Positions 1 through 64,000 of a stretch of DNA of 64,000 bases are shown here, one piece after another (within the stretch, counting starts at the first letter, position 1; each line of letters starts with the position of its first letter). This DNA comes from Arthrobacter sp. zg-Y844 (GTDB lineage: Bacteria > Actinomycetota > Actinomycetes > Actinomycetales > Micrococcaceae), in assembly GCF_024385465.1 (NCBI RefSeq), contig NZ_JANFLS010000003.1, positions 1-64,000 on the forward strand. Direction: 5' to 3'. The notes under the pieces were generated by a model. The model saw only the letters and a list, made by a program, of their open reading frames with translations, made no database searches and was not told the origin of the DNA. Made by a program: the position numbers and the translations under genes.

Positions 1-61
1 GACCCACAGCGCCGATGGTACTGCATCCGGGAGGATGTGGGAGAGTAGGTCACCGCCGGAC
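1..61 (+). rRNA. rrf: 5S ribosomal RNA, 3' part (5' end outside window)
   Basis: The first 61 bases read as the 3' half of an actinobacterial 5S rRNA: the CGCCGATGGTACTGCATCC block, then GGGAGAGTAGGTCACCGCCGG, which is the conserved 3' terminal region. Its 5' half lies before the window. A strong terminator follows about 18 bases later, which fits the end of an rRNA operon. The exact 3' end could differ by one or two bases. Confidence 0.9.
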
Positions 62-79
62 AATATTTGAATACAGGTT

Positions 80-116
80 GAGCCCGTACCAGTGCTGGTA
101 CGGGCTCTTCCTCTTT
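80..116 (+). terminator. Rho-independent terminator of the rRNA operon
   Basis: A perfect 13-bp inverted repeat, GAGCCCGTACCAG (80-92) and CTGGTACGGGCTC (95-107), is followed by the pyrimidine tract TTCCTCTTT. It sits just after the 5S rRNA and probably ends the rRNA transcript. Confidence 0.85.
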
Positions 117-140
117 AACGGGCCGGGCTTGTCGGGCCCC

Positions 141-170
141 GGCCCCGCCGGCCCCGCCGGCCCCGCCGGC
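141..170. repeat. Short tandem GCCCCGCCG repeat
   Basis: The nine-base unit GCCCCGCCG occurs about three times head to tail between the 5S terminator and the next gene. It is a low-complexity GC repeat in the leader of the SRPBCC gene; no function can be read from it. Confidence 0.6.
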
Positions 171-236
171 GTCGAGGCAGCAGGCGGCGTCCGCCCGACC
201 CTAGGCAGCCGGCCAGGTCCCGGTAGGCTGGAAAGC

Positions 237-728
237 ATGAGCCCCTCCCTGTTTTCCCACGCCGCCGACCCGGACCCGGAGGGCACTAAACAAGACGTGT
301 CCGTTCCGGACGTCGTGGCGGTTCGGCAGATCCCCCGAGACGCAGAAGAAGCGTTTAACGGATTCACCGATTACCTTCACCTGTGGTGGCCGGAGGACCT
401 TACGGACTTCGGTGAAGGTACACACGCCGAGTTTGAGGGGGGCGTACTTACCGAGACAGGACCCGAGGGCGAAACCGCGGTCTGGGCCACGGTACGTACC
501 CGGGAACCGGACACGTTGCTGGAACTGGACTGGGTGGCTGGCCAGGACCCGCGGATCCCCACGGATGTACGCGTCGACTTCGCGCCGGCGGCTGACGGTT
601 CCACGGTGGTGACGCTCCGCCACTCGGGCATTGACCGGCTACCCGACGGGGCTCGGGAATATGAGCGGCTGCAAAGCGAATGGTCGGAGATCCTGGATCG
701 CTACGCGCGCTTTATGGGGGCGCGGTAG
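237..728 (+). CDS. SRPBCC/AHSA1-like (START-fold) protein
   Basis: A 163-residue protein of the SRPBCC (Bet v 1/AHSA1-like) fold. These proteins bind small hydrophobic ligands or act in stress responses or as polyketide-cyclase-like domains. After a variable N-terminal stretch of about 25 residues comes the family pattern: a first strand (VVAVRQIPRDAEEAFNGFTD), tryptophans near residue 50 (LWWP), and a C-terminal helix (YERLQSEWSEILDRYARFM). The frame is open further upstream, but that would run through the 5S terminator, so the ATG at 237 is preferred although its ribosome site is weak. The gene ends 9 bases before the flavoprotein gene, so the two may be co-transcribed. Substrate unknown. 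Confidence 0.75.
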   Translation: MSPSLFSHAADPDPEGTKQDVSVPDVVAVRQIPRDAEEAFNGFTDYLHLWWPEDLTDFGEGTHAEFEGGVLTETGPEGETAVWATVRTREPDTLLELDWVAGQDPRIPTDVRVDFAPAADGSTVVTLRHSGIDRLPDGAREYERLQSEWSEILDRYARFMGAR

Positions 729-737
729 TCTGCTGGC

Positions 738-2117
738 ATGTCCCTGGATGCCCTGCACGGCCTCACCCTTAGTGGCCCTGACCTGCTGGTCGAAACATCG
801 CCGGAGGTACTCGCGGCCTATGCCACAGACTGCGGGCCGGTACTGGCCTATATAGAGCCGTTGGCCGTCGTCTGGCCCACCAGTGTGGAGGGCGTGCAGG
901 AGGTACTGCGTTGGGCCTCTGCAACGGGCACAGCCGTGGTACCGCGCGGCGCCGGCACTGGCGTCTCTGGCGGAGCACACGCCACAGGCGGCTGCATCAT
1001 CCTTTGCCTCGACCGAATGAACCGCATCTTGGAACTCAACCCGCAGGATGAAGTGGCCATCGTCGAGCCCGGCGTGATCAACGCGGACCTGAATGCTGCG
1101 GCGGCTGCCCACGGGTTGATGTACGCGCCGGATCCGGCCAGCTACCTGTCCTCAACCATTGGCGGGAATGTGGCCACTAACGCCGGCGGTCTCCGCTGCG
1201 CGAAGTACGGGGTAACCCGTGACTCCGTCCTGGCGCTCGACGTCGTGCTGGCCGACGGAACGCTCATCAGCACTGGCCGGCGCACCTTCAAGGGAGTAGC
1301 CGGCTACGACCTCACCAGCCTCTTCACCGGGTCGGAAGGCACACTGGGCATTATTGTCGGCATCACCGTGCGCCTGCGGTACCTGCCGGTGGCGATCCGA
1401 ACCATTGCGGCCTTCTTCCCGGATTTTCCGACGGCGGCCGCCGGCGTTTTGGCGGTGGGCACCGCCCGAGTGCAGCCGGCCATCATGGAGCTGCTGGACG
1501 GTGCCACCCTGACCGCTTTGGACGAAGCCCACGGCAGCGCCCTTCGCGCCCGCGGCGATGCGCTGTTGTTGATCCAGACAGATGGTTTCGGAGCCGACGC
1601 CGAGGCCGACGTCGTGCGCAGAGTACTCAACGAACTGGGCGGAACGGTAAGCACTGAAGGGGCAGCGGAGGCCGAACGGCTGGTAGAACTGCGCAGGCAC
1701 AGCCGCGGAGACGCGGTGCTGGACCAGGAGCGGGTAGGGGAGGACGTCGCCGTCCCCCGCTCCGCGCTGGTGCGGTATGTCGCGGAGCTGGAACGGATGG
1801 CGGGACAGCACCGGGTCAACCTCAAGGTGGTGGCCCATGCCGGAGACGGCAACCTGCACCCCACCTTTTGGGTGCAGGCTGCCGAGGACGACGGCGGACG
1901 CGACCGGTTGGACGCCGCACTGGACGAATCCATCACCGTTGCGCTGGCAATGGGCGGAACCATCACCGGCGAACACGGAGTGGGCCAGTTCAAGCTGCAC
2001 TGGCTGCCGCAGGAGCAGCGGGCAGAGGTGCTCGAACTGCAGCGCAGGGTGAAATCAGTGTTCGATCCAGCAGGCATCCTTAACCCCGGGAAGGCTATTC
2101 CCGGCGAGCCGCACTAG
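738..2117 (+). CDS. FAD-linked oxidase, GlcD-like (glycolate/lactate oxidase type)
   Basis: A 459-residue flavoprotein of the PCMH/vanillyl-alcohol oxidase superfamily, subfamily GlcD/D-lactate dehydrogenase, which oxidises 2-hydroxy acids. Visible features: the FAD-binding loop PRGAGTGVSGGA (69-80), the GGNVATNAGG segment (142-151) and TGSEGTLGII (about 198-206) of the FAD domain, and in the C-terminal FAD-oxidase domain the metal/substrate motifs HAGDGNLHP (367-375) and GEHGVG (411-416). Length is normal for the family. No GlcE/GlcF-type iron-sulfur partner lies nearby, so it may act alone. It overlaps the convergent glucosidase gene by 4 bases at the 3' end. Substrate (glycolate, D-lactate, D-2-hydroxyglutarate) cannot be told. 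Confidence 0.85.
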   Translation: MSLDALHGLTLSGPDLLVETSPEVLAAYATDCGPVLAYIEPLAVVWPTSVEGVQEVLRWASATGTAVVPRGAGTGVSGGAHATGGCIILCLDRMNRILELNPQDEVAIVEPGVINADLNAAAAAHGLMYAPDPASYLSSTIGGNVATNAGGLRCAKYGVTRDSVLALDVVLADGTLISTGRRTFKGVAGYDLTSLFTGSEGTLGIIVGITVRLRYLPVAIRTIAAFFPDFPTAAAGVLAVGTARVQPAIMELLDGATLTALDEAHGSALRARGDALLLIQTDGFGADAEADVVRRVLNELGGTVSTEGAAEAERLVELRRHSRGDAVLDQERVGEDVAVPRSALVRYVAELERMAGQHRVNLKVVAHAGDGNLHPTFWVQAAEDDGGRDRLDAALDESITVALAMGGTITGEHGVGQFKLHWLPQEQRAEVLELQRRVKSVFDPAGILNPGKAIPGEPH

Positions 2118-3823
2118 CCCAAGCGCATCCAGACGGTGCGGTTGGGCCGGAGCCGCGCGCCCTCGAGTGCGTCAGGCGAGCTGCCCATCAGCAGCGGCAG
2201 ATCGGGCAGCTGGACCGGTGCATCGCCCATATTCATGGCCACCAGCACGCCGCCATTCACAAAGGCGACCAGCCCGTCGTCGTCGTGCTCCGGCCACCAC
2301 GCCAGTGAACCGTTGCCAAGATCCAGTTCGCGGCGCAGGTCCAAGGCACGGCGGTAGAGGTTCAGGGTTGAGTCGGGGTTGCGCTGCTCTATGTCCCGGG
2401 AATGCCTTCCCCAAATAGGCGGCTGCGGCAGCCAGCTCTCCCCGGTGGAGCTGAAGCCGTAGCTTGGCAGGTTTGCTTTCCAAGGCAGCGGCACGCGGTT
2501 GCCGTCCCGGCCGACGCGGACTCCAGCGGTGCGGTGGAAGGTGGGGTCCTGACGGAACTCGTCCGGAATCATCGTGTGGTCCGGCAGGCCCAGCTCCTCG
2601 CCCTGGTAGAGGTAGACACCGCCGGGCAGGGCCAGCATTAACATGGTGGCGGCGCGGGCACGCGCGAGGCCAAGGTCAAGGTCGGGCTGTTCGTCCTGCG
2701 GTCCGAGCCCGTCCCCTGTGCGGGGACCGGCCCCGGTCAGGCCGAAGCGGCTGGCGTGCCGGACGACGTCGTGGTTGGACAGCACCCAGGTGGTTGGTGC
2801 CCCGACGCGGTCGAAGGCGTGCAGGGAGGACTCGATGACATGCCGCAGGGCCGGGGCATGCCAAGGGTGGTGGAGGTAGGCGAAGTTGAACGTCTGGTGC
2901 ATTTCGTCGGGCCGGACCCAGTCGCTGAGCCGCTCGATCGGGTCGATGGTCGCTTCGGCGCAAAGCACCCGGTCCCCGTCGTAGGAGTCCAGGATTTTCC
3001 GCCAGGACCGGAAGATGTCATGGATGCCGGGCTGGCCGAACATGGGTGCGTCCGAGCCGGGGAATCCCTCGGAGGAGGACCCGTCCGCGCGTCCGCCCCA
3101 GTCCGGGAGCCCGGACTTCTTGATCAAAGCGTGGGCGACGTCCACGCGGAACCCGCCGACGCCGCGGTCCAGCCAGAACCGCAGGATCTTCTCAAACTCG
3201 GCGTGCACGGCGGGGCTGTCCCAGTTGAAGTCCGGCTGGGAGGTGTCGAAGAGGTGCAGGTACCACTGTCCGGGGGTGCCGTCGGGTTCGGTGATCCGGG
3301 TCCAGGCGGGGCCGCCGAAGTGGGACTGCCAGTTGTTGGGCGGGTTCTGTCCGTGGTCTCCGGTGCCGTCGCGGAAGATGAACAGGTCCCGTTCCGGGGA
3401 GCCGGCGGGGGAGGCCAGGGCTTTTTGGAAGAGGGGGTGCTGGTCGGAGCAGTGGTTGGGGACCAGGTCCACGATGATGCGGATGTTGTGGCGGGAGGCT
3501 TCGGCGACGAGGGCGTCGAAGTCCTCCAGGCTGCCGAAGAGGGGGTCCACGGAGCAGTAGTCGGCGACGTCGTAGCCGGCGTCTTTCTGCGGGGAGCGGT
3601 AGAAGGGGGAGAGCCAGATGGCGTCGATGTCGAGTTCGGCCAGGGCGGGGATCTCGGCGGTGATGCCGGGCAGGTCCCCCACTCCGTCCCCACGCAGGTC
3701 GCGGAACGAACGCGGGTAGATCTGGTAGATCACCGAGGACCGCCACCACTCACGTCCGGCGGGCGGCTCATGGACGGGGACCAGCCTGGCCAGGCTGGAA
3801 GCGGTAGTCAGTTGTTCAACCAT
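2114..3823 (-). CDS. GH13 alpha-glucosidase / oligo-1,6-glucosidase type
   Basis: A 569-residue glycoside hydrolase family 13 enzyme, expected to release glucose from alpha-glucosides (maltose, isomaltose, trehalose or sucrose-like). The four GH13 regions are visible: DLVPNH (119-124), GGFRVDVAH with nucleophile Asp228, the acid/base Glu290 in CAEATID, and SNHDVVRH with Asp352. The N-terminal VIYQIYPRSF signature begins at residue 31. No signal peptide, so it is cytoplasmic. It lies near a UgpC/MsiK-type sugar ATPase and the trehalose genes, which fits intracellular disaccharide use. The exact substrate is not resolved by sequence alone. Confidence 0.88.
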   Translation of the reverse strand: MVEQLTTASSLARLVPVHEPPAGREWWRSSVIYQIYPRSFRDLRGDGVGDLPGITAEIPALAELDIDAIWLSPFYRSPQKDAGYDVADYCSVDPLFGSLEDFDALVAEASRHNIRIIVDLVPNHCSDQHPLFQKALASPAGSPERDLFIFRDGTGDHGQNPPNNWQSHFGGPAWTRITEPDGTPGQWYLHLFDTSQPDFNWDSPAVHAEFEKILRFWLDRGVGGFRVDVAHALIKKSGLPDWGGRADGSSSEGFPGSDAPMFGQPGIHDIFRSWRKILDSYDGDRVLCAEATIDPIERLSDWVRPDEMHQTFNFAYLHHPWHAPALRHVIESSLHAFDRVGAPTTWVLSNHDVVRHASRFGLTGAGPRTGDGLGPQDEQPDLDLGLARARAATMLMLALPGGVYLYQGEELGLPDHTMIPDEFRQDPTFHRTAGVRVGRDGNRVPLPWKANLPSYGFSSTGESWLPQPPIWGRHSRDIEQRNPDSTLNLYRRALDLRRELDLGNGSLAWWPEHDDDGLVAFVNGGVLVAMNMGDAPVQLPDLPLLMGSSPDALEGARLRPNRTVWMRLG

Positions 3824-4099
3824 TCAGGGCGTCATCCTTCGCGCAGATTTTTTCACCTTACAGTTCCATTTAACGACTCCGGCTTCCGCTGAGTCGGCGA
3901 TGGTCATGCAGATCACAGGAGATTTACGCCACGCTCTGCAGGAAGCGGGACGTCTGCTCTCCGTTCCGGGAATGGATGGTACGGCTCAGCTTGAATGTAT
4001 AGGATTGGCGTAGGTCACACCGACTTTGCGTAGTCGGATGGATGTCGAACGGACGCCGTCGCGACCACGCTAACCACTTCATCTTCAGGGGGAATACGC

Positions 4100-4615
4100 G
4101 TGTCAGAGAACCGACCAGAATGGCAGTCCGGCGGCGACCCGGCAGCCGCAAACGATGGTGCTTCGGATAGCGGCCAGTATGCCCCGCCCCCGTCGGCGCC
4201 GTCCGCCTACCCCGGGTCCCAGCAGGAAACGGGAAACACCGCGTATCCTTCCTACGGCCAGCAGCCGGAAGTGCCTGCGTACGGACAGCAGCCTGCCTAC
4301 CCGGGAGCCGGCCAGGACGCGCCGGCCTACGGCCAGCAGCCTGGTTACCTGGCGTACGGACAGGATGCCTACCCCCAGCCGCGGCCGAACCCGGGCCAGG
4401 CCATGGGCATCGCCGGCCTCATCACGTCCTTCTTCTTCTCCGTGGTGGGCCTGGTGCTGAGCATCGTGGGGCTGAACCAGTCACGCAAGGCCGGGATGGG
4501 CAACACTCCCGCTGTAATCGGCATCATTGTCGGCGGGCTGGGAACCCTCTTCACGATCCTTTTCATCATTTTCATGGTCGCGGTGGTCGCGGCCGAGAGC
4601 GGTTCCAGCTACTGA
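4100..4615 (+). CDS. DUF4190-type membrane protein with Pro/Gly/Tyr/Gln-rich N-terminus
   Basis: A 171-residue protein starting at GTG behind a CAGGGGG ribosome site. Residues 1 to about 95 are disordered and built on imperfect repeats of the type AYGQQP and YPG. Residues about 100-165 hold two hydrophobic helices separated by a short basic loop (NQSRKAGMGNTP), the layout of DUF4190 (actinobacterial small membrane proteins of unknown function). A 276-base leader separates it from the divergent glucosidase. Function unknown; such proteins are common and often paralogous in this group. Confidence 0.75.
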   Translation: MSENRPEWQSGGDPAAANDGASDSGQYAPPPSAPSAYPGSQQETGNTAYPSYGQQPEVPAYGQQPAYPGAGQDAPAYGQQPGYLAYGQDAYPQPRPNPGQAMGIAGLITSFFFSVVGLVLSIVGLNQSRKAGMGNTPAVIGIIVGGLGTLFTILFIIFMVAVVAAESGSSY

Positions 4616-4634
4616 CCCGCACAACGGCACCACC

Positions 4635-4665
4635 GAGGAGCCCCGGCCCTAGGCCGGGGCTCCTC
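4635..4665. terminator. Bidirectional hairpin terminator between convergent genes
   Basis: A 14-bp perfect stem (GAGGAGCCCCGGCC at 4635-4648, complement at 4652-4665) with a three-base loop lies between the convergent DUF4190 and DUF4032 genes. The stop codon of the minus-strand gene occupies the loop (4649-4651). There is no strong T-tract on either side. Confidence 0.65.
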
Positions 4666-6010
4666 CTGCGTCCAGGATCTCCATAGTCCGGGTATCGGTG
4701 CTGAGCAGGATCGCAGCTTCGTCACGCCGGTGGCGAAGGATGGTATCCATGTACGACTGCACCGCCTCGGCCATGGGCACGTTGCGGTTTGCGTTTTCAG
4801 ACATGTACCAGCGGTGCTCCAGGACTTCGTGCACCACCTCGGCGGCCTCGAGCTTGCTGCCCAGGTCCCGCGGCACGGCCTTGACTATCGGTTCGAAGAC
4901 CTGCGTGACCCACAGATGAGCGCTGAGCTCTTCGTCGAGTTCCGGATGGTTGGTCACCCGGTAGGAGTCCAGGTCATTAAGCAGCCGGCGGGCCTGGTTC
5001 TCCTGGGCATCGATGCCGGTCAGGCGCAGCAGCCGGCGTTGGTGATGGCCGGCGTCGACCACCTTGGGCTGCAACTGGACCTGCGTCCCGTCAGGGGTGG
5101 TGCTGATACTGAGCTCGTCGACGTCGAACCCCAGGTCATTGAGGCGCCGGATGCGGGCATCCACACGCCACCGATCAGCCATTCCAAAGGATTCCCGCTC
5201 GGTCAGCTCGGCCCAGAGCCGGCGGTAGCTGTCCATGATCCGTTCGCTGGTGGCCAGCGGATCCACGGACTCCTCGACCAGGCCGCCCTCGGCCAGGTCC
5301 ATCAGTTCCCCGGCGATGTTGACCCGGGCGATCTCCAAGTCGTATTCGCGCTGCCCGTTGGACAATTCGGGGTAGAGCTCCCCGGTTTCTGCATCCACCA
5401 GGTAGGCGGCGAAGGCGCCGGCGTCGCGGCGGAAGAGCGTGTTGGACAAGGAGACATCGCCCCAGTAGAAGCCGGCCAGGTGCAGGCGGACCAGCAAGAG
5501 CGCCTGGGCATCGATCAGCCGCGTCAGCGTGACTTCGCGCAGGGTCTGGGAGAAGACGGCACGGTAGGGAAGGGAGAAGCGCAGGTGCCGGGTCACCAGT
5601 ACCGGCTGCAGCTCTTCGCCGGCTGGATCCATGCGGCCGGTGATGACCGCCACCGGAGCCACTGCGGGGACGTTGAGCCGACGAAGCTTGCGCAGCATGT
5701 GGTATTCCTGCCGCGCCACGTGTTCGCTGGTTTCCTTGATGGCAATGAGGGAATCGCCGAGCCGCGCGAAGCGGACAACGTGACGGGAAATTCCGCGGGG
5801 GAGGGCGGCCAGGTTCTCCTTGGGCCATTCCTCCAGCGGAATGTGCCAGGGCAGGTCCAGCAGGGCCGGGTCCATGGACGCAGCGGTGATGTTCAGCGAC
5901 CCCAGCGTGTTGATCCGGTTGGTCGAGGAGCGCGTGGTGCGGGGCAGCTTACCGGTCTGCTCCCAGTCCGTGGGTTCGTTCTGCCAGTTGGCAGGTACGG
6001 AATCTGTCAT
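4649..6010 (-). CDS. DUF4032 / lipopolysaccharide-kinase-like protein
   Basis: A 453-residue protein of the actinobacterial DUF4032 family, with an N-terminal protein-kinase-like (LPS kinase/RIO-like) domain and a C-terminal DUF4032 region. Kinase-like landmarks: the lysine strand SLIAIKET, a catalytic-loop-like YWGDVSLSNTL in place of HGDLxxxN, and LVDAETGE in the position of the DFG aspartate. The usual catalytic His/Asp context is altered, so activity is uncertain. The C-terminus is mostly helical with many charged residues. No membrane segment or signal peptide. It ends inside the terminator hairpin. Role unknown; the family is near-universal in this group. Confidence 0.75.
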   Translation of the reverse strand: MTDSVPANWQNEPTDWEQTGKLPRTTRSSTNRINTLGSLNITAASMDPALLDLPWHIPLEEWPKENLAALPRGISRHVVRFARLGDSLIAIKETSEHVARQEYHMLRKLRRLNVPAVAPVAVITGRMDPAGEELQPVLVTRHLRFSLPYRAVFSQTLREVTLTRLIDAQALLLVRLHLAGFYWGDVSLSNTLFRRDAGAFAAYLVDAETGELYPELSNGQREYDLEIARVNIAGELMDLAEGGLVEESVDPLATSERIMDSYRRLWAELTERESFGMADRWRVDARIRRLNDLGFDVDELSISTTPDGTQVQLQPKVVDAGHHQRRLLRLTGIDAQENQARRLLNDLDSYRVTNHPELDEELSAHLWVTQVFEPIVKAVPRDLGSKLEAAEVVHEVLEHRWYMSENANRNVPMAEAVQSYMDTILRHRRDEAAILLSTDTRTMEILDAGGAPA

Positions 6011-6050
6011 AGGCGAAAGCCCTTACGTCTCAGCATGCATTAACGAAAAA

Positions 6051-6098
6051 GCGGTGGCTCCCCACCTCAAAAGTTTAGTTGAGCAGGGGAGCCACCGC
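6051..6098 (-). terminator. Rho-independent terminator after the UgpC-type ATPase gene
   Basis: Read on the minus strand, a 13-bp perfect stem (GCGGTGGCTCCCC and its complement, arms 6051-6063 and 6086-6098) with a shorter inner CTCAA/TTGAG pairing is followed by CTTTTTCG. It lies 17 bases after the stop of the ATPase gene. Confidence 0.85.
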
Positions 6099-6115
6099 AT
6101 GTCGTTCCGGCCGGG

Positions 6116-7204
6116 TTACGCCTGTTCCGCCAGTCGTTCCCCGTTGGAGGTGTCGAACAGGTGCACGTGGCCCTTCTGCGGGCGGACGTGGAGAGTGTCG
6201 CCCTTCATCGGAGGACGCCGGCCGTCAACGCGGACCACCATGTCATGGTCCTTGCCGTCGATGGTGCTGTGGCCGTAAACGTAGGCATCTGCTCCCAGTT
6301 CCTCGACCACGTCCACCTCGACGCGCAGGCCCTCGCCCTCCGGCACGGTTTCCATGTCTTCAGGGCGGACGCCCAGGGTCACGGTGTTGCCCGCGGCGGC
6401 GCCGAGCACCGAATTCTCCACCGGGTACACGGACCCGCCGAAGGCCACGCCGCCGTCCACCACCGGAAGCTCGAGCAGGTTCATGGCCGGGGAACCGATG
6501 AATCCGGCCACGAAAACGTTCCGGGGGTGGTCATAGAGGTTGCGCGGGGTATCGACCTGCTGAAGGACGCCGTCCTTCAGCACTGCCACGCGGTCACCCA
6601 TGGTCATGGCTTCCACCTGGTCGTGGGTGACGTACACCGTGGTGACGCCGAGCCGCCGGGTCAGCGAAGCAATCTGGGTGCGGGTCTGCACACGCAGCTT
6701 GGCGTCCAGGTTGGAGAGCGGCTCATCCATCAGGAAGACCTGCGGGTTACGCACAATGGCACGTCCCATGGCAACGCGCTGGCGCTGACCGCCGGAGAGG
6801 GCCTTCGGTTTGCGGTCCAGGTAGTCTTCGAGGTCCAGCAGCTTCGCGGCCTCGCGGACGCGTTCCATGCGCTCTTCCTTGCCGATGCCGGCGATCTTCA
6901 GGGCGAAGCCCATGTTGTCCGCCACGGACATGTGCGGGTACAGCGCGTAGTTCTGGAAAACCATGGCGATGTCGCGGTCCTTGGGCGGAACGTCGGTGAC
7001 GTCACGGTCACCGATGAGGATCCGCCCGGAATTGACGTCTTCAAGCCCCGCGAGCATCCGCAGCGAGGTGGATTTTCCGCAGCCCGAGGGGCCGACGAGA
7101 ACCAGGAATTCGCCGTCGGCGATTTCGAGGCTGAGGTTGTCTACTGCGGGGCGTTCCGTCCCCGGGTAGACGCGTGTTGCCTGGTCAAACGTTACCGTTG
7201 CCAT
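6116..7204 (-). CDS. ugpC: Sugar ABC transporter ATP-binding protein, UgpC/MsiK/MsmX type
   Basis: A 362-residue ATPase that energises carbohydrate ABC importers (CUT1 family); in actinobacteria one such protein (MsiK) often serves several importers. Motifs: Walker A GPSGCGKST (38-46), ABC signature LSGGQRQR (136-143), Walker B VFLMDEP (156-162), H-loop YVTHDQVEAM, and a C-terminal TOBE/MalK-type domain ending with LFDTSNGER. An in-frame GTG 15 bases upstream lies within the ribosome site (GAAGGGAAACACC), so the ATG at 7204 is taken. No permease or binding protein is adjacent, consistent with a shared ATPase. The symbol is a family label. Confidence 0.9.
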   Translation of the reverse strand: MATVTFDQATRVYPGTERPAVDNLSLEIADGEFLVLVGPSGCGKSTSLRMLAGLEDVNSGRILIGDRDVTDVPPKDRDIAMVFQNYALYPHMSVADNMGFALKIAGIGKEERMERVREAAKLLDLEDYLDRKPKALSGGQRQRVAMGRAIVRNPQVFLMDEPLSNLDAKLRVQTRTQIASLTRRLGVTTVYVTHDQVEAMTMGDRVAVLKDGVLQQVDTPRNLYDHPRNVFVAGFIGSPAMNLLELPVVDGGVAFGGSVYPVENSVLGAAAGNTVTLGVRPEDMETVPEGEGLRVEVDVVEELGADAYVYGHSTIDGKDHDMVVRVDGRRPPMKGDTLHVRPQKGHVHLFDTSNGERLAEQA

Positions 7205-7370
7205 GGTGTTTCCCTTCACGGGCAGGTACGTGCCCGACGATCCGTTGTGAATGGAGAGCTATGTAGTTGAGTTGATCACCGCTGGCAGGTCTTCACCGAC
7301 CTGTGACGCAGCTCACGGGGACAGTATTACACACGTTGTCCAGCTGCGAACGTCCGGCCCGTGCGGGATG

Positions 7371-8156
7371 TTATCCGGCGACGGCGGCGGCACGAAGCCG
7401 CGCAAGTTCTGCGAGTACCGCAGTGAACTCCTCGGGGGAGGCGACCCGGTATGCGGCGGCCGTGCTCCCGTCGCCCACCTTGATCGAGACGTCGCCGGGC
7501 TGCAAAGCCGCGAAACCGCGTTCGTCGGTGACGTCGTCGCCGGCGAACAGCACCGCCGTCGCGCCTGTCAGCTCCCGCAGGGCGCGGATACCTTCGCCCT
7601 TGTTGGTGTGGACGACGGAGGCCTCCAGGACGGATTTGCCGTCGGTGACCTGAACACCGTCGAGCAGGCTCAGTTCCCTCCGCGCTTCCTCAGTGGCGGC
7701 GGCGGCAGCGGCCGGTTCGGAGACGCTGCGGGTGTGGAGGACGACGCCGGCCGGCTTGTGTTCCAGCCGGCAGCCCGGGTGCCGGGCGACCACGGATTCC
7801 ACCGCTGTACGGGCGCTGGCCAGCAGCTGGGCCTGCTCGGCGGTCAGCTGCAGCGGTTCCTGGTTCGGGCCGGTCCAGGTCTCGGCGCCGTGGCTGCCGA
7901 TCAGCAGGGTTTCAGGATCCGGGGAGGCAACGGTGCGCAGGCTGTCGAGCGCCCGCCCAGAGATGAACGCAGTGACGGTGTCCCGGAGGGAAGCGAGGGT
8001 CCGGACAGCCGCCGCCGATCCGTCCAGCGGGCGGGCATCCTCGGCACGCTCCACCAACGGGGAGAGCGTCCCGTCAAAATCCAGCGCAACCAGCAGTTTT
8101 TTGGCGCCTGCCAGGGACTCCAGCGCCGCCTGCAGCTCGGTGTCCAGCGCACTCAT
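7371..8156 (-). CDS. otsB: Trehalose-6-phosphate phosphatase
   Basis: A 261-residue HAD-family phosphatase that converts trehalose 6-phosphate to trehalose, the last step of the OtsA-OtsB pathway. HAD motif I is DFDGTLSPL (26-34, nucleophile Asp26), motif II is in FISGRALDSL, and motif III is GDDVTDERGF near the C-terminus. The ATG at 8156 lies two bases after the otsA stop codon, so translation is probably coupled. A longer frame exists but would overlap otsA. Length is normal for a bacterial OtsB. Confidence 0.93.
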   Translation of the reverse strand: MSALDTELQAALESLAGAKKLLVALDFDGTLSPLVERAEDARPLDGSAAAVRTLASLRDTVTAFISGRALDSLRTVASPDPETLLIGSHGAETWTGPNQEPLQLTAEQAQLLASARTAVESVVARHPGCRLEHKPAGVVLHTRSVSEPAAAAAATEEARRELSLLDGVQVTDGKSVLEASVVHTNKGEGIRALRELTGATAVLFAGDDVTDERGFAALQPGDVSIKVGDGSTAAAYRVASPEEFTAVLAELARLRAAAVAG

Positions 8157-8158
8157 AA

Positions 8159-9649
8159 CTACTCCCGGTCCTGATTCTCGGTCTGTTCCCGGTCCTGGTC
8201 CTGTTCGAGCGCCTCCAGGAAGTTCTGGGACCACCGCTCGACGTCGTTCTGCAGCACCTGCCGGCGCATCAGGCGCATACGCCGGCTGGCTTCCCTGGCC
8301 GGCATGTTTACCGCGGTGAGGATGGCGGCCTTCAGCCCGTCGATGTCGTGCGGGTTGACCAGCACGGCCTGGCGCAGCTGGTCCGCGGCGCCGGTGAACT
8401 CGGAGAGCACCAGGGTGCCCGTATTGCCGGTGCGGGCGGCGACGTATTCCTTCGCGACCAGGTTCATGCCGTCGCGCAGCGCGGTGACGAGCATAACGTC
8501 AGCGGCAAGGTAGAGCGCCACCATTTCCTCCACCGGATAGCTGTGGTGCAGGTATCGCAGCGCGGTGTTGGAGATGGTGTCGAAGCTGCCGCTGATCCGG
8601 CCGACGGTGCCTTCCACTTCTTCGCGCAGCAGCCGGTACTGTTCCACGCGCTCGCGGGAGGGGCTGGCCACCTGGATCATGGCGGCGTTTTCCACAGTGA
8701 TCCGGCCGTCTTCGAGGAGTTCGCCGTAGGCCTTGAGCCGGTGGCTGATGCCCTTGGTGTAGTCCAACCGGTCAACGCCCAGCAGCACCGTGTCCGGATT
8801 GCCGAGTTCGCGGCGGATCTGCTTGGAGCGTTCAATAACGTCTTCGCGCTGCGCCAGCTCGGCGATCTGGCTGGCATCGATGGAGATGGGGAACGCCTCG
8901 GCGCGGGAAACGTAGGACAGTCCGTCTTCCGTGGTCACGTTCACCTGCTGCTGGCGGATGGTGTAGCCGGCGAAGCGGCGTACGCAGCGCAGGAAGTTGC
9001 TCGCATCGGACGGGCGCTGGAACCCGATCAGGTCCGCACCGAGCAGGCCCTCGATGATGTTCCGGCGCCAGGGCAGCTGGGCGAAGATTTCCAGCGGGGG
9101 GAAGGGGATGTGGTTGAAGAAGCCGATCTTCAGGTCGGGCCGGGCCTGCCGCAGCAGCTGGGGGACCAGCTGCAGCTGGTAGTCCTGGACCCAGACCGTG
9201 GCGCCCTTCGCGGCGACGGAAGCGGCGGCGTCGGCGAACCGGCGGTTCACGGTGCGGTAGGCATCCCACCAGGTGCGGTGGAACTCCGGGGCGGCAATCA
9301 CGTCGTGATAGAGCGGCCACAGCGTCGCGTTGGAGAAGCCCTCGTAATACAGTTCCACTTCGTCGGTGCTCAGCGGCACCGGCTTTAGGTACATGTTGTC
9401 GTGGTCGAAAGGTTCCACTTCTTCGTCCGGGGAGCCGGGCCAGCCCACCCACGCGCCGTCGGCCTTTGCCATCACGGGAGCCAGGGCCGTGACCAGCCCG
9501 CCTGGTGAGCGCCGCCAGGTTTCGCCGTCGGATCCACTAATGCGGTCAACCGGAAGCCGGTTGGACACGACGATGAAATCGAAGTCGCCGTAGCTGTCCG
9601 GAGCGTCTTCCTTGGAACTCGGATCCGCGTCAGCGTTCACGAATGGCAC
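8159..9649 (-). CDS. otsA: Alpha,alpha-trehalose-phosphate synthase (UDP-forming), GT20
   Basis: A 496-residue glycosyltransferase family 20 enzyme that joins UDP-glucose (or another NDP-glucose) and glucose 6-phosphate into trehalose 6-phosphate, for osmo- and stress protection. Recognised by VVSNRLPVDR (about 27-36), the conserved WVQDYQLQLVPQLLR block, FNHIPFPPLEIFAQLPWR, GVDRLDYTKGI and the C-terminal RDGMNLVAKEYVA. About 20 extra charged residues precede the domain. It is the first gene of an otsA-otsB operon, with a divergent 160-base spacer to the DsbA-like gene. Confidence 0.95.
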   Translation of the reverse strand: MPFVNADADPSSKEDAPDSYGDFDFIVVSNRLPVDRISGSDGETWRRSPGGLVTALAPVMAKADGAWVGWPGSPDEEVEPFDHDNMYLKPVPLSTDEVELYYEGFSNATLWPLYHDVIAAPEFHRTWWDAYRTVNRRFADAAASVAAKGATVWVQDYQLQLVPQLLRQARPDLKIGFFNHIPFPPLEIFAQLPWRRNIIEGLLGADLIGFQRPSDASNFLRCVRRFAGYTIRQQQVNVTTEDGLSYVSRAEAFPISIDASQIAELAQREDVIERSKQIRRELGNPDTVLLGVDRLDYTKGISHRLKAYGELLEDGRITVENAAMIQVASPSRERVEQYRLLREEVEGTVGRISGSFDTISNTALRYLHHSYPVEEMVALYLAADVMLVTALRDGMNLVAKEYVAARTGNTGTLVLSEFTGAADQLRQAVLVNPHDIDGLKAAILTAVNMPAREASRRMRLMRRQVLQNDVERWSQNFLEALEQDQDREQTENQDRE

Positions 9650-9809
9650 CCCTTTATAGATTGGTCGTATATTGCCACTCTAGCGAAGCGGGGAAACTTT
9701 GTACCGCCCGCGGGCGTTGGTCGAAAGGTGGTGGGCGCCGTTCCCCCTACACTGGTGATGAGCTGAGCGGCCCCGGAAACGTGGCCGGCGTTGAGAGACA
9801 TGAGGAATT

Positions 9810-10679
9810 ATGACTGACCGGAACCCCAAGCCGACCAAGGCGGAACGCACTGCTGCTGCCCGCGAGCAGGCGCGCGCACTGCGCGAGGCCCAGCAGAAGA
9901 AGGAGCGGCGCAACCGTCTCCTGGTGATCTGGGGTGTTGTGGTGGCCATCGTTGCGGTGATCGCGATTGTGGCCGTAATTGTGGTGAACAGCATGGGCAA
10001 GGACATCGCGAACACCGGCACTTCGCCGGCCAATGCCAATGAGTACGGCGGGTTTACGCTGACCTCGACCACCGCGCTGGAGCCCACGGAAACCTTCGAC
10101 TTCGACACGGAGACGCTGCCGGCCGCGCCGGAGGAAGCCGCCGAGGAGACTCCGATTCCGCCGGGGGTTGAAGCTGCATCGAAGGGTGAGCCGGTCCGGG
10201 TGGTGGAATACGTGGACATCAACTGCGTGCACTGCGCAGACTTCGCCGCTACCTACGACGATCAGATCTCCCAGTGGCTGGATGCGGGCGAAATCACCTA
10301 CGAATACCGCACCGTGGCATTCCTGGACCGCAACTCCACCTCCAACTACTCCTCCCGCGGCGCCAATGCAGCGGCATGCGTGGCGGACCAGAGCCCCGAG
10401 TCCTACTGGGACTTCATGAAGGCCATCTTCGCCCAGCACGCCTCCGGTGAAGTGAAGAACGCCGAGCTGGTGGACATGGCTGCGTCCGTGGGTGCCGATA
10501 CCGAGGGCATGGAAGACTGCATCGACGACGGCACCTACCGTCCGTTCGTGAAGTACGCGGACCAGCTGGCACGGGTGGACGGCATCAACGGCACCCCGAC
10601 GGCCTTCGTCAACGGCGAGGAAGCGGACCTGAACACCTTCGTGGAAACTGTCCAGGCCGCCATCGACGCCAACAAGTAA
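9810..10679 (+). CDS. Membrane-anchored DsbA-family thiol:disulfide protein
   Basis: A 289-residue protein with a basic N-terminal tail (1-36), one membrane helix (about 37-60, uncleaved anchor), a Ser/Thr/Glu-rich linker, and a thioredoxin-fold DsbA/Thioredoxin_4 domain from about 120 with the redox motif CVHC (139-142). The cis-proline loop is in GTPTAFVNG near the C-terminus. Expected to work outside the membrane in disulfide formation or isomerisation of exported proteins. Single gene, divergent from otsA, with a terminator right after it. Confidence 0.85.
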   Translation: MTDRNPKPTKAERTAAAREQARALREAQQKKERRNRLLVIWGVVVAIVAVIAIVAVIVVNSMGKDIANTGTSPANANEYGGFTLTSTTALEPTETFDFDTETLPAAPEEAAEETPIPPGVEAASKGEPVRVVEYVDINCVHCADFAATYDDQISQWLDAGEITYEYRTVAFLDRNSTSNYSSRGANAAACVADQSPESYWDFMKAIFAQHASGEVKNAELVDMAASVGADTEGMEDCIDDGTYRPFVKYADQLARVDGINGTPTAFVNGEEADLNTFVETVQAAIDANK

Positions 10680-10703
10680 GCCTTGCTTGGCCCGGTGCCT
10701 GTT

Positions 10704-10732
10704 CCCCGTGAAACCTTTCCGGTTTCACGGGG
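10704..10732. terminator. Hairpin terminator after the DsbA-like gene
   Basis: A 12-bp perfect stem CCCCGTGAAACC (10704-10715) / GGTTTCACGGGG (10721-10732) with loop TTTCC, 24 bases after the stop codon. There is no T-tract. Confidence 0.6.
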
Positions 10733-10835
10733 GCGGGCGCTCTGGGCTAATCTTGTCTAGCGCTGTTGTTCGCACCCGTTTGTTCGGGCGGACGACGACG
10801 GCGTGACCGGCTGGGACTTTTAGCCCGCCGGCCAT

Positions 10836-10912
10836 GCCCCCTTAGCTCAGTTGGCCAGAGCACCTGTCTTGTAAACAGGGGGTCGCCGGTTCGAATCCGG
10901 CAGGGGGCTCCA
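10836..10912 (+). tRNA. tRNA-Thr (anticodon TGT)
   Basis: A complete cloverleaf: acceptor stem GCCCCCT / AGGGGGC, D-loop TTAGCTCAGTTGG, anticodon stem CCTGT/ACAGG with loop CTTGTAA (anticodon TGT at 10870-10872, reading ACA), T-arm GCCGGTTCGAATCCGGC, discriminator T and an encoded CCA (10910-10912). A terminator follows directly. The DNA downstream is gene-poor with decayed genes, as expected if mobile DNA once used this tRNA. Confidence 0.96.
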
Positions 10913-10914
10913 CC

Positions 10915-10960
10915 AAACCCCTCCTGATCAGGCATGACGTCCGATCAGGAGGGGTTTTTC
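10915..10960 (+). terminator. Rho-independent terminator of tRNA-Thr
   Basis: A 15-bp perfect stem AAACCCCTCCTGATC (10915-10929) / GATCAGGAGGGGTTT (10943-10957) with a 13-base loop, merging into TTTTTC. It starts three bases after the tRNA CCA end. Confidence 0.9.
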
Positions 10961-11073
10961 TATGGGCCGCCAGAGGCTCACTACACGTTTACGACACGCT
11001 TTCGGCGGAAAAGCTTTCACCCGTCAGGCTGCGGGGCCGCATAGAGACAAATATGTAGAACAGTAAAGAGTCC

Positions 11074-11300
11074 ATGGGACCGAGCACGCACCATGGCATG
11101 CGTGAGCAGCTCCTGACCCGCGGGGAAGTCACAGCCTGCCTCCAGATATCCCTGAAGACATTGGCCAACTGGAGTTCGAACGGTCTGGGTCCCCTGCCAC
11201 TGAAGTTACGCGGGTTCGTCCGCTACGAGCGCGGCACCGTTTAGCCTGGATCGACGACACCGCGAAAATGGCCGCCTTCGATGTGAGCGCTATGCCGGCT
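11074..11300 (+). pseudogene. Broken helix-turn-helix (excisionase/MerR-like HTH_17) gene
   Basis: From the ATG at 11074 a 56-residue product can be read to a TAG at 11242-11244. It contains LLTRGEVTACLQISLKTLANW, then a segment GPLPLKLRGFVRYERGTV, the standard layout of small HTH_17/excisionase-type DNA-binding proteins (start of helix 1, recognition helix SLKTLANW, wing VRYERGTV). The family normally continues with x-A-W-(I/L); the next bases encode AWIDDT in a different frame, so a one-base deletion at the codon after GTV appears to have created the stop. End of the decayed gene is approximate. Location 160 bases after a tRNA gene suggests an old integrative element. Too short for routine gene finders. 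Confidence 0.55.
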
Positions 11301-11398
11301 GGGACGTCGTGGGTGATGAGAATATCCACAGGGTCACCGTCCATTAGCATTTGGGCTTCGTGCTGGCAACGGGAGGAAGGGCGCCCGGAACGAGCAAG
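11262..11398 (-). pseudogene. Fragment resembling a metallophosphoesterase
   Basis: On the minus strand the reading frame through 11350 to about 11276 encodes MLMDGDPVDILITHDVPAG, followed by IALTSK. This resembles the conserved histidine block of calcineurin-like metallophosphoesterases, where the motif reads roughly VDVLxTHDxPAG. Upstream and downstream sequence does not continue as a recognisable phosphoesterase, and the frame overlaps the end of the broken HTH gene on the other strand. It is read as a gene fragment. Coordinates are approximate and the call rests on one motif. Confidence 0.35.
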
Positions 11399-11413
11399 TA
11401 CTGAGTGCCGGAG

Positions 11414-12205
11414 TTAGCCGGAGAACGTGTTGGGGATTGCCGTGGGCCCGGTCGGCGCGGTGAAGGACACCGGGCAGTTGACCAGTTCGCGGAACGGGTA
11501 GTACAGAACATAGCCGTCGTTATCCGCCTGCCAGTACTTCACCTTCCGGACAGCATCGGTGTAGGTATCGCTGACCGCCGTGTAGACCACTGACGCGCCT
11601 GACTCCAGGACGAATTCACCGGCGTTGGGCTCACCTGGCGGAGGGGGCGGGGAATCGTATGTGCCGTAGAGCTCGATGACAGAGCTTTCGCCACGGTCAT
11701 CGAGGCCCAGGAAGTTGGGGATGTCAGCATTGTCGACGGCGAGAGGCGCCGACGTTCCGTTGGTAAATACACCGTGGGCCGTTACGGTGACGTCGAGCAT
11801 GGTGTCACCTTCCCAGGCTGGTTCTCCCACCTCGAAGCTAACGGACGTCAGTTGTGCCGAGACTGCGCCTGTGGGGCACTGCATGCGGACGGGTGCCGGA
11901 AGCTGCGCAGGCTGCTCCGCGGCTGGACTGGCCGGGGGTGTGAAGGCTGGTTCCGGGTCGGGTGAGGGTGTTGCTTGCGGCGTCTTTAGCTTTGCCGGGC
12001 GGGTGAATCTGGGGGACGCCGTCTTGGTCGGGGTAGCTACTACCGGTGTTTGGGTGGTGCTGCTGGACGGTATCGTGGAACTTGCCTTCTCGCCACCTGT
12101 GTCGGTCATCCGCAGCGTCACTATTGCTGCAGCGATAACGGCAATCACAATGGTCGCGGCCACGGCCAGCCAAACCCGTTTCTTGAATGTTTCCCCCGAA
12201 TTCAT
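11414..12205 (-). CDS. Hypothetical membrane-anchored secreted protein
   Basis: A 263-residue protein with a short basic N-terminus, one hydrophobic helix (about 10-31, signal anchor), a Thr/Pro/Ser-rich linker (about 35-100), then a beta-rich extracellular domain with two cysteines (MQCPTG and VNCPVS) that could pair, about 140 residues apart. The domain has an immunoglobulin-like/DUF4352-like feel (alternating hydrophobic strands, TVTAHGVFTNGT), but I do not recognise the family. It lies in the gene-poor tract after tRNA-Thr and has no clear ribosome site. The codon pattern is that of a real gene. Confidence 0.65.
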   Translation of the reverse strand: MNSGETFKKRVWLAVAATIVIAVIAAAIVTLRMTDTGGEKASSTIPSSSTTQTPVVATPTKTASPRFTRPAKLKTPQATPSPDPEPAFTPPASPAAEQPAQLPAPVRMQCPTGAVSAQLTSVSFEVGEPAWEGDTMLDVTVTAHGVFTNGTSAPLAVDNADIPNFLGLDDRGESSVIELYGTYDSPPPPPGEPNAGEFVLESGASVVYTAVSDTYTDAVRKVKYWQADNDGYVLYYPFRELVNCPVSFTAPTGPTAIPNTFSG

Positions 12206-12812
12206 AGCGGCAGTCTACGTCTCTTGTGCGACACACGTCGCACTGCGTCCCGGGTGTCAGCACCGCCGCTGGTCCACCGTTGCACCACCAACGGCGTTCC
12301 TGGGTAACTGTTACTGACCCCCTCGTGGGAGATGCCCAGGAACGATGTCAGCTGGGTCAGGAAAGATGGAATGGACTGTGGCGGGATCCCGGGACAGGGC
12401 GGCCTCGGCGCTATAGGACTGAAGCCGACCAGCGCTGCAGCCAGAGCCCGCGGATCCGGGGTGCGCCGCAAAGCTGTCGGGGTCGGATGCAGCAGCGGTA
12501 GCCCGTGACGACCTGCTCGTGCTGCCGCGAACGTGGCCAAGAATCCGGAGGCGCACGCTGGCGCTGTATACGACCTGGTTGGGAGCTCGGCGATGACGGC
12601 AGGGCAGGGTGCAGATGTTTTCGGCGCCTCCTACTAGCCATCAACGATGAGTAAACTACGTCAGTCAGTCAGCCACTCGAGCGTGCAGGGTTGCTGCCCT
12701 TTCAGCCATCGATGCTGATGTCCATCCACTCAGCCTCGCCCGAGAGACTTCCTCAAGCTGGACCCTTCGAACGGAAGCAACCGGCCTAACGGTCTGCCGG
12801 GGCGATGCGTTG
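12206..12812. other. 607-base stretch without a supportable gene
   Basis: All six frames hold only short or compositionally unconvincing reading frames. A minus-strand frame running through 12540-12202 has no recognisable domain and an Arg/Pro-rich composition typical of a shadow frame. There is no tRNA, IS end or array. The stretch is part of the probable eroded island between tRNA-Thr and 13.9 kb. Confidence 0.5.
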
Positions 12813-13175
12813 TTACATGTGAAAACGATGCCACATGTATGTTGCCCAGTAGGCTACCGCAGCGACGAGCAGCCCAAGACCTATGGCCACAATTTGTGAA
12901 GGGAAACCGGGGGCGGTGATGTAGGAACACCACGGGTCCGGGTCGTAGACCGTGGGGATAATGCTTGATTGGAACTGCCTCAGCTTTTCCTTGCAGGCCT
13001 CTTGAGCGGCAACAACCGGCCAGAGAGCAAGGCTTCCACAAGCAATCGACACGAAAAAGCCTCCCACCTTGGAAGCCTTGTCGTGCAACTCATCAGAGCG
13101 TTGTTGAGCTTCGATCCGGCGCTTGTCCTCTTCGCTCGAGTAGGGCGCCCACGGGTTGTCTTCAGGCTCGTCCAT
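12813..13175 (-). CDS. Small two-helix membrane protein
   Basis: A 120-residue protein beginning MDEPEDNPWAPYSSEEDKRR, a charged N-terminal helix of about 35 residues, then two hydrophobic helices (about 38-58 and 93-113) with a soluble loop between them containing two cysteines (EACKEK and PWCSY). It ends in a short His/Trp-rich tail. No family recognised. It is isolated, flanked by gene-free DNA on both sides, in the probable remnant island. The hydrophobic pattern argues that it is real. Confidence 0.6.
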   Translation of the reverse strand: MDEPEDNPWAPYSSEEDKRRIEAQQRSDELHDKASKVGGFFVSIACGSLALWPVVAAQEACKEKLRQFQSSIIPTVYDPDPWCSYITAPGFPSQIVAIGLGLLVAAVAYWATYMWHRFHM

Positions 13176-13718
13176 GCCGAGAGTATGGTCTTGGCGTCCG
13201 AATGAGACAAGGCTCGTGCAGAGAATGCTCCGCTACGCCCTCCCAAGCTCTCGGACTGATGGATCTCTTCGAAGAGCAGCTCGGGACGGCCAGCTTCCCG
13301 TCCCGGGTATGGCTGCACTGGACAAGCCGGATCTTGAGCTGCAGCGGATCAGGGACGCGGAAGAGCAGGCGCAGGCGGCGTGCTGCATCTGCCGCGGGAC
13401 GGTGACGGTCCCGAAGCGTCGCCGGAAGTGGCGCCTCGAAAGCGCCAATCATAGCCAATGTGCTGTGCGTATTCGCTCAGTCTTGCATCCCGGGCTTCCT
13501 TGCGAAGGTCGAAGCCGCGCTGGTAAATGCAAGCTGCAGGCAGCGGCAGGTATTGGTGGGGTCCGCGGCTAGGCGGGCCGCGCCCTCCGTTCCCCGGCAA
13601 ACCCAAGAGGCGGCGAAAGCGGAAGCGGAAGGCGAAGGCAACTCCCTCAAAGAGCCCCTCCGTGGCGAAGGTGACTGCCTAGGTTATCCGCTTCAGGCCG
13701 AAGCGAAGACCAACCTAT

Positions 13719-13758
13719 TTCACCACAGCCGGAGTGTGGGCCAACTGGCTGTGGTGAA
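13719..13758. repeat. 12-bp perfect inverted repeat with 16-base spacer
   Basis: TTCACCACAGCC (13719-13730) and its exact complement GGCTGTGGTGAA (13747-13758). It could be a transcript hairpin or a protein-binding palindrome. It lies about 110 bases before the histidine phosphatase gene. Confidence 0.6.
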
Positions 13759-13794
13759 GGGGAGGAGCCGTCGTTGTGGGGGACGGCTGGACCC

Positions 13795-13817
13795 TGGTCA
13801 GGCACCTCGCCTGACCA
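13795..13817. terminator. 9-bp hairpin before the phosphatase gene
   Basis: TGGTCAGGC (13795-13803) / GCCTGACCA (13809-13817) with loop ACCTC, 49 bases before the ATG at 13866. No T-tract follows, so it may be a leader structure instead of a terminator. Confidence 0.4.
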
Positions 13818-13865
13818 CCCATAAGATAAAAAGCAGAGTCAGTGCGCACGCGTTAGGAGTCTCCA

Positions 13866-14690
13866 ATGGTCATGCCCCGGAACCTGTTCCTCGTCCGTCA
13901 CGGACAAAGTGAAGCGAACGTAATGCAAAGGGCAGCCAAGGCCGGGGACCCGAGCCTTTACACCGAAGAGACGATGACCGTCCCGGACCGTTCGTGGCGG
14001 CTCACGGAACTCGGGGTCCAGCAGGCCAAGGTCGCCGGGGCATGGATCGCCCGGCAGAATATCGAATTCGACCGCGCCATGGTCTCCGTCTACACCCGGA
14101 CCCGCGAGACCGCCGCGCACCTCGGGCTGGACGTGCGCTGGGAAGAGAACCGGGTGATCCGCGAGCGTTCCTGGGGCGAGATCGGATCCATGTCAAAGCA
14201 GGACTTCGCTCAGAAATATTCGCAGAACGCCGCCTACCGCGAGAGCGATCCGTTGTACTGGGCTCCGCCCGCCGGTGAATCCATTGCCAATGTCGCCGAA
14301 AACCGGGTGCGGAACATCCTGAGCACCCTGCACCGCGAAAACGCCCGCGACAACGTCCTCCTGGTGACCCATGGTGAATTCATGTGGGCCACGCGCCTGG
14401 TGCTGGAGCGCTGGAGCGACGAAGAGTTCCTGGAACGGGACGCGGACAAAGAGCAGATGATCCACAACTGCACCGTCCTGCAGTACACCAGCACCGATCC
14501 GGCCAACCGGAACAACATCCGCGAAAAGCTCAACTGGGTCCGCCGCTGCTGGCCGGTTCAGGTCGACGGCGAATGGACCATGTTCGTCGGCGACTGGGAA
14601 GAGTTCGACCGGAAATACTTCACCAGCGAGGATCTCCTGGAGCGGGCCGAAGCAAACAGGCATTTCCTTGAGGGAGCTTTCGGGAGCTGA
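13866..14690 (+). CDS. Histidine phosphatase family protein (phosphoglycerate-mutase-like)
   Basis: A 274-residue member of the histidine phosphatase superfamily. The catalytic RHG is at 11-13 in LFLVRHGQSEAN, and the second conserved histidine is in VLLVTHGEFMWA (about 170). An arginine in YTRTRETA matches the phosphate pocket. The protein is longer than typical cofactor-dependent mutases, with a C-terminal extension rich in Trp, Asp and Glu. An in-frame ATG two codons on (13872) is an alternative start. It stands alone after the gene-poor tract; substrate unknown. Confidence 0.82.
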   Translation: MVMPRNLFLVRHGQSEANVMQRAAKAGDPSLYTEETMTVPDRSWRLTELGVQQAKVAGAWIARQNIEFDRAMVSVYTRTRETAAHLGLDVRWEENRVIRERSWGEIGSMSKQDFAQKYSQNAAYRESDPLYWAPPAGESIANVAENRVRNILSTLHRENARDNVLLVTHGEFMWATRLVLERWSDEEFLERDADKEQMIHNCTVLQYTSTDPANRNNIREKLNWVRRCWPVQVDGEWTMFVGDWEEFDRKYFTSEDLLERAEANRHFLEGAFGS

Positions 14691-14744
14691 GCAGGTCCAA
14701 CCGGCTTCCGCCCCGTAAATTCATTTATCTGCAATACTCGCCGC

Positions 14745-15119
14745 ATGGGTGCATGGGGGAGTGGCATTTTTGCCAATGACACGGCGGCGGACATTCGCGG
14801 GGAGTACCGCGAACATCTCGAGGACGAGATTCCGGACGAGGAAGCGACGCGCCTGGTCATCGAATCGTTCGGTTATCTGCTGCGCGAGGACAACGCTGCC
14901 GAGTTGTGGGTGGCGCTCGCGGCGGCGCAGTCCCAGGTGGGCAGGCTCGACGACGAGGTGAAAGCCGCCGCGCTTGATGTGATCGATCAGGGCAGCCGCC
15001 TCGAGGAGTGGGAGGAAGCGGGTCCGGACGAACTGGCCGAACGTGTGGCGGCCCTCCAGGAACTGCGGGACCAGCTCACCGGGCCGCAACCGGCCCGAAT
15101 GAAGCTCCGCCGGCGGTAG
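14745..15119 (+). CDS. DUF4259 family protein
   Basis: A 124-residue protein opening with the DUF4259 signature MGAWGSGIFANDTAAD, followed by helical segments with Asp/Glu-rich turns. The family is small, cytoplasmic and of unknown function, and often occurs singly in soil actinobacteria. The start is fixed by the conserved MGxWGxGxFxND opening. It lies 54 bases after the histidine phosphatase and could be on the same transcript. Confidence 0.8.
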   Translation: MGAWGSGIFANDTAADIRGEYREHLEDEIPDEEATRLVIESFGYLLREDNAAELWVALAAAQSQVGRLDDEVKAAALDVIDQGSRLEEWEEAGPDELAERVAALQELRDQLTGPQPARMKLRRR

Positions 15120-15222
15120 CCAGCCTGGGAGCACAGGACCATCTAGCCGGTAGGCCGGGCAAGGCCCGCCGGGTAGGCGGACGGGAACACGCGAAGGGCC
15201 GGCGCACAGGTCCGGGCAGGAC

Positions 15223-16701
15223 CTAAGGCGTCAAACCAAACGTGTACCCCACGCTGACCCCGGGCTGCGGACCTGCGCCGCCGTGTCCGAAGCCCGCGCT
15301 ACCGGCGGCGCCGTCGTCGTCCCCGGAACCGTCTCCACCTGCACCCAACAGGCTTCGGGTCAGTGCCTCTCCCTGCCCCATCAGCTCCTGCGCCGCTGCG
15401 GCCAGATGGGAATCGCCGGGTTTCTCGCCGGCGTCCACTGCCCGCAGCACCGCGCGGCGCACCAGCTCCCGGGCAAAGGACGCTGTTGCGCCCTCGGACT
15501 GCTCGGCCGCGGCCTGAAGTGCGGCATCGGAGAACACCCCGGCGGGGGCATAGAGTTCCAGCAGCCGGACACGGTTCTCGACGCCGGGCAGCGGGATCCG
15601 GACGGCAAGGTCCACCCGTCCCGGTCTCTGCACCAGTGCCCGTTCGAGGGCCTCGGCGCGGTTGGTGGTCATCAGGAACACGACGTCGGCGTCCGCATCC
15701 AACCCATCCAGGGCATCCAGGACTTCAAAGAGCAGCGGCTGCGGGCCGTGGCCCATGTTGCGGTCCTCGGCCACCAGGTCAATGTCCTCGAGAATCACCA
15801 TGGACGGCGCCATGGCGCGGGCCAGCCGTGCGGCCTCACCCACCAGGTGCAGCGAATTCCCGGCCAGCAGCACCGCCGTCGTACCCACACTGGCACTGAG
15901 CAGGTGGCGAACGGTGTGGGTCTTTCCGGTGCCGGGAGGGCCATAGAGCAGGACGCCGCGTTTCAGGTGCTGTCCATGTTCCCGCAGCACCTCCCGGTTC
16001 GCCGCGATGCCGAGCACATGACGCCGCACGCGTTCGAGCACCTCACCGGGCAGGATCACTTCCTCCGCAGGCAACGACGGGCGGGCGAGGAAGGTGACGC
16101 CGGCGCCCTGCTGGCCGTACGGATCGAAGGCGAAGGAGACAACCTGGCCGCGCAGGATGCTGTTGGTGCGCAGTTCTTCCTGCAGCTCGGCCAGGAAGCC
16201 CACGGACGCTTCACGGTTCCGGCCCAGCACCGCCACGTCCGCTCCCGAGCGTCCGTACTGGGGGTTGGCGGCGCGCTGCAGCACGGCAAGCGGAACACCT
16301 TCATAGGCGAATAACCGCAGCCCCAAAGCCACCACCTCACGGGTGCTCTCCGGCCCCACAGCGAGGTTCACGAAATCGGGCTGGCCGATCCCCACGGGTC
16401 CGTAGCCTTCCAGAACGATGTCGGCCAGGGATTGGTGCTGTCGCTGCTGCCCGCCGCCCACCCCGATGAGCCGGGCCGCCGGATCCCGTCCGGCGATCTT
16501 CTCCAGGGAAATGTCCAAGTCCGCGAACCGGTGAACCGGAACATCCTGCGACACAATCGGCACGTCAGCCGCAGGCACGCCGATATGCTCCGTCAGCACG
16601 TCAAGGATGCGTTCCCTGCCATCGTTTCGCGTCAGATGCTCCCGCGAGAGCTCGATGGCGCGGTTGAAGTTGCTAAGGAATTCCCCCAGTTTTTCATCCA
16701 T
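15223..16701 (-). CDS. AAA+ ATPase (Cdc48/FtsH-like ATPase module)
   Basis: A 492-residue protein with a large N-terminal region (1 to about 215) of unrecognised fold and a classical AAA domain: Walker A GPPGTGKT (254-261), Walker B VILEDIDLV (about 309), sensor-1 in VVFLMTTNRAE, and the arginine-finger-like VQRPGRVDLAVRIP. A Gly/Ala-rich tail follows. No protease domain or membrane helix, so it may remodel protein complexes. The ATG at 16701 is favoured; an in-frame ATG six codons upstream is possible. Partner unknown. Confidence 0.8.
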   Translation of the reverse strand: MDEKLGEFLSNFNRAIELSREHLTRNDGRERILDVLTEHIGVPAADVPIVSQDVPVHRFADLDISLEKIAGRDPAARLIGVGGGQQRQHQSLADIVLEGYGPVGIGQPDFVNLAVGPESTREVVALGLRLFAYEGVPLAVLQRAANPQYGRSGADVAVLGRNREASVGFLAELQEELRTNSILRGQVVSFAFDPYGQQGAGVTFLARPSLPAEEVILPGEVLERVRRHVLGIAANREVLREHGQHLKRGVLLYGPPGTGKTHTVRHLLSASVGTTAVLLAGNSLHLVGEAARLARAMAPSMVILEDIDLVAEDRNMGHGPQPLLFEVLDALDGLDADADVVFLMTTNRAEALERALVQRPGRVDLAVRIPLPGVENRVRLLELYAPAGVFSDAALQAAAEQSEGATASFARELVRRAVLRAVDAGEKPGDSHLAAAAQELMGQGEALTRSLLGAGGDGSGDDDGAAGSAGFGHGGAGPQPGVSVGYTFGLTP

Positions 16702-16728
16702 GCGGGCAGAGCCTAGCACCAGCGCAAA

Positions 16729-16762
16729 AAGGCGGCGCCTCCCATCGGGGAGGCACCGCCTT
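16729..16762 (-). terminator. Rho-independent terminator of the 16787-17296 gene
   Basis: On the minus strand AAGGCGGTGCCTCCCC pairs with GGGAGGCGCCGCCTT (one mismatch) and runs into TTTTTGCGC. It lies between the membrane-protein gene and the AAA ATPase gene, so these two are separate transcripts. Confidence 0.85.
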
Positions 16763-16786
16763 CACTGCACTGCACTGCAGAGGTGG

Positions 16787-17296
16787 CTAGTAAGCCTGGT
16801 TGAGCGCTTTATGCTGCCGGTACTGGCTCATTTCTTTGAAATACGCCGGCGACGGCTTCCGGTACACCATCACCGTGGCCACGACCAGTGCCAGGATTCC
16901 CCACCAGCCCAGCAGGTTAGTGCCGGTGAACAGGGACAGCACTGAAAGACCGGTGTAGACGGCAAGCAGGATCCGCGCCCAGTTATGGCCCTTGCGGATG
17001 AAAATGGCGGCTACCAGAGTGAAAGCGAGGCAGATGACGCCCAGCGCCACCAACAAGACGACGCCTTCGGCAGTGACCGTGTTGCCGTCCGCGTTCGCTA
17101 TGAAGATGCCCGCGGGGACACTCAGCACGGTGAGAGCCACAGTGACCATCAGCAGCACGAAAGCTGAATCAACCTGCTTCGGCCGCTTCGGCGCGACCCC
17201 CGCTGCGGCAGGCCCGGGCACACCCGGGGCTCCGGGATAGGCGTAGGAATTGTAACTGTTGGCGTTGTTGGTGCCCTGCGGCACTTGTTCGGACAT
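16787..17296 (-). CDS. Four-helix membrane protein, unknown function
   Basis: A 169-residue protein with an Asn/Tyr/Pro/Gly-rich N-terminal tail (1-40, including NSYNSYAYPGAPG) and four hydrophobic segments (about 45-65, 75-97, 103-122, 126-142), then a short polar C-terminus. The architecture matches the many actinobacterial DUF4190/DUF4870-like membrane proteins, but no exact family is recognised. Monocistronic, with its own terminator. Confidence 0.65.
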   Translation of the reverse strand: MSEQVPQGTNNANSYNSYAYPGAPGVPGPAAAGVAPKRPKQVDSAFVLLMVTVALTVLSVPAGIFIANADGNTVTAEGVVLLVALGVICLAFTLVAAIFIRKGHNWARILLAVYTGLSVLSLFTGTNLLGWWGILALVVATVMVYRKPSPAYFKEMSQYRQHKALNQAY

Positions 17297-17390
17297 GCTT
17301 CCCCCATAAAGCCGGCTGGTTCCGCGGCGGATTCGCCGCAGTACCTGCCAGCATAGGCGGCGGAGAACGAACTAACGAAAAGCCATACGG

Positions 17391-17436
17391 AAAAGGGGCC
17401 CTGCATCTGCCGAGCGGCAGAGGCAGGGCCCCTTTG
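17391..17436 (-). terminator. Terminator of the nucleoside operon
   Basis: A 14-bp perfect outer stem AAAAGGGGCCCTGC (17391-17404) / GCAGGGCCCCTTTT (17423-17436) encloses an inner TCTGCC/GGCAGA stem. It lies 17 bases after the ribokinase stop on the minus strand; the T run is part of the stem. Confidence 0.85.
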
Positions 17437-17453
17437 GTGGACGGGATAGGTGG

Positions 17454-18368
17454 TCAGTCCGCCATGTCCAACAGCGCCGAATACGAGGACTGCGCACCCT
17501 CGCGGGTAGCGGCCAGGGCGCCGGCGCGCGCCGCAAACTCGGCAGCCTGGACCAACGAATCGCCGGCGGCAAGCCGCGCAGCAGTGCCGGCGGTGAACGC
17601 ATCCCCGCACCCGGTGGTGTCCACCGCGGTTACCCGGGTGGGAGCGACTGCAACAACACGGTCCGCACCGGTAGCGGTGCCGTCCAGTACGACGGCGCCC
17701 TCGCCGCCGAGCGTGATGATGGTGCGGCGCACACCAAGGCGGGACAGGGCGGAGATGACCCGTTCCCAGTCCGACGCCGGATCGGACAGTCCAGTGACCA
17801 GCGCCGCTTCGTGGGCGTTGAGCAGCAGGACATCGGTCAGGGCCAGCAGCTCGGCGGGCACCTCCCGGTAAGGCGAGAGATTCAGCAGCACCTGGGCGCC
17901 GGCGTCGTGCCCGGCCTGCGCCGCGGCAGTCACCGCTTCGAGCGGCACCTCCAGGCTCAGGCAGAGCACTGCGGCGTCGTCGAACAGGTCCGCCGGGAGC
18001 TCGGCGCCGGTGACCGTGCCGTTGGCGCCGGGGGAGACGATGATGGTGTTCTCTCCGGCAGCATCCACCACGATCATGGCTGTGCCCGTTGCGGTGCCGG
18101 TGCGGCGCAGGACGCGGGCGGCGTCTACGCCGGCACCGGCAGCCGCCTCGAGCAGCAGATCCCCGTGCCCGTCCGCCCCCACGGCGCCGAAGAGCCGTAC
18201 CTCGGCACCCAGCAGGGCAGCGGCAGCGGCCTGGTTGGCACTCTTGCCGCCCGGGACAATGACCAGTTCCGAACCGTTCAGGGTTTCCCCGGGGGAGGGG
18301 AAGCGCTCGGTGCGGACGGTCAGGTCGGCATTAAGTGAGCCGACAACTACAACTTTTCCGGCGGACAT
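17454..18368 (-). CDS. rbsK: Ribokinase (PfkB family)
   Basis: A 304-residue PfkB-family sugar kinase, expected to phosphorylate ribose released by the nucleoside hydrolase of the same operon. It opens with VVVGSLNADL, has the substrate-binding GGKSANQAAAAALLGA, and the second PfkB signature DTTGCGDAFTAG near residue 260 with the catalytic Asp. The start at 18368 has a clear AAGGAGAATCCCTGC leader; the open frame reaches further into the MFS gene but is not coding there. A 31-base gap separates it from the MFS gene. Ribokinase is the best call; other PfkB substrates are possible. Confidence 0.88.
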   Translation of the reverse strand: MSAGKVVVVGSLNADLTVRTERFPSPGETLNGSELVIVPGGKSANQAAAAALLGAEVRLFGAVGADGHGDLLLEAAAGAGVDAARVLRRTGTATGTAMIVVDAAGENTIIVSPGANGTVTGAELPADLFDDAAVLCLSLEVPLEAVTAAAQAGHDAGAQVLLNLSPYREVPAELLALTDVLLLNAHEAALVTGLSDPASDWERVISALSRLGVRRTIITLGGEGAVVLDGTATGADRVVAVAPTRVTAVDTTGCGDAFTAGTAARLAAGDSLVQAAEFAARAGALAATREGAQSSYSALLDMAD

Positions 18369-18399
18369 GCAGGGATTCTCCTTGGGTGGCGTGCTGGGA

Positions 18400-19833
18400 T
18401 CAGCGGTGGTCGGTCTCGGCCTCGGCGGCGTCAACCTCGGCGTCGGCGGGCCTCGGGATGAGGAAGGACGTGGCCAGGGCCAGCGCCAGGATGACCAGAC
18501 CGGCAATGATACCGGCGTAGTACCCGGTGGATCCCGCGCCGTCGGCCGGGGTGGCCGCCGTCTTCACCGCGTAGATGACGGCGAAGCTCAGGCCGGCGCC
18601 CAGGTTGAACGCGCCGGCGTTGAGGCCGGGCAGGAAGCCGGGGTTCTCCCGAGGGGAGAGCACGATACCCAGTCCGTTGAGCATGATGTTGCTGATGCCG
18701 GCATAGGTGATGCCGATCAGCACGGACACGCCCAGCAGCCCCAGCCGGGAGTCGCTGCCGACCATCAGGAGCATCAGGGCCAGGGTGATGACGGCGCCGA
18801 TCAGGCCGATCCGCAGCACCTTGCCGTAACCCCAGCTGGCGGCCAGCCGGCCGGCGAGGGGTCCCAGGAGCAGGCCCGCCAGGGCGTACGGCGTAAGGGT
18901 CCACCAGGCGGACTCCTCGGCGCCCATGCCGAAACCGACGACGCCGTCCTGCGCCAGGGCCGGGATGATGCCGTTGATGACGGCAAACACTCCGGTCATG
19001 GTCAGCAGCGTGGTCAGCAGCAGGGCCCAGGTGGAGCGCTGCTTCAGCAGATACGTGGCCACGAGCGGTTGCTCGGTGCGGTTCTCCACCTTCCAGAACG
19101 CCACGAAGGCGAGAACGCCAATGACGATTAGGGCGATCACCAGCAGCCAGTTGGCGTCCGCCAGCTTGCCCGCCTCGTTGAACGCGGTCAGCAGCGTACC
19201 CACGGAGATGACCAGCGGAACAACGCCCACCCAGTCCATCTTTTCCTTCTTTTCGGCCCGGGATTCGGGCGCCAGGAAGAAGAGCAGGGCCGTGGCGACC
19301 GCACCGACAATGGCCATGGCCCAGAAGACGGAGGCGAATCCGTGGTTTTCCGCGAGGTAGCCGCCGGCGACGGCGTCGACCCCGGCAATGCCGCCGTTGA
19401 CGGCGGTGATGACGCCCATCAGGGTGCCGTACAGCCTGGGATCGCGGATCTCCACGCGCAGCATGATCAGCGTCAGCGGAACCACCGGTCCCGAAACGCC
19501 CTGGATCAGCCGGGCGATGAAGAGAACCTCAATGCTCGGGGCGAGGGCTGCCACCACGGAGCCGATGGTCAGGACCACCAGCATCCCGGTGAGGACCTTC
19601 TTGCGGCCGATGATGTCACCGAGCCGGGGCAGGAACAGGGAGAACAGCGCGGCGGCGGTGAAGAACGCCGTCTGCGTCAGTCCGACTGCCGCGGAGGTCG
19701 TTTCCAGTTCCTCCTCGATGCTGACCAAGGCGGGGGAGAGCATGGAAGCGTTGAGCTGGAACGCCACACAGGCGGCCAGCAGGGCGGCCATTAGTGCGCC
19801 GACGTTTACCCGTCGGCGGGCGGTTTCAGTCAC
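18400..19833 (-). CDS. MFS transporter, copy 1 of a tandem pair (probable nucleoside uptake)
   Basis: A 477-residue major facilitator with about 14 hydrophobic segments (DHA2-like topology). Motif A-like GDIIGRKKVL is after the second helix. It is very similar over its whole length to the adjacent upstream transporter (same openings RVxVGALMAALLAACVAFQ), so the pair arose by tandem duplication. Its ATG overlaps the stop of the upstream copy by 4 bases. Lying between nucleoside hydrolase and ribokinase genes, it probably imports nucleosides; this is inference from context only. Confidence 0.85.
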   Translation of the reverse strand: MTETARRRVNVGALMAALLAACVAFQLNASMLSPALVSIEEELETTSAAVGLTQTAFFTAAALFSLFLPRLGDIIGRKKVLTGMLVVLTIGSVVAALAPSIEVLFIARLIQGVSGPVVPLTLIMLRVEIRDPRLYGTLMGVITAVNGGIAGVDAVAGGYLAENHGFASVFWAMAIVGAVATALLFFLAPESRAEKKEKMDWVGVVPLVISVGTLLTAFNEAGKLADANWLLVIALIVIGVLAFVAFWKVENRTEQPLVATYLLKQRSTWALLLTTLLTMTGVFAVINGIIPALAQDGVVGFGMGAEESAWWTLTPYALAGLLLGPLAGRLAASWGYGKVLRIGLIGAVITLALMLLMVGSDSRLGLLGVSVLIGITYAGISNIMLNGLGIVLSPRENPGFLPGLNAGAFNLGAGLSFAVIYAVKTAATPADGAGSTGYYAGIIAGLVILALALATSFLIPRPADAEVDAAEAETDHR

Positions 19834-21284
19834 GAGTTCACCTCGATCTTGGCTCGGCCGGCGGTCGGTTCAGCAGCCGCCGGATCCGCGGTGACAGCAG
19901 GCTTGGGGATCAGGAAGGACGCGGCCAGGGCCAGGCCCAAAATGACCGCGCCGGCAATGATGCCGCCGTAGTAGCCTTCGGTGCCGGATCCGTCCGTAAC
20001 GGTGGTGGCGGTCTTGGCCGCGTAGATCACGGCGAAGCTCAGGCCGGCGCCCAGGTTGAACGCGCCGGCGTTGAGGCCGGGCAGGAAGCCTGGGTTCTCC
20101 TTGGGGGAGAGCATAACGCCGAGGCCGCTGAGCATTACGTTGCCGATGCCGGCGTAGGTGATGCCAACCAGGATGGAAATGGCCAGCAGCCCCAGCCGGG
20201 AATCGCTGCCGACGACCGGGAGCATCAGGGCCAGGGCGATGACCGAGCCGATAGTGCCGATCCGCAGCACCTTGGCGTAACCCCAGGTGCCTGCCAGGCG
20301 GCCGGCAAACGGGCCCACGATGAGGCCTGCGAGGGCGTACGGAGTGATGGTCCACCAGGCGGACTCTTCGGCGCCCATCCCGAAGCCCACGGCACCGTCC
20401 TGCGCCAGGGCCGGGATGATGCCGTTCATGACGGCAAAGACGCCGGTCATGGTCAGCACGGTGGTCAGGAGCAGTGCCCAGGTGGACCGCTGCTTCAGCA
20501 GGTAGGTCGCGATCAGCGGCTGTTCGGTGCGGTTCTCGACCTTCCAGAACACTACGAACGCGATGACTGCAATGACGATCAGGCCAATGACCAGCGGCCA
20601 GTTGGCTTCCGCCAGCTTGCCGGCCTCGTTGAAGCCGGTCAGCAGGGTGCCGACCGAGATGACCAGGGGCACAACGCCCACCCAGTCCATCTTTTCCTTC
20701 TTCTCGGCGCGGGACTCCGGTACGACGGCGATGACGAGGGCGGCGGCAATGACGCCGACGACGGCCATGGACCAGAAGATTGACGCGAAGCCGTGGTTCT
20801 GCGCCAGATAGCCGCCGGCAATGGCATCAACGCCGGCGATGCCGCCGTTGACTGCCGCAATGACACCCATCAGGGTGCCGTAAAGCTTGGGGTCGCGGAT
20901 CTCCACGCGCAGCATGATCATGGACAGCGCAACTGTGGGGCCGGAGACGCCCTGGATCAGCCGGGCCAGGAACAGTACCTCGATGCTCGGTGCGAGGGCG
21001 GCCACCACGGAGCCGATGGTCAGGACCACCAGCATTCCGCCGAGGACCTTCTTGCGGCCGATGATGTCGCCGAGGCGGGGCAGGAACAGGGAGAACAATG
21101 CGGCGGCAGTGAAGAATGCCGTCTGGGTCAGGGCTACGGCAGCCGAAGTGGTGTCCAGCTCCTGCTCGATGGTGAACAGGGCGGGGGAGAGCATGGAGGC
21201 GTTCAGCTGGAACGCCACGCAGGCGGCCAGCAGAGCCGCCATCAGTGCGCCGACGCTCACCCGGCGGCGGGCGGTTTCACTCAC
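19830..21284 (-). CDS. MFS transporter, copy 2 of a tandem pair (probable nucleoside uptake)
   Basis: A 484-residue transporter of the same type as its downstream neighbour, differing mostly in loops and the C-terminal tail (ending KIEVNS). Motif A GDIIGRKKVL is retained. Its start overlaps the nucleoside hydrolase stop by 4 bases (ATGA), and its stop overlaps the next copy by 4 bases, so translation of the operon is coupled throughout. The two copies may have different nucleoside preferences; sequence alone cannot tell. Confidence 0.85.
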   Translation of the reverse strand: MSETARRRVSVGALMAALLAACVAFQLNASMLSPALFTIEQELDTTSAAVALTQTAFFTAAALFSLFLPRLGDIIGRKKVLGGMLVVLTIGSVVAALAPSIEVLFLARLIQGVSGPTVALSMIMLRVEIRDPKLYGTLMGVIAAVNGGIAGVDAIAGGYLAQNHGFASIFWSMAVVGVIAAALVIAVVPESRAEKKEKMDWVGVVPLVISVGTLLTGFNEAGKLAEANWPLVIGLIVIAVIAFVVFWKVENRTEQPLIATYLLKQRSTWALLLTTVLTMTGVFAVMNGIIPALAQDGAVGFGMGAEESAWWTITPYALAGLIVGPFAGRLAGTWGYAKVLRIGTIGSVIALALMLPVVGSDSRLGLLAISILVGITYAGIGNVMLSGLGVMLSPKENPGFLPGLNAGAFNLGAGLSFAVIYAAKTATTVTDGSGTEGYYGGIIAGAVILGLALAASFLIPKPAVTADPAAAEPTAGRAKIEVNS

Positions 21285-22228
21285 AGGTCAACCTCGCCAA
21301 TGCGCTGAAGAGCGTCGACAACCAGGTCCCAGAATTTCCGGTGGTCCAGGTCGACGGCTACGGATGTGTTGCAGTCAGCGGGAGCCGGTGCGCGGAAGTC
21401 CGCCACGGTCATGCCCAGCGTCAGGGTGCCGGTCAGTTCCACGTCCAACGGCACGCGCCGGGTGGTCATGACGGAGGGATCGATGACGTAGGCCACGGCG
21501 CACGGGTCATGCACGGGCGGGAAGTCGAAGCCCTGGGCGTCCTTGTACGCCTCGCCGAAGAACTCGAGCAGTTCACCGACGAACTTGGCCGGCTTGGTAC
21601 CGACGGCGGCGATGCGCTCGGCCACTTCGTCCGTGGCCAGGGCCTGGTGGGTGAGGTCCAGGCCGACCATGGTCAGCGGCCACTTCTCGTTGAAGACGAT
21701 GTGTGCAGCTTCGGGGTCGATCTTGATGTTGAACTCGGCCACGGCGGACCAGTTGCCCACGTGGTAGCCGCCGCCCATCAGGACAACTTCCTTCACCCGT
21801 TCGGCAATGCGCGGTTCCTTGCGCACGGCCATGGCGATGTTGGTCAGGCCGGCGGTGGGAACAAGGGTGACGGTGTTCGGCTCGTGTGCCATGACCGTAT
21901 CGATGATCAGGTCCACCGCGTGGCGGGGATCCAGCTCGAGGGTCGGCTCGGGCAGCTCGGGGCCGTCCATGCCGGAGTCGCCGTGGATGTCCGGGGCGTT
22001 TTCAATGGTGCGGACCAGGGGGCGGTCGCAGCCGGCGGCGAAGGGAATGCCTGTGATATTTGCGACACGGGCAATTGCCAGTGCGTTACGTGTCACCTTC
22101 TCCAGGGTCTGGTTTCCGACGACGGTGGTCACCGCCAGAAGGTCGATCTCCGGGCTGCCGTGTGCCAGCAGCAGGGCGACCGCATCATCATGCCCGGGAT
22201 CGCAATCCAGGATGATTTTGTGGGGCAT
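21281..22228 (-). CDS. Inosine/uridine-preferring nucleoside hydrolase
   Basis: A 315-residue nucleoside hydrolase that cleaves nucleosides to free base plus ribose. The calcium-binding motif DCDPGHDDAVAL (8-19) is intact, as are the VTTVVGNQTLEKVTRNAL block and the C-terminal HDPCAVAYVIDP with its conserved His-Asp. Cytoplasmic, normal length. First gene of a four-gene operon (hydrolase, MFS, MFS, ribokinase), so released ribose can be phosphorylated directly. Confidence 0.92.
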   Translation of the reverse strand: MPHKIILDCDPGHDDAVALLLAHGSPEIDLLAVTTVVGNQTLEKVTRNALAIARVANITGIPFAAGCDRPLVRTIENAPDIHGDSGMDGPELPEPTLELDPRHAVDLIIDTVMAHEPNTVTLVPTAGLTNIAMAVRKEPRIAERVKEVVLMGGGYHVGNWSAVAEFNIKIDPEAAHIVFNEKWPLTMVGLDLTHQALATDEVAERIAAVGTKPAKFVGELLEFFGEAYKDAQGFDFPPVHDPCAVAYVIDPSVMTTRRVPLDVELTGTLTLGMTVADFRAPAPADCNTSVAVDLDHRKFWDLVVDALQRIGEVDL

Positions 22229-22644
22229 TACGTCTCCGCTTCGTTGAGGTTCTAGCTCCGGGACCGCGGTTCCGGCATTTCGGCGCCCACTTCCGGTACT
22301 CCTGCAGCGGCCCGCGGCGGTGCGGACATGGGGGAGTGCCCATCAGGCACCGGAATTAACGATATCGACGTATTGCGGACCACTCCGCCGTGGCTTCTGC
22401 CACGCCCCTGGCAGAGCGCCGGCCCAATTTGCCATCTGCCCGCCAGGAAATTATGCTGTCCGCCGCTCTTTCTCGGGCGGGGCGGTGCGGCAGGCTCCCG
22501 CCTCCCCATCCAGCTTGCCCGAACGGCACGGTCCCCGCCAGACAGGCGCAGCGATTGGGGTTGCCCGCGCCGCCTATCCGCGGGCCCGATGCGGGACGTT
22601 GGTGCGGCCGCCCTGCCCGCGAAGGGCGGGGCGGCCGTGCGTTC
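22229..22644. other. Leader of the nucleoside operon plus terminator region; no gene supported
   Basis: 416 bases between the nucleoside hydrolase start and the small basic protein. No convincing reading frame. It holds a GATATC-centred palindrome (CGATATCG at 22360-22367), which could be an operator for the operon, and at its right end a GC hairpin that belongs to the small gene. No recognised riboswitch. Confidence 0.5.
22605..22637 (-). terminator. GC-rich hairpin after the small basic protein gene
   Basis: A 14-bp stem (CGGCCGCCCTGCCC at 22605-22618 with 22624-22637, one G-T pair) and loop GCGAA, eight bases after the stop of the minus-strand small gene. No T-tract. Its position supports that gene being transcribed. 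Confidence 0.55.
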
Positions 22645-22872
22645 TTACCACCGGACCTTTCGTTCCCGCGGGCCTTGCTTCGTGGTCGCACGGGTGGGCT
22701 TGTGGTCCTTGCCGAGACTCTGCCAGCCGGGCAGGGCGGGCTCCGGAGCGGAGGCAAGCTGCTGTGCGCTCGCCTCGCTCAGCCGCGCTTCGGCCGCCGG
22801 AGCGAGATGGATCCCGACCGGCGGCAGTACGGGCTGTTCGGATTCGGGCTTTTTCTCTTTAGGTGCACGCAT
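22645..22872 (-). CDS. Small basic protein of unknown function (75 aa)
   Basis: A 75-residue protein starting MRAPKEKKPESEQP and ending in a basic tail (TKQGPRERKVRW). The middle is Ala/Ser/Glu-rich and likely helical (APAAEARLSEASAQQLASAP). The ATG at 22872 is chosen because GGAG lies six bases before it; the ATG four codons upstream would contain that ribosome site. A hairpin follows the stop. No family recognised, no membrane segment. It is isolated in an otherwise empty kilobase. Confidence 0.5.
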   Translation of the reverse strand: MRAPKEKKPESEQPVLPPVGIHLAPAAEARLSEASAQQLASAPEPALPGWQSLGKDHKPTRATTKQGPRERKVRW

Positions 22873-23200
22873 GGTGTTCTCCAATGGCTCTTGGCCGTTG
22901 AGGTTATGTCAGGGACACCGTCCGGGCATGCGAAAGCACACCGGTTCTACGGGGAGGCTTTTGCGGGGCAGACGGACGGGCTCGGAGGCAGCGCCTCAAC
23001 AAGCTCTAGTGGATGGTGTCTGCGGTGGGTTTCGAGCGCGCAGCGCTACTCGAATATCAGTGTTCCCATGCGGATGACCATAACAGCGCGGCCGTCCGCG
23101 GGATAGCCCTTTCCCAAAGAACCCGATGCATTAACGACGACGACGGCACCTGAGGCACCGGTGCCGCCGTCGCGCGGTTGAGCGTCGGTCGAGCGAAGGA
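22873..23200. other. Gene-free stretch between small gene and oxidoreductase
   Basis: 328 bases with no supported reading frame. It contains the presumed promoter of the small minus-strand gene on its left and a 12-bp imperfect hairpin (23139-23150 / 23160-23171, one mismatch) that may end the oxidoreductase transcript. Nothing else is seen. Confidence 0.5.
23139..23171 (-). terminator. Weak hairpin after the oxidoreductase gene
   Basis: GACGACGGCACC (23139-23150) pairs with GGTGCCGCCGTC (23160-23171) with one mismatch; loop TGAGGCACC. It lies 30 bases beyond the oxidoreductase stop on the minus strand and has no T-tract. Confidence 0.45.
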
Positions 23201-24130
23201 TCAGAAGGTCAGGACAATCCGGCCGCGCAGGCCGCCGGCCTCCAGCCTGCGGTGCGCTTCGGCAGCCCGGTCGGCGGGCAGGACATCCGCGATCCGCGGG
23301 CTGAGCAGGTCCGCTTCGGCCAACGCCCGCAGCCGGTCCAGCTTCGCGCCGGAGGAGTACTCCTCGCCGACCCGGATCGCCTGCACCGTAATGCCGCGGC
23401 CGGGATCACCGTCCCACCCGCGTACGGTGGCGAACCCGCCGCCGTCGCGCACTGCGCCCACGGCCAGCTCGTTCATCACTGCCGCATCCGCCACGGCGTC
23501 CACGCCGTCGGGGAATAGCCCGCGGACCCGGTCGGCAACGTCGTCGCCGCGTTCCACCACGTAGTCCGCTCCCAGTGCGGTCACGAGCTCCGCGTCCCGC
23601 GGGGAGGCGTCGGCGACAACGGTCAGCCCGGCCTCCTTGGCGAGCTGGATCAGATAGTTGCCGAGGGTGCCGGCTGCACCGGTGATCGCCAGGACCGACC
23701 CTTCGGCAAGGTCCAGCTTCTCCAAGGTCTGCACCGCGGTGAGGCCGTTCATCGGCAGCGTGGCGGCGGCCTCCAGCCCGACCCCGGCCGGGACCCGAGC
23801 GATGGAGTCCGACGGCGCCACCAGGTACTCGGCGTAGGCACCCCGCCGGGCGGCCCGGGGCAGGGCCAGGGCCATGACTTCGTCACCGATCCGCCAGCCG
23901 GCTCCCTCACCCACCTCGTCGATCACGCCGGCGGCGTCCATGCCCGGAATATACGGCGGCTCCTGCCCGCCCATATCCTGGGCTCCGGAGCGCAGGACGG
24001 TGTCTGTGGGGCTGACGGCGGCGGCGCGGACCCGGATGCGAACCTCCCCGGGGCCGGCATGGGGCTCGGGCACGTCGAGGACCTCCAGGACCTCGGGGCC
24101 GCCAAAGGCGCGGATGCCAACAATCTTCAT
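23201..24130 (-). CDS. NADP-dependent zinc-free alcohol dehydrogenase / quinone oxidoreductase
   Basis: A 309-residue medium-chain dehydrogenase/reductase of the quinone-oxidoreductase type. It opens with MKIVGIRAFGGPEVLEV, has the GroES-like fold to about residue 120, and the Rossmann nucleotide motif AITGAAGTLGNYLIQLAK with no zinc-binding cysteines. An ATG seven codons upstream (24151) is an alternative start. Monocistronic, divergent from the Cds1-like gene. Likely substrates are quinones or enones. Confidence 0.85.
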   Translation of the reverse strand: MKIVGIRAFGGPEVLEVLDVPEPHAGPGEVRIRVRAAAVSPTDTVLRSGAQDMGGQEPPYIPGMDAAGVIDEVGEGAGWRIGDEVMALALPRAARRGAYAEYLVAPSDSIARVPAGVGLEAAATLPMNGLTAVQTLEKLDLAEGSVLAITGAAGTLGNYLIQLAKEAGLTVVADASPRDAELVTALGADYVVERGDDVADRVRGLFPDGVDAVADAAVMNELAVGAVRDGGGFATVRGWDGDPGRGITVQAIRVGEEYSSGAKLDRLRALAEADLLSPRIADVLPADRAAEAHRRLEAGGLRGRIVLTF

Positions 24131-24231
24131 GGACTCGACGATATCGACCATCAGGGTGCTGATGAAAATCCCGGGTGCCGGCAGACGGGCGGACAGGCCA
24201 GCAGGTGCCCGACCGAACGTAGGCTTGGAGC

Positions 24232-25314
24232 GTGAACATTCCTATGCTTCCGGACCGCACGTGGGCCGAGACCGCCATCCGCCGCATCGAGGCCGAGGGG
24301 GCACGCTCGGCGGACACGCATCTGTTCCAGGTCCCGGTCCCGGCCGGCTGGTCAGTGCAGATCTACCTGAAGGACGAGTCCACCCATCGCACCGGCAGCC
24401 TCAAGCACCGGCTGGCCCGCTCCCTCTTCCTCTTCGGCCTGGTCAACGGCTGGATCACCGAGGGCACCACCATCGTGGAGGCTTCCAGCGGTTCCACCGC
24501 TGTGTCGGAGGCTTACTTCGCCCAACTGCTGGGGCTGCCGTTCGTGGCCGTGATGCCGCAGACCACTAGTGCGGAGAAGATCCGGCTGATCGAGCACTAC
24601 GGCGGGCGCTGCCACTTCGTCGAGGAGCCTTCGGAGGTGTACGCCGCCGCGGAGGCCGTCGCGGCCAGCACCGGCGGGCACTACATGGACCAGTTCACGT
24701 ACGCAGAACGCGCCACTGACTGGCGGGGCAACAACAATATTGCCGAGTCGATCTTTTCCCAGATGGCCCAGGAGGACCATCCGCTGCCGGACTGGATAGT
24801 GGTGGGTGCCGGGACCGGCGGGACAAGTGCAACGATCGGCCGCTATATCCGTTATCACCGGTATCCCACCCGCCTGGCTGTCGTGGATCCGGAGAACTCG
24901 GCGTTTTTCCCCGCCTGGCAGAATCCGGGGGAGCCCGCGGCCGGAAGGCCCTCCCGGATTGAAGGTATCGGCCGGCCGCGGCCGGAACCCAGCTTCGTTC
25001 CGGCGGTAATCGACCACATGATCCAGGTCCCGGACGCCGCATCTGTGGCTGCTTCCCGGCACCTGAGGCGGCTCACCGGGCTGCATGCCGGCCCCTCCAC
25101 CGGCACCAATCTCTGGGGGGTCTGGCAGCTGGCCGCCGCCATGGAAGCGGACGGCCGTGCCGGAAGCATCGTCTCGCTTGTGTGCGATTCCGGGGACCGG
25201 TACACCGCTTCCTACGGCGACGACGCCTGGCTGGCGTCCCGCGGACTGGACCCGGACCGGGCCACAGCCGTGCTGGAGGAACTGTTCCGGACCGGGCGGT
25301 GGCCTGCGGGCTGA
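24232..25314 (+). CDS. PLP-dependent cysteine synthase family protein, Cds1/L-cysteine desulfhydrase-like
   Basis: A 360-residue fold-type II PLP enzyme. Lys58 in TGSLKHR is the probable Schiff-base lysine; the Ser/Gly phosphate loop is [14 protein letters not shown], and ASSGST is the substrate-binding block. Long actinobacterial members with an extended C-terminus, such as mycobacterial Cds1, are L-cysteine desulfhydrases making pyruvate, ammonia and hydrogen sulfide. Similarity to those is from memory. It is divergent from the oxidoreductase and precedes the GntR-controlled importer operon without belonging to it. An O-acetylserine sulfhydrylase role is an alternative. Confidence 0.75.
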
Positions 25315-25375
25315 TCCGCTCCATGCCGGCCCCGCCGCCGGAGCGGCAGGCACCGCTCCTCGATCGTTATTGAGA

Positions 25376-25387
25376 ATTGTTGACAAT
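25376..25387 (+). promoter_or_regulatory. GntR operator copy 1 within the ABC importer promoter
   Basis: The palindrome ATTGTTGACAAT. Its TTGACA (25380-25385) doubles as a -35 box; 17 bases on is TACCGT (25403-25408), a plausible -10. A repressor bound here would block RNA polymerase. The importer start lies 67 bases downstream. It is identical (reverse complement) to three other copies at 30028, 30880 and 31750, and fits the GntR-family pattern yGT-N-ACy. Confidence 0.75.
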
Positions 25388-25453
25388 CGTGTTTACCAAA
25401 AATACCGTGTGTGTGACCTAGCTTACTTTTTACACGGAAACCGGGGAATGACA

Positions 25454-26431
25454 ATGAAGCCAATTCTTAGGATGCTCGCCGCCTCCACTGCGGTCCTGGC
25501 TCTTGCCGCCTGCGGCTCGGGGTCGCCCAGCGGGGAGGCCGAAGACACCGGCGAGGCCGGTGGCGGGGACCTCACCCAGGTGACGGTCGGAGTCATCCCC
25601 ATCGTCGACGTGGCACCGATCTACCTCGGCGTCCAGGAGGGCTTCTTCGAAGCGGAAGGCCTGGAGCTGGAACTGCAGCCGGCCCAGGGCGGCGCGGCCA
25701 TTGTTCCGGCCGTCATGAGCGGCAGCATGGACTTCGGCTTCAGCAACATTTCCTCGATGCTGGTGGCCAAGTCCAAGGGCCTGGATGTGCAGGTGGTGAC
25801 CGCCGGAGCGGCGTCGACAGGCGAGGACGGCGCCGATTTCGGCGGCATCCTGGTTAACCCGGATGCCGGGATCGAAACGGCGGCGGACCTTGCGGGCAAG
25901 AAGGTCGCCGTGAACACGCTCAACAACATCAACGACACCACCGTCCGCGCGGCCGTGCGCAAGGCAGGCGGAGACCCGTCAGGCATCGAGTTCGTTGAGC
26001 TGGCCTTCCCCGATATGCAGGCTGCCCTGGAACGCGGCCAGGTGGATGCCATCCAGGTGGTGGAACCCTTCCTGACGGGCGGGCAGAATGCCGGGTCCGT
26101 TCCGATCGCTTCCAACTATGTGGATACCGCGGAGGACCTCGCCGTCGGCGCCTACTTCACGACGTCGGCGAAGGCCGAGGACGATGCGGAAACGGTGGAG
26201 AAATTCACGGCGGCCATGAACAAGTCCTTGGAATACGCGGAGGAGAACCCGGACGCCGTCCGCGAGGTCCTGCTCACCTACACGAAGATCGACGCCGAGA
26301 CCGCCAACGCCCTTACCCTGCCCAGCTTCACCACGGAGATCAACCGTGCCGGCGTGGAAACGCTTGCGGAGCTCTCACTCAGTGACGGTCTGATCAGTGA
26401 AGAGCCGAAGCTGGATGAGTTGCTGCCGTAA
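25454..26431 (+). CDS. ABC transporter substrate-binding lipoprotein (NMT1/SsuA/TauA type)
   Basis: A 325-residue solute-binding lipoprotein. The signal peptide ends in a lipobox LALAAC with the lipidated Cys20. The mature part matches the NMT1/THI5-like group (VTVGVIPIVDVAPIYLGVQ, then GAAIVPAVMSGSMDFGFSN), which binds nitrate, sulfonates, thiamine precursors or aromatic acids such as phthalate. The ATG at 25454 has GGGGA six bases before it; an ATG two codons upstream is possible. First gene of a four-gene importer operon. Given the downstream aromatic genes and shared operator, an aromatic carboxylate is the likely ligand (inference). Confidence 0.85.
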   Translation: MKPILRMLAASTAVLALAACGSGSPSGEAEDTGEAGGGDLTQVTVGVIPIVDVAPIYLGVQEGFFEAEGLELELQPAQGGAAIVPAVMSGSMDFGFSNISSMLVAKSKGLDVQVVTAGAASTGEDGADFGGILVNPDAGIETAADLAGKKVAVNTLNNINDTTVRAAVRKAGGDPSGIEFVELAFPDMQAALERGQVDAIQVVEPFLTGGQNAGSVPIASNYVDTAEDLAVGAYFTTSAKAEDDAETVEKFTAAMNKSLEYAEENPDAVREVLLTYTKIDAETANALTLPSFTTEINRAGVETLAELSLSDGLISEEPKLDELLP

Positions 26432-27270
26432 TGAGTACCGAAGTGCTGGAACCCGGCCGGGCTGCGCAGCCACGCGCAGCCCGGCCGGGTGCGCGCCGTT
26501 CCGTGCCGAAACCGGTGCTGGGCCTGGTCGGGGTCCTCGGTTTCCTGCTGATCTGGGAACTGGTTCCAAGGCTCGGCCTGGTCCAGCCCCGCTTCCTGCC
26601 CCCTGCCTCGGAAGTCATCATGGCCCTCGTCCGGGACTTCGGGCTGACTGCCTTCTGGGTGGCCGTGGGGCACACCCTGATGGCCTGGGCCATTGGCCTG
26701 GCAGCCGCCGTCGTCGCCGCCGGCATCCTGGGCCTGGTGATCGGCATGAGCCCGTTCCTCCGACGGTTCACCAACTCCACCATCGAGTTCCTGCGCCCGG
26801 TTCCCTCGGTGGCCCTGATCCCGCTGGCCGTGCTGCTGTTCGGCGTCAAAATCGAATCCTCGCTGATGCTGATCATCTACGCCTGCTTCTGGCAGGTGCT
26901 GATCCAGGTGCTCTACGGGGTGGCCGACGTCGACAACGTGGCAACGCAGACGGCACAGTCCTACGGCTTCTCCAAGCTGCAGCGGATCCGGCACGTGGTG
27001 TTTCCCACCGTGCTGCCGTACCTGATGACGGGCATCCGTCTGGCGGCCTCCGTGGCGCTGATCCTGGCCATCACCGCCGAGCTGATCATCGGCTCGCCCG
27101 GGCTCGGGCGTGAGATTGCGGACGCCCAGTCCGGCGGAGCCATCTCCGGCATGTATGCCCTGGTGCTGGCCACCGGCCTGCTGGGCGTGGCGATCAATAT
27201 CGTGATGCGCCAGGTCGAGCAGCGCCTGTTGTCCTGGCATCCGTCCGTCCGCGGAGAGGTGGTGCTGTGA
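26431..27270 (+). CDS. ABC transporter permease (SsuC/TauC type), first of two
   Basis: A 279-residue inner-membrane permease with about six helices after a 25-residue cytoplasmic tail. The permease EAA loop is at QSYGFSKLQRIRHVVFPTVLPYLMTGIRL (the usual EAA----G is degenerate: AQSYG). It overlaps the binding-protein stop codon by one base and the next permease by four, so the operon is tightly coupled. It probably pairs with the next gene as a heterodimeric channel. Confidence 0.88.
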   Translation: MSTEVLEPGRAAQPRAARPGARRSVPKPVLGLVGVLGFLLIWELVPRLGLVQPRFLPPASEVIMALVRDFGLTAFWVAVGHTLMAWAIGLAAAVVAAGILGLVIGMSPFLRRFTNSTIEFLRPVPSVALIPLAVLLFGVKIESSLMLIIYACFWQVLIQVLYGVADVDNVATQTAQSYGFSKLQRIRHVVFPTVLPYLMTGIRLAASVALILAITAELIIGSPGLGREIADAQSGGAISGMYALVLATGLLGVAINIVMRQVEQRLLSWHPSVRGEVVL

Positions 27271-28040
27271 AGACGCTCAAGAGCCTTGCCTACGTGGTTG
27301 CGCTGCCCCTGCTGCTGGTGCTCCTGTGGTGGGCTTCCACCCGGGGCGAACCGAACTTCTTCGTACCCACCCCGTCCGCTCTGGTGGATGTCTTCGGTCC
27401 CACCTGGTTTGAGGGGCGGATCACCGGGGATGTCCTGCCGTCGCTGGGAAGGCTGCTCGCCGGGCTCGCCATCGCGATCATCCTTGGCATCGTCGTCGGG
27501 CTGCTGGTGGGCCTGAACCGGACGCTGCGGGCGCTGACCGAACCCGTGTTCGAGTTCTTCCGTGCCCTGCCGCCTCCGGTGCTGGTTCCGGTGCTGATCC
27601 TGCTGGTGGGCCTGAATGACGGCATGAAGGTTGCCGTGATTGTGGTCGGCTGCATTTGGCCGGTGCTGTTGAACACCATCGAAGGGGTGCGCTCCATTGA
27701 TCCGGTGCAGAACGAAACGACCCGGTCCTACGGCATCTCCGGGATGAACCGGATCCGCTACCAGGTGCTGCCGTCTGCCGCGCCGACGATCATGGCCGGC
27801 ATCCGGCAGTCGCTGTCCATCGGCCTGATCCTCATGGTCATTTCGGAAATGTTCGGTTCCTCCTCGGGACTGGGCTTCACTATTCTGCAGTTCCAGCGGT
27901 CCTTCGCCATCCCGGAAATGTGGTCCGGCATCCTGGTGCTCGGCCTGATCGGCCTGGCCCTGTCCCTGATCTTCCAATGGTGCGAACGGCGCGTGCTGCG
28001 CTGGTACCACGGCCTTAAAGAGGTAGAAAATGCAGCCTGA
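27267..28040 (+). CDS. ABC transporter permease (SsuC/TauC type), second of two
   Basis: A 257-residue permease starting at GTG inside the end of the previous gene (GTGA overlap). About six membrane helices; the EAA loop is RSYGISGMNRIRYQVLPSAAP with the conserved glycine. Sequence differs clearly from the first permease, so this is not a recent duplicate. Two different permeases are less usual for the sulfonate/taurine importers, which normally use one, and may mark a substrate subgroup. Confidence 0.88.
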   Translation: MKTLKSLAYVVALPLLLVLLWWASTRGEPNFFVPTPSALVDVFGPTWFEGRITGDVLPSLGRLLAGLAIAIILGIVVGLLVGLNRTLRALTEPVFEFFRALPPPVLVPVLILLVGLNDGMKVAVIVVGCIWPVLLNTIEGVRSIDPVQNETTRSYGISGMNRIRYQVLPSAAPTIMAGIRQSLSIGLILMVISEMFGSSSGLGFTILQFQRSFAIPEMWSGILVLGLIGLALSLIFQWCERRVLRWYHGLKEVENAA

Positions 28041-28905
28041 CGCCATCTCCGCCAAAACCACTCCGGCACCGGAAGGCACCGCACCGTCCGGGCGCACGCT
28101 GCCCGAGGGGGAAGCGCTGCTTTCGGTCCGCGGGCTGAAAAAGGTCTACTCCACCGACGGCGGCCCCATCGAAGCCGTCCGCAACCTCACCTTCGACCTG
28201 GGGCACGGCGAGCTGGCCTGCCTGGTCGGTCCCTCCGGCTCCGGCAAGACCACCCTGCTCAAGTGCATCGCGGGACTGCTCGGAGCCACCGAGGGCGAAG
28301 TGCTGCTCGACGGCAAGAAGGTGACGGCGCCGCCCAAGAAAATGGCGGTGGTCTTCCAGGAATACGGCCGCTCCCTGTTTCCCTGGCTGCGGGTCGCGGA
28401 CAACGTGGAGCTGCCCCTGAAGAACGCCGGCGTGCCCAAAGCGGAACGCCGGCAGCGGGTAGCCGACGCGCTGGAGGCGGTGGGGCTGGAGCACGTGCCC
28501 AAGTCCTACCCCTGGCAGCTGTCGGGAGGCATGCAGCAGCGCGTGGCCATCGCCCGTGCGGTGGCGTACCAGCCGGAGGTGCTGCTGATGGACGAGCCGT
28601 TTGCCGCCGTCGACGCCCAGACCCGCGCCGATCTGGAGGACCTTACCCGGCGGCTGTGGAAGGACCTGGGCATGACCATCCTGTTCGTCACGCACGACAT
28701 CGACGAATCCGTGTACCTCGGTGAACGCGTCATCATCCTGTCCTCCTCGCCCACCGTGGTGCAGGAGGACATCCTGATCGACCTCCCGGAGGACCGTGAC
28801 CAGCTGGAGACCCGGGGGATGCCGCGCTTCACCGAGCTGCGCCATCACGTCTACGAGCAGATCCAGCTCGCCAAGAAGGGCCACCGGCCGGACGCGGCGC
28901 GCTGA
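28030..28905 (+). CDS. ABC transporter ATP-binding protein (SsuB/TauB type)
   Basis: A 291-residue ATPase for the importer. Walker A GPSGSGKTT follows LACLV, the signature is LSGGMQQRVAIARA, Walker B is VLLMDEPFAAVD and the H-loop is ILFVTHDIDESVYL. Residues 1 to about 35 form an extra Pro/Ala/Glu-rich leader absent from shorter homologues. It overlaps the preceding permease by 11 bases and is the last gene before a strong terminator. Confidence 0.92.
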   Translation: MQPDAISAKTTPAPEGTAPSGRTLPEGEALLSVRGLKKVYSTDGGPIEAVRNLTFDLGHGELACLVGPSGSGKTTLLKCIAGLLGATEGEVLLDGKKVTAPPKKMAVVFQEYGRSLFPWLRVADNVELPLKNAGVPKAERRQRVADALEAVGLEHVPKSYPWQLSGGMQQRVAIARAVAYQPEVLLMDEPFAAVDAQTRADLEDLTRRLWKDLGMTILFVTHDIDESVYLGERVIILSSSPTVVQEDILIDLPEDRDQLETRGMPRFTELRHHVYEQIQLAKKGHRPDAAR

Positions 28906-28918
28906 GCCCGGTAGGACA

Positions 28919-28960
28919 AACGACGGCGGCCCCTCCCGCGAAGGAGGGGCCGCCGTCGTT
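28919..28960. terminator. Bidirectional terminator between importer operon and dioxygenase
   Basis: An 18-bp perfect stem (AACGACGGCGGCCCCTCC at 28919-28936 with 28943-28960) and loop CGCGAA lies between the convergent ATPase and dioxygenase genes. It can serve both. Confidence 0.85.
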
Positions 28961-28969
28961 ATGCCGGGC

Positions 28970-29932
28970 TCAGTCGGCGGGAAGCTCCACCGGGGGAGTG
29001 CCGTGGGTATGGAAGGTGTCGATGGTCTTCATGCCCCAGGCCTGGCCCTTGGCGCGCTCCGCCTCGGTCCATTCGATGGTTTTCCAGTCCGGTGCCAGGA
29101 TCAGGCGGGCACCGGCGTTGCAGAATTCGATCCGGTTGCCGCCGGGCTCATACACATACAGGAAAAAGGTCTGCTGGATGGCGTGTTTGTGCGGCCCGGT
29201 TTCGATGTGGATGCCGTTTTCGAGGAAGATGTCCGCAGCCTTGAGGATGTCTTCGCGGGTGTCGGTGGCGAACGCGACGTGGTGCAGCCGGCCGCTGCTG
29301 CCGGTCCAGTCACCGCTGTACACCAGGTCATAGGACTTGTTGGAGAAGGTGAACCACTGGCCGGAAAGCCTGCCGTTGTCCAGCCGGATCTGTTCGGTGG
29401 GCTTGCCGCCCAGCACCTCTTCCACGAACCGGCCGTTCTCGGCAACGTCTGCGCCGAGGAAATTGACGTGGTCCAGCCGGCGGGCGTTCACGCCGCGGCC
29501 CGGGAAGCGGTCCGCCTGGTTCTTCAAGGCCGGCCGGGACTCTTCGGTGGGCACATGCCATTCGCTGTCAAAGTAGATGTCCATCGGATGCCCGTCCGGA
29601 TCCGTGAAGGCGTAGGTCTTGCCCATGCCCGGGCCGCCGTCGTGCCAGCCGACTCCGCGTCCTGCCGCCTCGATGGCCGCAACGCGCCGTTGCAGCGCCT
29701 CTTCGCTGGCGGCGCGCAGGCCCAGGCGTCCGACGCCGGAAGTCTCGTGGGCGGTGAGTTTGATGGTGTGGTGTTCGTAGTCGTCCCACGCGTGCAGGTA
29801 GGCGGAATCGCCCTCTCGGGCGACTTCGCGCATTGCCAGCAGTTCGGTGAAGAACCACAGGCTCTTGTCGAAATCCGGGGTATAGAGTTCCACGAAGCCC
29901 AGATGGGCTACGTCGCGAAAAGCATCAGGCAT
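28970..29932 (-). CDS. Type I extradiol ring-cleavage dioxygenase (VOC family, catechol 2,3-dioxygenase-like)
   Basis: A 320-residue two-module VOC (glyoxalase/bleomycin-fold) protein. The C-terminal module keeps the 2-His-1-carboxylate iron ligands: His155 in RRLDHVNFLG, His217/218 in RLHHVAFAT, and Glu269 in GGNRIEF. A conserved TFFLYVYEPGG precedes the glutamate. The start at 29932 follows AAGGAAACCGC; the frame extends 11 codons upstream. Expected to open a catecholic ring next to the diol. It has its own promoter with an operator copy at 30028. Linked lower-pathway genes point to an aromatic acid whose cleavage leads to 4-oxalomesaconate, such as gallate or a protocatechuate relative; the true substrate is unknown. 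Confidence 0.82.
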   Translation of the reverse strand: MPDAFRDVAHLGFVELYTPDFDKSLWFFTELLAMREVAREGDSAYLHAWDDYEHHTIKLTAHETSGVGRLGLRAASEEALQRRVAAIEAAGRGVGWHDGGPGMGKTYAFTDPDGHPMDIYFDSEWHVPTEESRPALKNQADRFPGRGVNARRLDHVNFLGADVAENGRFVEEVLGGKPTEQIRLDNGRLSGQWFTFSNKSYDLVYSGDWTGSSGRLHHVAFATDTREDILKAADIFLENGIHIETGPHKHAIQQTFFLYVYEPGGNRIEFCNAGARLILAPDWKTIEWTEAERAKGQAWGMKTIDTFHTHGTPPVELPAD

Positions 29933-30027
29933 TGCGGTTTCCTTTGCGGTCTGCTGAAACGGCACGGGCTTCGTTGCCGGCCTGCCGGTCCCGAAGCAGT
30001 GCTGAGAGTCAATCAGCGGCCCCGGGT

Positions 30028-30039
30028 ATTGTCAACAAT
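30028..30039 (-). promoter_or_regulatory. GntR operator copy 2 upstream of the dioxygenase
   Basis: ATTGTCAACAAT, 95 bases before the dioxygenase start and 17 bases past the stop of the upstream dehydrogenase gene on the same strand. On the minus strand it supplies a TTGACA -35 box (30035-30030); the -10 at about 30012-30007 is poor (TTGACT). Confidence 0.7.
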
Positions 30040-30056
30040 TTCGCAGACAATGCAGG

Positions 30057-30839
30057 TCAGGCGGGGCCGGTGCCGCCAGCTGCCAGTGCGGACAACCAGC
30101 TGAATGTGCCTTCCGTCATCCAGGCAGGTGTGCCCAGTCCGCGGAGGTACGCCAAGGAGTCTGCGACCTCGTGTGCACGCCGCACGGCGTGCGTTTCCGA
30201 GCCCTGAAGGAGCCGGGCCACCAGGTCCGGCCCGTCCGGGCCCAGCTCCCCGGCGATTTCCGCCAGGAGCCACTCCTCCGCGCCGGCTGCTTTTCCGGCT
30301 GCCCGGCATTCCAGTACCAGACCCGCCAGTCCCTTCATGAAGACACTGCGCAGCAGCTTACGGCCCGCCGCGGCGCCGGGGGCACCGGGGATCGTTTCCA
30401 CCGGGGTGCCGAAGCCTTCCATCAGGGCGGCAAACCTGTCCGCCGCGGTGCCGCTGACAAGGAGCGGGGTTCGGCTGCCGGCCCGGGGGACGGGCGCCAT
30501 GACGGCCACGTCCACCAGGGCCACTCCATAGCCTGCGGAGAGTTCGGCAAGTGCGGCTTTGTCCTCCGGGCCGGCGGTGTTGAAATCCGCGAACACGGCG
30601 TTCGAGGGAAGCAGCGGAAGTATCTGCTCCGCGACGCTGCGCGCGGCGGCGGCGCCGACCAGGCTGATGGCCAGATCCGTTCCGTCAACGGATTCGGCAA
30701 GCGAGTCGAACTGGCGGATGCCGGCGTCGCGTGCGTCGGTGTACGGGTCGTAGCCGCGTACGTCCGCCCCGGCCTCGGCCAGGCCCAGTGCGTACAGGCG
30801 TCCGGCTTCGCCCAGGCCCAGTACGGTCACCGCAGTCAT
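30057..30839 (-). CDS. NAD(P)-dependent dehydrogenase, 6PGDH-like with DUF1932 C-terminus
   Basis: A 260-residue protein with an N-terminal NAD(P) Rossmann domain (VTVLGLGEAG, Gly8-x-Gly10-x-x-Gly13, then DVRGYDP) as in 6-phosphogluconate and 3-hydroxyisobutyrate dehydrogenases, and a C-terminal helical DUF1932 domain (from about 165, with KAAGAEEWLLAEI). The start at 30839 has GAGAGGACACAACC before it. It is divergent from the GntR gene with an operator copy in between. Catalysis on a hydroxy- or semialdehyde carboxylate of the aromatic pathway is likely but unproven; it is not the GFO/IDH-type LigC. Confidence 0.75.
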   Translation of the reverse strand: MTAVTVLGLGEAGRLYALGLAEAGADVRGYDPYTDARDAGIRQFDSLAESVDGTDLAISLVGAAAARSVAEQILPLLPSNAVFADFNTAGPEDKAALAELSAGYGVALVDVAVMAPVPRAGSRTPLLVSGTAADRFAALMEGFGTPVETIPGAPGAAAGRKLLRSVFMKGLAGLVLECRAAGKAAGAEEWLLAEIAGELGPDGPDLVARLLQGSETHAVRRAHEVADSLAYLRGLGTPAWMTEGTFSWLSALAAGGTGPA

Positions 30840-30879
30840 GGTTGTGTCCTCTCGTAGCTGTCCGCCGATTATTGCCATG

Positions 30880-30891
30880 ATTGTCAACAAT
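30880..30891. promoter_or_regulatory. GntR operator copy 3 between dehydrogenase and gntR genes
   Basis: ATTGTCAACAAT in the 160-base divergent spacer, 41 bases before the dehydrogenase start and 109 bases before the GntR start. On the minus strand it carries TTGACA (30887-30882). It may control both directions, giving autoregulation. Confidence 0.72.
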
Positions 30892-30999
30892 TCCAAGCTG
30901 CGGCCGCCCGCCGGGGGCTGGGGGACTGTGATGCAGTGATAACTTGGCGTGACACCAAAAATGAGGGCGGGCGGGTGCCGTTTCGCCGAGGAGCTTCAA

Positions 31000-31665
31000 A
31001 TGACAGCAGATGCAGCAGCGACCACGAGTAACGCTGCGCAGGTGGCGGACGCAATCCGCACGGCAATTCTTGACGGCGAGCTGGTGCCGTCCCAACGGCT
31101 CGTGGAGGCGGACCTGTGCACGCAGTTCAAGGCGAGCCGCAGTGCGGTCCGCTCCGCCCTTGCCGAGCTCGCCGTCGAGGGCGTGGTGGAGCGGGTGCAG
31201 AACCGCGGAGCCCGCGTGCGGTCGGTGCCCGTGGAAGAAGCCGTAGAGATCATTGAGGTCCGCGGCGTGCTGGAGGCGCTGTGTGCCCGCAAGGCAGCGG
31301 AGCGGATTGATGCCGGGCAGGTCTCCGAACTCCGGCAGATGGCCGACGACATGGCGTCCGCCGTAAAGGCCGGCGAACTGATGCGCTACTCGGAGATCAA
31401 TTCCAGGCTCCATCGGCGGATCGTGGAAATCAGCGGTCAGGGAACCGCCGGAGCCACCATCGAAAGGCTGCGGGCACAGAATGTGCGCCACCAGTTCCGG
31501 CTCGCGGTCCAGCCTGGGCGTGCCAACGTTTCGCTGCCGGAACACGTGGAAATCATTGAAGCCATCTGCGCCGGGCAGGGCGAGCAGGCTGCCCGCATGA
31601 TGGAGACCCACATGGCGAGCATTGCCGACGCCATCCGCCGGACAGGCTCAGCGCCCCCGCACTAA
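31000..31665 (+). CDS. GntR family transcriptional regulator (FadR/FCD subfamily)
   Basis: A 221-residue regulator. The N-terminal winged helix-turn-helix (about 20-80) includes QVADAIRTAILDGELVPSQR and the recognition helix region ASRSAVRSALAELAVEGVVE; the FCD effector-binding domain (about 85-215) has the all-helical layout with metal-type His residues (LHRRI, RHQFR, SLPEHVEII). The ATG at 31000 is behind GAGGAG with a six-base spacer; the longer frame has no such site. It sits at the centre of four identical palindromes and is the obvious candidate to bind them, probably as a repressor released by a pathway acid. Confidence 0.9.
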   Translation: MTADAAATTSNAAQVADAIRTAILDGELVPSQRLVEADLCTQFKASRSAVRSALAELAVEGVVERVQNRGARVRSVPVEEAVEIIEVRGVLEALCARKAAERIDAGQVSELRQMADDMASAVKAGELMRYSEINSRLHRRIVEISGQGTAGATIERLRAQNVRHQFRLAVQPGRANVSLPEHVEIIEAICAGQGEQAARMMETHMASIADAIRRTGSAPPH

Positions 31666-31749
31666 GACGCGTAGTATGCCTAGCCGCCGCCAATCGAACG
31701 CACGGCACGGTTAGCGGCTGCTGCTCCGCTATTTGTCTTTGTCACCGTT

Positions 31750-31780
31750 ATTGTCAACAATCTGGTTGACGAGGTACATT
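31750..31780 (+). promoter_or_regulatory. GntR operator copy 4 and promoter of the ligJK operon
   Basis: The palindrome ATTGTCAACAAT (31750-31761) contains TTGTCA (31751-31756), a -35-like box; 18 bases on is TACATT (31775-31780), a good -10. Start of transcription would fall near 31786, right at the GTG start codons (31784 and 31787), so the mRNA may be leaderless. Confidence 0.72.
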
Positions 31781-31783
31781 CTT

Positions 31784-32980
31784 GTGGTGCAGACCACAGA
31801 AAAGTCCTCGGTGCCGGGTTCCGTCCGCGGCAGCCAGTTCGGCATCCCCTGCTGGTTCATGCGGGGAGGAACCTCCCGCGGACCCTTCTTCCGTCGCACC
31901 GACCTGCCGGCTGACCTGCACGGCGAACGCCGGGACGAGGTGCTGCTTGCCGCCCTCGGATCTCCCCACCCGCTGCAGATTGACGGGCTGGGAGGCGGTA
32001 ATCCGCTCACCAGCAAGGTGGGGATCGTGGACGTCAGCAGCCGGGACGGGGTGGACCTGGAGTTCCAGTTCGCGCAGCTGCAACCAACTTCCGACACCGT
32101 GGATACCACGGCCAACTGCGGAAACATGCTCGCCGCCGTCGTTCCGTTCGCCGTGGAGTCCGGCCTCCTTCTGCCCGGCGGGGATACCACCACCGCCCGG
32201 GTCCTGACGCTGAACACGGGCATGGTGGCCGAAATCAGCATCGCGACGCCGGCAGGGGACCAGGGCCGGTTTGTCGAGTACGGCGGGGATACGCGGATCG
32301 ACGGCGTTCCCGGCACGGCGGCGGCAGTCACCATCAACTTCCTGGACACGGCCGGTTCCGTCTGTGCCTCCCTGCTTCCCACCGGCAATGCCAGCGACAC
32401 GGTGGTTCTCGACGGCGTAGGTCCGGTCCGCGTCACCTGCATCGACAACGGCCAACCGCTGGTGATGGTCCGGGCCACGGACCTGGACCGCACCGGCTAC
32501 GAATCCGCCGCCGAGTTGAACCGTGACGAAGAGCTGAAGCAGAGGCTTGAAGCACTGCGGCTCCAGTGCGGGCAGCTGATGGGGCTGGGAGACGTCACCG
32601 CCAAGAACTACCCGAAGATGACGCTGGTAGCCCCGCCGGCATACGGCGGCACCATCACCACCCGCAGCTTCATCCCGCATGTCTGCCACGAATCCATTGG
32701 CGTGCTGGCCGCCGTCACCGCTGCCACCGCGTGCGTCATTGACGGCACCGTGGTAAGGGAAGTCAGCACCGTTGCTGATGCCGGCCCCGGAGCAGACCTG
32801 ACGGTTTCGGTGGAGCATCCCTCCGGCGAATTCACCGTGGCACTCGGGCTTGACCCGCAGGACCCCCAGCACGTCACCAAATCCGCGCTGCTGCGCACCG
32901 CACGGCTGATCATGGCCGGCGAAGTTTTTGTCCCGCACCGTCTCCAGGAGGCGGCAGCAACAGAGGAGAACACCCGATGA
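31784..32980 (+). CDS. galD: 4-Oxalomesaconate tautomerase (PrpF/GalD family)
   Basis: A 398-residue PrpF-family isomerase. It shows MRGGTSRGPFF near the N-terminus, then GGGNPLTSKVGIV and DTTANCGNMLAAV with the family cysteine, the marks of GalD-type enzymes that convert keto- to enol-4-oxalomesaconate in gallate and protocatechuate 4,5-cleavage. The start is GTG at 31784 (or 31787); the frame is open upstream through the operator, which cannot be coding. It overlaps the hydratase by 4 bases (ATGA). PrpF-type aconitate isomerase is an alternative, but the neighbours argue for the oxalomesaconate role. Confidence 0.85.
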   Translation: MVQTTEKSSVPGSVRGSQFGIPCWFMRGGTSRGPFFRRTDLPADLHGERRDEVLLAALGSPHPLQIDGLGGGNPLTSKVGIVDVSSRDGVDLEFQFAQLQPTSDTVDTTANCGNMLAAVVPFAVESGLLLPGGDTTTARVLTLNTGMVAEISIATPAGDQGRFVEYGGDTRIDGVPGTAAAVTINFLDTAGSVCASLLPTGNASDTVVLDGVGPVRVTCIDNGQPLVMVRATDLDRTGYESAAELNRDEELKQRLEALRLQCGQLMGLGDVTAKNYPKMTLVAPPAYGGTITTRSFIPHVCHESIGVLAAVTAATACVIDGTVVREVSTVADAGPGADLTVSVEHPSGEFTVALGLDPQDPQHVTKSALLRTARLIMAGEVFVPHRLQEAAATEENTR

Positions 32981-34032
32981 TCATCGATTGCCACGGCCAT
33001 TACACCACCGCCCCGCCGGCCCTGGGCGACTGGCGGGACCGGCAGATTGCGGCGCTCGCCGATCCCGGAACGGCTGCTCCGGACCCGGCGGACCTGGTCA
33101 TCAGCGACGATGAACTGCGGGAAAGTATCTCCGCGAACCAGCTGCGCCTGATGGATGAGCGGGGTATCGACCTGACCATCTTCTCGCCGCGGGCCTCCTT
33201 CATGGCACACCACGTAGGGGACTTCGCCACTTCCGCCGCGTGGGCGGCCATCTGCAACGAGCTGTGCTTCCGGGTCAGCCAACTCTTCCCGGACCGGTTT
33301 GCTCCGGCCGCCATGCTGCCGCAGTCACCCGGAGTGGACCCGGCGTCCTGCATCCCGGAACTGGAACGCTGCGTCAACGAATACGGTGCCGTGGCGCTGA
33401 ACCTCAACCCGGACCCCTCCGGCGGCTACTGGACCGCCCCTCCGCTGACGGACCGCTCCTGGTACCCGATCTACGAAAAGATGATTGAGTACGGACTGCC
33501 GGCGATGATCCACGTAAGCACCAGCGTGAATCCTGCCTTCCACACCACGGGCGCCCACTACCTCAACGCGGACACCACCGCGGTGATGCAGCTGATCCAG
33601 GGGGACCTGTTCAGGGACTTCCCGGAGCTGAAGTTCGTTATTCCGCACGGCGGCGGCGCCGCGCCCTACCACTGGGGGCGCTTCCGCGGGCTGGCCATGG
33701 CACTGAAGAAGCCGCCGCTGGAGGAACACCTGCTCAACAACGTCTTTTTCGACACCTGCGTCTACCACCAGCCCGGTATCGACCTGCTGTTGGAGGTGAT
33801 GCCCACCCGGAACATCCTCTTCGCTTCCGAGATGATCGGAGCGGTGCGCGACGTCGACCCGGACACCGGGTTCAACTTCGATGACACCGGGCGGTACCTG
33901 GCTGCAGCCGGCCTGACAGGCGAGGAGCTTGCCGATATCCGCGAGAACAATGCCCGTGCCGTCTATCCGCGCCTGGATGCGCTGTTGACCCGGCAGGGCC
34001 GTGAACCCCAAAGGAGCAGCACCCATGCATGA
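32977..34032 (+). CDS. ligJ: 4-Oxalomesaconate hydratase (LigJ-type amidohydrolase)
   Basis: A 351-residue amidohydrolase-superfamily enzyme. Metal ligands: His6 and His8 in DCHGHY, later histidines in MIHVSTS and [16 protein letters not shown]. Blocks such as [31 protein letters not shown] and LNPDPSGG match, from memory, the Sphingobium LigJ hydratase closely over the full length. It adds water to 4-oxalomesaconate, giving 4-carboxy-4-hydroxy-2-oxoadipate. It is coupled at both ends to the tautomerase (4-base overlap) and the aldolase (8-base overlap). Confidence 0.93.
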
Positions 34033-34708
34033 ACTCGGAGTGGTCCACCGCAGCATCACCCGTGCCCCGCAGCCCGACGTCGAGGCCCTGGCCCCGTACG
34101 GGACCAGTACCGTGCACGAGGCCATGGGCCGGTTGGGGCTGATGCGGCCCTACATGCGCCCCGTCTACCCCGGCGCCAAACTCTGCGGCCCGGCGGTCAC
34201 CGTGCTGCTGCAGCCTGGGGACAATTGGATGCTGCACGTGGCCGTTGAACAACTCCAGCCCGGCGACGTGCTGGTGGCAGCCTGCACCACGGAGAGCGAA
34301 GACGGCTTCTTCGGCGAGCTGTTGGCAACTTCGGTGCGTGCACGCGGCGGTGTTGGTTTGGTCATCGACGGCGGCTGCCGCGACGCTGCGGCCCTGCAGG
34401 AAATGGACTTTCCCGTGTTCTCGCGTGCCATCAACTCCAAGGGCACGGTCAAGGCGACCCTGGGTTCGGTAAACGTTCCGATCGTGTGCGCCAACGCCTT
34501 GGTGAACCCCGGCGACGTGGTGGTTGCAGATGTGGACGGCGTCGTCGTCGTTCCTGCCGACCGTGCCGCAGAAGTGGCCGAGGCCTCCCGGAAGCGGGAG
34601 GACAACGAGGCGGCCAAACGCCAACGCCTCGCCGCGGGAGAACTCGGACTGGACATGTACTCGATGCGGGGACCGCTGGAAGCGGCAGGACTGCGCTACA
34701 TCGATTAG
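34025..34708 (+). CDS. ligK: 4-Carboxy-4-hydroxy-2-oxoadipate aldolase (LigK/GalC, RraA-like)
   Basis: A 227-residue class II pyruvate aldolase of the RraA/HMG aldolase family that splits 4-carboxy-4-hydroxy-2-oxoadipate to pyruvate and oxaloacetate. Typical segments: [44 protein letters not shown] (metal-site Asp) and [16 protein letters not shown]. The start at 34025 follows AAAGGAG eight bases before, inside the hydratase gene. It is the last gene of the operon; a 12-bp hairpin follows. This is the final step to central metabolism. Confidence 0.93.
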
Positions 34709-34717
34709 CCGCTGGAG

Positions 34718-34750
34718 GGTGGTGCGGATAGGAAATCGATCCGCACCACC
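34718..34750 (+). terminator. Hairpin at the end of the ligJK operon
   Basis: GGTGGTGCGGAT (34718-34729) / ATCCGCACCACC (34739-34750), a perfect 12-bp stem with a nine-base loop, ten bases after the aldolase stop. No T-tract. Confidence 0.65.
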
Positions 34751-34860
34751 ACCCGGAACAACGGTGAAATGATCCGCGATTGCAGCTGATTCCGGCATGG
34801 TGTGCCCTCCCGCTCTTGGGCACGACAGTGCCAGCGCAAGGAACCGGTAGTCAACGCGCG

Positions 34861-35361
34861 CTACGGCAGCGGCGGCAAGGCACGCTTGAACCCGAGGTGC
34901 GAGGCTTCAAAGCCCAGCCGCCGGTAAAAGCGGTGTGCGGACTCCCGCCGGGCATTGGAGGTGAGCTGGACCAACGTGGCACCGTTACGCCGGCCTTCGG
35001 CAACCGCCCAGTCCATCATGGCCGCACCCAGCCCGTTGGACCGGAGACCGGCCCGCACATGGACGGCTTCAACCTGTAACCGGGTTGCCCCGCCGACGGC
35101 CAGGCCGGGGATCAGGGTCAACTGCAGTGTCCCGGCAATCTTCCCTGCCGGGTCCTCGACCGCGGCCAGGAAGTTGGCCGGATCCGCGGCAATGGCCTCA
35201 TAAGCGCGCAGATACGGCTCCAGGGGATGGACGCCCGGCGGATCGGACGGGGACGACGGCGTGTCGGCCAGCAGCAGCCGAACGATCGGGCCGACGTCGT
35301 CGCGCTCTGCCCTGCGCACCCGGTAGGAGCCGCCGAGCAACGCGGCGGGACGGATTTCCAT
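34861..35361 (-). CDS. GNAT family N-acetyltransferase
   Basis: A 166-residue GNAT acetyltransferase. The acetyl-CoA motif A is VEAVHVRAGLRSNGLGAAMMDWA, with R-x-x-G-x-G/A loop, and motif B follows as RRESAHRFYRRLGFEASH. The start at 35361 is preferred; six more codons are open upstream. Function unknown (amino group of a metabolite, antibiotic or protein). Monocistronic, convergent with the ligJK operon. Confidence 0.85.
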   Translation of the reverse strand: MEIRPAALLGGSYRVRRAERDDVGPIVRLLLADTPSSPSDPPGVHPLEPYLRAYEAIAADPANFLAAVEDPAGKIAGTLQLTLIPGLAVGGATRLQVEAVHVRAGLRSNGLGAAMMDWAVAEGRRNGATLVQLTSNARRESAHRFYRRLGFEASHLGFKRALPPLP

Positions 35362-35525
35362 GCCCGCAGTCTTCCACACGGTGGCAAACCGGCTCCATCC
35401 ATTGACCGGGCGGCCCGGGCGCAGGCAGGGTTAATGGACCGGATGACCGTTGCCGCCGTCAGGACCCGTTTCTGCTTTGAATCCGATGCGGCACTCTTTC
35501 CCGGTCAGACTGTAGAGAGGCAGCT

Positions 35526-36110
35526 GTGGGCGAAAACCTGAGGCGGGTCCAAAGGATAGTGCAGGTACAGTTCGGGGTTCCCGAGCCCCCGGACAGCTAT
35601 TCCGAGACCTGTGCCCGGCTCGATGCGGCGATTGCCGTCACCGCGGCACGCCAGGACGTGCTGCGGAACCAGGTCCGCGCGGCATGGGAAGTGGCGCGGC
35701 ACTACGGTGCGGTCACGCGGTCCTACGAAACCCGGTTGAAAGCGTTGGAAGCCGTTGTTGCCGAGGAACGGCTGACCGCAGGCCAAGCCGTCAGCCTCGC
35801 CGCGACCGCGCGCCGCATGCATGACCTTGCGGTACGCGTTGAAGCCACGGCGCGCCACCATTTTGAGGTTGTCCGTGCGAAGGAATCCCGTGTGGAGGAA
35901 TTGATGCAAAAACTGACAAGTTCGAAGTCGCAGCTGAAGCTGGCGCAAACGGCGGAGAACCATCGAAACCGGCTGCGCTCCCTCGAAGCGGCCGTCGAGC
36001 AGGACCCGATGATTTATAACCGAAGCCGCTCCGACCACGAGCTCCACGAGGCGGCCAGGCTGGCCCGCGAAGCAGAGGCATTGGCCGGGCTGAAGGGAGG
36101 GTGGTCCTGA
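35526..36110 (+). CDS. Hypothetical coiled-coil protein
   Basis: A 194-residue, almost wholly helical protein with GTG start behind AGAGAGGCAGCT. Long heptad-like stretches run from about 35 to 185 (for instance RLKALEAVVAEERLTAGQAV and ESRVEELMQKLTSSKSQLK). No cysteine-rich motif, no signal peptide, no membrane segment. It overlaps the next gene by one base (TGATG), so the two proteins are probably made together. Family not recognised. Confidence 0.65.
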   Translation: MGENLRRVQRIVQVQFGVPEPPDSYSETCARLDAAIAVTAARQDVLRNQVRAAWEVARHYGAVTRSYETRLKALEAVVAEERLTAGQAVSLAATARRMHDLAVRVEATARHHFEVVRAKESRVEELMQKLTSSKSQLKLAQTAENHRNRLRSLEAAVEQDPMIYNRSRSDHELHEAARLAREAEALAGLKGGWS

Positions 36111-36646
36111 TGGCCGCGCAGATCCAACCGATACTGGTCACCGTTCCGCTCAGTCCACGGCACCCCCACTCAGTGCGAACCATCGTGGGCCTGAGCGTGG
36201 CCGCGATGCTGTTCCTCGTGATGGGCGGCGGTGACCTGATTGCACTGCTTATCGCATTCGGCTTTATCGTTCAGCCCGTCCAGGCAGTCACGGACAAACT
36301 CATCCGGTGGCCGCGGCAGGACCGTGCGGACGCAGAAGCCCTTACCCGAGTGGTCCGCGAGTACTTCTACAACGCACCCGCCGTGGACGCCAAAGGCGTC
36401 CGTGAACTGGTGGCGAAGCGGCAACTGCAGGTCAACGACGACGGCGGCGGGCAGCTGCGCCTGGCGCTGACCGGGCGGCGGAAGCCTACTGCGGCGGGCA
36501 GCAGGCCGGAGGCCAGGCTGTCCTTCAAATGCGGCGACGTGGGGCTGATGGACTTCGACCGGCTGCTGCAGAACGCCGAAAACGATCCGCCGGTCCGGCG
36601 CGCAACTGATCGGATGCGCCGTCCGGGCACCGGGGCGGCCGCCTGA
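36110..36646 (+). CDS. Hypothetical membrane protein, partner of the coiled-coil gene
   Basis: A 178-residue protein with a hydrophobic region at about 22-60 (TIVGLSVAAMLFLVMGGGDL and LIALLIAFGFIVQPVQAV), probably two membrane helices forming a hairpin, and a soluble C-terminal part (about 65-178) with many Arg and Asp. The ATG overlaps the stop of the previous gene; GGGAGG lies nine bases before it. Family not recognised. Confidence 0.6.
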   Translation: MAAQIQPILVTVPLSPRHPHSVRTIVGLSVAAMLFLVMGGGDLIALLIAFGFIVQPVQAVTDKLIRWPRQDRADAEALTRVVREYFYNAPAVDAKGVRELVAKRQLQVNDDGGGQLRLALTGRRKPTAAGSRPEARLSFKCGDVGLMDFDRLLQNAENDPPVRRATDRMRRPGTGAAA

Positions 36647-36739
36647 AGCGGTGCCCGCACGGTGTGCCCCGGCGGTATGTCCTGGCAGGGTGCGGGGGCG
36701 GCGGCAAGGTTTGTGCCCAGCGGCTGAGAACATAGAAGT

Positions 36740-37159
36740 ATGCAGACACTCAGCCTCAAGGAAGCCACCGCCCTCGCAGAACAGGCAGCAGCCGTAGCCG
36801 AGGCCCATATTCCCTACGGCTCCGGGCTGGGTGCCCCCGCTTCCTTCACGCTTGCCTGGCTGATGGCCTCCGCCGGGCTGGAGGGCGTGCGCGTGGCCAG
36901 CGGAAGCTCGGGCATGGGCGATCACTTCTGGGTGGAGACGGATCAGTGGCGCATCGACCCGACCCTGCGCCAGTTCGCCCGGCTGAATGGCCGCCCGCTG
37001 GTGGAACCGGTCAGCGAACCGGGCAACTTTGCCGCCGTCAAATACCACGCCGTGCCCGGTTCCCGGCAGGAGGCGGTGCGGGAGGTCTCCTACGGGTTCC
37101 GGAACGCGGCCGAGACCGAGGACTTCGTCAATGAGATGGCTGCGGCCATCCGCCTCTAG
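36740..37159 (+). CDS. Transglutaminase-like protein lacking the catalytic cysteine
   Basis: A 139-residue protein. The segment GDHFWVETDQWRIDPTLRQF has the His and Asp layout (H-x-W...(I)DPT-x-QF) of small transglutaminase-like/cysteine-peptidase-fold proteins. In those, a cysteine begins the first helix; here the matching place reads GLGAPASFTLAWLM, so the cysteine seems replaced. It would then be a non-catalytic relative. The family call rests on one motif and is tentative. It lies after the coiled-coil/membrane pair with a 93-base gap and converges on the antitoxin-like gene. Confidence 0.5.
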   Translation: MQTLSLKEATALAEQAAAVAEAHIPYGSGLGAPASFTLAWLMASAGLEGVRVASGSSGMGDHFWVETDQWRIDPTLRQFARLNGRPLVEPVSEPGNFAAVKYHAVPGSRQEAVREVSYGFRNAAETEDFVNEMAAAIRL

Positions 37160-37187
37160 CCGGCGAATGACCCATGCCGGCGATCAG

Positions 37188-37718
37188 TTACTGCCCGAAC
37201 TCTTCCCCGGCGAGAGTGATCAGCTCTTCCTCATTGGCCCTCACATCCACCGGGCGTTTATCGGACAGGCGCCGGTGGGATGTGTAGAACCACAGGGCAA
37301 TCCGCTCATCCGGCCAGCCGGCTTGGCGGCCCATCCGGACCACATCCTTAACCGTGGGAAGCACCCGCTCAGCATTCCAGTCGAACTGGAAACCGGGATA
37401 CAGGAACTGCTCTCCCCGCTTTACCACCAGGATCCTCCCCTTCCCGGTGAGCTGGCGGGCCATCGAATTGGGGCCGCCGCCGAAGCCCAGCTGCTGGGCT
37501 ATCTGGGCCACGGTGTACAGGCCGTCCTCCCGTTCCATCGACTGCCACTGCGCCTCCGGTCCCACCGCATCGACTTTCCCCGGGCTGCGGGAAGAATCAG
37601 GGCCGCGGGAAGGCACAGGATTGCTGGAAGAACCAAGCCTCGGGGAAAAGCCGGGTGCCGGCCGCGGGGGAAGGGAACTGTGTTTCTGGGGTTGTTTCCG
37701 GGTTTCGCGATCGCTCAT
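37188..37718 (-). CDS. MbcA/ParS/Xre antitoxin-like protein
   Basis: A 176-residue protein with a low-complexity Ser/Pro/Arg-rich N-terminus (1-65), a short HTH-like part (YTVAQIAQQLGFGGG), and a C-terminal region resembling the toxin-binding domain of MbcA/ParS/Xre antitoxins (DUF2384): RQAGWPDERIALWFYTS, then LSDKRPVDV and a final helix. The usual partner is a RES-domain toxin directly downstream; here the downstream gene is convergent and unrelated, so it is an orphan if the call is right. The ATG at 37718 is the start; the upstream frame is a shadow of the Pth2 and MFS genes. Confidence 0.5.
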   Translation of the reverse strand: MSDRETRKQPQKHSSLPPRPAPGFSPRLGSSSNPVPSRGPDSSRSPGKVDAVGPEAQWQSMEREDGLYTVAQIAQQLGFGGGPNSMARQLTGKGRILVVKRGEQFLYPGFQFDWNAERVLPTVKDVVRMGRQAGWPDERIALWFYTSHRRLSDKRPVDVRANEEELITLAGEEFGQ

Positions 37719-37850
37719 GCCGCGCACGCTACCGCGGCGGCGGGAGCAGGGGCAGAGTAGCGACGAGATCCAAGGGTTCGACGGCGGGCCGGTCTCCGGA
37801 GCGGGGCACACCGCACGGAGTCTCCCAGCGGAACATGGAAAACTGGAAGC

Positions 37851-38516
37851 ATGCAGCCGTTCGACAAAGTCCAGCCCATCGTCCTGCTCGTGGACAAGAC
37901 TGATCCCGCCGCCCACCGCGACGCCGTGGCCGCGGCCGCCGTCGCCAGTGTCCGGGCCTACACATCCACCGAGGGCAGCGAAGCGTGGGAGAACTGGTTG
38001 TACGGCCGGTTTACGAAGACCGTCCGCCGGGCCAATCCCAGTACCTTCGGGCGGCTGGCTGCTGAAGCGCCGTCGGGGGCGGTGACGGTGGGCCGGGCGC
38101 AGGCCATCGCCTTCGAACCGGTCACCTACGACCAGATGCCCAAGAACCTCGCGAAGCTGCAGGTTTCCGGCACCCAGCTGCCGGATGACGCCCCGGTGCC
38201 CTGGCCGGGAAACGCCCCGGTGATCGTCCTGAACGCAGACCTGGACATGTCGACCGGCAAGGCCTCCGCCCAGGCAGCGCACGCGCTGCTGTCCTGGTAC
38301 CTGCAGCTGGACCCGACCGCCCGGCAGGCGTGGCAGGACGCCGGGGAACCTGCGGGAGTCCGCTTCACGGCCGGGAAGCTTTTCGCCGAGTCCGCCGCCC
38401 GCCCGGGAGCCGGACCGCTGATCGTCGACGCCGGAATGACGGAGATTGCCCCGGATACCGCGACGGCGTTCGTGGAGTCGGCCAGCTTCAGCCCGGCTGC
38501 CGGGCTGCCCGTCTGA
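37851..38516 (+). CDS. Peptidyl-tRNA hydrolase, Pth2 family
   Basis: A 221-residue protein with a C-terminal Pth2 domain. The family signature appears as VIVLNADLDMSTGKASAQAAHALL (about 122-146), where Pth2 enzymes have the catalytic K-x-AAQ-x-xHA region. The N-terminal 115 residues are an actinobacterial addition with no recognised fold. Pth2 frees peptidyl groups from tRNA; these longer proteins are annotated this way in actinobacteria but untested as far as I know. Confidence 0.75.
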   Translation: MQPFDKVQPIVLLVDKTDPAAHRDAVAAAAVASVRAYTSTEGSEAWENWLYGRFTKTVRRANPSTFGRLAAEAPSGAVTVGRAQAIAFEPVTYDQMPKNLAKLQVSGTQLPDDAPVPWPGNAPVIVLNADLDMSTGKASAQAAHALLSWYLQLDPTARQAWQDAGEPAGVRFTAGKLFAESAARPGAGPLIVDAGMTEIAPDTATAFVESASFSPAAGLPV

Positions 38517-38558
38517 CACATAGGCCCCGGGTGCCGGCGCCATGATAGAAAGACTCGG

Positions 38559-39818
38559 GTGAGCGAGACCAAGGGGACACCGGCAAACACCACCGCAGGC
38601 GGCCGCACCCTGCCGATCTGGCTGGTCGGCATCGCCGTGGTTCTGGTCGCCGTCAATCTGCGGCCCGGCGCGTCCTCCATTGGCCCGGTCCTCGCCGAGC
38701 TGCAGGCTGCACTGGACCTGGACGCCACCGCCGCCGGCGTGCTGACCGCGCTGCCGGGACTCACCTTTGCCATGGTGGGGGCGCTCGCCGTCGCACTTTC
38801 GCGCAAAACCGGCATCAACGGCGCCATTGTCCTGGCGCTGGGGGTGGTGGCAGCAGGCCTGCTGGCGCGGGCGCTGGCAGGCTCCGCCGTGCTCTTCCTG
38901 GTGCTTACCGTGCTCGCCTTCGCCGGCATGGCGGTGGGCAACATCCTCGTCCCCGCCTTCATCAAGCGCCACGGCGGGTCGCGCCTGGCCCTGCTGAACT
39001 CCGTGTACGGCACCACGCTGGCCCTGGGCGCCAGCCTGCCGCTGCTGCTGGGCGGCGTGCTGGCCGGCAGTGATCCGGCCGGCTGGCGGCTGAGCCTGGG
39101 GGTATGGGGCGCAGCGGCCGTGGCGGCGTTTATCCCGTGGATTCTCGTGGCGCTGCGGGCAGGCCGTGACCCGCTGGCGGCGGGCGAGCCGCGCCGGACG
39201 AAGGGCGCCCGGATGCGTTCGTCACGCACCGCCGTCGCCCTGAGCATCTTCTTCGGCGTTCAGTCCATGCACGCCTACGTCCAGTTCGGCTGGGCTGCGC
39301 AGATCTACCGCGACGCCGGACTGGAACAGGCGCACGCCGGACTGATGGCCGCGATCATTGCCGGGCTTGGTATCCCGGGCGGCCTGATCATGCCGGTGCT
39401 GGTGGCACGCTCGCCGCGCCTGCGGACCTACATTGTCGGCCTGGGTGTCTGCATGGTGGCCGGCTACAGCGGGCTGCTGCTGGCAGCGGACACGCTGCCC
39501 TGGCTCTGGGCGCTGTTCCTGGGCGTGGGCGGGTTCGCGTTCCCCACCGCGCTGGCACTGATCACCGCCCGCTCCCGGGAACCGCGGGTCACCGCGCAGC
39601 TCTCGGGCTTCATCCAGCCCGTCGGCTACTTGCTGGCCGCCATGGGGCCGTTCGCCATCGGCGCCCTGCACGATGTCTCCGGCAGCTGGACCCTGCCGCT
39701 GGCACTCCTGATTGCCTCCGCCGCCGTGATGGTCGGAGCCGGCATCCGTGCAGCCGCCCCGCGGTTCGTGGACGATGAACTGGCCGCGGTGCCGAAACGC
39801 CCGGTGATAGGTTCGTAA
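38559..39818 (+). CDS. MFS transporter, CynX/NimT type
   Basis: A 419-residue 12-helix transporter starting at GTG. The opening WLVGIAVVLVAVNLRPGASSIGPVL is the hallmark of the CynX/NimT (cyanate/nitroimidazole) subfamily, which lacks the classical RxxGRR loop. Substrate unknown; small anions or drugs are typical. It lies 42 bases after the Pth2 gene and before an SDR gene on the same strand. Confidence 0.87.
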   Translation: MSETKGTPANTTAGGRTLPIWLVGIAVVLVAVNLRPGASSIGPVLAELQAALDLDATAAGVLTALPGLTFAMVGALAVALSRKTGINGAIVLALGVVAAGLLARALAGSAVLFLVLTVLAFAGMAVGNILVPAFIKRHGGSRLALLNSVYGTTLALGASLPLLLGGVLAGSDPAGWRLSLGVWGAAAVAAFIPWILVALRAGRDPLAAGEPRRTKGARMRSSRTAVALSIFFGVQSMHAYVQFGWAAQIYRDAGLEQAHAGLMAAIIAGLGIPGGLIMPVLVARSPRLRTYIVGLGVCMVAGYSGLLLAADTLPWLWALFLGVGGFAFPTALALITARSREPRVTAQLSGFIQPVGYLLAAMGPFAIGALHDVSGSWTLPLALLIASAAVMVGAGIRAAAPRFVDDELAAVPKRPVIGS

Positions 39819-39868
39819 GGACTGGCACTACCGCTGGCACCCTGCTTAGACATGAGGAAGGCTTGCAC

Positions 39869-40636
39869 ATGAATAACCGTTTTGAGGGCAAAGTCGTCAT
39901 TGTTACCGGCGCCGGATCCGGCATCGGCGAGGCCGCGGCGCGGGGCTTCGTTGCCGAAGGAGCCACCGTTGTCCTGACCGACACGGTGGCAGAGAAAATT
40001 GCAGCCACCGTCGCCGACCTGCCTGAGGGCACGGCCACGGCCGTCGTCGCCGATTCCGCCAACTGGGACGATATCCGCAAACTGGTCGAGGACACCGTGC
40101 AGCAGCACGGGCACCTGGACGTCCTGGTGAACAACGCCGGCACGCTGGCCAACGGGCCGGTCGAAGAGACCGACGTCGAGGAATGGCACCGGGTCATCGA
40201 GACCGACCTTTCGGGCGTCTTCTACGGCACCAAGGCCGCGATACCGCACCTGATCGAATCCAAGGGCTGCATCGTCAATACCTCCTCCGTGTCCGGCATG
40301 GCAGCTGACTGGAACATGAGCGCCTACAACGCGGCCAAGGGCGGGGTAAACAACTTCACCCGCGCGGTGGCCCTGGACCACGGCAAGGACGGGGTCCGCG
40401 TGAACGCCGTGGCTCCCGGGCTGATCTGGACCGACCTGGTCGAGGACAAGAAGGACGACGAAGAGCAGAAGGCGAAGTTCGCCGAGCGGATTGCCCTGGG
40501 CCGCCCGGGCCAGCCGGACGAGGTAGCGGACGCAATCCTGTTCCTGGCCTCCGACGCCGCCCGGTTCATTACCGGTGCGATCCTGCCCGTCGACGGCGGC
40601 ACCACGGCGAGCAACGGACAGCCGCAGCAGGCCTAA
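39869..40636 (+). CDS. Short-chain dehydrogenase/reductase (classical SDR)
   Basis: A 255-residue classical SDR: cofactor loop TGAGSGIGE, NNAG at the end of beta 4, catalytic Ser in NTSSVSG, and YNAAK (Tyr-x-x-x-Lys), then the C-terminal PVDGGTTAS. The Asp after beta 2 (VVLTDT) suggests NAD preference. The ATG at 39869 is taken, with AGGAAGG before it. Substrate unknown; convergent with a second SDR. Confidence 0.9.
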   Translation: MNNRFEGKVVIVTGAGSGIGEAAARGFVAEGATVVLTDTVAEKIAATVADLPEGTATAVVADSANWDDIRKLVEDTVQQHGHLDVLVNNAGTLANGPVEETDVEEWHRVIETDLSGVFYGTKAAIPHLIESKGCIVNTSSVSGMAADWNMSAYNAAKGGVNNFTRAVALDHGKDGVRVNAVAPGLIWTDLVEDKKDDEEQKAKFAERIALGRPGQPDEVADAILFLASDAARFITGAILPVDGGTTASNGQPQQA

Positions 40637-40655
40637 GGGCCGGGCCCCGCGGAAG

Positions 40656-41414
40656 TCAGCGCAGGTGCGAGGCGCCGTTGACGTCGATCACCGTGCCGCT
40701 GACCCACACCGGAGCCGCCGTGGCGAGCCAGGCTACGGTCGCAGCCACTTCCTCCGGCTCCGCGACCCGGTTGAACGGACTCTGCGCCCGGATGGCTGCA
40801 CCGCTGGCCCCCTCCAACGCGGGGCGGCCCATCCGGGTGTCCACGAATCCCGGTGCGACGGCGGCGGAGAAGATCCCATGCGGCGCCAGCGCCACGGCAA
40901 GGGACTGGGTGAGGGAGTGCAGCCCGGCCTTGCTGGCGCCGTAGGCGGCGTTCTCCGGCTCACCGCGGTAGGCGCCGCGCGATCCCACATTCACCAGCCG
41001 CCCGCCCGCCGGACCCGCGGGCCGTTGGACCAGGTGCTCGGCCATCAGCCGGCAGAGGTTCGCCGGTGCCAACAGGTTGACGTCAATGGTCTGCCGCCAT
41101 GCCTCGTGCCAATCGGCAAAAGACCCGGACAACACCGGCTGGGCCCGGAAGATGCCCGCGTTGTTCACCAGGACATCCAGGCCGCCGAGCTGATCCACGG
41201 CCTCGGCGAAGATCCGCTTGCACTCCGCGGGGGAGGACAGGTCCCCGACGACGACGGCGTGGCCCGTTCCGGGCAGCGTATCGGCAACCCGGCGGGCGGC
41301 GTCGGCGTCGTGCCCGGCGTGCACCGCCACGGTGTGGCCGGCGTCCGCGAGGGCGGCTGCGATTGCTGCTCCGATGCCCCGGCCTGCGCCGGTGACCAAT
41401 GTGTTTGTACTCAT
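40656..41414 (-). CDS. Short-chain dehydrogenase/reductase (FabG-like)
   Basis: A 252-residue SDR with TGAGRGIGAA, NNAG, catalytic Ser in NVGSRGAY, and YGASK. The aspartate that confers NAD preference is absent after beta 2 (VAVHAGHD), so NADPH may be preferred. Convergent with the preceding SDR and not closely alike. Substrate unknown. Confidence 0.9.
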   Translation of the reverse strand: MSTNTLVTGAGRGIGAAIAAALADAGHTVAVHAGHDADAARRVADTLPGTGHAVVVGDLSSPAECKRIFAEAVDQLGGLDVLVNNAGIFRAQPVLSGSFADWHEAWRQTIDVNLLAPANLCRLMAEHLVQRPAGPAGGRLVNVGSRGAYRGEPENAAYGASKAGLHSLTQSLAVALAPHGIFSAAVAPGFVDTRMGRPALEGASGAAIRAQSPFNRVAEPEEVAATVAWLATAAPVWVSGTVIDVNGASHLR

Positions 41415-41436
41415 CGACCGAGCGTACCGGCAGGCC

Positions 41437-43263
41437 CTACGGTACGGCGGAACGTGATGCTTCCAGGGCGCGGATCAGGGTGGCGGCATCGTAGGGGCCG
41501 TGGTGCCTGCGGCGCCCGATGAAGAAAGTGGGAGTTCCGTGCAGGTCCATTGACTCGGCGTCCAGGGCATCATCCAGCACACGGTTGCTGACCTCTGCCG
41601 AACGCAGGTCCGCTTCGAACCGGTCCATGTCCAGCCCCAGGCTCTCCGCTGCACCCAGCAGATCTTCGGGGAGCAGATTGTCCTGGTGCTCGAAAAGGTG
41701 CGCGCTGTATTCCCGGAAGCGCCCCTGCCGGTCCGCGGCCTCTGCCGCCTCGGCGGCCGCAACGGCATTGGGATGGACCCGGGACAGCGGCAGATGGCGC
41801 CAGACATAGCGCAGCTCGGCACCGAAATGCCCGCGCACTTCCATGATGGTCCCCGTGGCCCGGCTGCAGAACGGGCACTCATAGTCCCCGTATTCCACAA
41901 GGGTCAACGGAGCATCTGCGGGGCCCACCACATGGTCCCGTGCCGGATCCACCGGCCGGGCCAGCACCTCACCCGGGGGAACGGCAGGGCGCCGTCCCTC
42001 CACTGCCCGGAAAATGATGGTTCCCGCCGCGAACGCCAGAAGTGATCCGGCCAGGACCGCCACCCGCGCTTCGTTCTGCACCGCGGGGTCTTCGATGGCG
42101 AGGCCGATGATGAACAGGGAGATGGTGAATCCGATGCCGGACAGGGCGGCGCCGCCGGCGATGCGGCCCAGGGTCAGGCCGGGGCCGAACTCGCCGATCC
42201 GCAGCCGTTGCAGCACTGCCGCAGCACCGAAGATGCCGATGAACTTTCCCAGTACCAGGCCGCAGACAATGCCCCAGGCGAGCGGAGAACGCAGGGCTAG
42301 TTCCAATGTTGGCCCGTCCAACCGCACTCCGGCGTTGGCAAGGGCGAATACGGGCAGGATCAGGTAATCCACGTACGGGGTGTAGGCACTGTGCAGGCGT
42401 TCGTTGATGGAGAGGGACTCCCGCACGCTGTGCACCGCTGCCCGGGCGTACCGGGAATTGGGGGACTGACGGAAGACACGGGTCTGCTCCAACGCATGCT
42501 CCACGTCCCTCCGGGCGGGCGGAAACACGGGGACCAGCAGGGCAATGCCGACGCCGGCCAGGGTCGGATGCACGCCCGAGGCGTAAAAGGCCAGCCAGAC
42601 CAGCACCGCCAGCACCGCGTACACGGCGCCGCGACCGTACGGCAGGTACCGGGTCAGTGCGACGGCAGCCAGCCCGACGAAGGCCAGCAGCAACGGCACG
42701 GGTTCCAGATGGTCGGTGTAGACCAGGGCAATGATGCTGAGCGCGGCAACGTCGTCGACCACTGCGAGGGTCAGCAGGAAGATCCGCAGCCTGCCGGGAA
42801 CCCGAGGTCCTGCGACGGCCAGCGCGCCCAGCAGGAACGCGGTGTCGGTGGAGATGACTACGCCCCACGCACCTGCATTCTCCGTGCCGGACGTGAACAG
42901 CAGGAAGACTCCGGCGGGCACGGCAATCCCCGCGGCCGCGGCGACCACCGGAATCACCGCCCGGGACCGGTTGGTCAACTCCCCGAGGGCAAACTCCCGC
43001 CGCACCTCAAGTCCCACAACGAAAAAGAACACGGCCATGAGTGCATCGTTGACCAGCTCCCGCGTGGTCAGCTCCAGATCCATGCTGCCGGCACGCACCT
43101 CGACGGTGGATTCCCAGAACTCCTCGTAGGAGGCGGCAAACGGTGCATTGGCCCAAAGCACCGCCAGAATGGTTGCCAGCAGCAGCAGAGCGGCAGGACG
43201 CTTTTCCGCGCCGCCCCTGCCGGTGGCAGCGGTGGTGGCAATGCGGTGCGGGCGGGCCGGCAT
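41437..43263 (-). CDS. nhaA: Na+/H+ antiporter NhaA with C-terminal DsbA/thioredoxin domain
   Basis: A 608-residue fusion. Residues about 15-420 form the NhaA antiporter (NDALMAVFFFVVGLEVRREF, then SIIALVYTDHLEPV-type helices and the paired aspartates in VVDDVAAL). Residues about 440-608 are a DsbA/Thioredoxin_4 domain with CPFC near 463 in YGDYECPFCSRATG and cis-Pro loop HGTPTFFIGRR. Such fusions occur in some actinobacteria. NhaA exports sodium against protons; the attached redox domain may regulate it or simply be tethered. Two bases separate it from the upstream tyrosine phosphatase. Confidence 0.9.
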   Translation of the reverse strand: MPARPHRIATTAATGRGGAEKRPAALLLLATILAVLWANAPFAASYEEFWESTVEVRAGSMDLELTTRELVNDALMAVFFFVVGLEVRREFALGELTNRSRAVIPVVAAAAGIAVPAGVFLLFTSGTENAGAWGVVISTDTAFLLGALAVAGPRVPGRLRIFLLTLAVVDDVAALSIIALVYTDHLEPVPLLLAFVGLAAVALTRYLPYGRGAVYAVLAVLVWLAFYASGVHPTLAGVGIALLVPVFPPARRDVEHALEQTRVFRQSPNSRYARAAVHSVRESLSINERLHSAYTPYVDYLILPVFALANAGVRLDGPTLELALRSPLAWGIVCGLVLGKFIGIFGAAAVLQRLRIGEFGPGLTLGRIAGGAALSGIGFTISLFIIGLAIEDPAVQNEARVAVLAGSLLAFAAGTIIFRAVEGRRPAVPPGEVLARPVDPARDHVVGPADAPLTLVEYGDYECPFCSRATGTIMEVRGHFGAELRYVWRHLPLSRVHPNAVAAAEAAEAADRQGRFREYSAHLFEHQDNLLPEDLLGAAESLGLDMDRFEADLRSAEVSNRVLDDALDAESMDLHGTPTFFIGRRRHHGPYDAATLIRALEASRSAVP

Positions 43264-43265
43264 GG

Positions 43266-44033
43266 CTACACCTGGGCGGGTACCGGCTGCACCAGCTTGC
43301 TGCGCAGGCGGCCGATCAGATCCGACGTGAGGCCGCCGGAACGAAGCACCGCGGCAGCGCCGCCCGCCCTGCCGTCAAGGGTTGCCAGCATGGACCGCAT
43401 CGCAGCCGGGTGGGCGGCCAGCACGGGATGATCTGCAGGGATGTCATAACCGCCGCTGAGCTCAGCAAGTCCCAGCCGTCGGTAGACCTCCGGGAGCCGG
43501 GCCTGGGTCCGGGCGTAGTCCTCGACGACGGCCTCCGGCTCCGCACCCAGCACGGTCAGCAGCGCTGCGGCGAACAGGCCCGTTCGGTCCTTGCCGGCGG
43601 CACAGTGGAACAGGACAGCACCGGGGGAGTCGGCCACAGCCTGCAGCCCCCGCACCAGGGCCTCTTTCCGGGAGACGAAAGTCTTCGCGTACCACTGGCC
43701 CACCTGCGCCGGGGAACGGACCGACTTCAGGAGTTGCCCCGCCAGTTCAGGCGGGGCGTCCATGGAATCGGTCAGGGGCAGGGCCAGATACTGCACCGGG
43801 TGGTCTGCGGACGGACCGCGTCCGGTGCGTTCCGCTTCGTCGGCCGAGCGCAGATCAATGATAGTGCGCAGGCCCGCCTCCACGAGTTCGGCTACCTGCT
43901 CCGCGGTGGTGGTCGCGACGTCGTCGGCCCTGAGCACCAGGCCCGCGCGGATCTTCCCCCCGTCCACTGGAATTCCGCCCAGGTCCCGCAGGTTCGCCAG
44001 CGGCGTCGGGGCAGGAATGATGGGTTTCGGCAT
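43266..44033 (-). CDS. Protein tyrosine/serine phosphatase (Y_phosphatase3)
   Basis: A 255-residue phosphatase of the Y_phosphatase3 group: NLRDLGGIP (14-22) and DLRSADE, then the P-loop HCAAGKDRTG (143-152) with nucleophile Cys144 and Arg150. Actinobacterial members such as mycobacterial PtpB are secreted, but no signal is seen here. The ATG at 44033 has GGAGG nine bases before it. Two bases precede the NhaA fusion gene, so they form an operon. Confidence 0.87.
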   Translation of the reverse strand: MPKPIIPAPTPLANLRDLGGIPVDGGKIRAGLVLRADDVATTTAEQVAELVEAGLRTIIDLRSADEAERTGRGPSADHPVQYLALPLTDSMDAPPELAGQLLKSVRSPAQVGQWYAKTFVSRKEALVRGLQAVADSPGAVLFHCAAGKDRTGLFAAALLTVLGAEPEAVVEDYARTQARLPEVYRRLGLAELSGGYDIPADHPVLAAHPAAMRSMLATLDGRAGGAAAVLRSGGLTSDLIGRLRSKLVQPVPAQV

Positions 44034-44193
44034 GACAGGTTTCCTCCCGGGTGCCATCCGCCGGGCACGGCCGGCGGCGCTTGTGGCCACCATCTTAGGC
44101 ACGATCGGCTGCGTGTGCCCCGACACCCGACTATGAGGCACGGCTCACAGGGCGATAGGGTGAATTCGATCTCGTTCTCTGAAAGGCCTCTCC

Positions 44194-45720
44194 ATGCACC
44201 GTCGCATTTCCCATCCCGGACTCCAGAAACTCGTTATGACCGCCGAACAGGCAGCGGCCATGATTCGCCCGGGAATGACCGTGGCGATGAGCGGTTTTAC
44301 CGGCGCAGGCTATCCCAAGGCCGTTCCGCAGGCGCTCGCAGTCCAGATGGAAGCCGCGCACGCAAAGGGCGAAGACTTCCAGATCAAGGTCCTCACCGGC
44401 GCCTCGACGGCCCCGGAACTCGACGGAGTGCTGGCCAAGGCAGACGGCATGGAACTGCGCCTGCCCTACCAGTCCGATCCCACGCTTCGGAAGCGGATCA
44501 ACGACGGCGAACTCGAGTACATCGACATCCACCTCGGGCACGTGGCCCAGTACACCTGGTTCGGTTTCTACGGGCATGTGGACCTGGCCGTGATCGAGGT
44601 AGTCGGCATCAACGAGGACGGCAGCCTCATCCCGTCCTCCTCCGTGGGCAACAACAAAACCTGGATTGAGCAGGCAGACAAGGTCATCATCGAGGTGAAC
44701 CGCCAGCAGCCGGAGGCCATGGACGGCATGCATGACGTCTACTACGGGACCGCACTGCCCCCGCACCGCAAGCCCATCATGCTGGTGAATCCGGATGACC
44801 GCATCGGGGAGCCCTACCTGCGCCTGGACCCGGAGAAGGTCATTGCCGTCGTCGAAACCGACGCACCGGACCGCATGACTCCGTTTGCAGCCCCGGACGA
44901 AACCTCGCAGCAGATCGCCGGGCACCTGCTGGACTTCTTCGAGTCCGAAATCAAGGCCGGCCGCCTGACCAACAAGCTCCTGCCGCTGCAGTCCGGGGTG
45001 GGAAACATCGCCAACGCCGTGCTCGCCGGGCTCTCCACCGCCGGGTACACCGGGCTCACGGCCTACACCGAGGTGATCCAGGACGGCATGCTGCACCTGA
45101 TCCGGGACGGGGTGATCCGGGTAGCCTCCGCGACGTCGTTCTCGCTCAGCCCGGCCGGCATCGAGGAATTCAACTCCAACATCGACTTCTACCGCAAGCG
45201 CATCATCCTGCGGACCCAGGAGATCTCCAACCACCCCGAGCTGATCCGCCGGCTGGGCTGCATTGCCATGAACGGCATGATCGAAGCCGATATCTACGGC
45301 AACGTGAACTCCACCCACGTTGCCGGTACGGCCATGATGAACGGCATCGGCGGCTCCGGGGACTTTGCCCGCAACGGCTTCCTCTCCGCCTTTATGTCCC
45401 CGAGCACCGCCAAAGGCGGGAAGATTTCCGGGATCGTGCCCATGGCTGCCCATGTGGATCACACCGAACACGACACCATGCTCATCATCACCGAGCGGGG
45501 CCTGGCGGATCTGCGTGGCCTTTCCCCCAAGCAGCGCGCCCGCGTCATCATCGAGAAGTGCGCGCACCCGGACTTCCAGCCGCTGCTGCAGGACTACTTC
45601 GAGCGCGCCAGCCGGGACAGCCTCGGCAAGCACACCCCGCATCTGCTGGACGAGTCCCTGTCCTTCCACCAGCGGTTCGTGGAAACGGGTACCAGCCTGC
45701 CGCAGCCCGCGGTTCCCTAG
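44194..45720 (+). CDS. Acetyl-CoA hydrolase / succinyl-CoA:acetate CoA-transferase family
   Basis: A 508-residue member of the class I CoA-transferase/hydrolase family (Cat1/AarC/Ach1). It has GFTGAGYPKAVPQALA near the N-terminus, LLPLQSGVGNIANAVLAGL, the probable catalytic glutamate in AYTEVIQDG, and GIGGSGDFARNG. It transfers CoA between succinyl-CoA and acetate (or hydrolyses acetyl-CoA), helping acetate assimilation or TCA bypass. Good length for the family. Monocistronic. Confidence 0.9.
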   Translation: MHRRISHPGLQKLVMTAEQAAAMIRPGMTVAMSGFTGAGYPKAVPQALAVQMEAAHAKGEDFQIKVLTGASTAPELDGVLAKADGMELRLPYQSDPTLRKRINDGELEYIDIHLGHVAQYTWFGFYGHVDLAVIEVVGINEDGSLIPSSSVGNNKTWIEQADKVIIEVNRQQPEAMDGMHDVYYGTALPPHRKPIMLVNPDDRIGEPYLRLDPEKVIAVVETDAPDRMTPFAAPDETSQQIAGHLLDFFESEIKAGRLTNKLLPLQSGVGNIANAVLAGLSTAGYTGLTAYTEVIQDGMLHLIRDGVIRVASATSFSLSPAGIEEFNSNIDFYRKRIILRTQEISNHPELIRRLGCIAMNGMIEADIYGNVNSTHVAGTAMMNGIGGSGDFARNGFLSAFMSPSTAKGGKISGIVPMAAHVDHTEHDTMLIITERGLADLRGLSPKQRARVIIEKCAHPDFQPLLQDYFERASRDSLGKHTPHLLDESLSFHQRFVETGTSLPQPAVP

Positions 45721-45742
45721 GCGCGAAGCCGAGGGTGCCGGC

Positions 45743-46123
45743 CTAGCTCCCGCGCAGCCGGTCCAGCTCGCGGCGGTCCTTCTTGGTGGGCCGGCCGGCG
45801 CCCCGGTCCCGCACCGGAATACCCAGTGCCGGAGCTGCGGGGCGGGCCGGCGTGGTGTCCGTGAAGCAGTGCGATGCCGCCTCGGCACCCACGCGTTTAT
45901 TGATCAGCTGCCGTACCTCGAGGATCCGTTCGAAGCCGGGCTGCCGGATCCGGACGGTGTCCCCGGGCTGCACCGGCTGCGCTGCCTTGGCCGGATTGCC
46001 GTTCAACCGGACATGGCCGGCGCGGCACGCTGCGGTGGCCGCGGACCGGGTTTTATAGGCGCGGACCGCCCACAGCCAGGCATCCACCCGGACGGTTTTG
46101 GAAGTGCTCGCTGGAATGCTCAT
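45743..46123 (-). CDS. RNA-binding S4 domain protein (Hsp15/HslR type)
   Basis: A 126-residue protein with an N-terminal S4 RNA-binding fold: VRVDAWLWAVRAYKTRSAATAACRAGHVRLNG then GDTVRIRQPG. The C-terminal part is basic (RPTKKDRRELDRLRGS), as in Hsp15, which rescues stalled 50S subunits after heat shock. It follows the HNH nuclease gene at 14 bases and may be on the same transcript. Confidence 0.87.
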   Translation of the reverse strand: MSIPASTSKTVRVDAWLWAVRAYKTRSAATAACRAGHVRLNGNPAKAAQPVQPGDTVRIRQPGFERILEVRQLINKRVGAEAASHCFTDTTPARPAAPALGIPVRDRGAGRPTKKDRRELDRLRGS

Positions 46124-46136
46124 GGGAGTTCCGAGT

Positions 46137-47006
46137 CTAGCGAAGTCCGCGCAGCCGGGCGGCGTCGTCCAACGCCTGCTGCTGCTCCGGGCTCACCAGG
46201 GACCCGACGACGACGGCGTCCGCCCCCACTGCCCGTGATGCTGCATCCGGTGCGGCGGCAAGCAGGCCGCGCACCTCGGCGGGGGTGTAGGGGACCGGAA
46301 CCCGGGTATGCGCCACGGCGTGGCACGTGGGACACAGCGGCACCAGATCCGAGGCCGGATCCAGTGCGTAGTCGGCGGGCAGGTCCGTGCCCGGCACCAG
46401 ATGATGCACCTGCATCAGCGCTTCCGTCCCCGGACCGTACCGCTGTGCGGGGACCAGCCCGCAGGCCGCACAGCTATTGCCGTGGAAGGCCAGGCACAGC
46501 CGGCGGGCCTCGGCGTTATGCTCGTAGGCATTGACGCGCTGCAGGCCCAGTGCTTCGGCGGCAATGGTGCCCGGCGGAGGACTCAGCGGATCCGGGCCGG
46601 CGCCGAGGAATCCCGACCACAGCCGCCGCAGTGCCGGCACGGAAGCTGACGGTACGGAAGCGGCACCGTCGACCCGGGGCAGGTTGGGCACATCTTCCTC
46701 GAGGAGCGACGCCGGTACTTGCTCACCAAGGGGCAGCAGCCGGTCGAAGTCCACCGTCACGACGTCCGCTGTGTCCCCTGATCCGGACGGCACAACGACG
46801 CCGTGGCCCACCAGCCCCCGCTGCCCCCGCCTACTGCCGCGCAGTACGAGCCATACCTCGGTTCCGGCAACCGGCGGGAATCCGGCCATCGGGGGCATGC
46901 TCCGGCGGAAGGTCCCGCCGTCGTTCACCGCCGCTACTGCCGGACCGTAACCGCCGGGCCAGGGATCCGGGAGGTCCGGATTCCATTCGAATAGGACTGA
47001 TGCCAC
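46137..47006 (-). CDS. HNH endonuclease domain protein
   Basis: A 289-residue protein with a C-terminal HNH nuclease: zinc knuckle SCAACG then CPTCH, with the catalytic MQVHHLVPGTDL between them and the last His in AHTRV. The N-terminal 150 residues show no recognised domain but several beta strands. It could act on DNA or be part of a defence or self-defence system; no methylase is nearby. The standard McrA-like layout supports the call. Confidence 0.75.
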   Translation of the reverse strand: MASVLFEWNPDLPDPWPGGYGPAVAAVNDGGTFRRSMPPMAGFPPVAGTEVWLVLRGSRRGQRGLVGHGVVVPSGSGDTADVVTVDFDRLLPLGEQVPASLLEEDVPNLPRVDGAASVPSASVPALRRLWSGFLGAGPDPLSPPPGTIAAEALGLQRVNAYEHNAEARRLCLAFHGNSCAACGLVPAQRYGPGTEALMQVHHLVPGTDLPADYALDPASDLVPLCPTCHAVAHTRVPVPYTPAEVRGLLAAAPDAASRAVGADAVVVGSLVSPEQQQALDDAARLRGLR

Positions 47007-47009
47007 CGG

Positions 47010-47300
47010 TTAGCGGGGCTGGTAGGTGAGGCAGTCAGCGAGTTCCGCGCCGGGACCCACCCGTACATCACGGGCGTCGCACATGAGGTGGTCATTGAAC
47101 CGGCACTCATTGCGCTGGCACGCACCTACCTGGGCGAGGACCTTGGGCAGGCCGCCGGTGGCCGATGTGTCGATGAAGGTGGCGCAGCTGGCGTGATCGG
47201 GTGAGCCGCCCACCGTGATCGCGTAGGCGGTGCATCCCTCATGGTTGAAGTCGCAGCTGGATACGGTGCAGTCCTGCACCTGGGCAACGTGGTCGGTCAT
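47010..47300 (-). CDS. DUF1540 domain protein
   Basis: A 96-residue protein with two Cys-rich DUF1540-like units: CTVSSCDFNHEGCTAYAITVG followed by C in HASCATF, and CQRNECRFNDHLMCDARDVRVG followed by C in ADCLTY. Eight cysteines in matched spacing suggest metal or disulfide binding. Function unknown. Stops three bases before the HNH gene start. Confidence 0.85.
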   Translation of the reverse strand: MTDHVAQVQDCTVSSCDFNHEGCTAYAITVGGSPDHASCATFIDTSATGGLPKVLAQVGACQRNECRFNDHLMCDARDVRVGPGAELADCLTYQPR

Positions 47301-47436
47301 GGTTCCTCCAAAAGGCGGTCATTCGTTCCGTGCCTGGCTTCGAACGTACCACCGCGGTGCCGGAATAATTAGCGCGAATTTCCCTGCCTTATTTGACCGG
47401 TTTGGCCGGTGCCGTCCGGTTGGGTAGAACGGAGGG

Positions 47437-48507
47437 ATGACCGCAATGCAGGCCCCGGGCGCCGCCGACGAATTCCAGCTCGCAGCGCAAGCGCAGGGCC
47501 TGGCCCTGGATGCCGCCCAGCTGGCCGTCCTTCCGGCGCTTGCCGCGGCTGCCGCGGCGGCCCGATCCGCCGAACCCGCGCCGGACAATACCTCCGTCTA
47601 CCTCTGGGGTCCGCCGGGGCGGGGGAAGACCTGGCTGCTGGACACGTTGTTCGATTCCGTGGATATTCCGGAGAAACGGCGGCTGCATTTTCATGACTTC
47701 TTCCGGGAACTGCATGCACTCGTTTTCGCCGGTTACGGAAACCCCGGCTACCGGCAGGATTCGGCCTTCGCTGCGGCCCTGGACCAAATGCTGGGCCGGG
47801 TCCGGCTGCTGTGCTTTGACGAATTCCATGTGAAGGACCCGGCAGATGCAGCCTTCATTACCCGGCTGCTCCGCACCGTGCTGGACCGCGGCATCGTGTT
47901 GGTGGCGACGTCCAACTATGCACCGCAGGAGCTGCTTCCGGATGAGATGTTCCACCATCTCTTCGAACCCGGCATTGCCCTGATTGCCGGACACCTGCAG
48001 GTCCTGGAGCTGGACGGGGACACCGATTACCGGGCCGTTGCAGGGCCCCGGAGTGCGTCGGGTTTCGCCGCCGGGTATCACCTGCGCAGTGACGACGACG
48101 TGCTGCTGGCCTCGGCCGGGCTGATCCCGCCCGGCGCAGCGGAAGCGCTGCAGCTGACCCCGGGCACCCGGACGCTGGATGCGCTGCGGGCGGACGGCGG
48201 GCAGCTGTGGTTCGATTTCGAGGACCTGTGCCATGCGCAGTCGGCCACCTCCGATTACCTGCACCTGGCGCAGGCGCACCGGCACTGGGTAATCAGCGGC
48301 GTGCCCCCGACCGAGGGATCGAATCCCTACGGCTGGCAGCGCTTCGGCAACGTCGTGGATGTGCTCTACGACGCCGGCTGCCGCCTGGACGTCATCGGGA
48401 TGCCGGATTACGACGGCGTGTTCCCCGGGATAGCCCATCCCACCGATCTGGCGCGGATCCGCAGCCGGTTCGGGATGCTGCAGCAGCTGCCCGGACACGG
48501 AAGCTAG
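47437..48507 (+). CDS. zapE: Cell division ATPase ZapE (AFG1-like)
   Basis: A 356-residue AFG1/ZapE-type P-loop ATPase. Walker A GPPGRGKT (58-65), Walker B RLLCFDEFHV (123-132), sensor Asn in VLVATSNYAP, and the family block FHHLFEPGIALIAGHLQVLELDGDTDYR. In proteobacteria ZapE acts at the division ring under stress. The frame ends one base before the convergent coiled-coil gene. Confidence 0.87.
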   Translation: MTAMQAPGAADEFQLAAQAQGLALDAAQLAVLPALAAAAAAARSAEPAPDNTSVYLWGPPGRGKTWLLDTLFDSVDIPEKRRLHFHDFFRELHALVFAGYGNPGYRQDSAFAAALDQMLGRVRLLCFDEFHVKDPADAAFITRLLRTVLDRGIVLVATSNYAPQELLPDEMFHHLFEPGIALIAGHLQVLELDGDTDYRAVAGPRSASGFAAGYHLRSDDDVLLASAGLIPPGAAEALQLTPGTRTLDALRADGGQLWFDFEDLCHAQSATSDYLHLAQAHRHWVISGVPPTEGSNPYGWQRFGNVVDVLYDAGCRLDVIGMPDYDGVFPGIAHPTDLARIRSRFGMLQQLPGHGS

Positions 48508-49485
48508 TTACGGCGTCCCGCCGTCGGAAAGGTCCTGGGCGTCGGCGAGCTTCTGCCGGGCCTTTTCCGCCGTGCGCCGGGCGGCACGGGCCGTGCGCCG
48601 GGCGTTGTCCCGCTCGCGTTCCAGCTTCCCGGAGCGTCGGTCCACGGTTGCGACCTCCCGCTCAAGCTGCCTGATCCGCTCCCGCAGTTCGTCGATTTCA
48701 TCCGTGAGCCCGTCCCGGCGGCCGGCGGACTCATCCACTTCCCGCTGGGCCGTGTCCAGTGCTTCCTGCGCCCGGCGTTCGGCGCCTGCCGCTTCCTCCA
48801 GGTCCGTCTCCGCCTTCCGGACCGCCCGCCGGGCCTCGGCCTGCCGCCGTCGTACTGCGGCGCTGTCCGAGCTCCCGCCCTTGTCCTTCGCAGTCCCGGC
48901 CCCGTCCGCCGCCGACCCGGACCCCGCCCTGCCCCCGGCGCCGTGGGAGATCGAGTCCGGGTCGGCAACGGCACCGTCCAGGTCCACCTCTTCCCACCCG
49001 CTGGCGGCGAGGGAACGGACCAGCTGGCCGCTGGCAACGGCGTCGGCCGCCGAGGGGTCGGTCATCGCGGCCCAGAGCGTTTGTTCGGCTTCCGCCGCCA
49101 ACGATTCGCTCACCGGGTGGTCCAGTTCGGAGGCCAGGTCCCGGGCCTGGCGGACAATCGCGCGGAGCAGGCGCTGGCGTTCGGTGCTTAAGCGGCGCAG
49201 CTGCTTCTGGTCCAGGTCCTCCTGGGCTTCGCGCAGCGCTGCTCCCAGCTCCAGCACCTGGTCCAGGTCCTCCCGCCGCTGGTGCGCCAGCAGATTCACG
49301 AGCCAGGCCGCCGTCGAGGGTTTTGGCAGCGCCTTGATGCGTTTGGCGAGTTCTTTGTCCCCGGCCCGCCCGGCGTCGGCGGCGCGGGCGTTGCGGGCAG
49401 CGGTGAATTCAGCCGGCAGCAGCGCGTAGAGCTCGACGACGGCAGCACCGAGCGGCGGCGGGGAGTGCGGATCCGCACTGCTCAC
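48508..49485 (-). CDS. Conserved hypothetical coiled-coil protein
   Basis: A 325-residue charged protein. Residues about 1-180 form a helical domain with KPSTAAWLVNLLAHQRREDL, and from about 200 a long coiled coil rich in Arg, Glu and Ala reaches nearly the C-terminus (for instance DGLTDEIDELRERIRQLERE). The type is widespread in actinobacteria without known function. It overlaps the DoxX gene by 4 bases and abuts zapE. Confidence 0.75.
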   Translation of the reverse strand: MSSADPHSPPPLGAAVVELYALLPAEFTAARNARAADAGRAGDKELAKRIKALPKPSTAAWLVNLLAHQRREDLDQVLELGAALREAQEDLDQKQLRRLSTERQRLLRAIVRQARDLASELDHPVSESLAAEAEQTLWAAMTDPSAADAVASGQLVRSLAASGWEEVDLDGAVADPDSISHGAGGRAGSGSAADGAGTAKDKGGSSDSAAVRRRQAEARRAVRKAETDLEEAAGAERRAQEALDTAQREVDESAGRRDGLTDEIDELRERIRQLEREVATVDRRSGKLERERDNARRTARAARRTAEKARQKLADAQDLSDGGTP

Positions 49486-49853
49486 CCGAAGACACCAAAC
49501 CGGCCCAGCGCCACCACCAGCGAAAGCACCATCAGAATGACGCCCAGGGCAATCCGGTTGCGTTCACCGCGCCTCGCGTGGACCAGGACCGCCAGCGCCA
49601 TCAGGAGGGTCAGTGCAGAGGCAGCTATCGGCGTCAGTACGGGCAGGACACCGGTCGCCTCGGGGATGACCAGCCCGGCGGCTCCAAGGACTTCGAGGAC
49701 GCCGATCAGTTTCACGGTGGCGGGGGAGAAGTCCTCGGGCCAGCGAAGGTTCTCCCGAAGGCGTGCATAGCCCTGGAAGATCTTTACGAAGCCGACTCCG
49801 GCAAATAGAAGTGCCAACAGCAGTTGAACAAGCCACAAGACCAGAGACAGCAT
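49482..49853 (-). CDS. DoxX family membrane protein
   Basis: A 123-residue four-helix membrane protein of the DoxX type: LLLALLFAGVGFVKIFQGYA at the start and GVLEVLGAAGLVIPE in the middle. Family functions range from thiosulfate:quinone oxidoreductase subunits to redox stress. It precedes and overlaps the coiled-coil gene by 4 bases. Confidence 0.85.
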   Translation of the reverse strand: MLSLVLWLVQLLLALLFAGVGFVKIFQGYARLRENLRWPEDFSPATVKLIGVLEVLGAAGLVIPEATGVLPVLTPIAASALTLLMALAVLVHARRGERNRIALGVILMVLSLVVALGRFGVFG

Positions 49854-49906
49854 GGGTACCTAAGCGACTTTCTGTATACGGGCAGGAGTCAGCACATACA
49901 ACACGG

Positions 49907-49933
49907 TGGAACCATTGGAACCAGTGGAACCAT
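49907..49933. repeat. Three tandem TGGAACCAN units
   Basis: The nine-base unit TGGAACCA(T/G) occurs three times in a row in the DoxX leader. The short gap region holds no gene. Meaning unknown; it may be slippage. Confidence 0.55.
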
Positions 49934-49999
49934 CACAACCCAAGCATGGTCTGCCGTCCGGGAACTGCGCAATAACGGGCGTGGCGCAGCGCAGGTCGC

Positions 50000-50986
50000 T
50001 CAGAACCCGGCCACGGGACGGGGACGGTAGTACTCCTCGAGCGCGCTGAATTCCTCTTCGGTGAGCTGGATGTCCAAGGCCTGGATGTTCTCATCCAAGT
50101 GGGAAGCGGCCGTGGCGCCGATGAACGGAGCCGTGACCACCGGGTTGGCCAGGACCCAGGCCAGGGCGACCTGCGCCCGGGTGGCGCCGAGTCCCTCGGC
50201 TACGTTCCCCACTGCATCGGTGATGCTGCGGTCCACTTCCTCGTTGCCCCGATAGAGCATTTGGCCTTGCTCGTCGTAGTCCTGCCGGACCGTCCTCGTC
50301 CCCCAGGGGCGGGCCAGGCGCCCGCGCGCGAGCGGCGAATAGGGCAGTGCCCCGATGCCGCGGTCCGCGCACAGCGGGTACATCTCCCGTTCCTCTTCGC
50401 GGTAGAGGAGGTTGTAGTGGTCCTGCATGGTGATGAACTGCGCCCAGCCGTGCTGCTCCTGCAGGAAGAGGGCTTTCGAGAACTGCCAGGCGTGCATGCT
50501 CGAGGCGCCCAGGTACCGGACCTTGCCGTCCCGGACCAGCTGGTCGAGGGTCCCCAGTGTTTCTTCCAGCGGCGTGGTGCCGTCCCAGCGGTGCACCTGG
50601 TAAAGGTCGATATAGTCCGTGCCCAGGCGCCGCAGGCTCTGCTCCACCTGCCACAGGATGTGTTTGCGGGACAATCCCCATCCATTGGGGCCCGGCCCCA
50701 TTTCGCCGTGGACCTTGCTGGCGATCACCACCTCTTCCCGCCGGCAGAATTCCGCGACGGCAGCTCCGAGGATTTCCTCGCTGTGGCCGGCGGAATACAC
50801 GTTGGCGGTGTCGAAGAAATTGATGCCCAGCTCCACTGCGTGCCGCAGCAGGGACTTGGCCTCCTCCTCGCGGATGGTCCATCCGTGCGCGCCGCGGTCC
50901 GGATCGCCGAATGCAAGGCAGCCCAGCCCAAGGGCCGAGACAGTTGCCCCTGACTTGCCGAGCTTGGCGTATGTCATCGAGTTCAT
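50000..50986 (-). CDS. Aldo/keto reductase
   Basis: A 328-residue aldo/keto reductase with the catalytic tetrad visible: Asp59 and Tyr64 in FFDTANVYSA, Lys91 in IASKVHG, and His132 in YQVHRWDG. The ATG at 50986 is preferred, as GGAGG lies eight bases before it; eleven more codons are open upstream. NADPH-dependent carbonyl reduction is expected; substrate unknown. Divergent from the CHAD gene. Confidence 0.9.
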   Translation of the reverse strand: MNSMTYAKLGKSGATVSALGLGCLAFGDPDRGAHGWTIREEEAKSLLRHAVELGINFFDTANVYSAGHSEEILGAAVAEFCRREEVVIASKVHGEMGPGPNGWGLSRKHILWQVEQSLRRLGTDYIDLYQVHRWDGTTPLEETLGTLDQLVRDGKVRYLGASSMHAWQFSKALFLQEQHGWAQFITMQDHYNLLYREEEREMYPLCADRGIGALPYSPLARGRLARPWGTRTVRQDYDEQGQMLYRGNEEVDRSITDAVGNVAEGLGATRAQVALAWVLANPVVTAPFIGATAASHLDENIQALDIQLTEEEFSALEEYYRPRPVAGF

Positions 50987-51113
50987 CCGCTGGCCTCCGC
51001 TGCTGCAGTGCCGGTTCATTACCGCACGATGCTACCGGGATGCGCCCCGGCTCCGGTAGGGAGGAGGCCCAAGGACTCCCGGCAGCGGCCGTTGCGGTCC
51101 TATACTGGCGCAC

Positions 51114-52631
51114 ATGGCCGCCGGAACAGGTACCGCAAGCCGCTTCTTGGTGCATGTTGCATTGGTGCTGCCGCCGCTGCATGAGTTGTCGGGTGTCGCC
51201 AAAGTGGCACAGCCCAGGGAAGGCCGGCGCACGGAGGTCCGGTATGACACTTCGGACGGTTCCCTCCACAGGCACCGGTTCAGCCTCTCCCGGCATACCG
51301 ACGACGACGGCGGCACGCGCTGGGAGCGCAGCGCCCCCTCTCTGGAGCCTGCTGTCCGGTCCAGCAACACTGCCGAACCCGAAGCAGGGATTCCGACGGA
51401 ACTGGTGGAGGACGTCCAAGCCGTGGTTCGGGGCCGGGAACTTGCGCCTGTGCAGACCCTGGTCACGCGCTACCTGGAGTACGACCTGCTGGACAGTGCG
51501 GGCACGGTGCTTGCCCGGGTCACCGATGAAAGCACCAGGACAAACGACGTAGAAGCGGAGCCCGGCGGACCGGGCCGGCGGGTCTGGACCATTTCTTCCG
51601 ACCACAATGCGCTGGGCACGGAGGCTGGAACCATGTTCCTCGCTGCCGGTGCCGTGCCGGCGGGCCCGGAGGCAGGTGGGGGACGGGACGCGGTCCGGCA
51701 CCCGGAGAGGGCCGGCGCGGGCACCGGGGGAGCGCCGGACGGAACAGACGCCGACCTCCTGGACGCCGGCAGCCCGGTGGCGCTGCTGCTGCTGGAGTAT
51801 CTGCGCGAACAGTTCGAGGAGTTGCTGCGCCACGATCCACGCGTACGGCGGGGAGACACTGACGGGATCCATAAGATGAGGGTTGCCACCAGGCGGCTGC
51901 GCTCGGCACTCTCCAGCTACCGCAGCACCATGGACCCCGAGCCGGGGCGCTCGCTGCGCGGGGAACTGCGGTGGATCGCCCGGGTGTTGGGGGAGGCCCG
52001 GGATGCGCAGGTGATGCGGCACCGGCTCCAGGAACTGATTGCATCTGAACCCGCTGACCTGGTGATGGGGCCGGTTGCCGCCCGCGTGGATGAGGAACTG
52101 CTCCATGACTATCGGCAGGCCTACGGGCACGTCCGCGAAGCACTGCACTCCCAGCGGTACTTCCAGGCATTGGACGGACTCGAAGCGCTGCTGGACCGCC
52201 CGTTCTGGACGGAAACAGCGAGGAAGCCGGCCGGTCCGGCCGCTGCCCGCATCGTCCGGCGGGACCGGAAAAGGCTGCACCGCCGGGTACGGGCCACACG
52301 GACATTGGCGGGCGAAGACTACGCGGAAGCGCTCCATGACGCGCGCAAGGATGCAAAACAGCTCCGCTACGCAGCCGAGGTCTGGGCACCCGTCCAGCCG
52401 AAGGAAGCGAAGGAAATGGTGGACGCCGCCGAGCATGTGCAGAAAGTCCTCGGTGAGTACCAGGACAGCGTGGTGACGCAGGCCTATCTGCGGCGGATGG
52501 GGGCAACAGCGTTGGCCGCCGGTGAGAACGGCTTTACCTACGGGCGGCTGCACGCCTTGGAACAGGCCTCTGCCCAATCGGCCCGGGCGCGCTTTGCCCG
52601 TGCGTGGAAAGGCTTCCCGTCCAGCCCCTGA
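51114..52631 (+). CDS. CHAD domain protein with degenerate CYTH-like N-terminus
   Basis: A 505-residue protein. The C-terminal half (about 225-490) is a CHAD domain: GIHKMRVATRRLRSALSSYR, then LGEARDAQVMRHRL and LHDARKDAKQLRYAAEVW, helical with conserved His and Arg that bind polyphosphate in characterised members. The N-terminus has the size and strands of a CYTH triphosphatase but lacks its E-x-E-x-K opening and catalytic Lys/Arg set. It is thus probably a polyphosphate-binding protein without phosphatase activity. A 13-base gap separates it from the MFS gene. Confidence 0.78.
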   Translation: MAAGTGTASRFLVHVALVLPPLHELSGVAKVAQPREGRRTEVRYDTSDGSLHRHRFSLSRHTDDDGGTRWERSAPSLEPAVRSSNTAEPEAGIPTELVEDVQAVVRGRELAPVQTLVTRYLEYDLLDSAGTVLARVTDESTRTNDVEAEPGGPGRRVWTISSDHNALGTEAGTMFLAAGAVPAGPEAGGGRDAVRHPERAGAGTGGAPDGTDADLLDAGSPVALLLLEYLREQFEELLRHDPRVRRGDTDGIHKMRVATRRLRSALSSYRSTMDPEPGRSLRGELRWIARVLGEARDAQVMRHRLQELIASEPADLVMGPVAARVDEELLHDYRQAYGHVREALHSQRYFQALDGLEALLDRPFWTETARKPAGPAAARIVRRDRKRLHRRVRATRTLAGEDYAEALHDARKDAKQLRYAAEVWAPVQPKEAKEMVDAAEHVQKVLGEYQDSVVTQAYLRRMGATALAAGENGFTYGRLHALEQASAQSARARFARAWKGFPSSP

Positions 52632-52644
52632 GGGAGTGAATCGA

Positions 52645-54210
52645 ATGGAATCGCCCTGGGCGCCGCTGCGCCGGCGGATGTTCCTCATTCTGTGGCTTGC
52701 CCAGTTGGGATCCAATATCGGCACCTGGATGCAGACCGTCGGGGCCCAGTGGTTCCTGGTGGAATCCAGCAAAAACCCCGCCCTTGTATCCCTGGTCCAG
52801 ACTGCCAACCTCGCACCTTCCCTTCTGCTGGGCCTTATCGCAGGGGTCCTGGCGGACGCCTTCAACCGGCGCCGGCTGATCCTGGGCGCCAACATCTTCG
52901 CCGCCGGCGCTGCCACCGTGCTGACGGTCGTGGCCGCGATGGGCCTGCTGGACCCGGATTCGCTGTTGCTCTACACCTTCCTCATCGGCTGCGGCATGGC
53001 GCTGAGCGCCCCCGCCTGGCAGGCCATCACCCCTGCACTGGTGCCCCGGGAAGAGATCCAGGCGGCTGCGGCGCTCGGCAGCGTGGCGATGAACACGGCC
53101 CGTGCCGTTGGTCCCGCGATTGCCGGTCTGCTGGTGGCCCTGACCGGTCCAGCCTTTGTGTTCGGCTTGAACGCACTGTCCTTCGTGGGCACGGCCATTG
53201 CCATCTACAGTTGGCGGGCTCCCCAGCGGGATCCCGTCGAACGGGAACACGTGGGGGAGGCGCTCGCCGCAGGTATCCGCTACATCCGTGCTGCACCGCT
53301 CATCCGCCGGATTCTCCTACGGTCCGGTCTGTTCATTTTCCCCGCCAGCGCCCTCTATGCGCTGCTGCCCGTTGCCGCCAACGGCCATCTCGGCCTGGGG
53401 TCGGCAGGATACGGGCTGCTCCTCGGGGCGCTGGGTATCGGTGCCGTGCTGGGTGTCCTGTTCCTGCCGCGGCTCCGGACCGTCCTGAAGGACAACACAC
53501 TGCTGGGCATCAGTGCCGTGGTCTTCGCGGCCGGGGCCTTCGCCTCGGGCTACCTGCCCGCGTGGGCCGTTGCCGTGCTGTTGGTCTTCGCGGGGTTCGC
53601 CTGGATCTCCACGTTCTCCACCTTGAACGCCGCAATGCAACTGACCCTGCCCGAATGGGTGCGTGCCCGCGGCCTGTCTGTGTATCTGATGGTCGCCTCC
53701 GGCACGCAGGCCGTGGGCGCCGTTTTCTGGGGATCGGGTGCCACCGGAGCCGGCTACGCTCCTACCCTGGCTTTTGCCGCCGGCGTGCTGTTGTTGGCCG
53801 GGGCCAGCGTCCTGGTGCTTCCGTTGCTGCCGGGCACCGGACGCCTGGACCGCAGCGTAGCCGGCACGGAACTGCAGCTTCCTGCCGGCCAGGAACCGGA
53901 TCCCGGCGCCGGACCGGTGACGGTCCTGATCTCCTATGAGGTGCCTGCGGACCTCAATGACGAGTTCGTGGCGGCTATGCAGTCGGTCCGGCTGTCGCGC
54001 ATGCGCACCGGCGCCACGGACTGGGAGCTGGTGCACTCGGTCACTGACCAGGACCAGTTCCGGGAGATCTACGATGTGCCCACCTGGCGGGAGTACCTGC
54101 GGCAGGAACAGACGCGGACCACGGGGGAGGACCGCCGGATCATCCAGGCCGCATGGGACCTGGCCGAAGTGGAACCGCGGGTCCGCTGGTTCCTTCCTGC
54201 GTCCACTTGA
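52645..54210 (+). CDS. MFS transporter (MFS_3 / EntS-like) with soluble C-terminal domain
   Basis: A 521-residue protein with about 11-12 membrane helices (1-410) opening with LILWLAQLGSNIGTWMQTVGAQWF, and a soluble C-terminal domain (about 425-521) that ends with RDRWFLPAST-like basic and aromatic residues. This layout is usual for PF05977 (MFS_3), so the tail is not a novel fusion. Start at 52645 behind GGGAG. Export of siderophores or drugs is typical; substrate unknown. Confidence 0.85.
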   Translation: MESPWAPLRRRMFLILWLAQLGSNIGTWMQTVGAQWFLVESSKNPALVSLVQTANLAPSLLLGLIAGVLADAFNRRRLILGANIFAAGAATVLTVVAAMGLLDPDSLLLYTFLIGCGMALSAPAWQAITPALVPREEIQAAAALGSVAMNTARAVGPAIAGLLVALTGPAFVFGLNALSFVGTAIAIYSWRAPQRDPVEREHVGEALAAGIRYIRAAPLIRRILLRSGLFIFPASALYALLPVAANGHLGLGSAGYGLLLGALGIGAVLGVLFLPRLRTVLKDNTLLGISAVVFAAGAFASGYLPAWAVAVLLVFAGFAWISTFSTLNAAMQLTLPEWVRARGLSVYLMVASGTQAVGAVFWGSGATGAGYAPTLAFAAGVLLLAGASVLVLPLLPGTGRLDRSVAGTELQLPAGQEPDPGAGPVTVLISYEVPADLNDEFVAAMQSVRLSRMRTGATDWELVHSVTDQDQFREIYDVPTWREYLRQEQTRTTGEDRRIIQAAWDLAEVEPRVRWFLPAST

Positions 54211-54339
54211 GCGTTCGGCCCGGCGGCAGTGCAACGGATAGACTGGGACCCGGTTCGAAGGCCGTTTCCGCGGCGGGCCGGCGCGTTGGTAACGATGCGC
54301 TGAAAACGATGCAGTGAACAAACCATTAGTTGAGGTATT

Positions 54340-55413
54340 TTGCGAGATTTTAGTGCACGCCTGGCCACTGCCGAGGAGATCGCCAACTGGGACAAGCACG
54401 TGCTGGCCAACCCCGGCGGCGGCAATGTCCTTCAGTCAGCGTCCTTCGCGGAAGTGAAGTCCCACCACGGCTGGAATCCCGTCTACCTGGCCTTCACCGG
54501 ACCCGATTACGTGACCTACACATTGGCGATCGAGAAGAAGGTCCCGGCCCTCGGCAGCCTCTGGTACCTCATCAAGGGTCCCGACGTCGCCGCACCCGAA
54601 GATGTGCCGCTGGTGGTGAACGCGCTGGCACGGTTCATCAAGGAGACCCGCCGCAAGGTTTTCGCGATCAAGGTTGAGCCGGACATCGTGGACAGCGAAG
54701 AGGTCCAGGCCCTGTTCACGGGTGCCGGATTCATCAAGACCTTCAACCTGCAGCCCAACGACTCCACTGCCCTGCTGGACACTACGCCGGACGAGGAGCA
54801 GCTGCTCAAGAACCTCTCCTCCCGGGGCCGGAACGCGGTCCGCCGGGCGATCCGCGAAGGCGCGGATGTCCGCCGGGTCGAGCCGACCGAAGAGAACATG
54901 CGGATCATGTACCGCCTGATGGCCCACATCGAGGACCGCTCTGCGGCGCGGCTGCGCTCCTACGAGTACTACCACCGGTTCTGGTCCAACTTCGTTGCTG
55001 CCGGGCAGGGACGCTTCTACTTCGCATTCGAGGACGGGGAACCCACTGTGGGTGCCTTCGTGATTGCCTACGGCAACAAGGGCACCTACAAGGACGGCGG
55101 GTCCAAGCCGCGGCGCTCCCAGTACGGGGATTCGCACCTGGTCCAGTGGACCGCGATCACCGAACTCAAGAAGGAGTGCGGCATTGTCCAGTACGACTTC
55201 TGCGGCACACCGCCGAGCAACCAGCTCAAGGACAAGAGCCACCCGCATCACGGGCTGGGTCTGTTCAAGACCAGTTTCTCCAAGACGGTCACGGATTTCG
55301 TCGGTTGCTACGACTTCATTGTGGATCCGATCCGCTATCGCATCTGGAACACCATCGGCGAACGCGTGGCGCGGCAGATTTACTGGCGCCGCCACCAGCA
55401 GCCGTTCTACTAA
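54340..55413 (+). CDS. FemX/FemAB-type peptidoglycan aminoacyltransferase
   Basis: A 357-residue protein of the FemABX family, two GNAT-like domains. Recognised by NVLQSASFAEVKSHHGWNP near 28-46, SSRGRNAVRRAIREGADV, and GDSHLVQWTAITELKKECG. These enzymes add amino acids from aminoacyl-tRNA to the lipid II stem peptide, making the cross-bridge of A3/A4 peptidoglycan. The start TTG at 54340 has GAGG four bases before it. Together with the following ThrE gene it may be in one transcript (60-base gap). Confidence 0.85.
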   Translation: MRDFSARLATAEEIANWDKHVLANPGGGNVLQSASFAEVKSHHGWNPVYLAFTGPDYVTYTLAIEKKVPALGSLWYLIKGPDVAAPEDVPLVVNALARFIKETRRKVFAIKVEPDIVDSEEVQALFTGAGFIKTFNLQPNDSTALLDTTPDEEQLLKNLSSRGRNAVRRAIREGADVRRVEPTEENMRIMYRLMAHIEDRSAARLRSYEYYHRFWSNFVAAGQGRFYFAFEDGEPTVGAFVIAYGNKGTYKDGGSKPRRSQYGDSHLVQWTAITELKKECGIVQYDFCGTPPSNQLKDKSHPHHGLGLFKTSFSKTVTDFVGCYDFIVDPIRYRIWNTIGERVARQIYWRRHQQPFY

Positions 55414-55473
55414 GCAGCAGTTCCACCAGGCAATAACCCGGGCGGGTCCCGGAACAGGCGAAAGGGTGAATCC

Positions 55474-57423
55474 TTGGAGAACACAGCCGATCCGGGTGGG
55501 CGCAAGCCCGGATCGAATCCGGATTCGGCACCGAATCCGGACCCGGTTGCGGGGCCCATTCCGTTGATCAGCATGCCGGCGCGCCGGCGGGCGGAGCCAG
55601 CAAAGGCGCAGCCGGAGAGCCCTGAACCCGGGAAGGTGCGGCCGGGGAACCCTCAGCCCGGCAGCGCCCAGGCAGGGAAGCCACAGGCCCAGAGGGCAAA
55701 GTCCGGCAAGGGACCGCGGCCGGGGCAAGGCGCGGCCGGGCGGCCTTCGCGGCAGGCTGCCAAGACGCCGGCCCCGCCGTCGAAGGCTCCGGGGCAGCCG
55801 GCCACCGGCATGGACATGCCCACCGCTGCCCTGCGCAGCACCCGGCCCAAGCCGCCTCCTCCCACCACGTCGGTAATCCGCCCGGGTGGCTCCAAGGTGC
55901 TTCGGCCGCCGACGGGCCGCATGCGGACGACGGCCGACCCGCGCGAGAAACGGCCTGCGCGTACGCGCAAAACCGTTCCACCGGGAACGGTGCCGCTGGC
56001 CTCCACCGCCGTCCGCGCCGACCGCTCATCCGCTGCGGCGCGGCGCATGCTGCGCAAGCTGGTCCAAGGGGAGAATCCGCCCACCCAGGCCATGTCCATT
56101 GTGGAACGACTGGCCGGCAGCCCCTATGCCAATCCGCTCGTGCGCACCGCCGGGCCGGACGCGAATGCCCGCAAGACCCTGGACCTGGCCCTCGGCATGG
56201 CCGAATCCATGTTCCGCTACGGTGCCGGCGCGCTGGAGGTGGAAACCGCCATCATTGCCGTGACCGCCGCATTCGGGCTGGAAAGCATCGAAGTGGACAT
56301 CACCAACCAGTCGGTGCTGCTCAACTACTCTCCGAAGGACCAGACCCCCATCACGGTGATGCGCGTGGTCCGTTCCTGGACGAACAACTATGCCGGGCTT
56401 GGCCTGGTCCACCAGCTGGTCACCGACATCATCGACGGCGGGCTCTCCCGCGCCGAGGCGGCCAACCGGCTCAACGAGATCACGCACCAGCCCAAGCCTT
56501 TCCCGCGCTGGGCCGTGACGGTATCCGCCGGGGTGTTCGCAGCCGCCATCGTCGGGTTTATCGGCGGCGGCCCGCTCGCGTCACTGGTGGGATTCGCCGG
56601 CACGGTGATGGTCAGCCTGCTCCAGCGCGTGCTGGGCAGGTGGCGGGTCCCGGACTTCTTCACGACGGCGGCCAGCGGCTTTGTGGTCACGGCCATGGCC
56701 ATGCTGTTCTGGTCCATGGAGGTGCCCATTTCCCCGGGCATCGTCGTTGCCGGCGGCATCCTGGTTATGCTGCCCACCGGCCGTCTGGTCTCGGCCGTGC
56801 AGGATGCGATCAACGGATTCCCGGTCACGGCGTCCGGCCGGTTCCTGTCCGCGTTCCTGACCTTCGGCGCACTGGTGGCCGGCATCGCCGTCGCGCTCGT
56901 CCTGGGTGCCCTGATGGGAATGGGCCGGCTGAACGTTACCGATGTGGCCTCGTCACAGTATTCCTTCGCCGTGACCCTGCTGCTGCTGGCCATTGCGCTG
57001 GGAGCCATCTGCATTGTCGAACAGTCCCCGCGCCGGCTGGTGTTGCCCACGGTGCTGATCGGCACTGCCGGTTTCCTGGTCTACCAGCTGGTGGAGGCAG
57101 GCGGCATGGGGCCGCGCCTTACCCCGGCGGTGGCCGCCATCTTCATCGGCATGGTGGCCCGCATTGTCGCCCTGCGGATGGGTGCCCCGCAGCTGATCGT
57201 GGCGGTGCCGGCCGTTCTGTTCCTGTTCCCGGGGCTGGCGATCTTCCGGTCCATGTACGGCCTGAGCATCGGTACCGACGAGATGTACCAGGGTGTGGTG
57301 GGCCTGTTTGACGCGCTCACCGTCATTCTGGCCATCTCCGGCGGCGTGGTGCTCGGCGATAACCTGGGCCGGCCCTTCACCCGCAACCTCAACGGCAACG
57401 ACCGGCGTAACCGGCGGCGTTAG
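55474..57423 (+). CDS. Threonine/serine exporter ThrE family, with long Pro-rich N-terminus
   Basis: A 649-residue protein starting TTG behind AAAGGG. Residues 1 to about 195 are disordered, Pro/Gly/Ala/Lys-rich. Then comes the ThrE domain: cytoplasmic-side ALGMAESMFRYGAGALEVE, followed by about ten helices from 345 on (PRWAVTVSAGVFAAAIVGF, then GTVMVSLLQRVLG). In Corynebacterium ThrE exports L-threonine and L-serine. The long N-terminal extension is unusual. Hairpin terminator follows. Confidence 0.88.
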   Translation: MENTADPGGRKPGSNPDSAPNPDPVAGPIPLISMPARRRAEPAKAQPESPEPGKVRPGNPQPGSAQAGKPQAQRAKSGKGPRPGQGAAGRPSRQAAKTPAPPSKAPGQPATGMDMPTAALRSTRPKPPPPTTSVIRPGGSKVLRPPTGRMRTTADPREKRPARTRKTVPPGTVPLASTAVRADRSSAAARRMLRKLVQGENPPTQAMSIVERLAGSPYANPLVRTAGPDANARKTLDLALGMAESMFRYGAGALEVETAIIAVTAAFGLESIEVDITNQSVLLNYSPKDQTPITVMRVVRSWTNNYAGLGLVHQLVTDIIDGGLSRAEAANRLNEITHQPKPFPRWAVTVSAGVFAAAIVGFIGGGPLASLVGFAGTVMVSLLQRVLGRWRVPDFFTTAASGFVVTAMAMLFWSMEVPISPGIVVAGGILVMLPTGRLVSAVQDAINGFPVTASGRFLSAFLTFGALVAGIAVALVLGALMGMGRLNVTDVASSQYSFAVTLLLLAIALGAICIVEQSPRRLVLPTVLIGTAGFLVYQLVEAGGMGPRLTPAVAAIFIGMVARIVALRMGAPQLIVAVPAVLFLFPGLAIFRSMYGLSIGTDEMYQGVVGLFDALTVILAISGGVVLGDNLGRPFTRNLNGNDRRNRRR

Positions 57424-57441
57424 CAGCACCAAAAAAGACAA

Positions 57442-57474
57442 GAGCCCGGCCCGCTGCTGCAGCGGGCCGGGCTC
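57442..57474. terminator. Bidirectional terminator between ThrE and siderophore-interacting genes
   Basis: A 16-bp perfect stem (GAGCCCGGCCCGCTGC and its complement, 57442-57457 / 57459-57474). On the minus strand it is followed by TTGTCTTTTTT, so it best serves the siderophore-interacting gene. Confidence 0.85.
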
Positions 57475-57487
57475 CTTGCCGTCCGGG

Positions 57488-58351
57488 CTAGAGAATCTTG
57501 CCGACCGGCGTGCGCTTTTCGGCCTGGAAGACGTCTTCGGTGCGTCCCGCAGCCCAGTAGCCGGAAAGGGAGACCTGCCTGCGCTCCAGTCCCCGGTGGC
57601 TGAACATGACATCGCGCAGGGACTTCATTGCCTCCCGCTCGCCGTGTGCAAAGACCTGCACGGTTCCATCCCGCCAAGGCGTCGCCGAAACGGCGTCGGT
57701 CAACATCCGGCTGCGCCCCGCGGGGACGTCCCCGCGGTACAGCCAGGTCAGCTCCACTCCCGCAGGCTTCGGCACCGGCTGGCGGTCGGCGGGGCCGGCG
57801 ACTTCGATGAATGCCTGCCCGACGGCGTCCTGCGGCAGCGCGCGGAGCACGGTGGCAGCTGCGGGGAGGGCTGACTCGTCGACAGCCAGCAGGTACCAGT
57901 CGGCGTCGGGATCGGGGTTGAAGGCGCCCCCGGGGCCGGAGAAGGTCAAGGGTTCCCCCGGCTCTGCCGAGGCCGCCCACGGCCCGGCCAGGCCTTCATC
58001 TCCGTGGACAACGAAGTCGATACTGATTTCGCGTGCTTCAAGATCCACGTCCCGGACCGTGTAGGTGCGGGACACCGGCCAGTGCTCCCGTTCGCTCCGC
58101 GCCCGAATGGTGTCCAGGTCCTCGGTACCGTCAATCGGGCGGCCCTGCGGGCCAAACCAGATCTTGCAGTAGGCATCGGCACAGCTGTTGGGCTGGAACT
58201 TGTCGAAACCGGGTCCGCCGGCAACCACGCGGACCATATGCTCACTGATCTGCTCGCGGCGGAGAACCTCAAGGGTCAGCAGGGGGCGCTGGCGGCGGGG
58301 AGCTGGAGACTCCGGCTCCTGCGGGCGCGGGGAAGTCATTGGGTCGGGCAT
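57488..58351 (-). CDS. Siderophore-interacting protein (FAD-dependent ferric reductase)
   Basis: A 287-residue SIP-type NAD(P)H:FAD reductase that releases iron from ferric siderophores. The FAD-binding block is VSRTYTVRDVDLEAREISIDFVVHGD with RTYTVR, and the C-terminal block ends with QVSLSGYWAAGRTE. No DtxR/IdeR-type box is evident upstream by eye. Monocistronic. Confidence 0.88.
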   Translation of the reverse strand: MPDPMTSPRPQEPESPAPRRQRPLLTLEVLRREQISEHMVRVVAGGPGFDKFQPNSCADAYCKIWFGPQGRPIDGTEDLDTIRARSEREHWPVSRTYTVRDVDLEAREISIDFVVHGDEGLAGPWAASAEPGEPLTFSGPGGAFNPDPDADWYLLAVDESALPAAATVLRALPQDAVGQAFIEVAGPADRQPVPKPAGVELTWLYRGDVPAGRSRMLTDAVSATPWRDGTVQVFAHGEREAMKSLRDVMFSHRGLERRQVSLSGYWAAGRTEDVFQAEKRTPVGKIL

Positions 58352-58397
58352 GGGTGTCTCCTAGGAAAGGGCCTGTAACTACCGTATCGCGCCGCCC

Positions 58398-59177
58398 TTA
58401 CCGCTCCCCGCGAAGCCGCCAGTCCACGGGGTCGGCGCCCTGCTGCGCCAGCAGTTCGTTAACCCGGCTGAACGGTCGGGAACCGAAGAACCCGCGTGAG
58501 GCCGACAGGGGACTGGGGTGCGCGGATTCGACGGTCGGCGCACCGCCGAGGAACGGGACAATGCCCTGGGCATCGCGTCCCCACAGGACGGCAACCAGGG
58601 GAACGCGCGTGCCGTCCGGGCGGCGGCGGGCAGCCAGTGCGCGCACGGCGAGCTCAGTGATTTCCTCCCATCCCCGCTTCCGGTGTGAGCCTGCTTCCCC
58701 GGCACGTACCGTGAGTACGCGGTTCATCAGGACCACCCCCTGATCCGCCCAGGCGCTGAGGTCTCCGGAGGGGGAGGGGGTGATTCCCAGATCGGCGTTG
58801 AGCTCGGTAAAGATGTTGTTCAGGCTTCGGGGAAGCGGACGTACGCCCTTCCCTACGGAGAAGGAGAGGCCTACGGCATGCCCGGGGGTGGGGTACGGAT
58901 CCTGGCCTACGATCAGCACGCGGGCACTGGCCAGCGGACGTTGGAAGACGCGCAGGATGTTGCCGGGTGCGGGCAGGATTCGCTGACCGGCGCGGCGCTC
59001 CGCGTCCAGCTCGGCGGCTATTTCTTCAAGGCGCGTCTTCACCGGGGCCAGCACATGGGCCCAATCGGGAGCCATGAGGTCCTCAAGGCGTGTGGGTGCG
59101 GCGAAAGGAAAAGGGGTGTTTTCGCCCGGTGCGGCTTCGCCGGTGTAGGAAAAAAGCTGGGGTTCGTCAGTGCTCAC
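58398..59177 (-). CDS. ung: Uracil-DNA glycosylase, family 1
   Basis: A 259-residue family 1 uracil-DNA glycosylase. The water-activating motif [16 protein letters not shown] has Asp93, the uracil-binding Asn is in VLMNRVLTV, and the DNA-intercalating loop is [12 protein letters not shown]. It removes uracil from DNA to start base-excision repair. Normal length with a short N-terminal extension. Confidence 0.93.
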
Positions 59178-59298
59178 TGGTCCATTTTGTCACCGGTGCG
59201 TTTGCGGTGTCTTGCCGACGACTGCCGTAAATGACAAGCCTGTTATTCCCAATTAGCATGGGCGGTAGATATATACAGGGATCTTTTTGGGAGTGAAT

Positions 59299-59607
59299 GT
59301 GGCGGAATCGGCCGAAACCGAGCGGTTTTCCCTCGATGACGCAGTGGACCCGGACAGCCCGTTGGGTGCCCAGGAACAGCAGATGCTCGCGTTGGAACGG
59401 GCGTGGTGGAAATACGCCGGTGCCAAGGAACAGGCCATCAAGGACCTCTTCGGGATGTCGGCCACGAGGTACTACCAGGTCCTGAACGCCCTGATTGATA
59501 CCGAGGAAGCCCTCGCCCATGATCCGATGCTGGTCAAACGATTGCGTAGACTACGTACGACCCGCCAGCGTGCCCGTACCGCCCGCCGCCTGGGCACAGG
59601 CGTCTAG
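59299..59607 (+). CDS. DUF3263 domain protein
   Basis: A 102-residue helical protein with the DUF3263 block LALERAWWKYAGAKEQAIKD-LFGMSATRYYQVLNAL, a small HTH-like domain common in actinobacteria. The GTG at 59299 has GGGAG five bases before it; other in-frame starts (59287, 59293) lie within the ribosome site. Function unknown. It is followed by the LytR_C protein gene after 67 bases, an arrangement found repeatedly in actinobacteria. Confidence 0.8.
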   Translation: MAESAETERFSLDDAVDPDSPLGAQEQQMLALERAWWKYAGAKEQAIKDLFGMSATRYYQVLNALIDTEEALAHDPMLVKRLRRLRTTRQRARTARRLGTGV

Positions 59608-59674
59608 CGCCGGTTCCCTCCAATGTTGGCCGCCCAGTACGCGGCGCCATCAGAACAAGGATTGAAACTCCACA

Positions 59675-60298
59675 ATGAGCCAATACCCTCGGGATGAGTT
59701 CGACAAGGTCCCCGAAACGTCCGCGCGGCAGGGCGTGCACCGCGAACGCCTCATTCCCTCGCGTTCCAACGGGCTGGGGCTGCTGATCACCGTGGGTGTG
59801 CTCGCTCTGCTGATCGGCTTGGCAGCCTACTTTGTCCTGCCGCGGCTGGGCATCGGTTCCGGTTCCGCTGGTCCGTCCCCGGAGGCACAGGCTTCGGCCC
59901 CTGCTTCCGCGTCCGCCTCAGCTGCAGCCACACCGACTCCCGAGGCGAAGGCCGAGGATGCCTCACCGAGTCCTGCTCCGGCATCCACTCCAACGCCCAC
60001 TCCAACGCCGACGCCGACTGCGCCCGCGATTGACCGTACCCAGCCGGTTGCAGTGTTCAACGCCAGCGGCGTGACCGGACTTGGTGCAGGCGTTTCCGGA
60101 CGGATGTCCGCTGCAGGATGGGCAGTTGGAACGGTGGCCAACTGGGCCGGTGCGCCCCAGCAGGGATCCGGCGTCTACTACAGCTCACCGGAGCTGGCTG
60201 CCAATGCGCAGGAAATCGGTGCGCAGCTGGGCATTCCCGCGTTGGAAACACCCGGCTTCACCAGCGTCACCGTGATCCTGGGCCCCGGATACCGGTAA
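59675..60298 (+). CDS. Membrane protein with LytR C-terminal (LytR_C) domain
   Basis: A 207-residue protein: cytoplasmic N-terminus (1-34), one membrane helix (about 35-55), an Ala/Ser/Thr/Pro-rich spacer (58-120) with repeated PTPT, and a LytR_C domain (about 123-207) opening VAVFNASGVTGLGAGVSGRM. These domains accompany cell-wall polymer ligases. Located outside the membrane. It precedes cspA by 200 bases. Confidence 0.82.
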   Translation: MSQYPRDEFDKVPETSARQGVHRERLIPSRSNGLGLLITVGVLALLIGLAAYFVLPRLGIGSGSAGPSPEAQASAPASASASAAATPTPEAKAEDASPSPAPASTPTPTPTPTPTAPAIDRTQPVAVFNASGVTGLGAGVSGRMSAAGWAVGTVANWAGAPQQGSGVYYSSPELAANAQEIGAQLGIPALETPGFTSVTVILGPGYR

Positions 60299-60455
60299 AC
60301 GGGGCGTTCGGGTAAAAAGACCATAACGTTATCAACACGCCTGTATGTGATCGGGATCACCGTAGTTAGAGTGATGCCAGCCGGTTTGCGCTGCTGACCT
60401 CGGCCTCCCCCGGGAACCGACAGAGGGACGGATCCGGCGCCTCCGGCGTCCAAGC

Positions 60456-60475
60456 ATGCCGCCGGAGGGCGGCAT
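60456..60475 (+). promoter_or_regulatory. Hairpin in the leader of the cold-shock gene
   Basis: ATGCCGCC / GGCGGCAT with loop GGAG, an 8-bp perfect stem ending 24 bases before the csp ATG and just before its ribosome site (TTGGAGAAAGATC). It could affect translation with temperature, as in other csp leaders, but this is inference. Confidence 0.4.
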
Positions 60476-60499
60476 CGGAATCTAGGTTGGAGAAAGATC

Positions 60500-60703
60500 A
60501 TGGCGCAGGGGATCGTCAAGTGGTTCAACGGTGAAAAAGGGTACGGCTTTATTACCCTCGACGAAGCCGAAACGGATGTGTTCGTCCACTGGTCCGCCAT
60601 CCAGGCATCGGGTTACCGGACGCTGGAAGAAGGACAACGGGTGGAGTTCGAAATCGGCCAGGGCCAGAAGGGTCCGCAGGCCGAGGAAGTCCGCGCAGTG
60701 TAG
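60500..60703 (+). CDS. cspA: Cold-shock protein (CspA family)
   Basis: A 67-residue cold-shock domain protein. RNP1 is KGYGFIT (residues 14-20) and RNP2 is VFVHWSAI. It binds single-stranded RNA/DNA and acts as RNA chaperone. Ribosome site TTGGAGAAAGATC. Preceded by a 200-base leader and followed by a strong terminator. Confidence 0.95.
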
Positions 60704-60744
60704 GCCACTCCAAGTAACACCCTCTCGGCTTGGGGACGGGATCG

Positions 60745-60779
60745 GCAGCGGCGGAGCTTCGGCTCCGCCGCTGCTTTTG
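60745..60779 (+). terminator. Terminator of the cold-shock gene
   Basis: A 13-bp perfect stem GCAGCGGCGGAGC (60745-60757) / GCTCCGCCGCTGC (60762-60774) with a UUCG tetraloop, followed by TTTT. Confidence 0.92.
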
Positions 60780-60840
60780 CATTCGCCCGCCGGCTGCGGT
60801 CGGGAACGAATGTGAACCGGGTGGCATGTCGGCGTGATCG

Positions 60841-60867
60841 CTTGCACTCAGTGTGTGGGAGTGCTAA
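60841..60867 (+). promoter_or_regulatory. CIRCE element 1 (HrcA operator) and groEL promoter
   Basis: CTTGCACTC-N9-GAGTGCTAA matches the CIRCE consensus TTAGCACTC-N9-GAGTGCTAA at 16 of 18 arm positions. It overlaps a promoter: TTGCAC (60842-60847), 17-base spacer, TAATTA (60865-60870). Confidence 0.8.
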
Positions 60868-60875
60868 TTATTGAC

Positions 60876-62697
<1,822 letters not shown>

Positions 62698-62733
62698 GCC
62701 CCCCGCAGCTCCTGCCTAAAGCGTAAGTAAGAG

Positions 62734-62764
62734 GCGCGGCACCCGGACCGGGTGCCGCGCTTCT
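62734..62764 (+). terminator. Terminator of groEL
   Basis: A 13-bp perfect palindrome GCGCGGCACCCGG (62734-62746) / CCGGGTGCCGCGC (62748-62760) followed by TTCTTGCATTT, 37 bases after groEL. It lies between convergent groEL and the WXG100 gene. Confidence 0.88.
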
Positions 62765-62825
62765 TGCATTTAAGGGCGTACCGCCCTGCCAAGCGCCGGT
62801 GCAGCCCCCGGCATCGGCGGCGCGG

Positions 62826-63116
62826 TCAGTGCATAAAGAGCGAAGTGTTCGCCGCCTCCGTCTCGGCGTACTGCGCCGATGCGAAGGCCAGCGCCTGGTT
62901 GATGCTGTCCAGCGATTCCTCCACCCGGGCCTGCGTAGCCCGCCAGTCGGTAACCAGCAGCTGGAAATTGGACGACGCCGATCCCCGCCAGATCTCACTC
63001 AACGAGGCCAGCCCGGCCTGCATTCCGTTCACGTCTGCCCGCAGGCGTTCGATGGTTCCCTGCACTTCGGCACTCTTGGCAGCCAGCGCCTCGCTGTCCA
63101 CGGCAAATAAAGGCAT
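62826..63116 (-). CDS. WXG100 family (ESAT-6-like) protein
   Basis: A 96-residue, two-helix WXG100 protein with the central turn IWRGSASSNF (WxG, residues 43-45). WXG100 proteins are exported by ESX/type VII systems as helical hairpin dimers. The ATG at 63116 has AGGAGGAAATC before it; the longer open frame upstream is not coding. No ESX core genes (eccC, eccD, mycP) or second WXG100 gene are within the window, so it appears solitary here. Confidence 0.82.
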   Translation of the reverse strand: MPLFAVDSEALAAKSAEVQGTIERLRADVNGMQAGLASLSEIWRGSASSNFQLLVTDWRATQARVEESLDSINQALAFASAQYAETEAANTSLFMH

Positions 63117-63298
63117 GATTTCCTCCTGGTAGCGGCTTGGATCGGATACCGGAAGGGTAGGGTGGCAGACGGCCGTCAACGCGCGGACCACCAACGGGTG
63201 TGGAGTTGCCGCGGCGGGTCTGCGTCGGGGAACCACGTTGTGGAGGGCAGCACGGTCCCTCCTGCCCCTCTGGAGCCCCCGCGTGCGCCCGGGGAGGG

Positions 63299-64000
63299 TC
63301 AGTTGTCGCCAGCCTCGTCCGGACGCTCGGGGAACTGCTCCGGAGCGCGGTAGGGCAGGCGGATGGAGAGGGTGGCGCCTCCGCCTTCTGTTTCGGCCAG
63401 CCGCACCGTCCCGTCGTGCTGGGCCACCAGTGCCGCCACGATAGCCAGCCCGAGGCCGGTGCCGCCGGTCTCCCGGTAGCGGGAGGAATCGGCGCGGTAG
63501 AAGCGTTCAAACACCCGTGCGGCGTCGTCCTCGGAAATCCCGGGCCCGTGGTCCCGTACCTCCAGTACCGCATCCATCCGGTCATGGATAACGGGGGCAA
63601 CTCCGACTGCCACTTCGATGGGGGAACCCGCCGGTGTGTAGCGCAGGGCGTTGGTCATGAGGTTCGCCACGACCTGCCGCAGCCGGGCCTCGTCTCCCAT
63701 GGTGGGTGCGCTCTGCGGCGCGTGGCCGTCCAGCCCCACCACCCGAATGTTCCGATCGGGTGCGCTGGCCCGCGCGTCCAGTGCGGCGTCGTTGCCCAGG
63801 ATCATCAGGTCCACCGGCTCGTATTCGAGCGGGCGCTGCTCGTCCACCCGGGCCAGGGTCAGGAGGTCCTCGACCAGTTGTCCCATACGCTTGGCTTCGC
63901 TCTCGATCCGGCCCATGGCGGCGGAGATCTCTTCGGGTTCCTGGAGGGCACCGTGACGGTACAGCTCCGAGAATCCGCGGATGGTCACCAGCGGGGTCCG
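63299..64000 (-). CDS. Sensor histidine kinase, C-terminal part (5' end outside window)
   Basis: The last 233 residues of a histidine kinase; the gene runs off the right edge. At the edge the sequence reads RTPLVTIRGFSELYR, the end of the HisKA motif (the phospho-accepting His would be two or three residues before). Then the HATPase boxes: N box NLMTNALRYTP, G1 DHGPGIS, F box FERFYRADS, and G2 GGTGLGLAI. A PhoR/MprB-like kinase of a two-component pair; the response regulator would be to the right. Confidence 0.9.
   Translation of the reverse strand, partial: RTPLVTIRGFSELYRHGALQEPEEISAAMGRIESEAKRMGQLVEDLLTLARVDEQRPLEYEPVDLMILGNDAALDARASAPDRNIRVVGLDGHAPQSAPTMGDEARLRQVVANLMTNALRYTPAGSPIEVAVGVAPVIHDRMDAVLEVRDHGPGISEDDAARVFERFYRADSSRYRETGGTGLGLAIVAALVAQHDGTVRLAETEGGGATLSIRLPYRAPEQFPERPDEAGDN

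Follow-up and report, generated by a model that had tools for sequence, protein, structure and literature searches.

The genome of Arthrobacter sp. zg-Y844 contains, at positions 25454-34708 of the window (the whole stretch of 64,000 nucleotides that was analysed), a cluster of genes for an importer, a dioxygenase, a dehydrogenase, a regulator, a 4-oxalomesaconate (OMA) tautomerase, LigJ and LigK, which is very probably a gallate-catabolism regulon in which a type I (VOC) extradiol dioxygenase would open gallate directly to OMA, replacing the type II enzymes GalA/DesB. It is likely that this enzyme represents a family of type I gallate dioxygenases, widespread but so far unrecognised, that occurs in Actinomycetota, Alphaproteobacteria and Deinococcota and does the job of GalA/DesB with the acid-base histidine exchanged for tyrosine. 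An earlier note on this DNA had observed a type I VOC dioxygenase co-regulated with a GalD-type tautomerase, LigJ and LigK, an observation that is confirmed by the gene identities and by a common palindrome. The same note had proposed a new aromatic-acid pathway; the ring-opening enzyme is new, but the steps that follow it are those already known for gallate, and so the novelty lies in that enzyme and not in the whole pathway.

The OMA tautomerase, OMA hydratase and CHA aldolase of the bacterial gallate pathway are all present, by homology, on the forward strand. The GalD-type tautomerase of the PrpF family (31784..32980, starting with GTG at 31784 or 31787) scores 486.3 bits against NF033377 (cut-off 440). 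The hydratase LigJ (32977..34032) matches PF04909, had no match in the NCBIfam profile search, and is 72.8% identical to PcmD of A. keyseri; the 4-carboxy-4-hydroxy-2-oxoadipate aldolase LigK/GalC (34025..34708) scores 386.5 bits against TIGR02798 (cut-off 304.5) and is 70.0% identical to PcmE. The tautomerase is not specific to gallate, because it is also used in protocatechuate (PCA) 4,5-cleavage in Sphingobium. The importer genes, likewise on the forward strand, encode an SsuA/NMT1-type ABC substrate-binding protein of 325 aa (25454..26431; SsuA_fam 118.8 bits, below the cut-off of 163.5), two permeases (26431..27270, PF00528; and 27267..28040, with an intact frame and homologous permeases) and an ATPase (28030..28905, profile matches). 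From its sequence, the binding protein is a probable component of an aromatic-acid importer; its homologs lie within 5 kb of the VOC dioxygenase gene in 10 of 80 related loci, and permease homologs adjoin that gene in 7 of the 80. On the reverse strand are the proposed gallate dioxygenase (28970..29932, 320 aa) and an NAD_binding_2/DUF1932 dehydrogenase (30057..30839; profile matches, intact frame); in 23 of 80 loci a homolog of this dehydrogenase is encoded no more than 5 kb from the VOC gene.

The palindrome ATTGTNNACAAT has four exact copies in the 3.37-Mb genome (0.24 expected), all four in this cluster and one per promoter region: 66 bp ahead of the importer operon (25376..25387), upstream of the dioxygenase gene (30028..30039), between the divergently oriented genes for the DUF1932 protein and the GntR regulator (30880..30891), and just upstream of the tautomerase-LigJ-LigK operon (31750..31761). 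It is present in 62 of the 80 related loci, with 74 sites compared to 0.05 expected from base composition. This operator-like sequence is presumed to be bound by the GntR/FCD transcriptional regulator (31000..31665, forward strand, 221 aa; profile matches, intact frame), which would thereby govern all four promoter regions.

Gene linkage was counted in the 80 related loci up to a distance of 5 kb from the VOC gene. The tautomerase gene is present in 70 of these, LigK in 69, a PIG-L (GalB-type) hydratase in 57 and LigJ in 8; no locus has both hydratases within this distance, and neither LigAB nor LigC was found within it in any locus. In an order survey of 248 genomes, the VOC gene was found in 15 and a tautomerase of at least 428 bits in 14; the 13 genomes that have both carry them within 2 kb of each other (Fisher P 9e-19, not corrected for relatedness). 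PIG-L, VOC, LigK and tautomerase genes occur together on alphaproteobacterial plasmids in 5 of 8 loci inspected (L116-L119, L130), LigK and tautomerase genes lie near the VOC gene on another such plasmid (L131), and a Thermus oshimai locus has PIG-L and LigK with VOC. The linkage has exceptions: 10 of the 80 loci have no tautomerase gene within 5 kb, the Pantoea and Chimaeribacter VOC loci have no gal genes nearby, and 2 of the 15 VOC genomes of the order survey have no high-scoring tautomerase. Type II dioxygenase genes adjoin the VOC gene in two loci (L099, L115), a LigA-domain match is found in 10 of 48 VOC genomes, and in the closest relative a LigA/LigB-like pair of type II genes lies close to LigM.

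The dioxygenase has the two-module VOC fold that assigns it to the type I extradiol superfamily; PF00903 was the sole Pfam domain found, and the LigB fold (PF02900) of the type II enzymes GalA/DesB was not detected in it. The earlier note had described His155, His217/218 and Glu269 as intact, and the predicted metal ligands, His155, His218 and Glu269, which are the same as those of HPCD and XylE, are indeed kept in 104 of 104 aligned members of the clade; the equivalents of HPCD His248 and Tyr257 are also retained, as His250 and Tyr259. Lys199, Lys249 and Arg293, which may interact with the substrate's carboxylate, are likewise invariant in the alignment. The site is nonetheless not fully canonical, because the acid-base histidine (HPCD His200, XylE His199), a residue common to type I and type II dioxygenases, is replaced by Tyr201. 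This second-shell histidine is typical of the type I superfamily without defining the fold family. Tyrosine occupies the position in all 104 clade members, in the window protein and in PDB 9wgj (deposited as 'Catechol 1,2-dioxygenase'; 53% identity), which is the basal row of the tyrosine clade in the drawn tree; histidine is retained in XylE, HPCD and all eight distant rows of the alignment, and also, unlike in the window enzyme, in AphC (7q2a) and Rhodococcus 3lm4, which are by title alkylcatechol or dihydroxybiphenyl enzymes. The substitution could alter the chemistry.

Members of the clade are often named catechol 2,3-dioxygenase in databases, and an ordinary catechol or alkylcatechol 2,3-dioxygenase merely placed beside gal genes would account for the marginal score of the window enzyme against TIGR03211 (325.4 bits, cut-off 320.2), for AphC and XylE as its structural neighbours, and for the presence, in 4 of 80 loci, of aldehyde dehydrogenases that share 32-34% identity with a hydroxymuconic semialdehyde dehydrogenase. 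Such an assignment is extremely improbable, given the tight linkage to gal genes, the common operator and the substitution of the catalytic histidine throughout the clade; furthermore, the catechol meta-route genes dmpE/F/G were found in none of the 80 loci, although dmpG and acetaldehyde dehydrogenase genes do adjoin the VOC genes of the histidine-type relatives L120, L121 and L123. The phylogeny called for in the earlier note placed the enzyme in a clade of its own (99/99 support), not with enzymes of an unrelated pathway.

LigJ and LigK serve the PCA 4,5 route too, and the operator is common to the DUF1932 gene, which would suit a type I PCA 4,5-dioxygenase working with a dehydrogenase that has escaped recognition, possibly the DUF1932 protein, in the place of LigC. 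However, this protein resembles hydroxyacid dehydrogenases, not aldehyde dehydrogenases, in its profile match. The earlier note had held that LigAB, LigC and LigI present and co-regulated elsewhere in the genome would refute its proposal, and they were not found: PF02900 (LigB fold; LigAB, GalA/DesB) had no match, a LigC query gave only partial matches of 34% identity or less, and LigI had no match in a search run without a positive control, the same protein finding homologs of 69-70% identity in L006/L007 by BLAST. An adjacent pair of genes for PF00775 intradiol dioxygenases is present in the genome and is read as PcaHG, of the route by which protocatechuate is usually degraded. L112 and L042 come from genomes that have LigI-LigAB-LigC besides the VOC gene; in that of L112 these lie about 12 kb from a VOC gene that retains a tautomerase, LigK and LigJ of its own, and so VOC is not needed there for the PCA 4,5 route. 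A type I PCA 4,5-dioxygenase of this kind is highly unlikely.

Candidate genes for supplying gallate are found near the VOC gene in related loci and elsewhere in the Arthrobacter genome. A tannase gene (PF07519, 437.9 bits) is part of the VOC locus of A. tumefaciens L117, and tannase-like genes are found in 7 of 80 loci, those of L005 and L006 being confirmed by Pfam; in the Arthrobacter relative L005 the tannase gene is preceded, at a distance of about 66 bp, by an operator with one mismatch, and the operator search at the L006 locus found no copy before its tannase. In 17 of 80 loci a LigM-type demethylase gene lies no further than 5 kb from VOC; the Arthrobacter genome has two such genes, both outside the cluster, and an exact operator search found no palindrome copy at either. 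In the proposed pathway, the ABC importer probably takes up gallate or a methoxylated precursor, syringate and 3-O-methylgallate would be converted to gallate by the tetrahydrofolate-dependent LigM-type demethylases, and in relatives tannase would release gallate from tannins. The VOC dioxygenase, predicted to depend on Fe(II), would cleave gallate at the 3,4 (= 4,5) bond to yield OMA directly, so that neither LigC nor LigI would be needed, and the tautomerase, LigJ and then LigK would convert OMA to pyruvate and oxaloacetate.

The main rival, or a second substrate, is 3-O-methylgallate, which DesZ, LigAB or GalA can open. As the main or an equal substrate it would be converted by the VOC enzyme to a methyl ester or 2-pyrone-4,6-dicarboxylate and then follow the same lower route. 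LigI directly follows LigK in the operons of L006 and L007 (the latter from A. globiformis), a placement that fits a pyrone-forming substrate such as 3-O-methylgallate; L042, L058, L069 and L081 have VOC beside LigM, MetF and PurU with no tautomerase gene within 5 kb; and, in the part of the report consulted, GalA of P. putida also cleaves 3-O-methylgallate (PMC12481942). Against this, the LigI search of the Arthrobacter genome (without a positive control) gave no match, so that in this strain the pyrone would lead no further unless the ester were hydrolysed in some other way, the tannases linked to VOC in L117, L005 and L006 yield gallate, and the two LigM-type demethylases would strip the methyl group first. 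That 3-O-methylgallate is the main or an equal substrate is thus unlikely. Direct formation of OMA from gallate by a type I enzyme, one of the alternatives in the earlier note, is strongly favoured by linkage in several phyla, by the common operator and by the tannase and O-demethylase neighbours, as well as by a genome with no match to LigAB or LigI and no clear LigC.

Gallate arises when tannins and lignin are broken down, and the opening of its ring is the step through which tannins and syringyl lignin enter central metabolism. In the portions of the literature consulted, gallate ring opening is described for type II enzymes, and a literature search found no description of a VOC-type gallate ring-opener. 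Among bacteria, syringate catabolism is described as confined mainly to sphingomonads and Firmicutes in the part of one report consulted (PMC8027834). A convergent VOC enzyme would explain gallate ring opening in actinobacteria and plant-associated alphaproteobacteria, would supply the ring-opening step that has been missing from the catabolism of syringate and tannins in many actinobacteria of the soil, and would require the correction of many catechol 2,3-dioxygenase annotations. With its metal site unchanged and tyrosine in place of histidine, the clade offers a natural test of the function of the conserved catalytic histidine; it may also provide a new way of making OMA or pyrone dicarboxylate in the upgrading of lignin.

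The pcm genes of A. keyseri, for protocatechuate 4,5-cleavage, share with the Arthrobacter cluster the LigJ and LigK homologs and an ABC importer close by, but include a fused type II LigAB, a Gfo/Idh/MocA (LigC-type) dehydrogenase and a second amidohydrolase (LigI-type), none of which is present in the Arthrobacter cluster. The gal cluster of P. putida consists of GalA, GalB, GalC and GalD, and its lower route, by OMA tautomerase, hydratase and CHA aldolase, is alike. However, GalA is a type II (LigB-fold) dioxygenase, whereas the ring-opener here is a type I VOC enzyme; GalB is a PIG-L hydratase, a type used in 57 of the 80 related loci, in place of which the Arthrobacter strain has LigJ; and the gal cluster is controlled by a LysR-type regulator, whereas that of the Arthrobacter cluster belongs to the GntR/FCD family.

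The window is part of contig 3 of a 3.37-Mb genome assembled in 9 contigs. The cluster at 25454-34708 opens with a forward-strand operon for an ABC importer (binding protein, two permeases and ATPase, from 25454), continues on the reverse strand with the genes of the VOC-type dioxygenase (28970-29932) and a DUF1932 dehydrogenase (30057-30839), and ends on the forward strand with a GntR/FCD regulator (31000-31665), the 4-oxalomesaconate (OMA) tautomerase (31784-32980), LigJ (32977-34032) and LigK (34025-34708). The tautomerase and LigK both score above their NCBIfam equivalog cut-offs. The nearest named relative, Arthrobacter zhaoxinii zg-Y108 (L004), has a dioxygenase 97% identical and a cluster that matches gene for gene (84-98%). 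Directly upstream of the importer, and before the palindrome at 25376, is a gene (24232-25314) matching L-cysteine desulfhydrase Cds1 (601.7 bits; cut-off 600), which adjoins the A. zhaoxinii cluster too.

The palindrome ATTGTNNACAAT is present in four copies (25376, 30028, 30880, 31750), each a short way upstream of a single transcription unit or a divergent pair of genes: the importer, the dioxygenase, DUF1932/gntR, and tautomerase-LigJ-LigK. These are the only copies in the genome, against 0.24 expected from base composition, and a reversed control pattern has none genome-wide. Among the closest relatives from a contig scan (the best 80 of 586), 62 loci contain ATTGTNNACAAT (74 sites; 0.05 expected from base composition), and it was not found in 18. 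The cluster is probably one regulon, and we infer that the GntR protein binds the palindrome. Of 12 plasmid loci of other phyla scanned (11 clade members and the distant Thermus thermophilus locus L120), 11 lack the palindrome and one, L128, has a single copy; annotated LysR regulators are found instead in several such loci. The DUF1932/NAD_binding_2 dehydrogenase (30057-30839) shares the operator, yet the pathway needs no such step; kept near the dioxygenase across Actinomycetota, Alphaproteobacteria and Thermus, it is without a place in the proposed route.

Homologues (at least 30% identity over at least 60% of the query) were counted within 5 kb of the dioxygenase in the best 80 of 586 loci: OMA tautomerase in 70, LigK in 69, PIG-L in 57, GntR in 52, DUF1932 in 23, LigM in 17, the substrate-binding protein in 10, LigJ in 8, LigI in 3, and LigAB and LigC in none. 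PIG-L and LigJ never occur together within this distance, and 15 of the 80 loci have neither hydratase. Because of this, and because PIG-L is the family of GalB, which serves P. putida as OMA hydratase (one database record names a PIG-L gene galB), the two appear to be alternatives for the same step. The tautomerase is missing within 5 kb in 10 of the 80: L011, L064 and L074 are cut by a contig end; in L042, L058, L069 and L081, LigM, MetF and PurU adjoin the dioxygenase instead, possibly as a 3-O-methylgallate version of the locus; L019, L029 and L071 are the remainder. The catechol-route genes dmpE, dmpF and dmpG are found in none of the 80, and aldehyde dehydrogenases 32-34% like dmpC in four. 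Unlike these loci, three relatives that keep the catalytic His (L120, L121, L123) have dmpG and acetaldehyde dehydrogenase as neighbours. The T. thermophilus plasmid enzyme (L120), 44% identical, lies beside 4-hydroxybenzoate 3-monooxygenase, a carboxymuconolactone-decarboxylase-family gene and dmpG, which may be a protocatechuate meta route. A paralogue in the window's genome (L003, G000:C1:906199-907101) also keeps the His; its place in the tree is with homoprotocatechuate 2,3-dioxygenase.

An unbiased survey of 248 genomes of the order found the dioxygenase (E<=1e-90) in 15 and the tautomerase (at least 428 bits; next best score 316) in 14, seven of these above the curated cut-off of 440. 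Both are present in 13 genomes, always within 2 kb (Fisher P 9e-19, not corrected for relatedness); G210 has only the tautomerase, and G135 and G177 only the dioxygenase. LigM-family proteins (E<=1e-100) occur in 9 of the 15 dioxygenase genomes and 10 of the 233 others (P 4e-8, relatedness likewise uncorrected), or 6 and 8, respectively, counting only matches above cut-off.

The OMA tautomerase, hydratase and aldolase require OMA, which is known to arise by opening of gallate, or of protocatechuate or 3-O-methylgallate via a pyrone. The earlier note had raised the question of LigAB elsewhere in the genome; PF02900, the LigB-fold family of type II dioxygenases, has no match there. Neither has LigI, in a search with the A. 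keyseri query run without a positive control; the same query finds 69-70% homologues in L006 and A. globiformis (L007) by BLAST. A LigC query gave only weak, partial hits, and protocatechuate is probably handled by an intradiol pair instead. On these observations, gallate would be the substrate left for the dioxygenase. No LigA-domain match was found in 38 of 48 dioxygenase-bearing genomes searched, drawn from 50 of the best 80 of 586 loci. The L042 genome has a complete protocatechuate 4,5-cleavage (pcm) set (L133) besides the VOC gene, and in the L112 genome LigI-LigAB-LigC lie about 12 kb from a VOC gene with its own tautomerase, LigK and LigJ, in a stretch that ends before a second LigJ/LigK could show.

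LigM-family demethylases and tannase neighbours are independent pointers to gallate. Two such demethylases are encoded in the window's genome at G000:C4:34401-43460 (L095), scoring 884.8 and 824.7 bits against a cut-off of 580 and sharing 68% identity. Divergent from the second of them is the gene of another SsuA-type binding protein, which has 56% identity to the one in the window; ATTGTNNACAAT has no copy near the two demethylases. The gene order on an A. tumefaciens plasmid is PIG-L, VOC, LigK, tautomerase, tannase (PF07519). Tannase-like genes are found in the fetched flanks of 7 of the best 80 of 586 loci, two being only 29-30% identical; those of L005 and L006 were confirmed by Pfam. In L005 a one-mismatch operator precedes each of the tannase, MFS transporter and GntR genes; none precedes the L006 tannase.

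The genome of A. zhaoxinii, the closest relative, encodes a LigA plus LigB-like type II pair (L132) at some 5-7 kb from MetF, PurU and LigM; PF02900 has no match in the genome of the window. In G148 (L099) and Roseomonas (L115), the VOC gene has a type II LigB-like gene as a close neighbour. Thus, both dioxygenase types can coexist, sharing one cluster in the latter two, and the type II enzyme of these three may serve 3-O-methylgallate or protocatechuate. The presence of LigI in the operon points to a pyrone being formed in L006 and L007. In the G101 genome (L113), which lacks the VOC enzyme at E<=1e-90, LigJ, LigK and LigM stand with a LigB-like type II enzyme; one dioxygenase type seems to have been swapped for the other.

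On alphaproteobacterial plasmids, PIG-L, VOC, LigK and tautomerase are together in five of eight loci read (L116-L119, L130); L131 has LigK-tautomerase near VOC. The L115 and L128 stretches include LigK without an annotated tautomerase, and L128 also has a LigJ homologue. Thermus oshimai has VOC, PIG-L and LigK, again without an annotated tautomerase. The stretches read of two gammaproteobacterial clade members (L126, L127; Chimaeribacter and Pantoea plasmids) contain no gal neighbours.

The known gallate route has the same lower steps as the cluster and differs in the ring-opener; GalA has a type II fold. Published work states that DesB, which opens gallate, and the fused PcaA, which acts on gallate too, are type II, and names GalA as the prototype of a subgroup of extradiol enzymes. 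The open-licence literature searched yielded no type I gallate dioxygenase. The novelty of such a ring-opener carries one caveat: PDB 9wgj, deposited as 'Catechol 1,2-dioxygenase', falls in the clade with Tyr in place of the catalytic His, and that literature had no paper on it. The lower route is already known, and the novelty would lie in the ring-opening enzyme.
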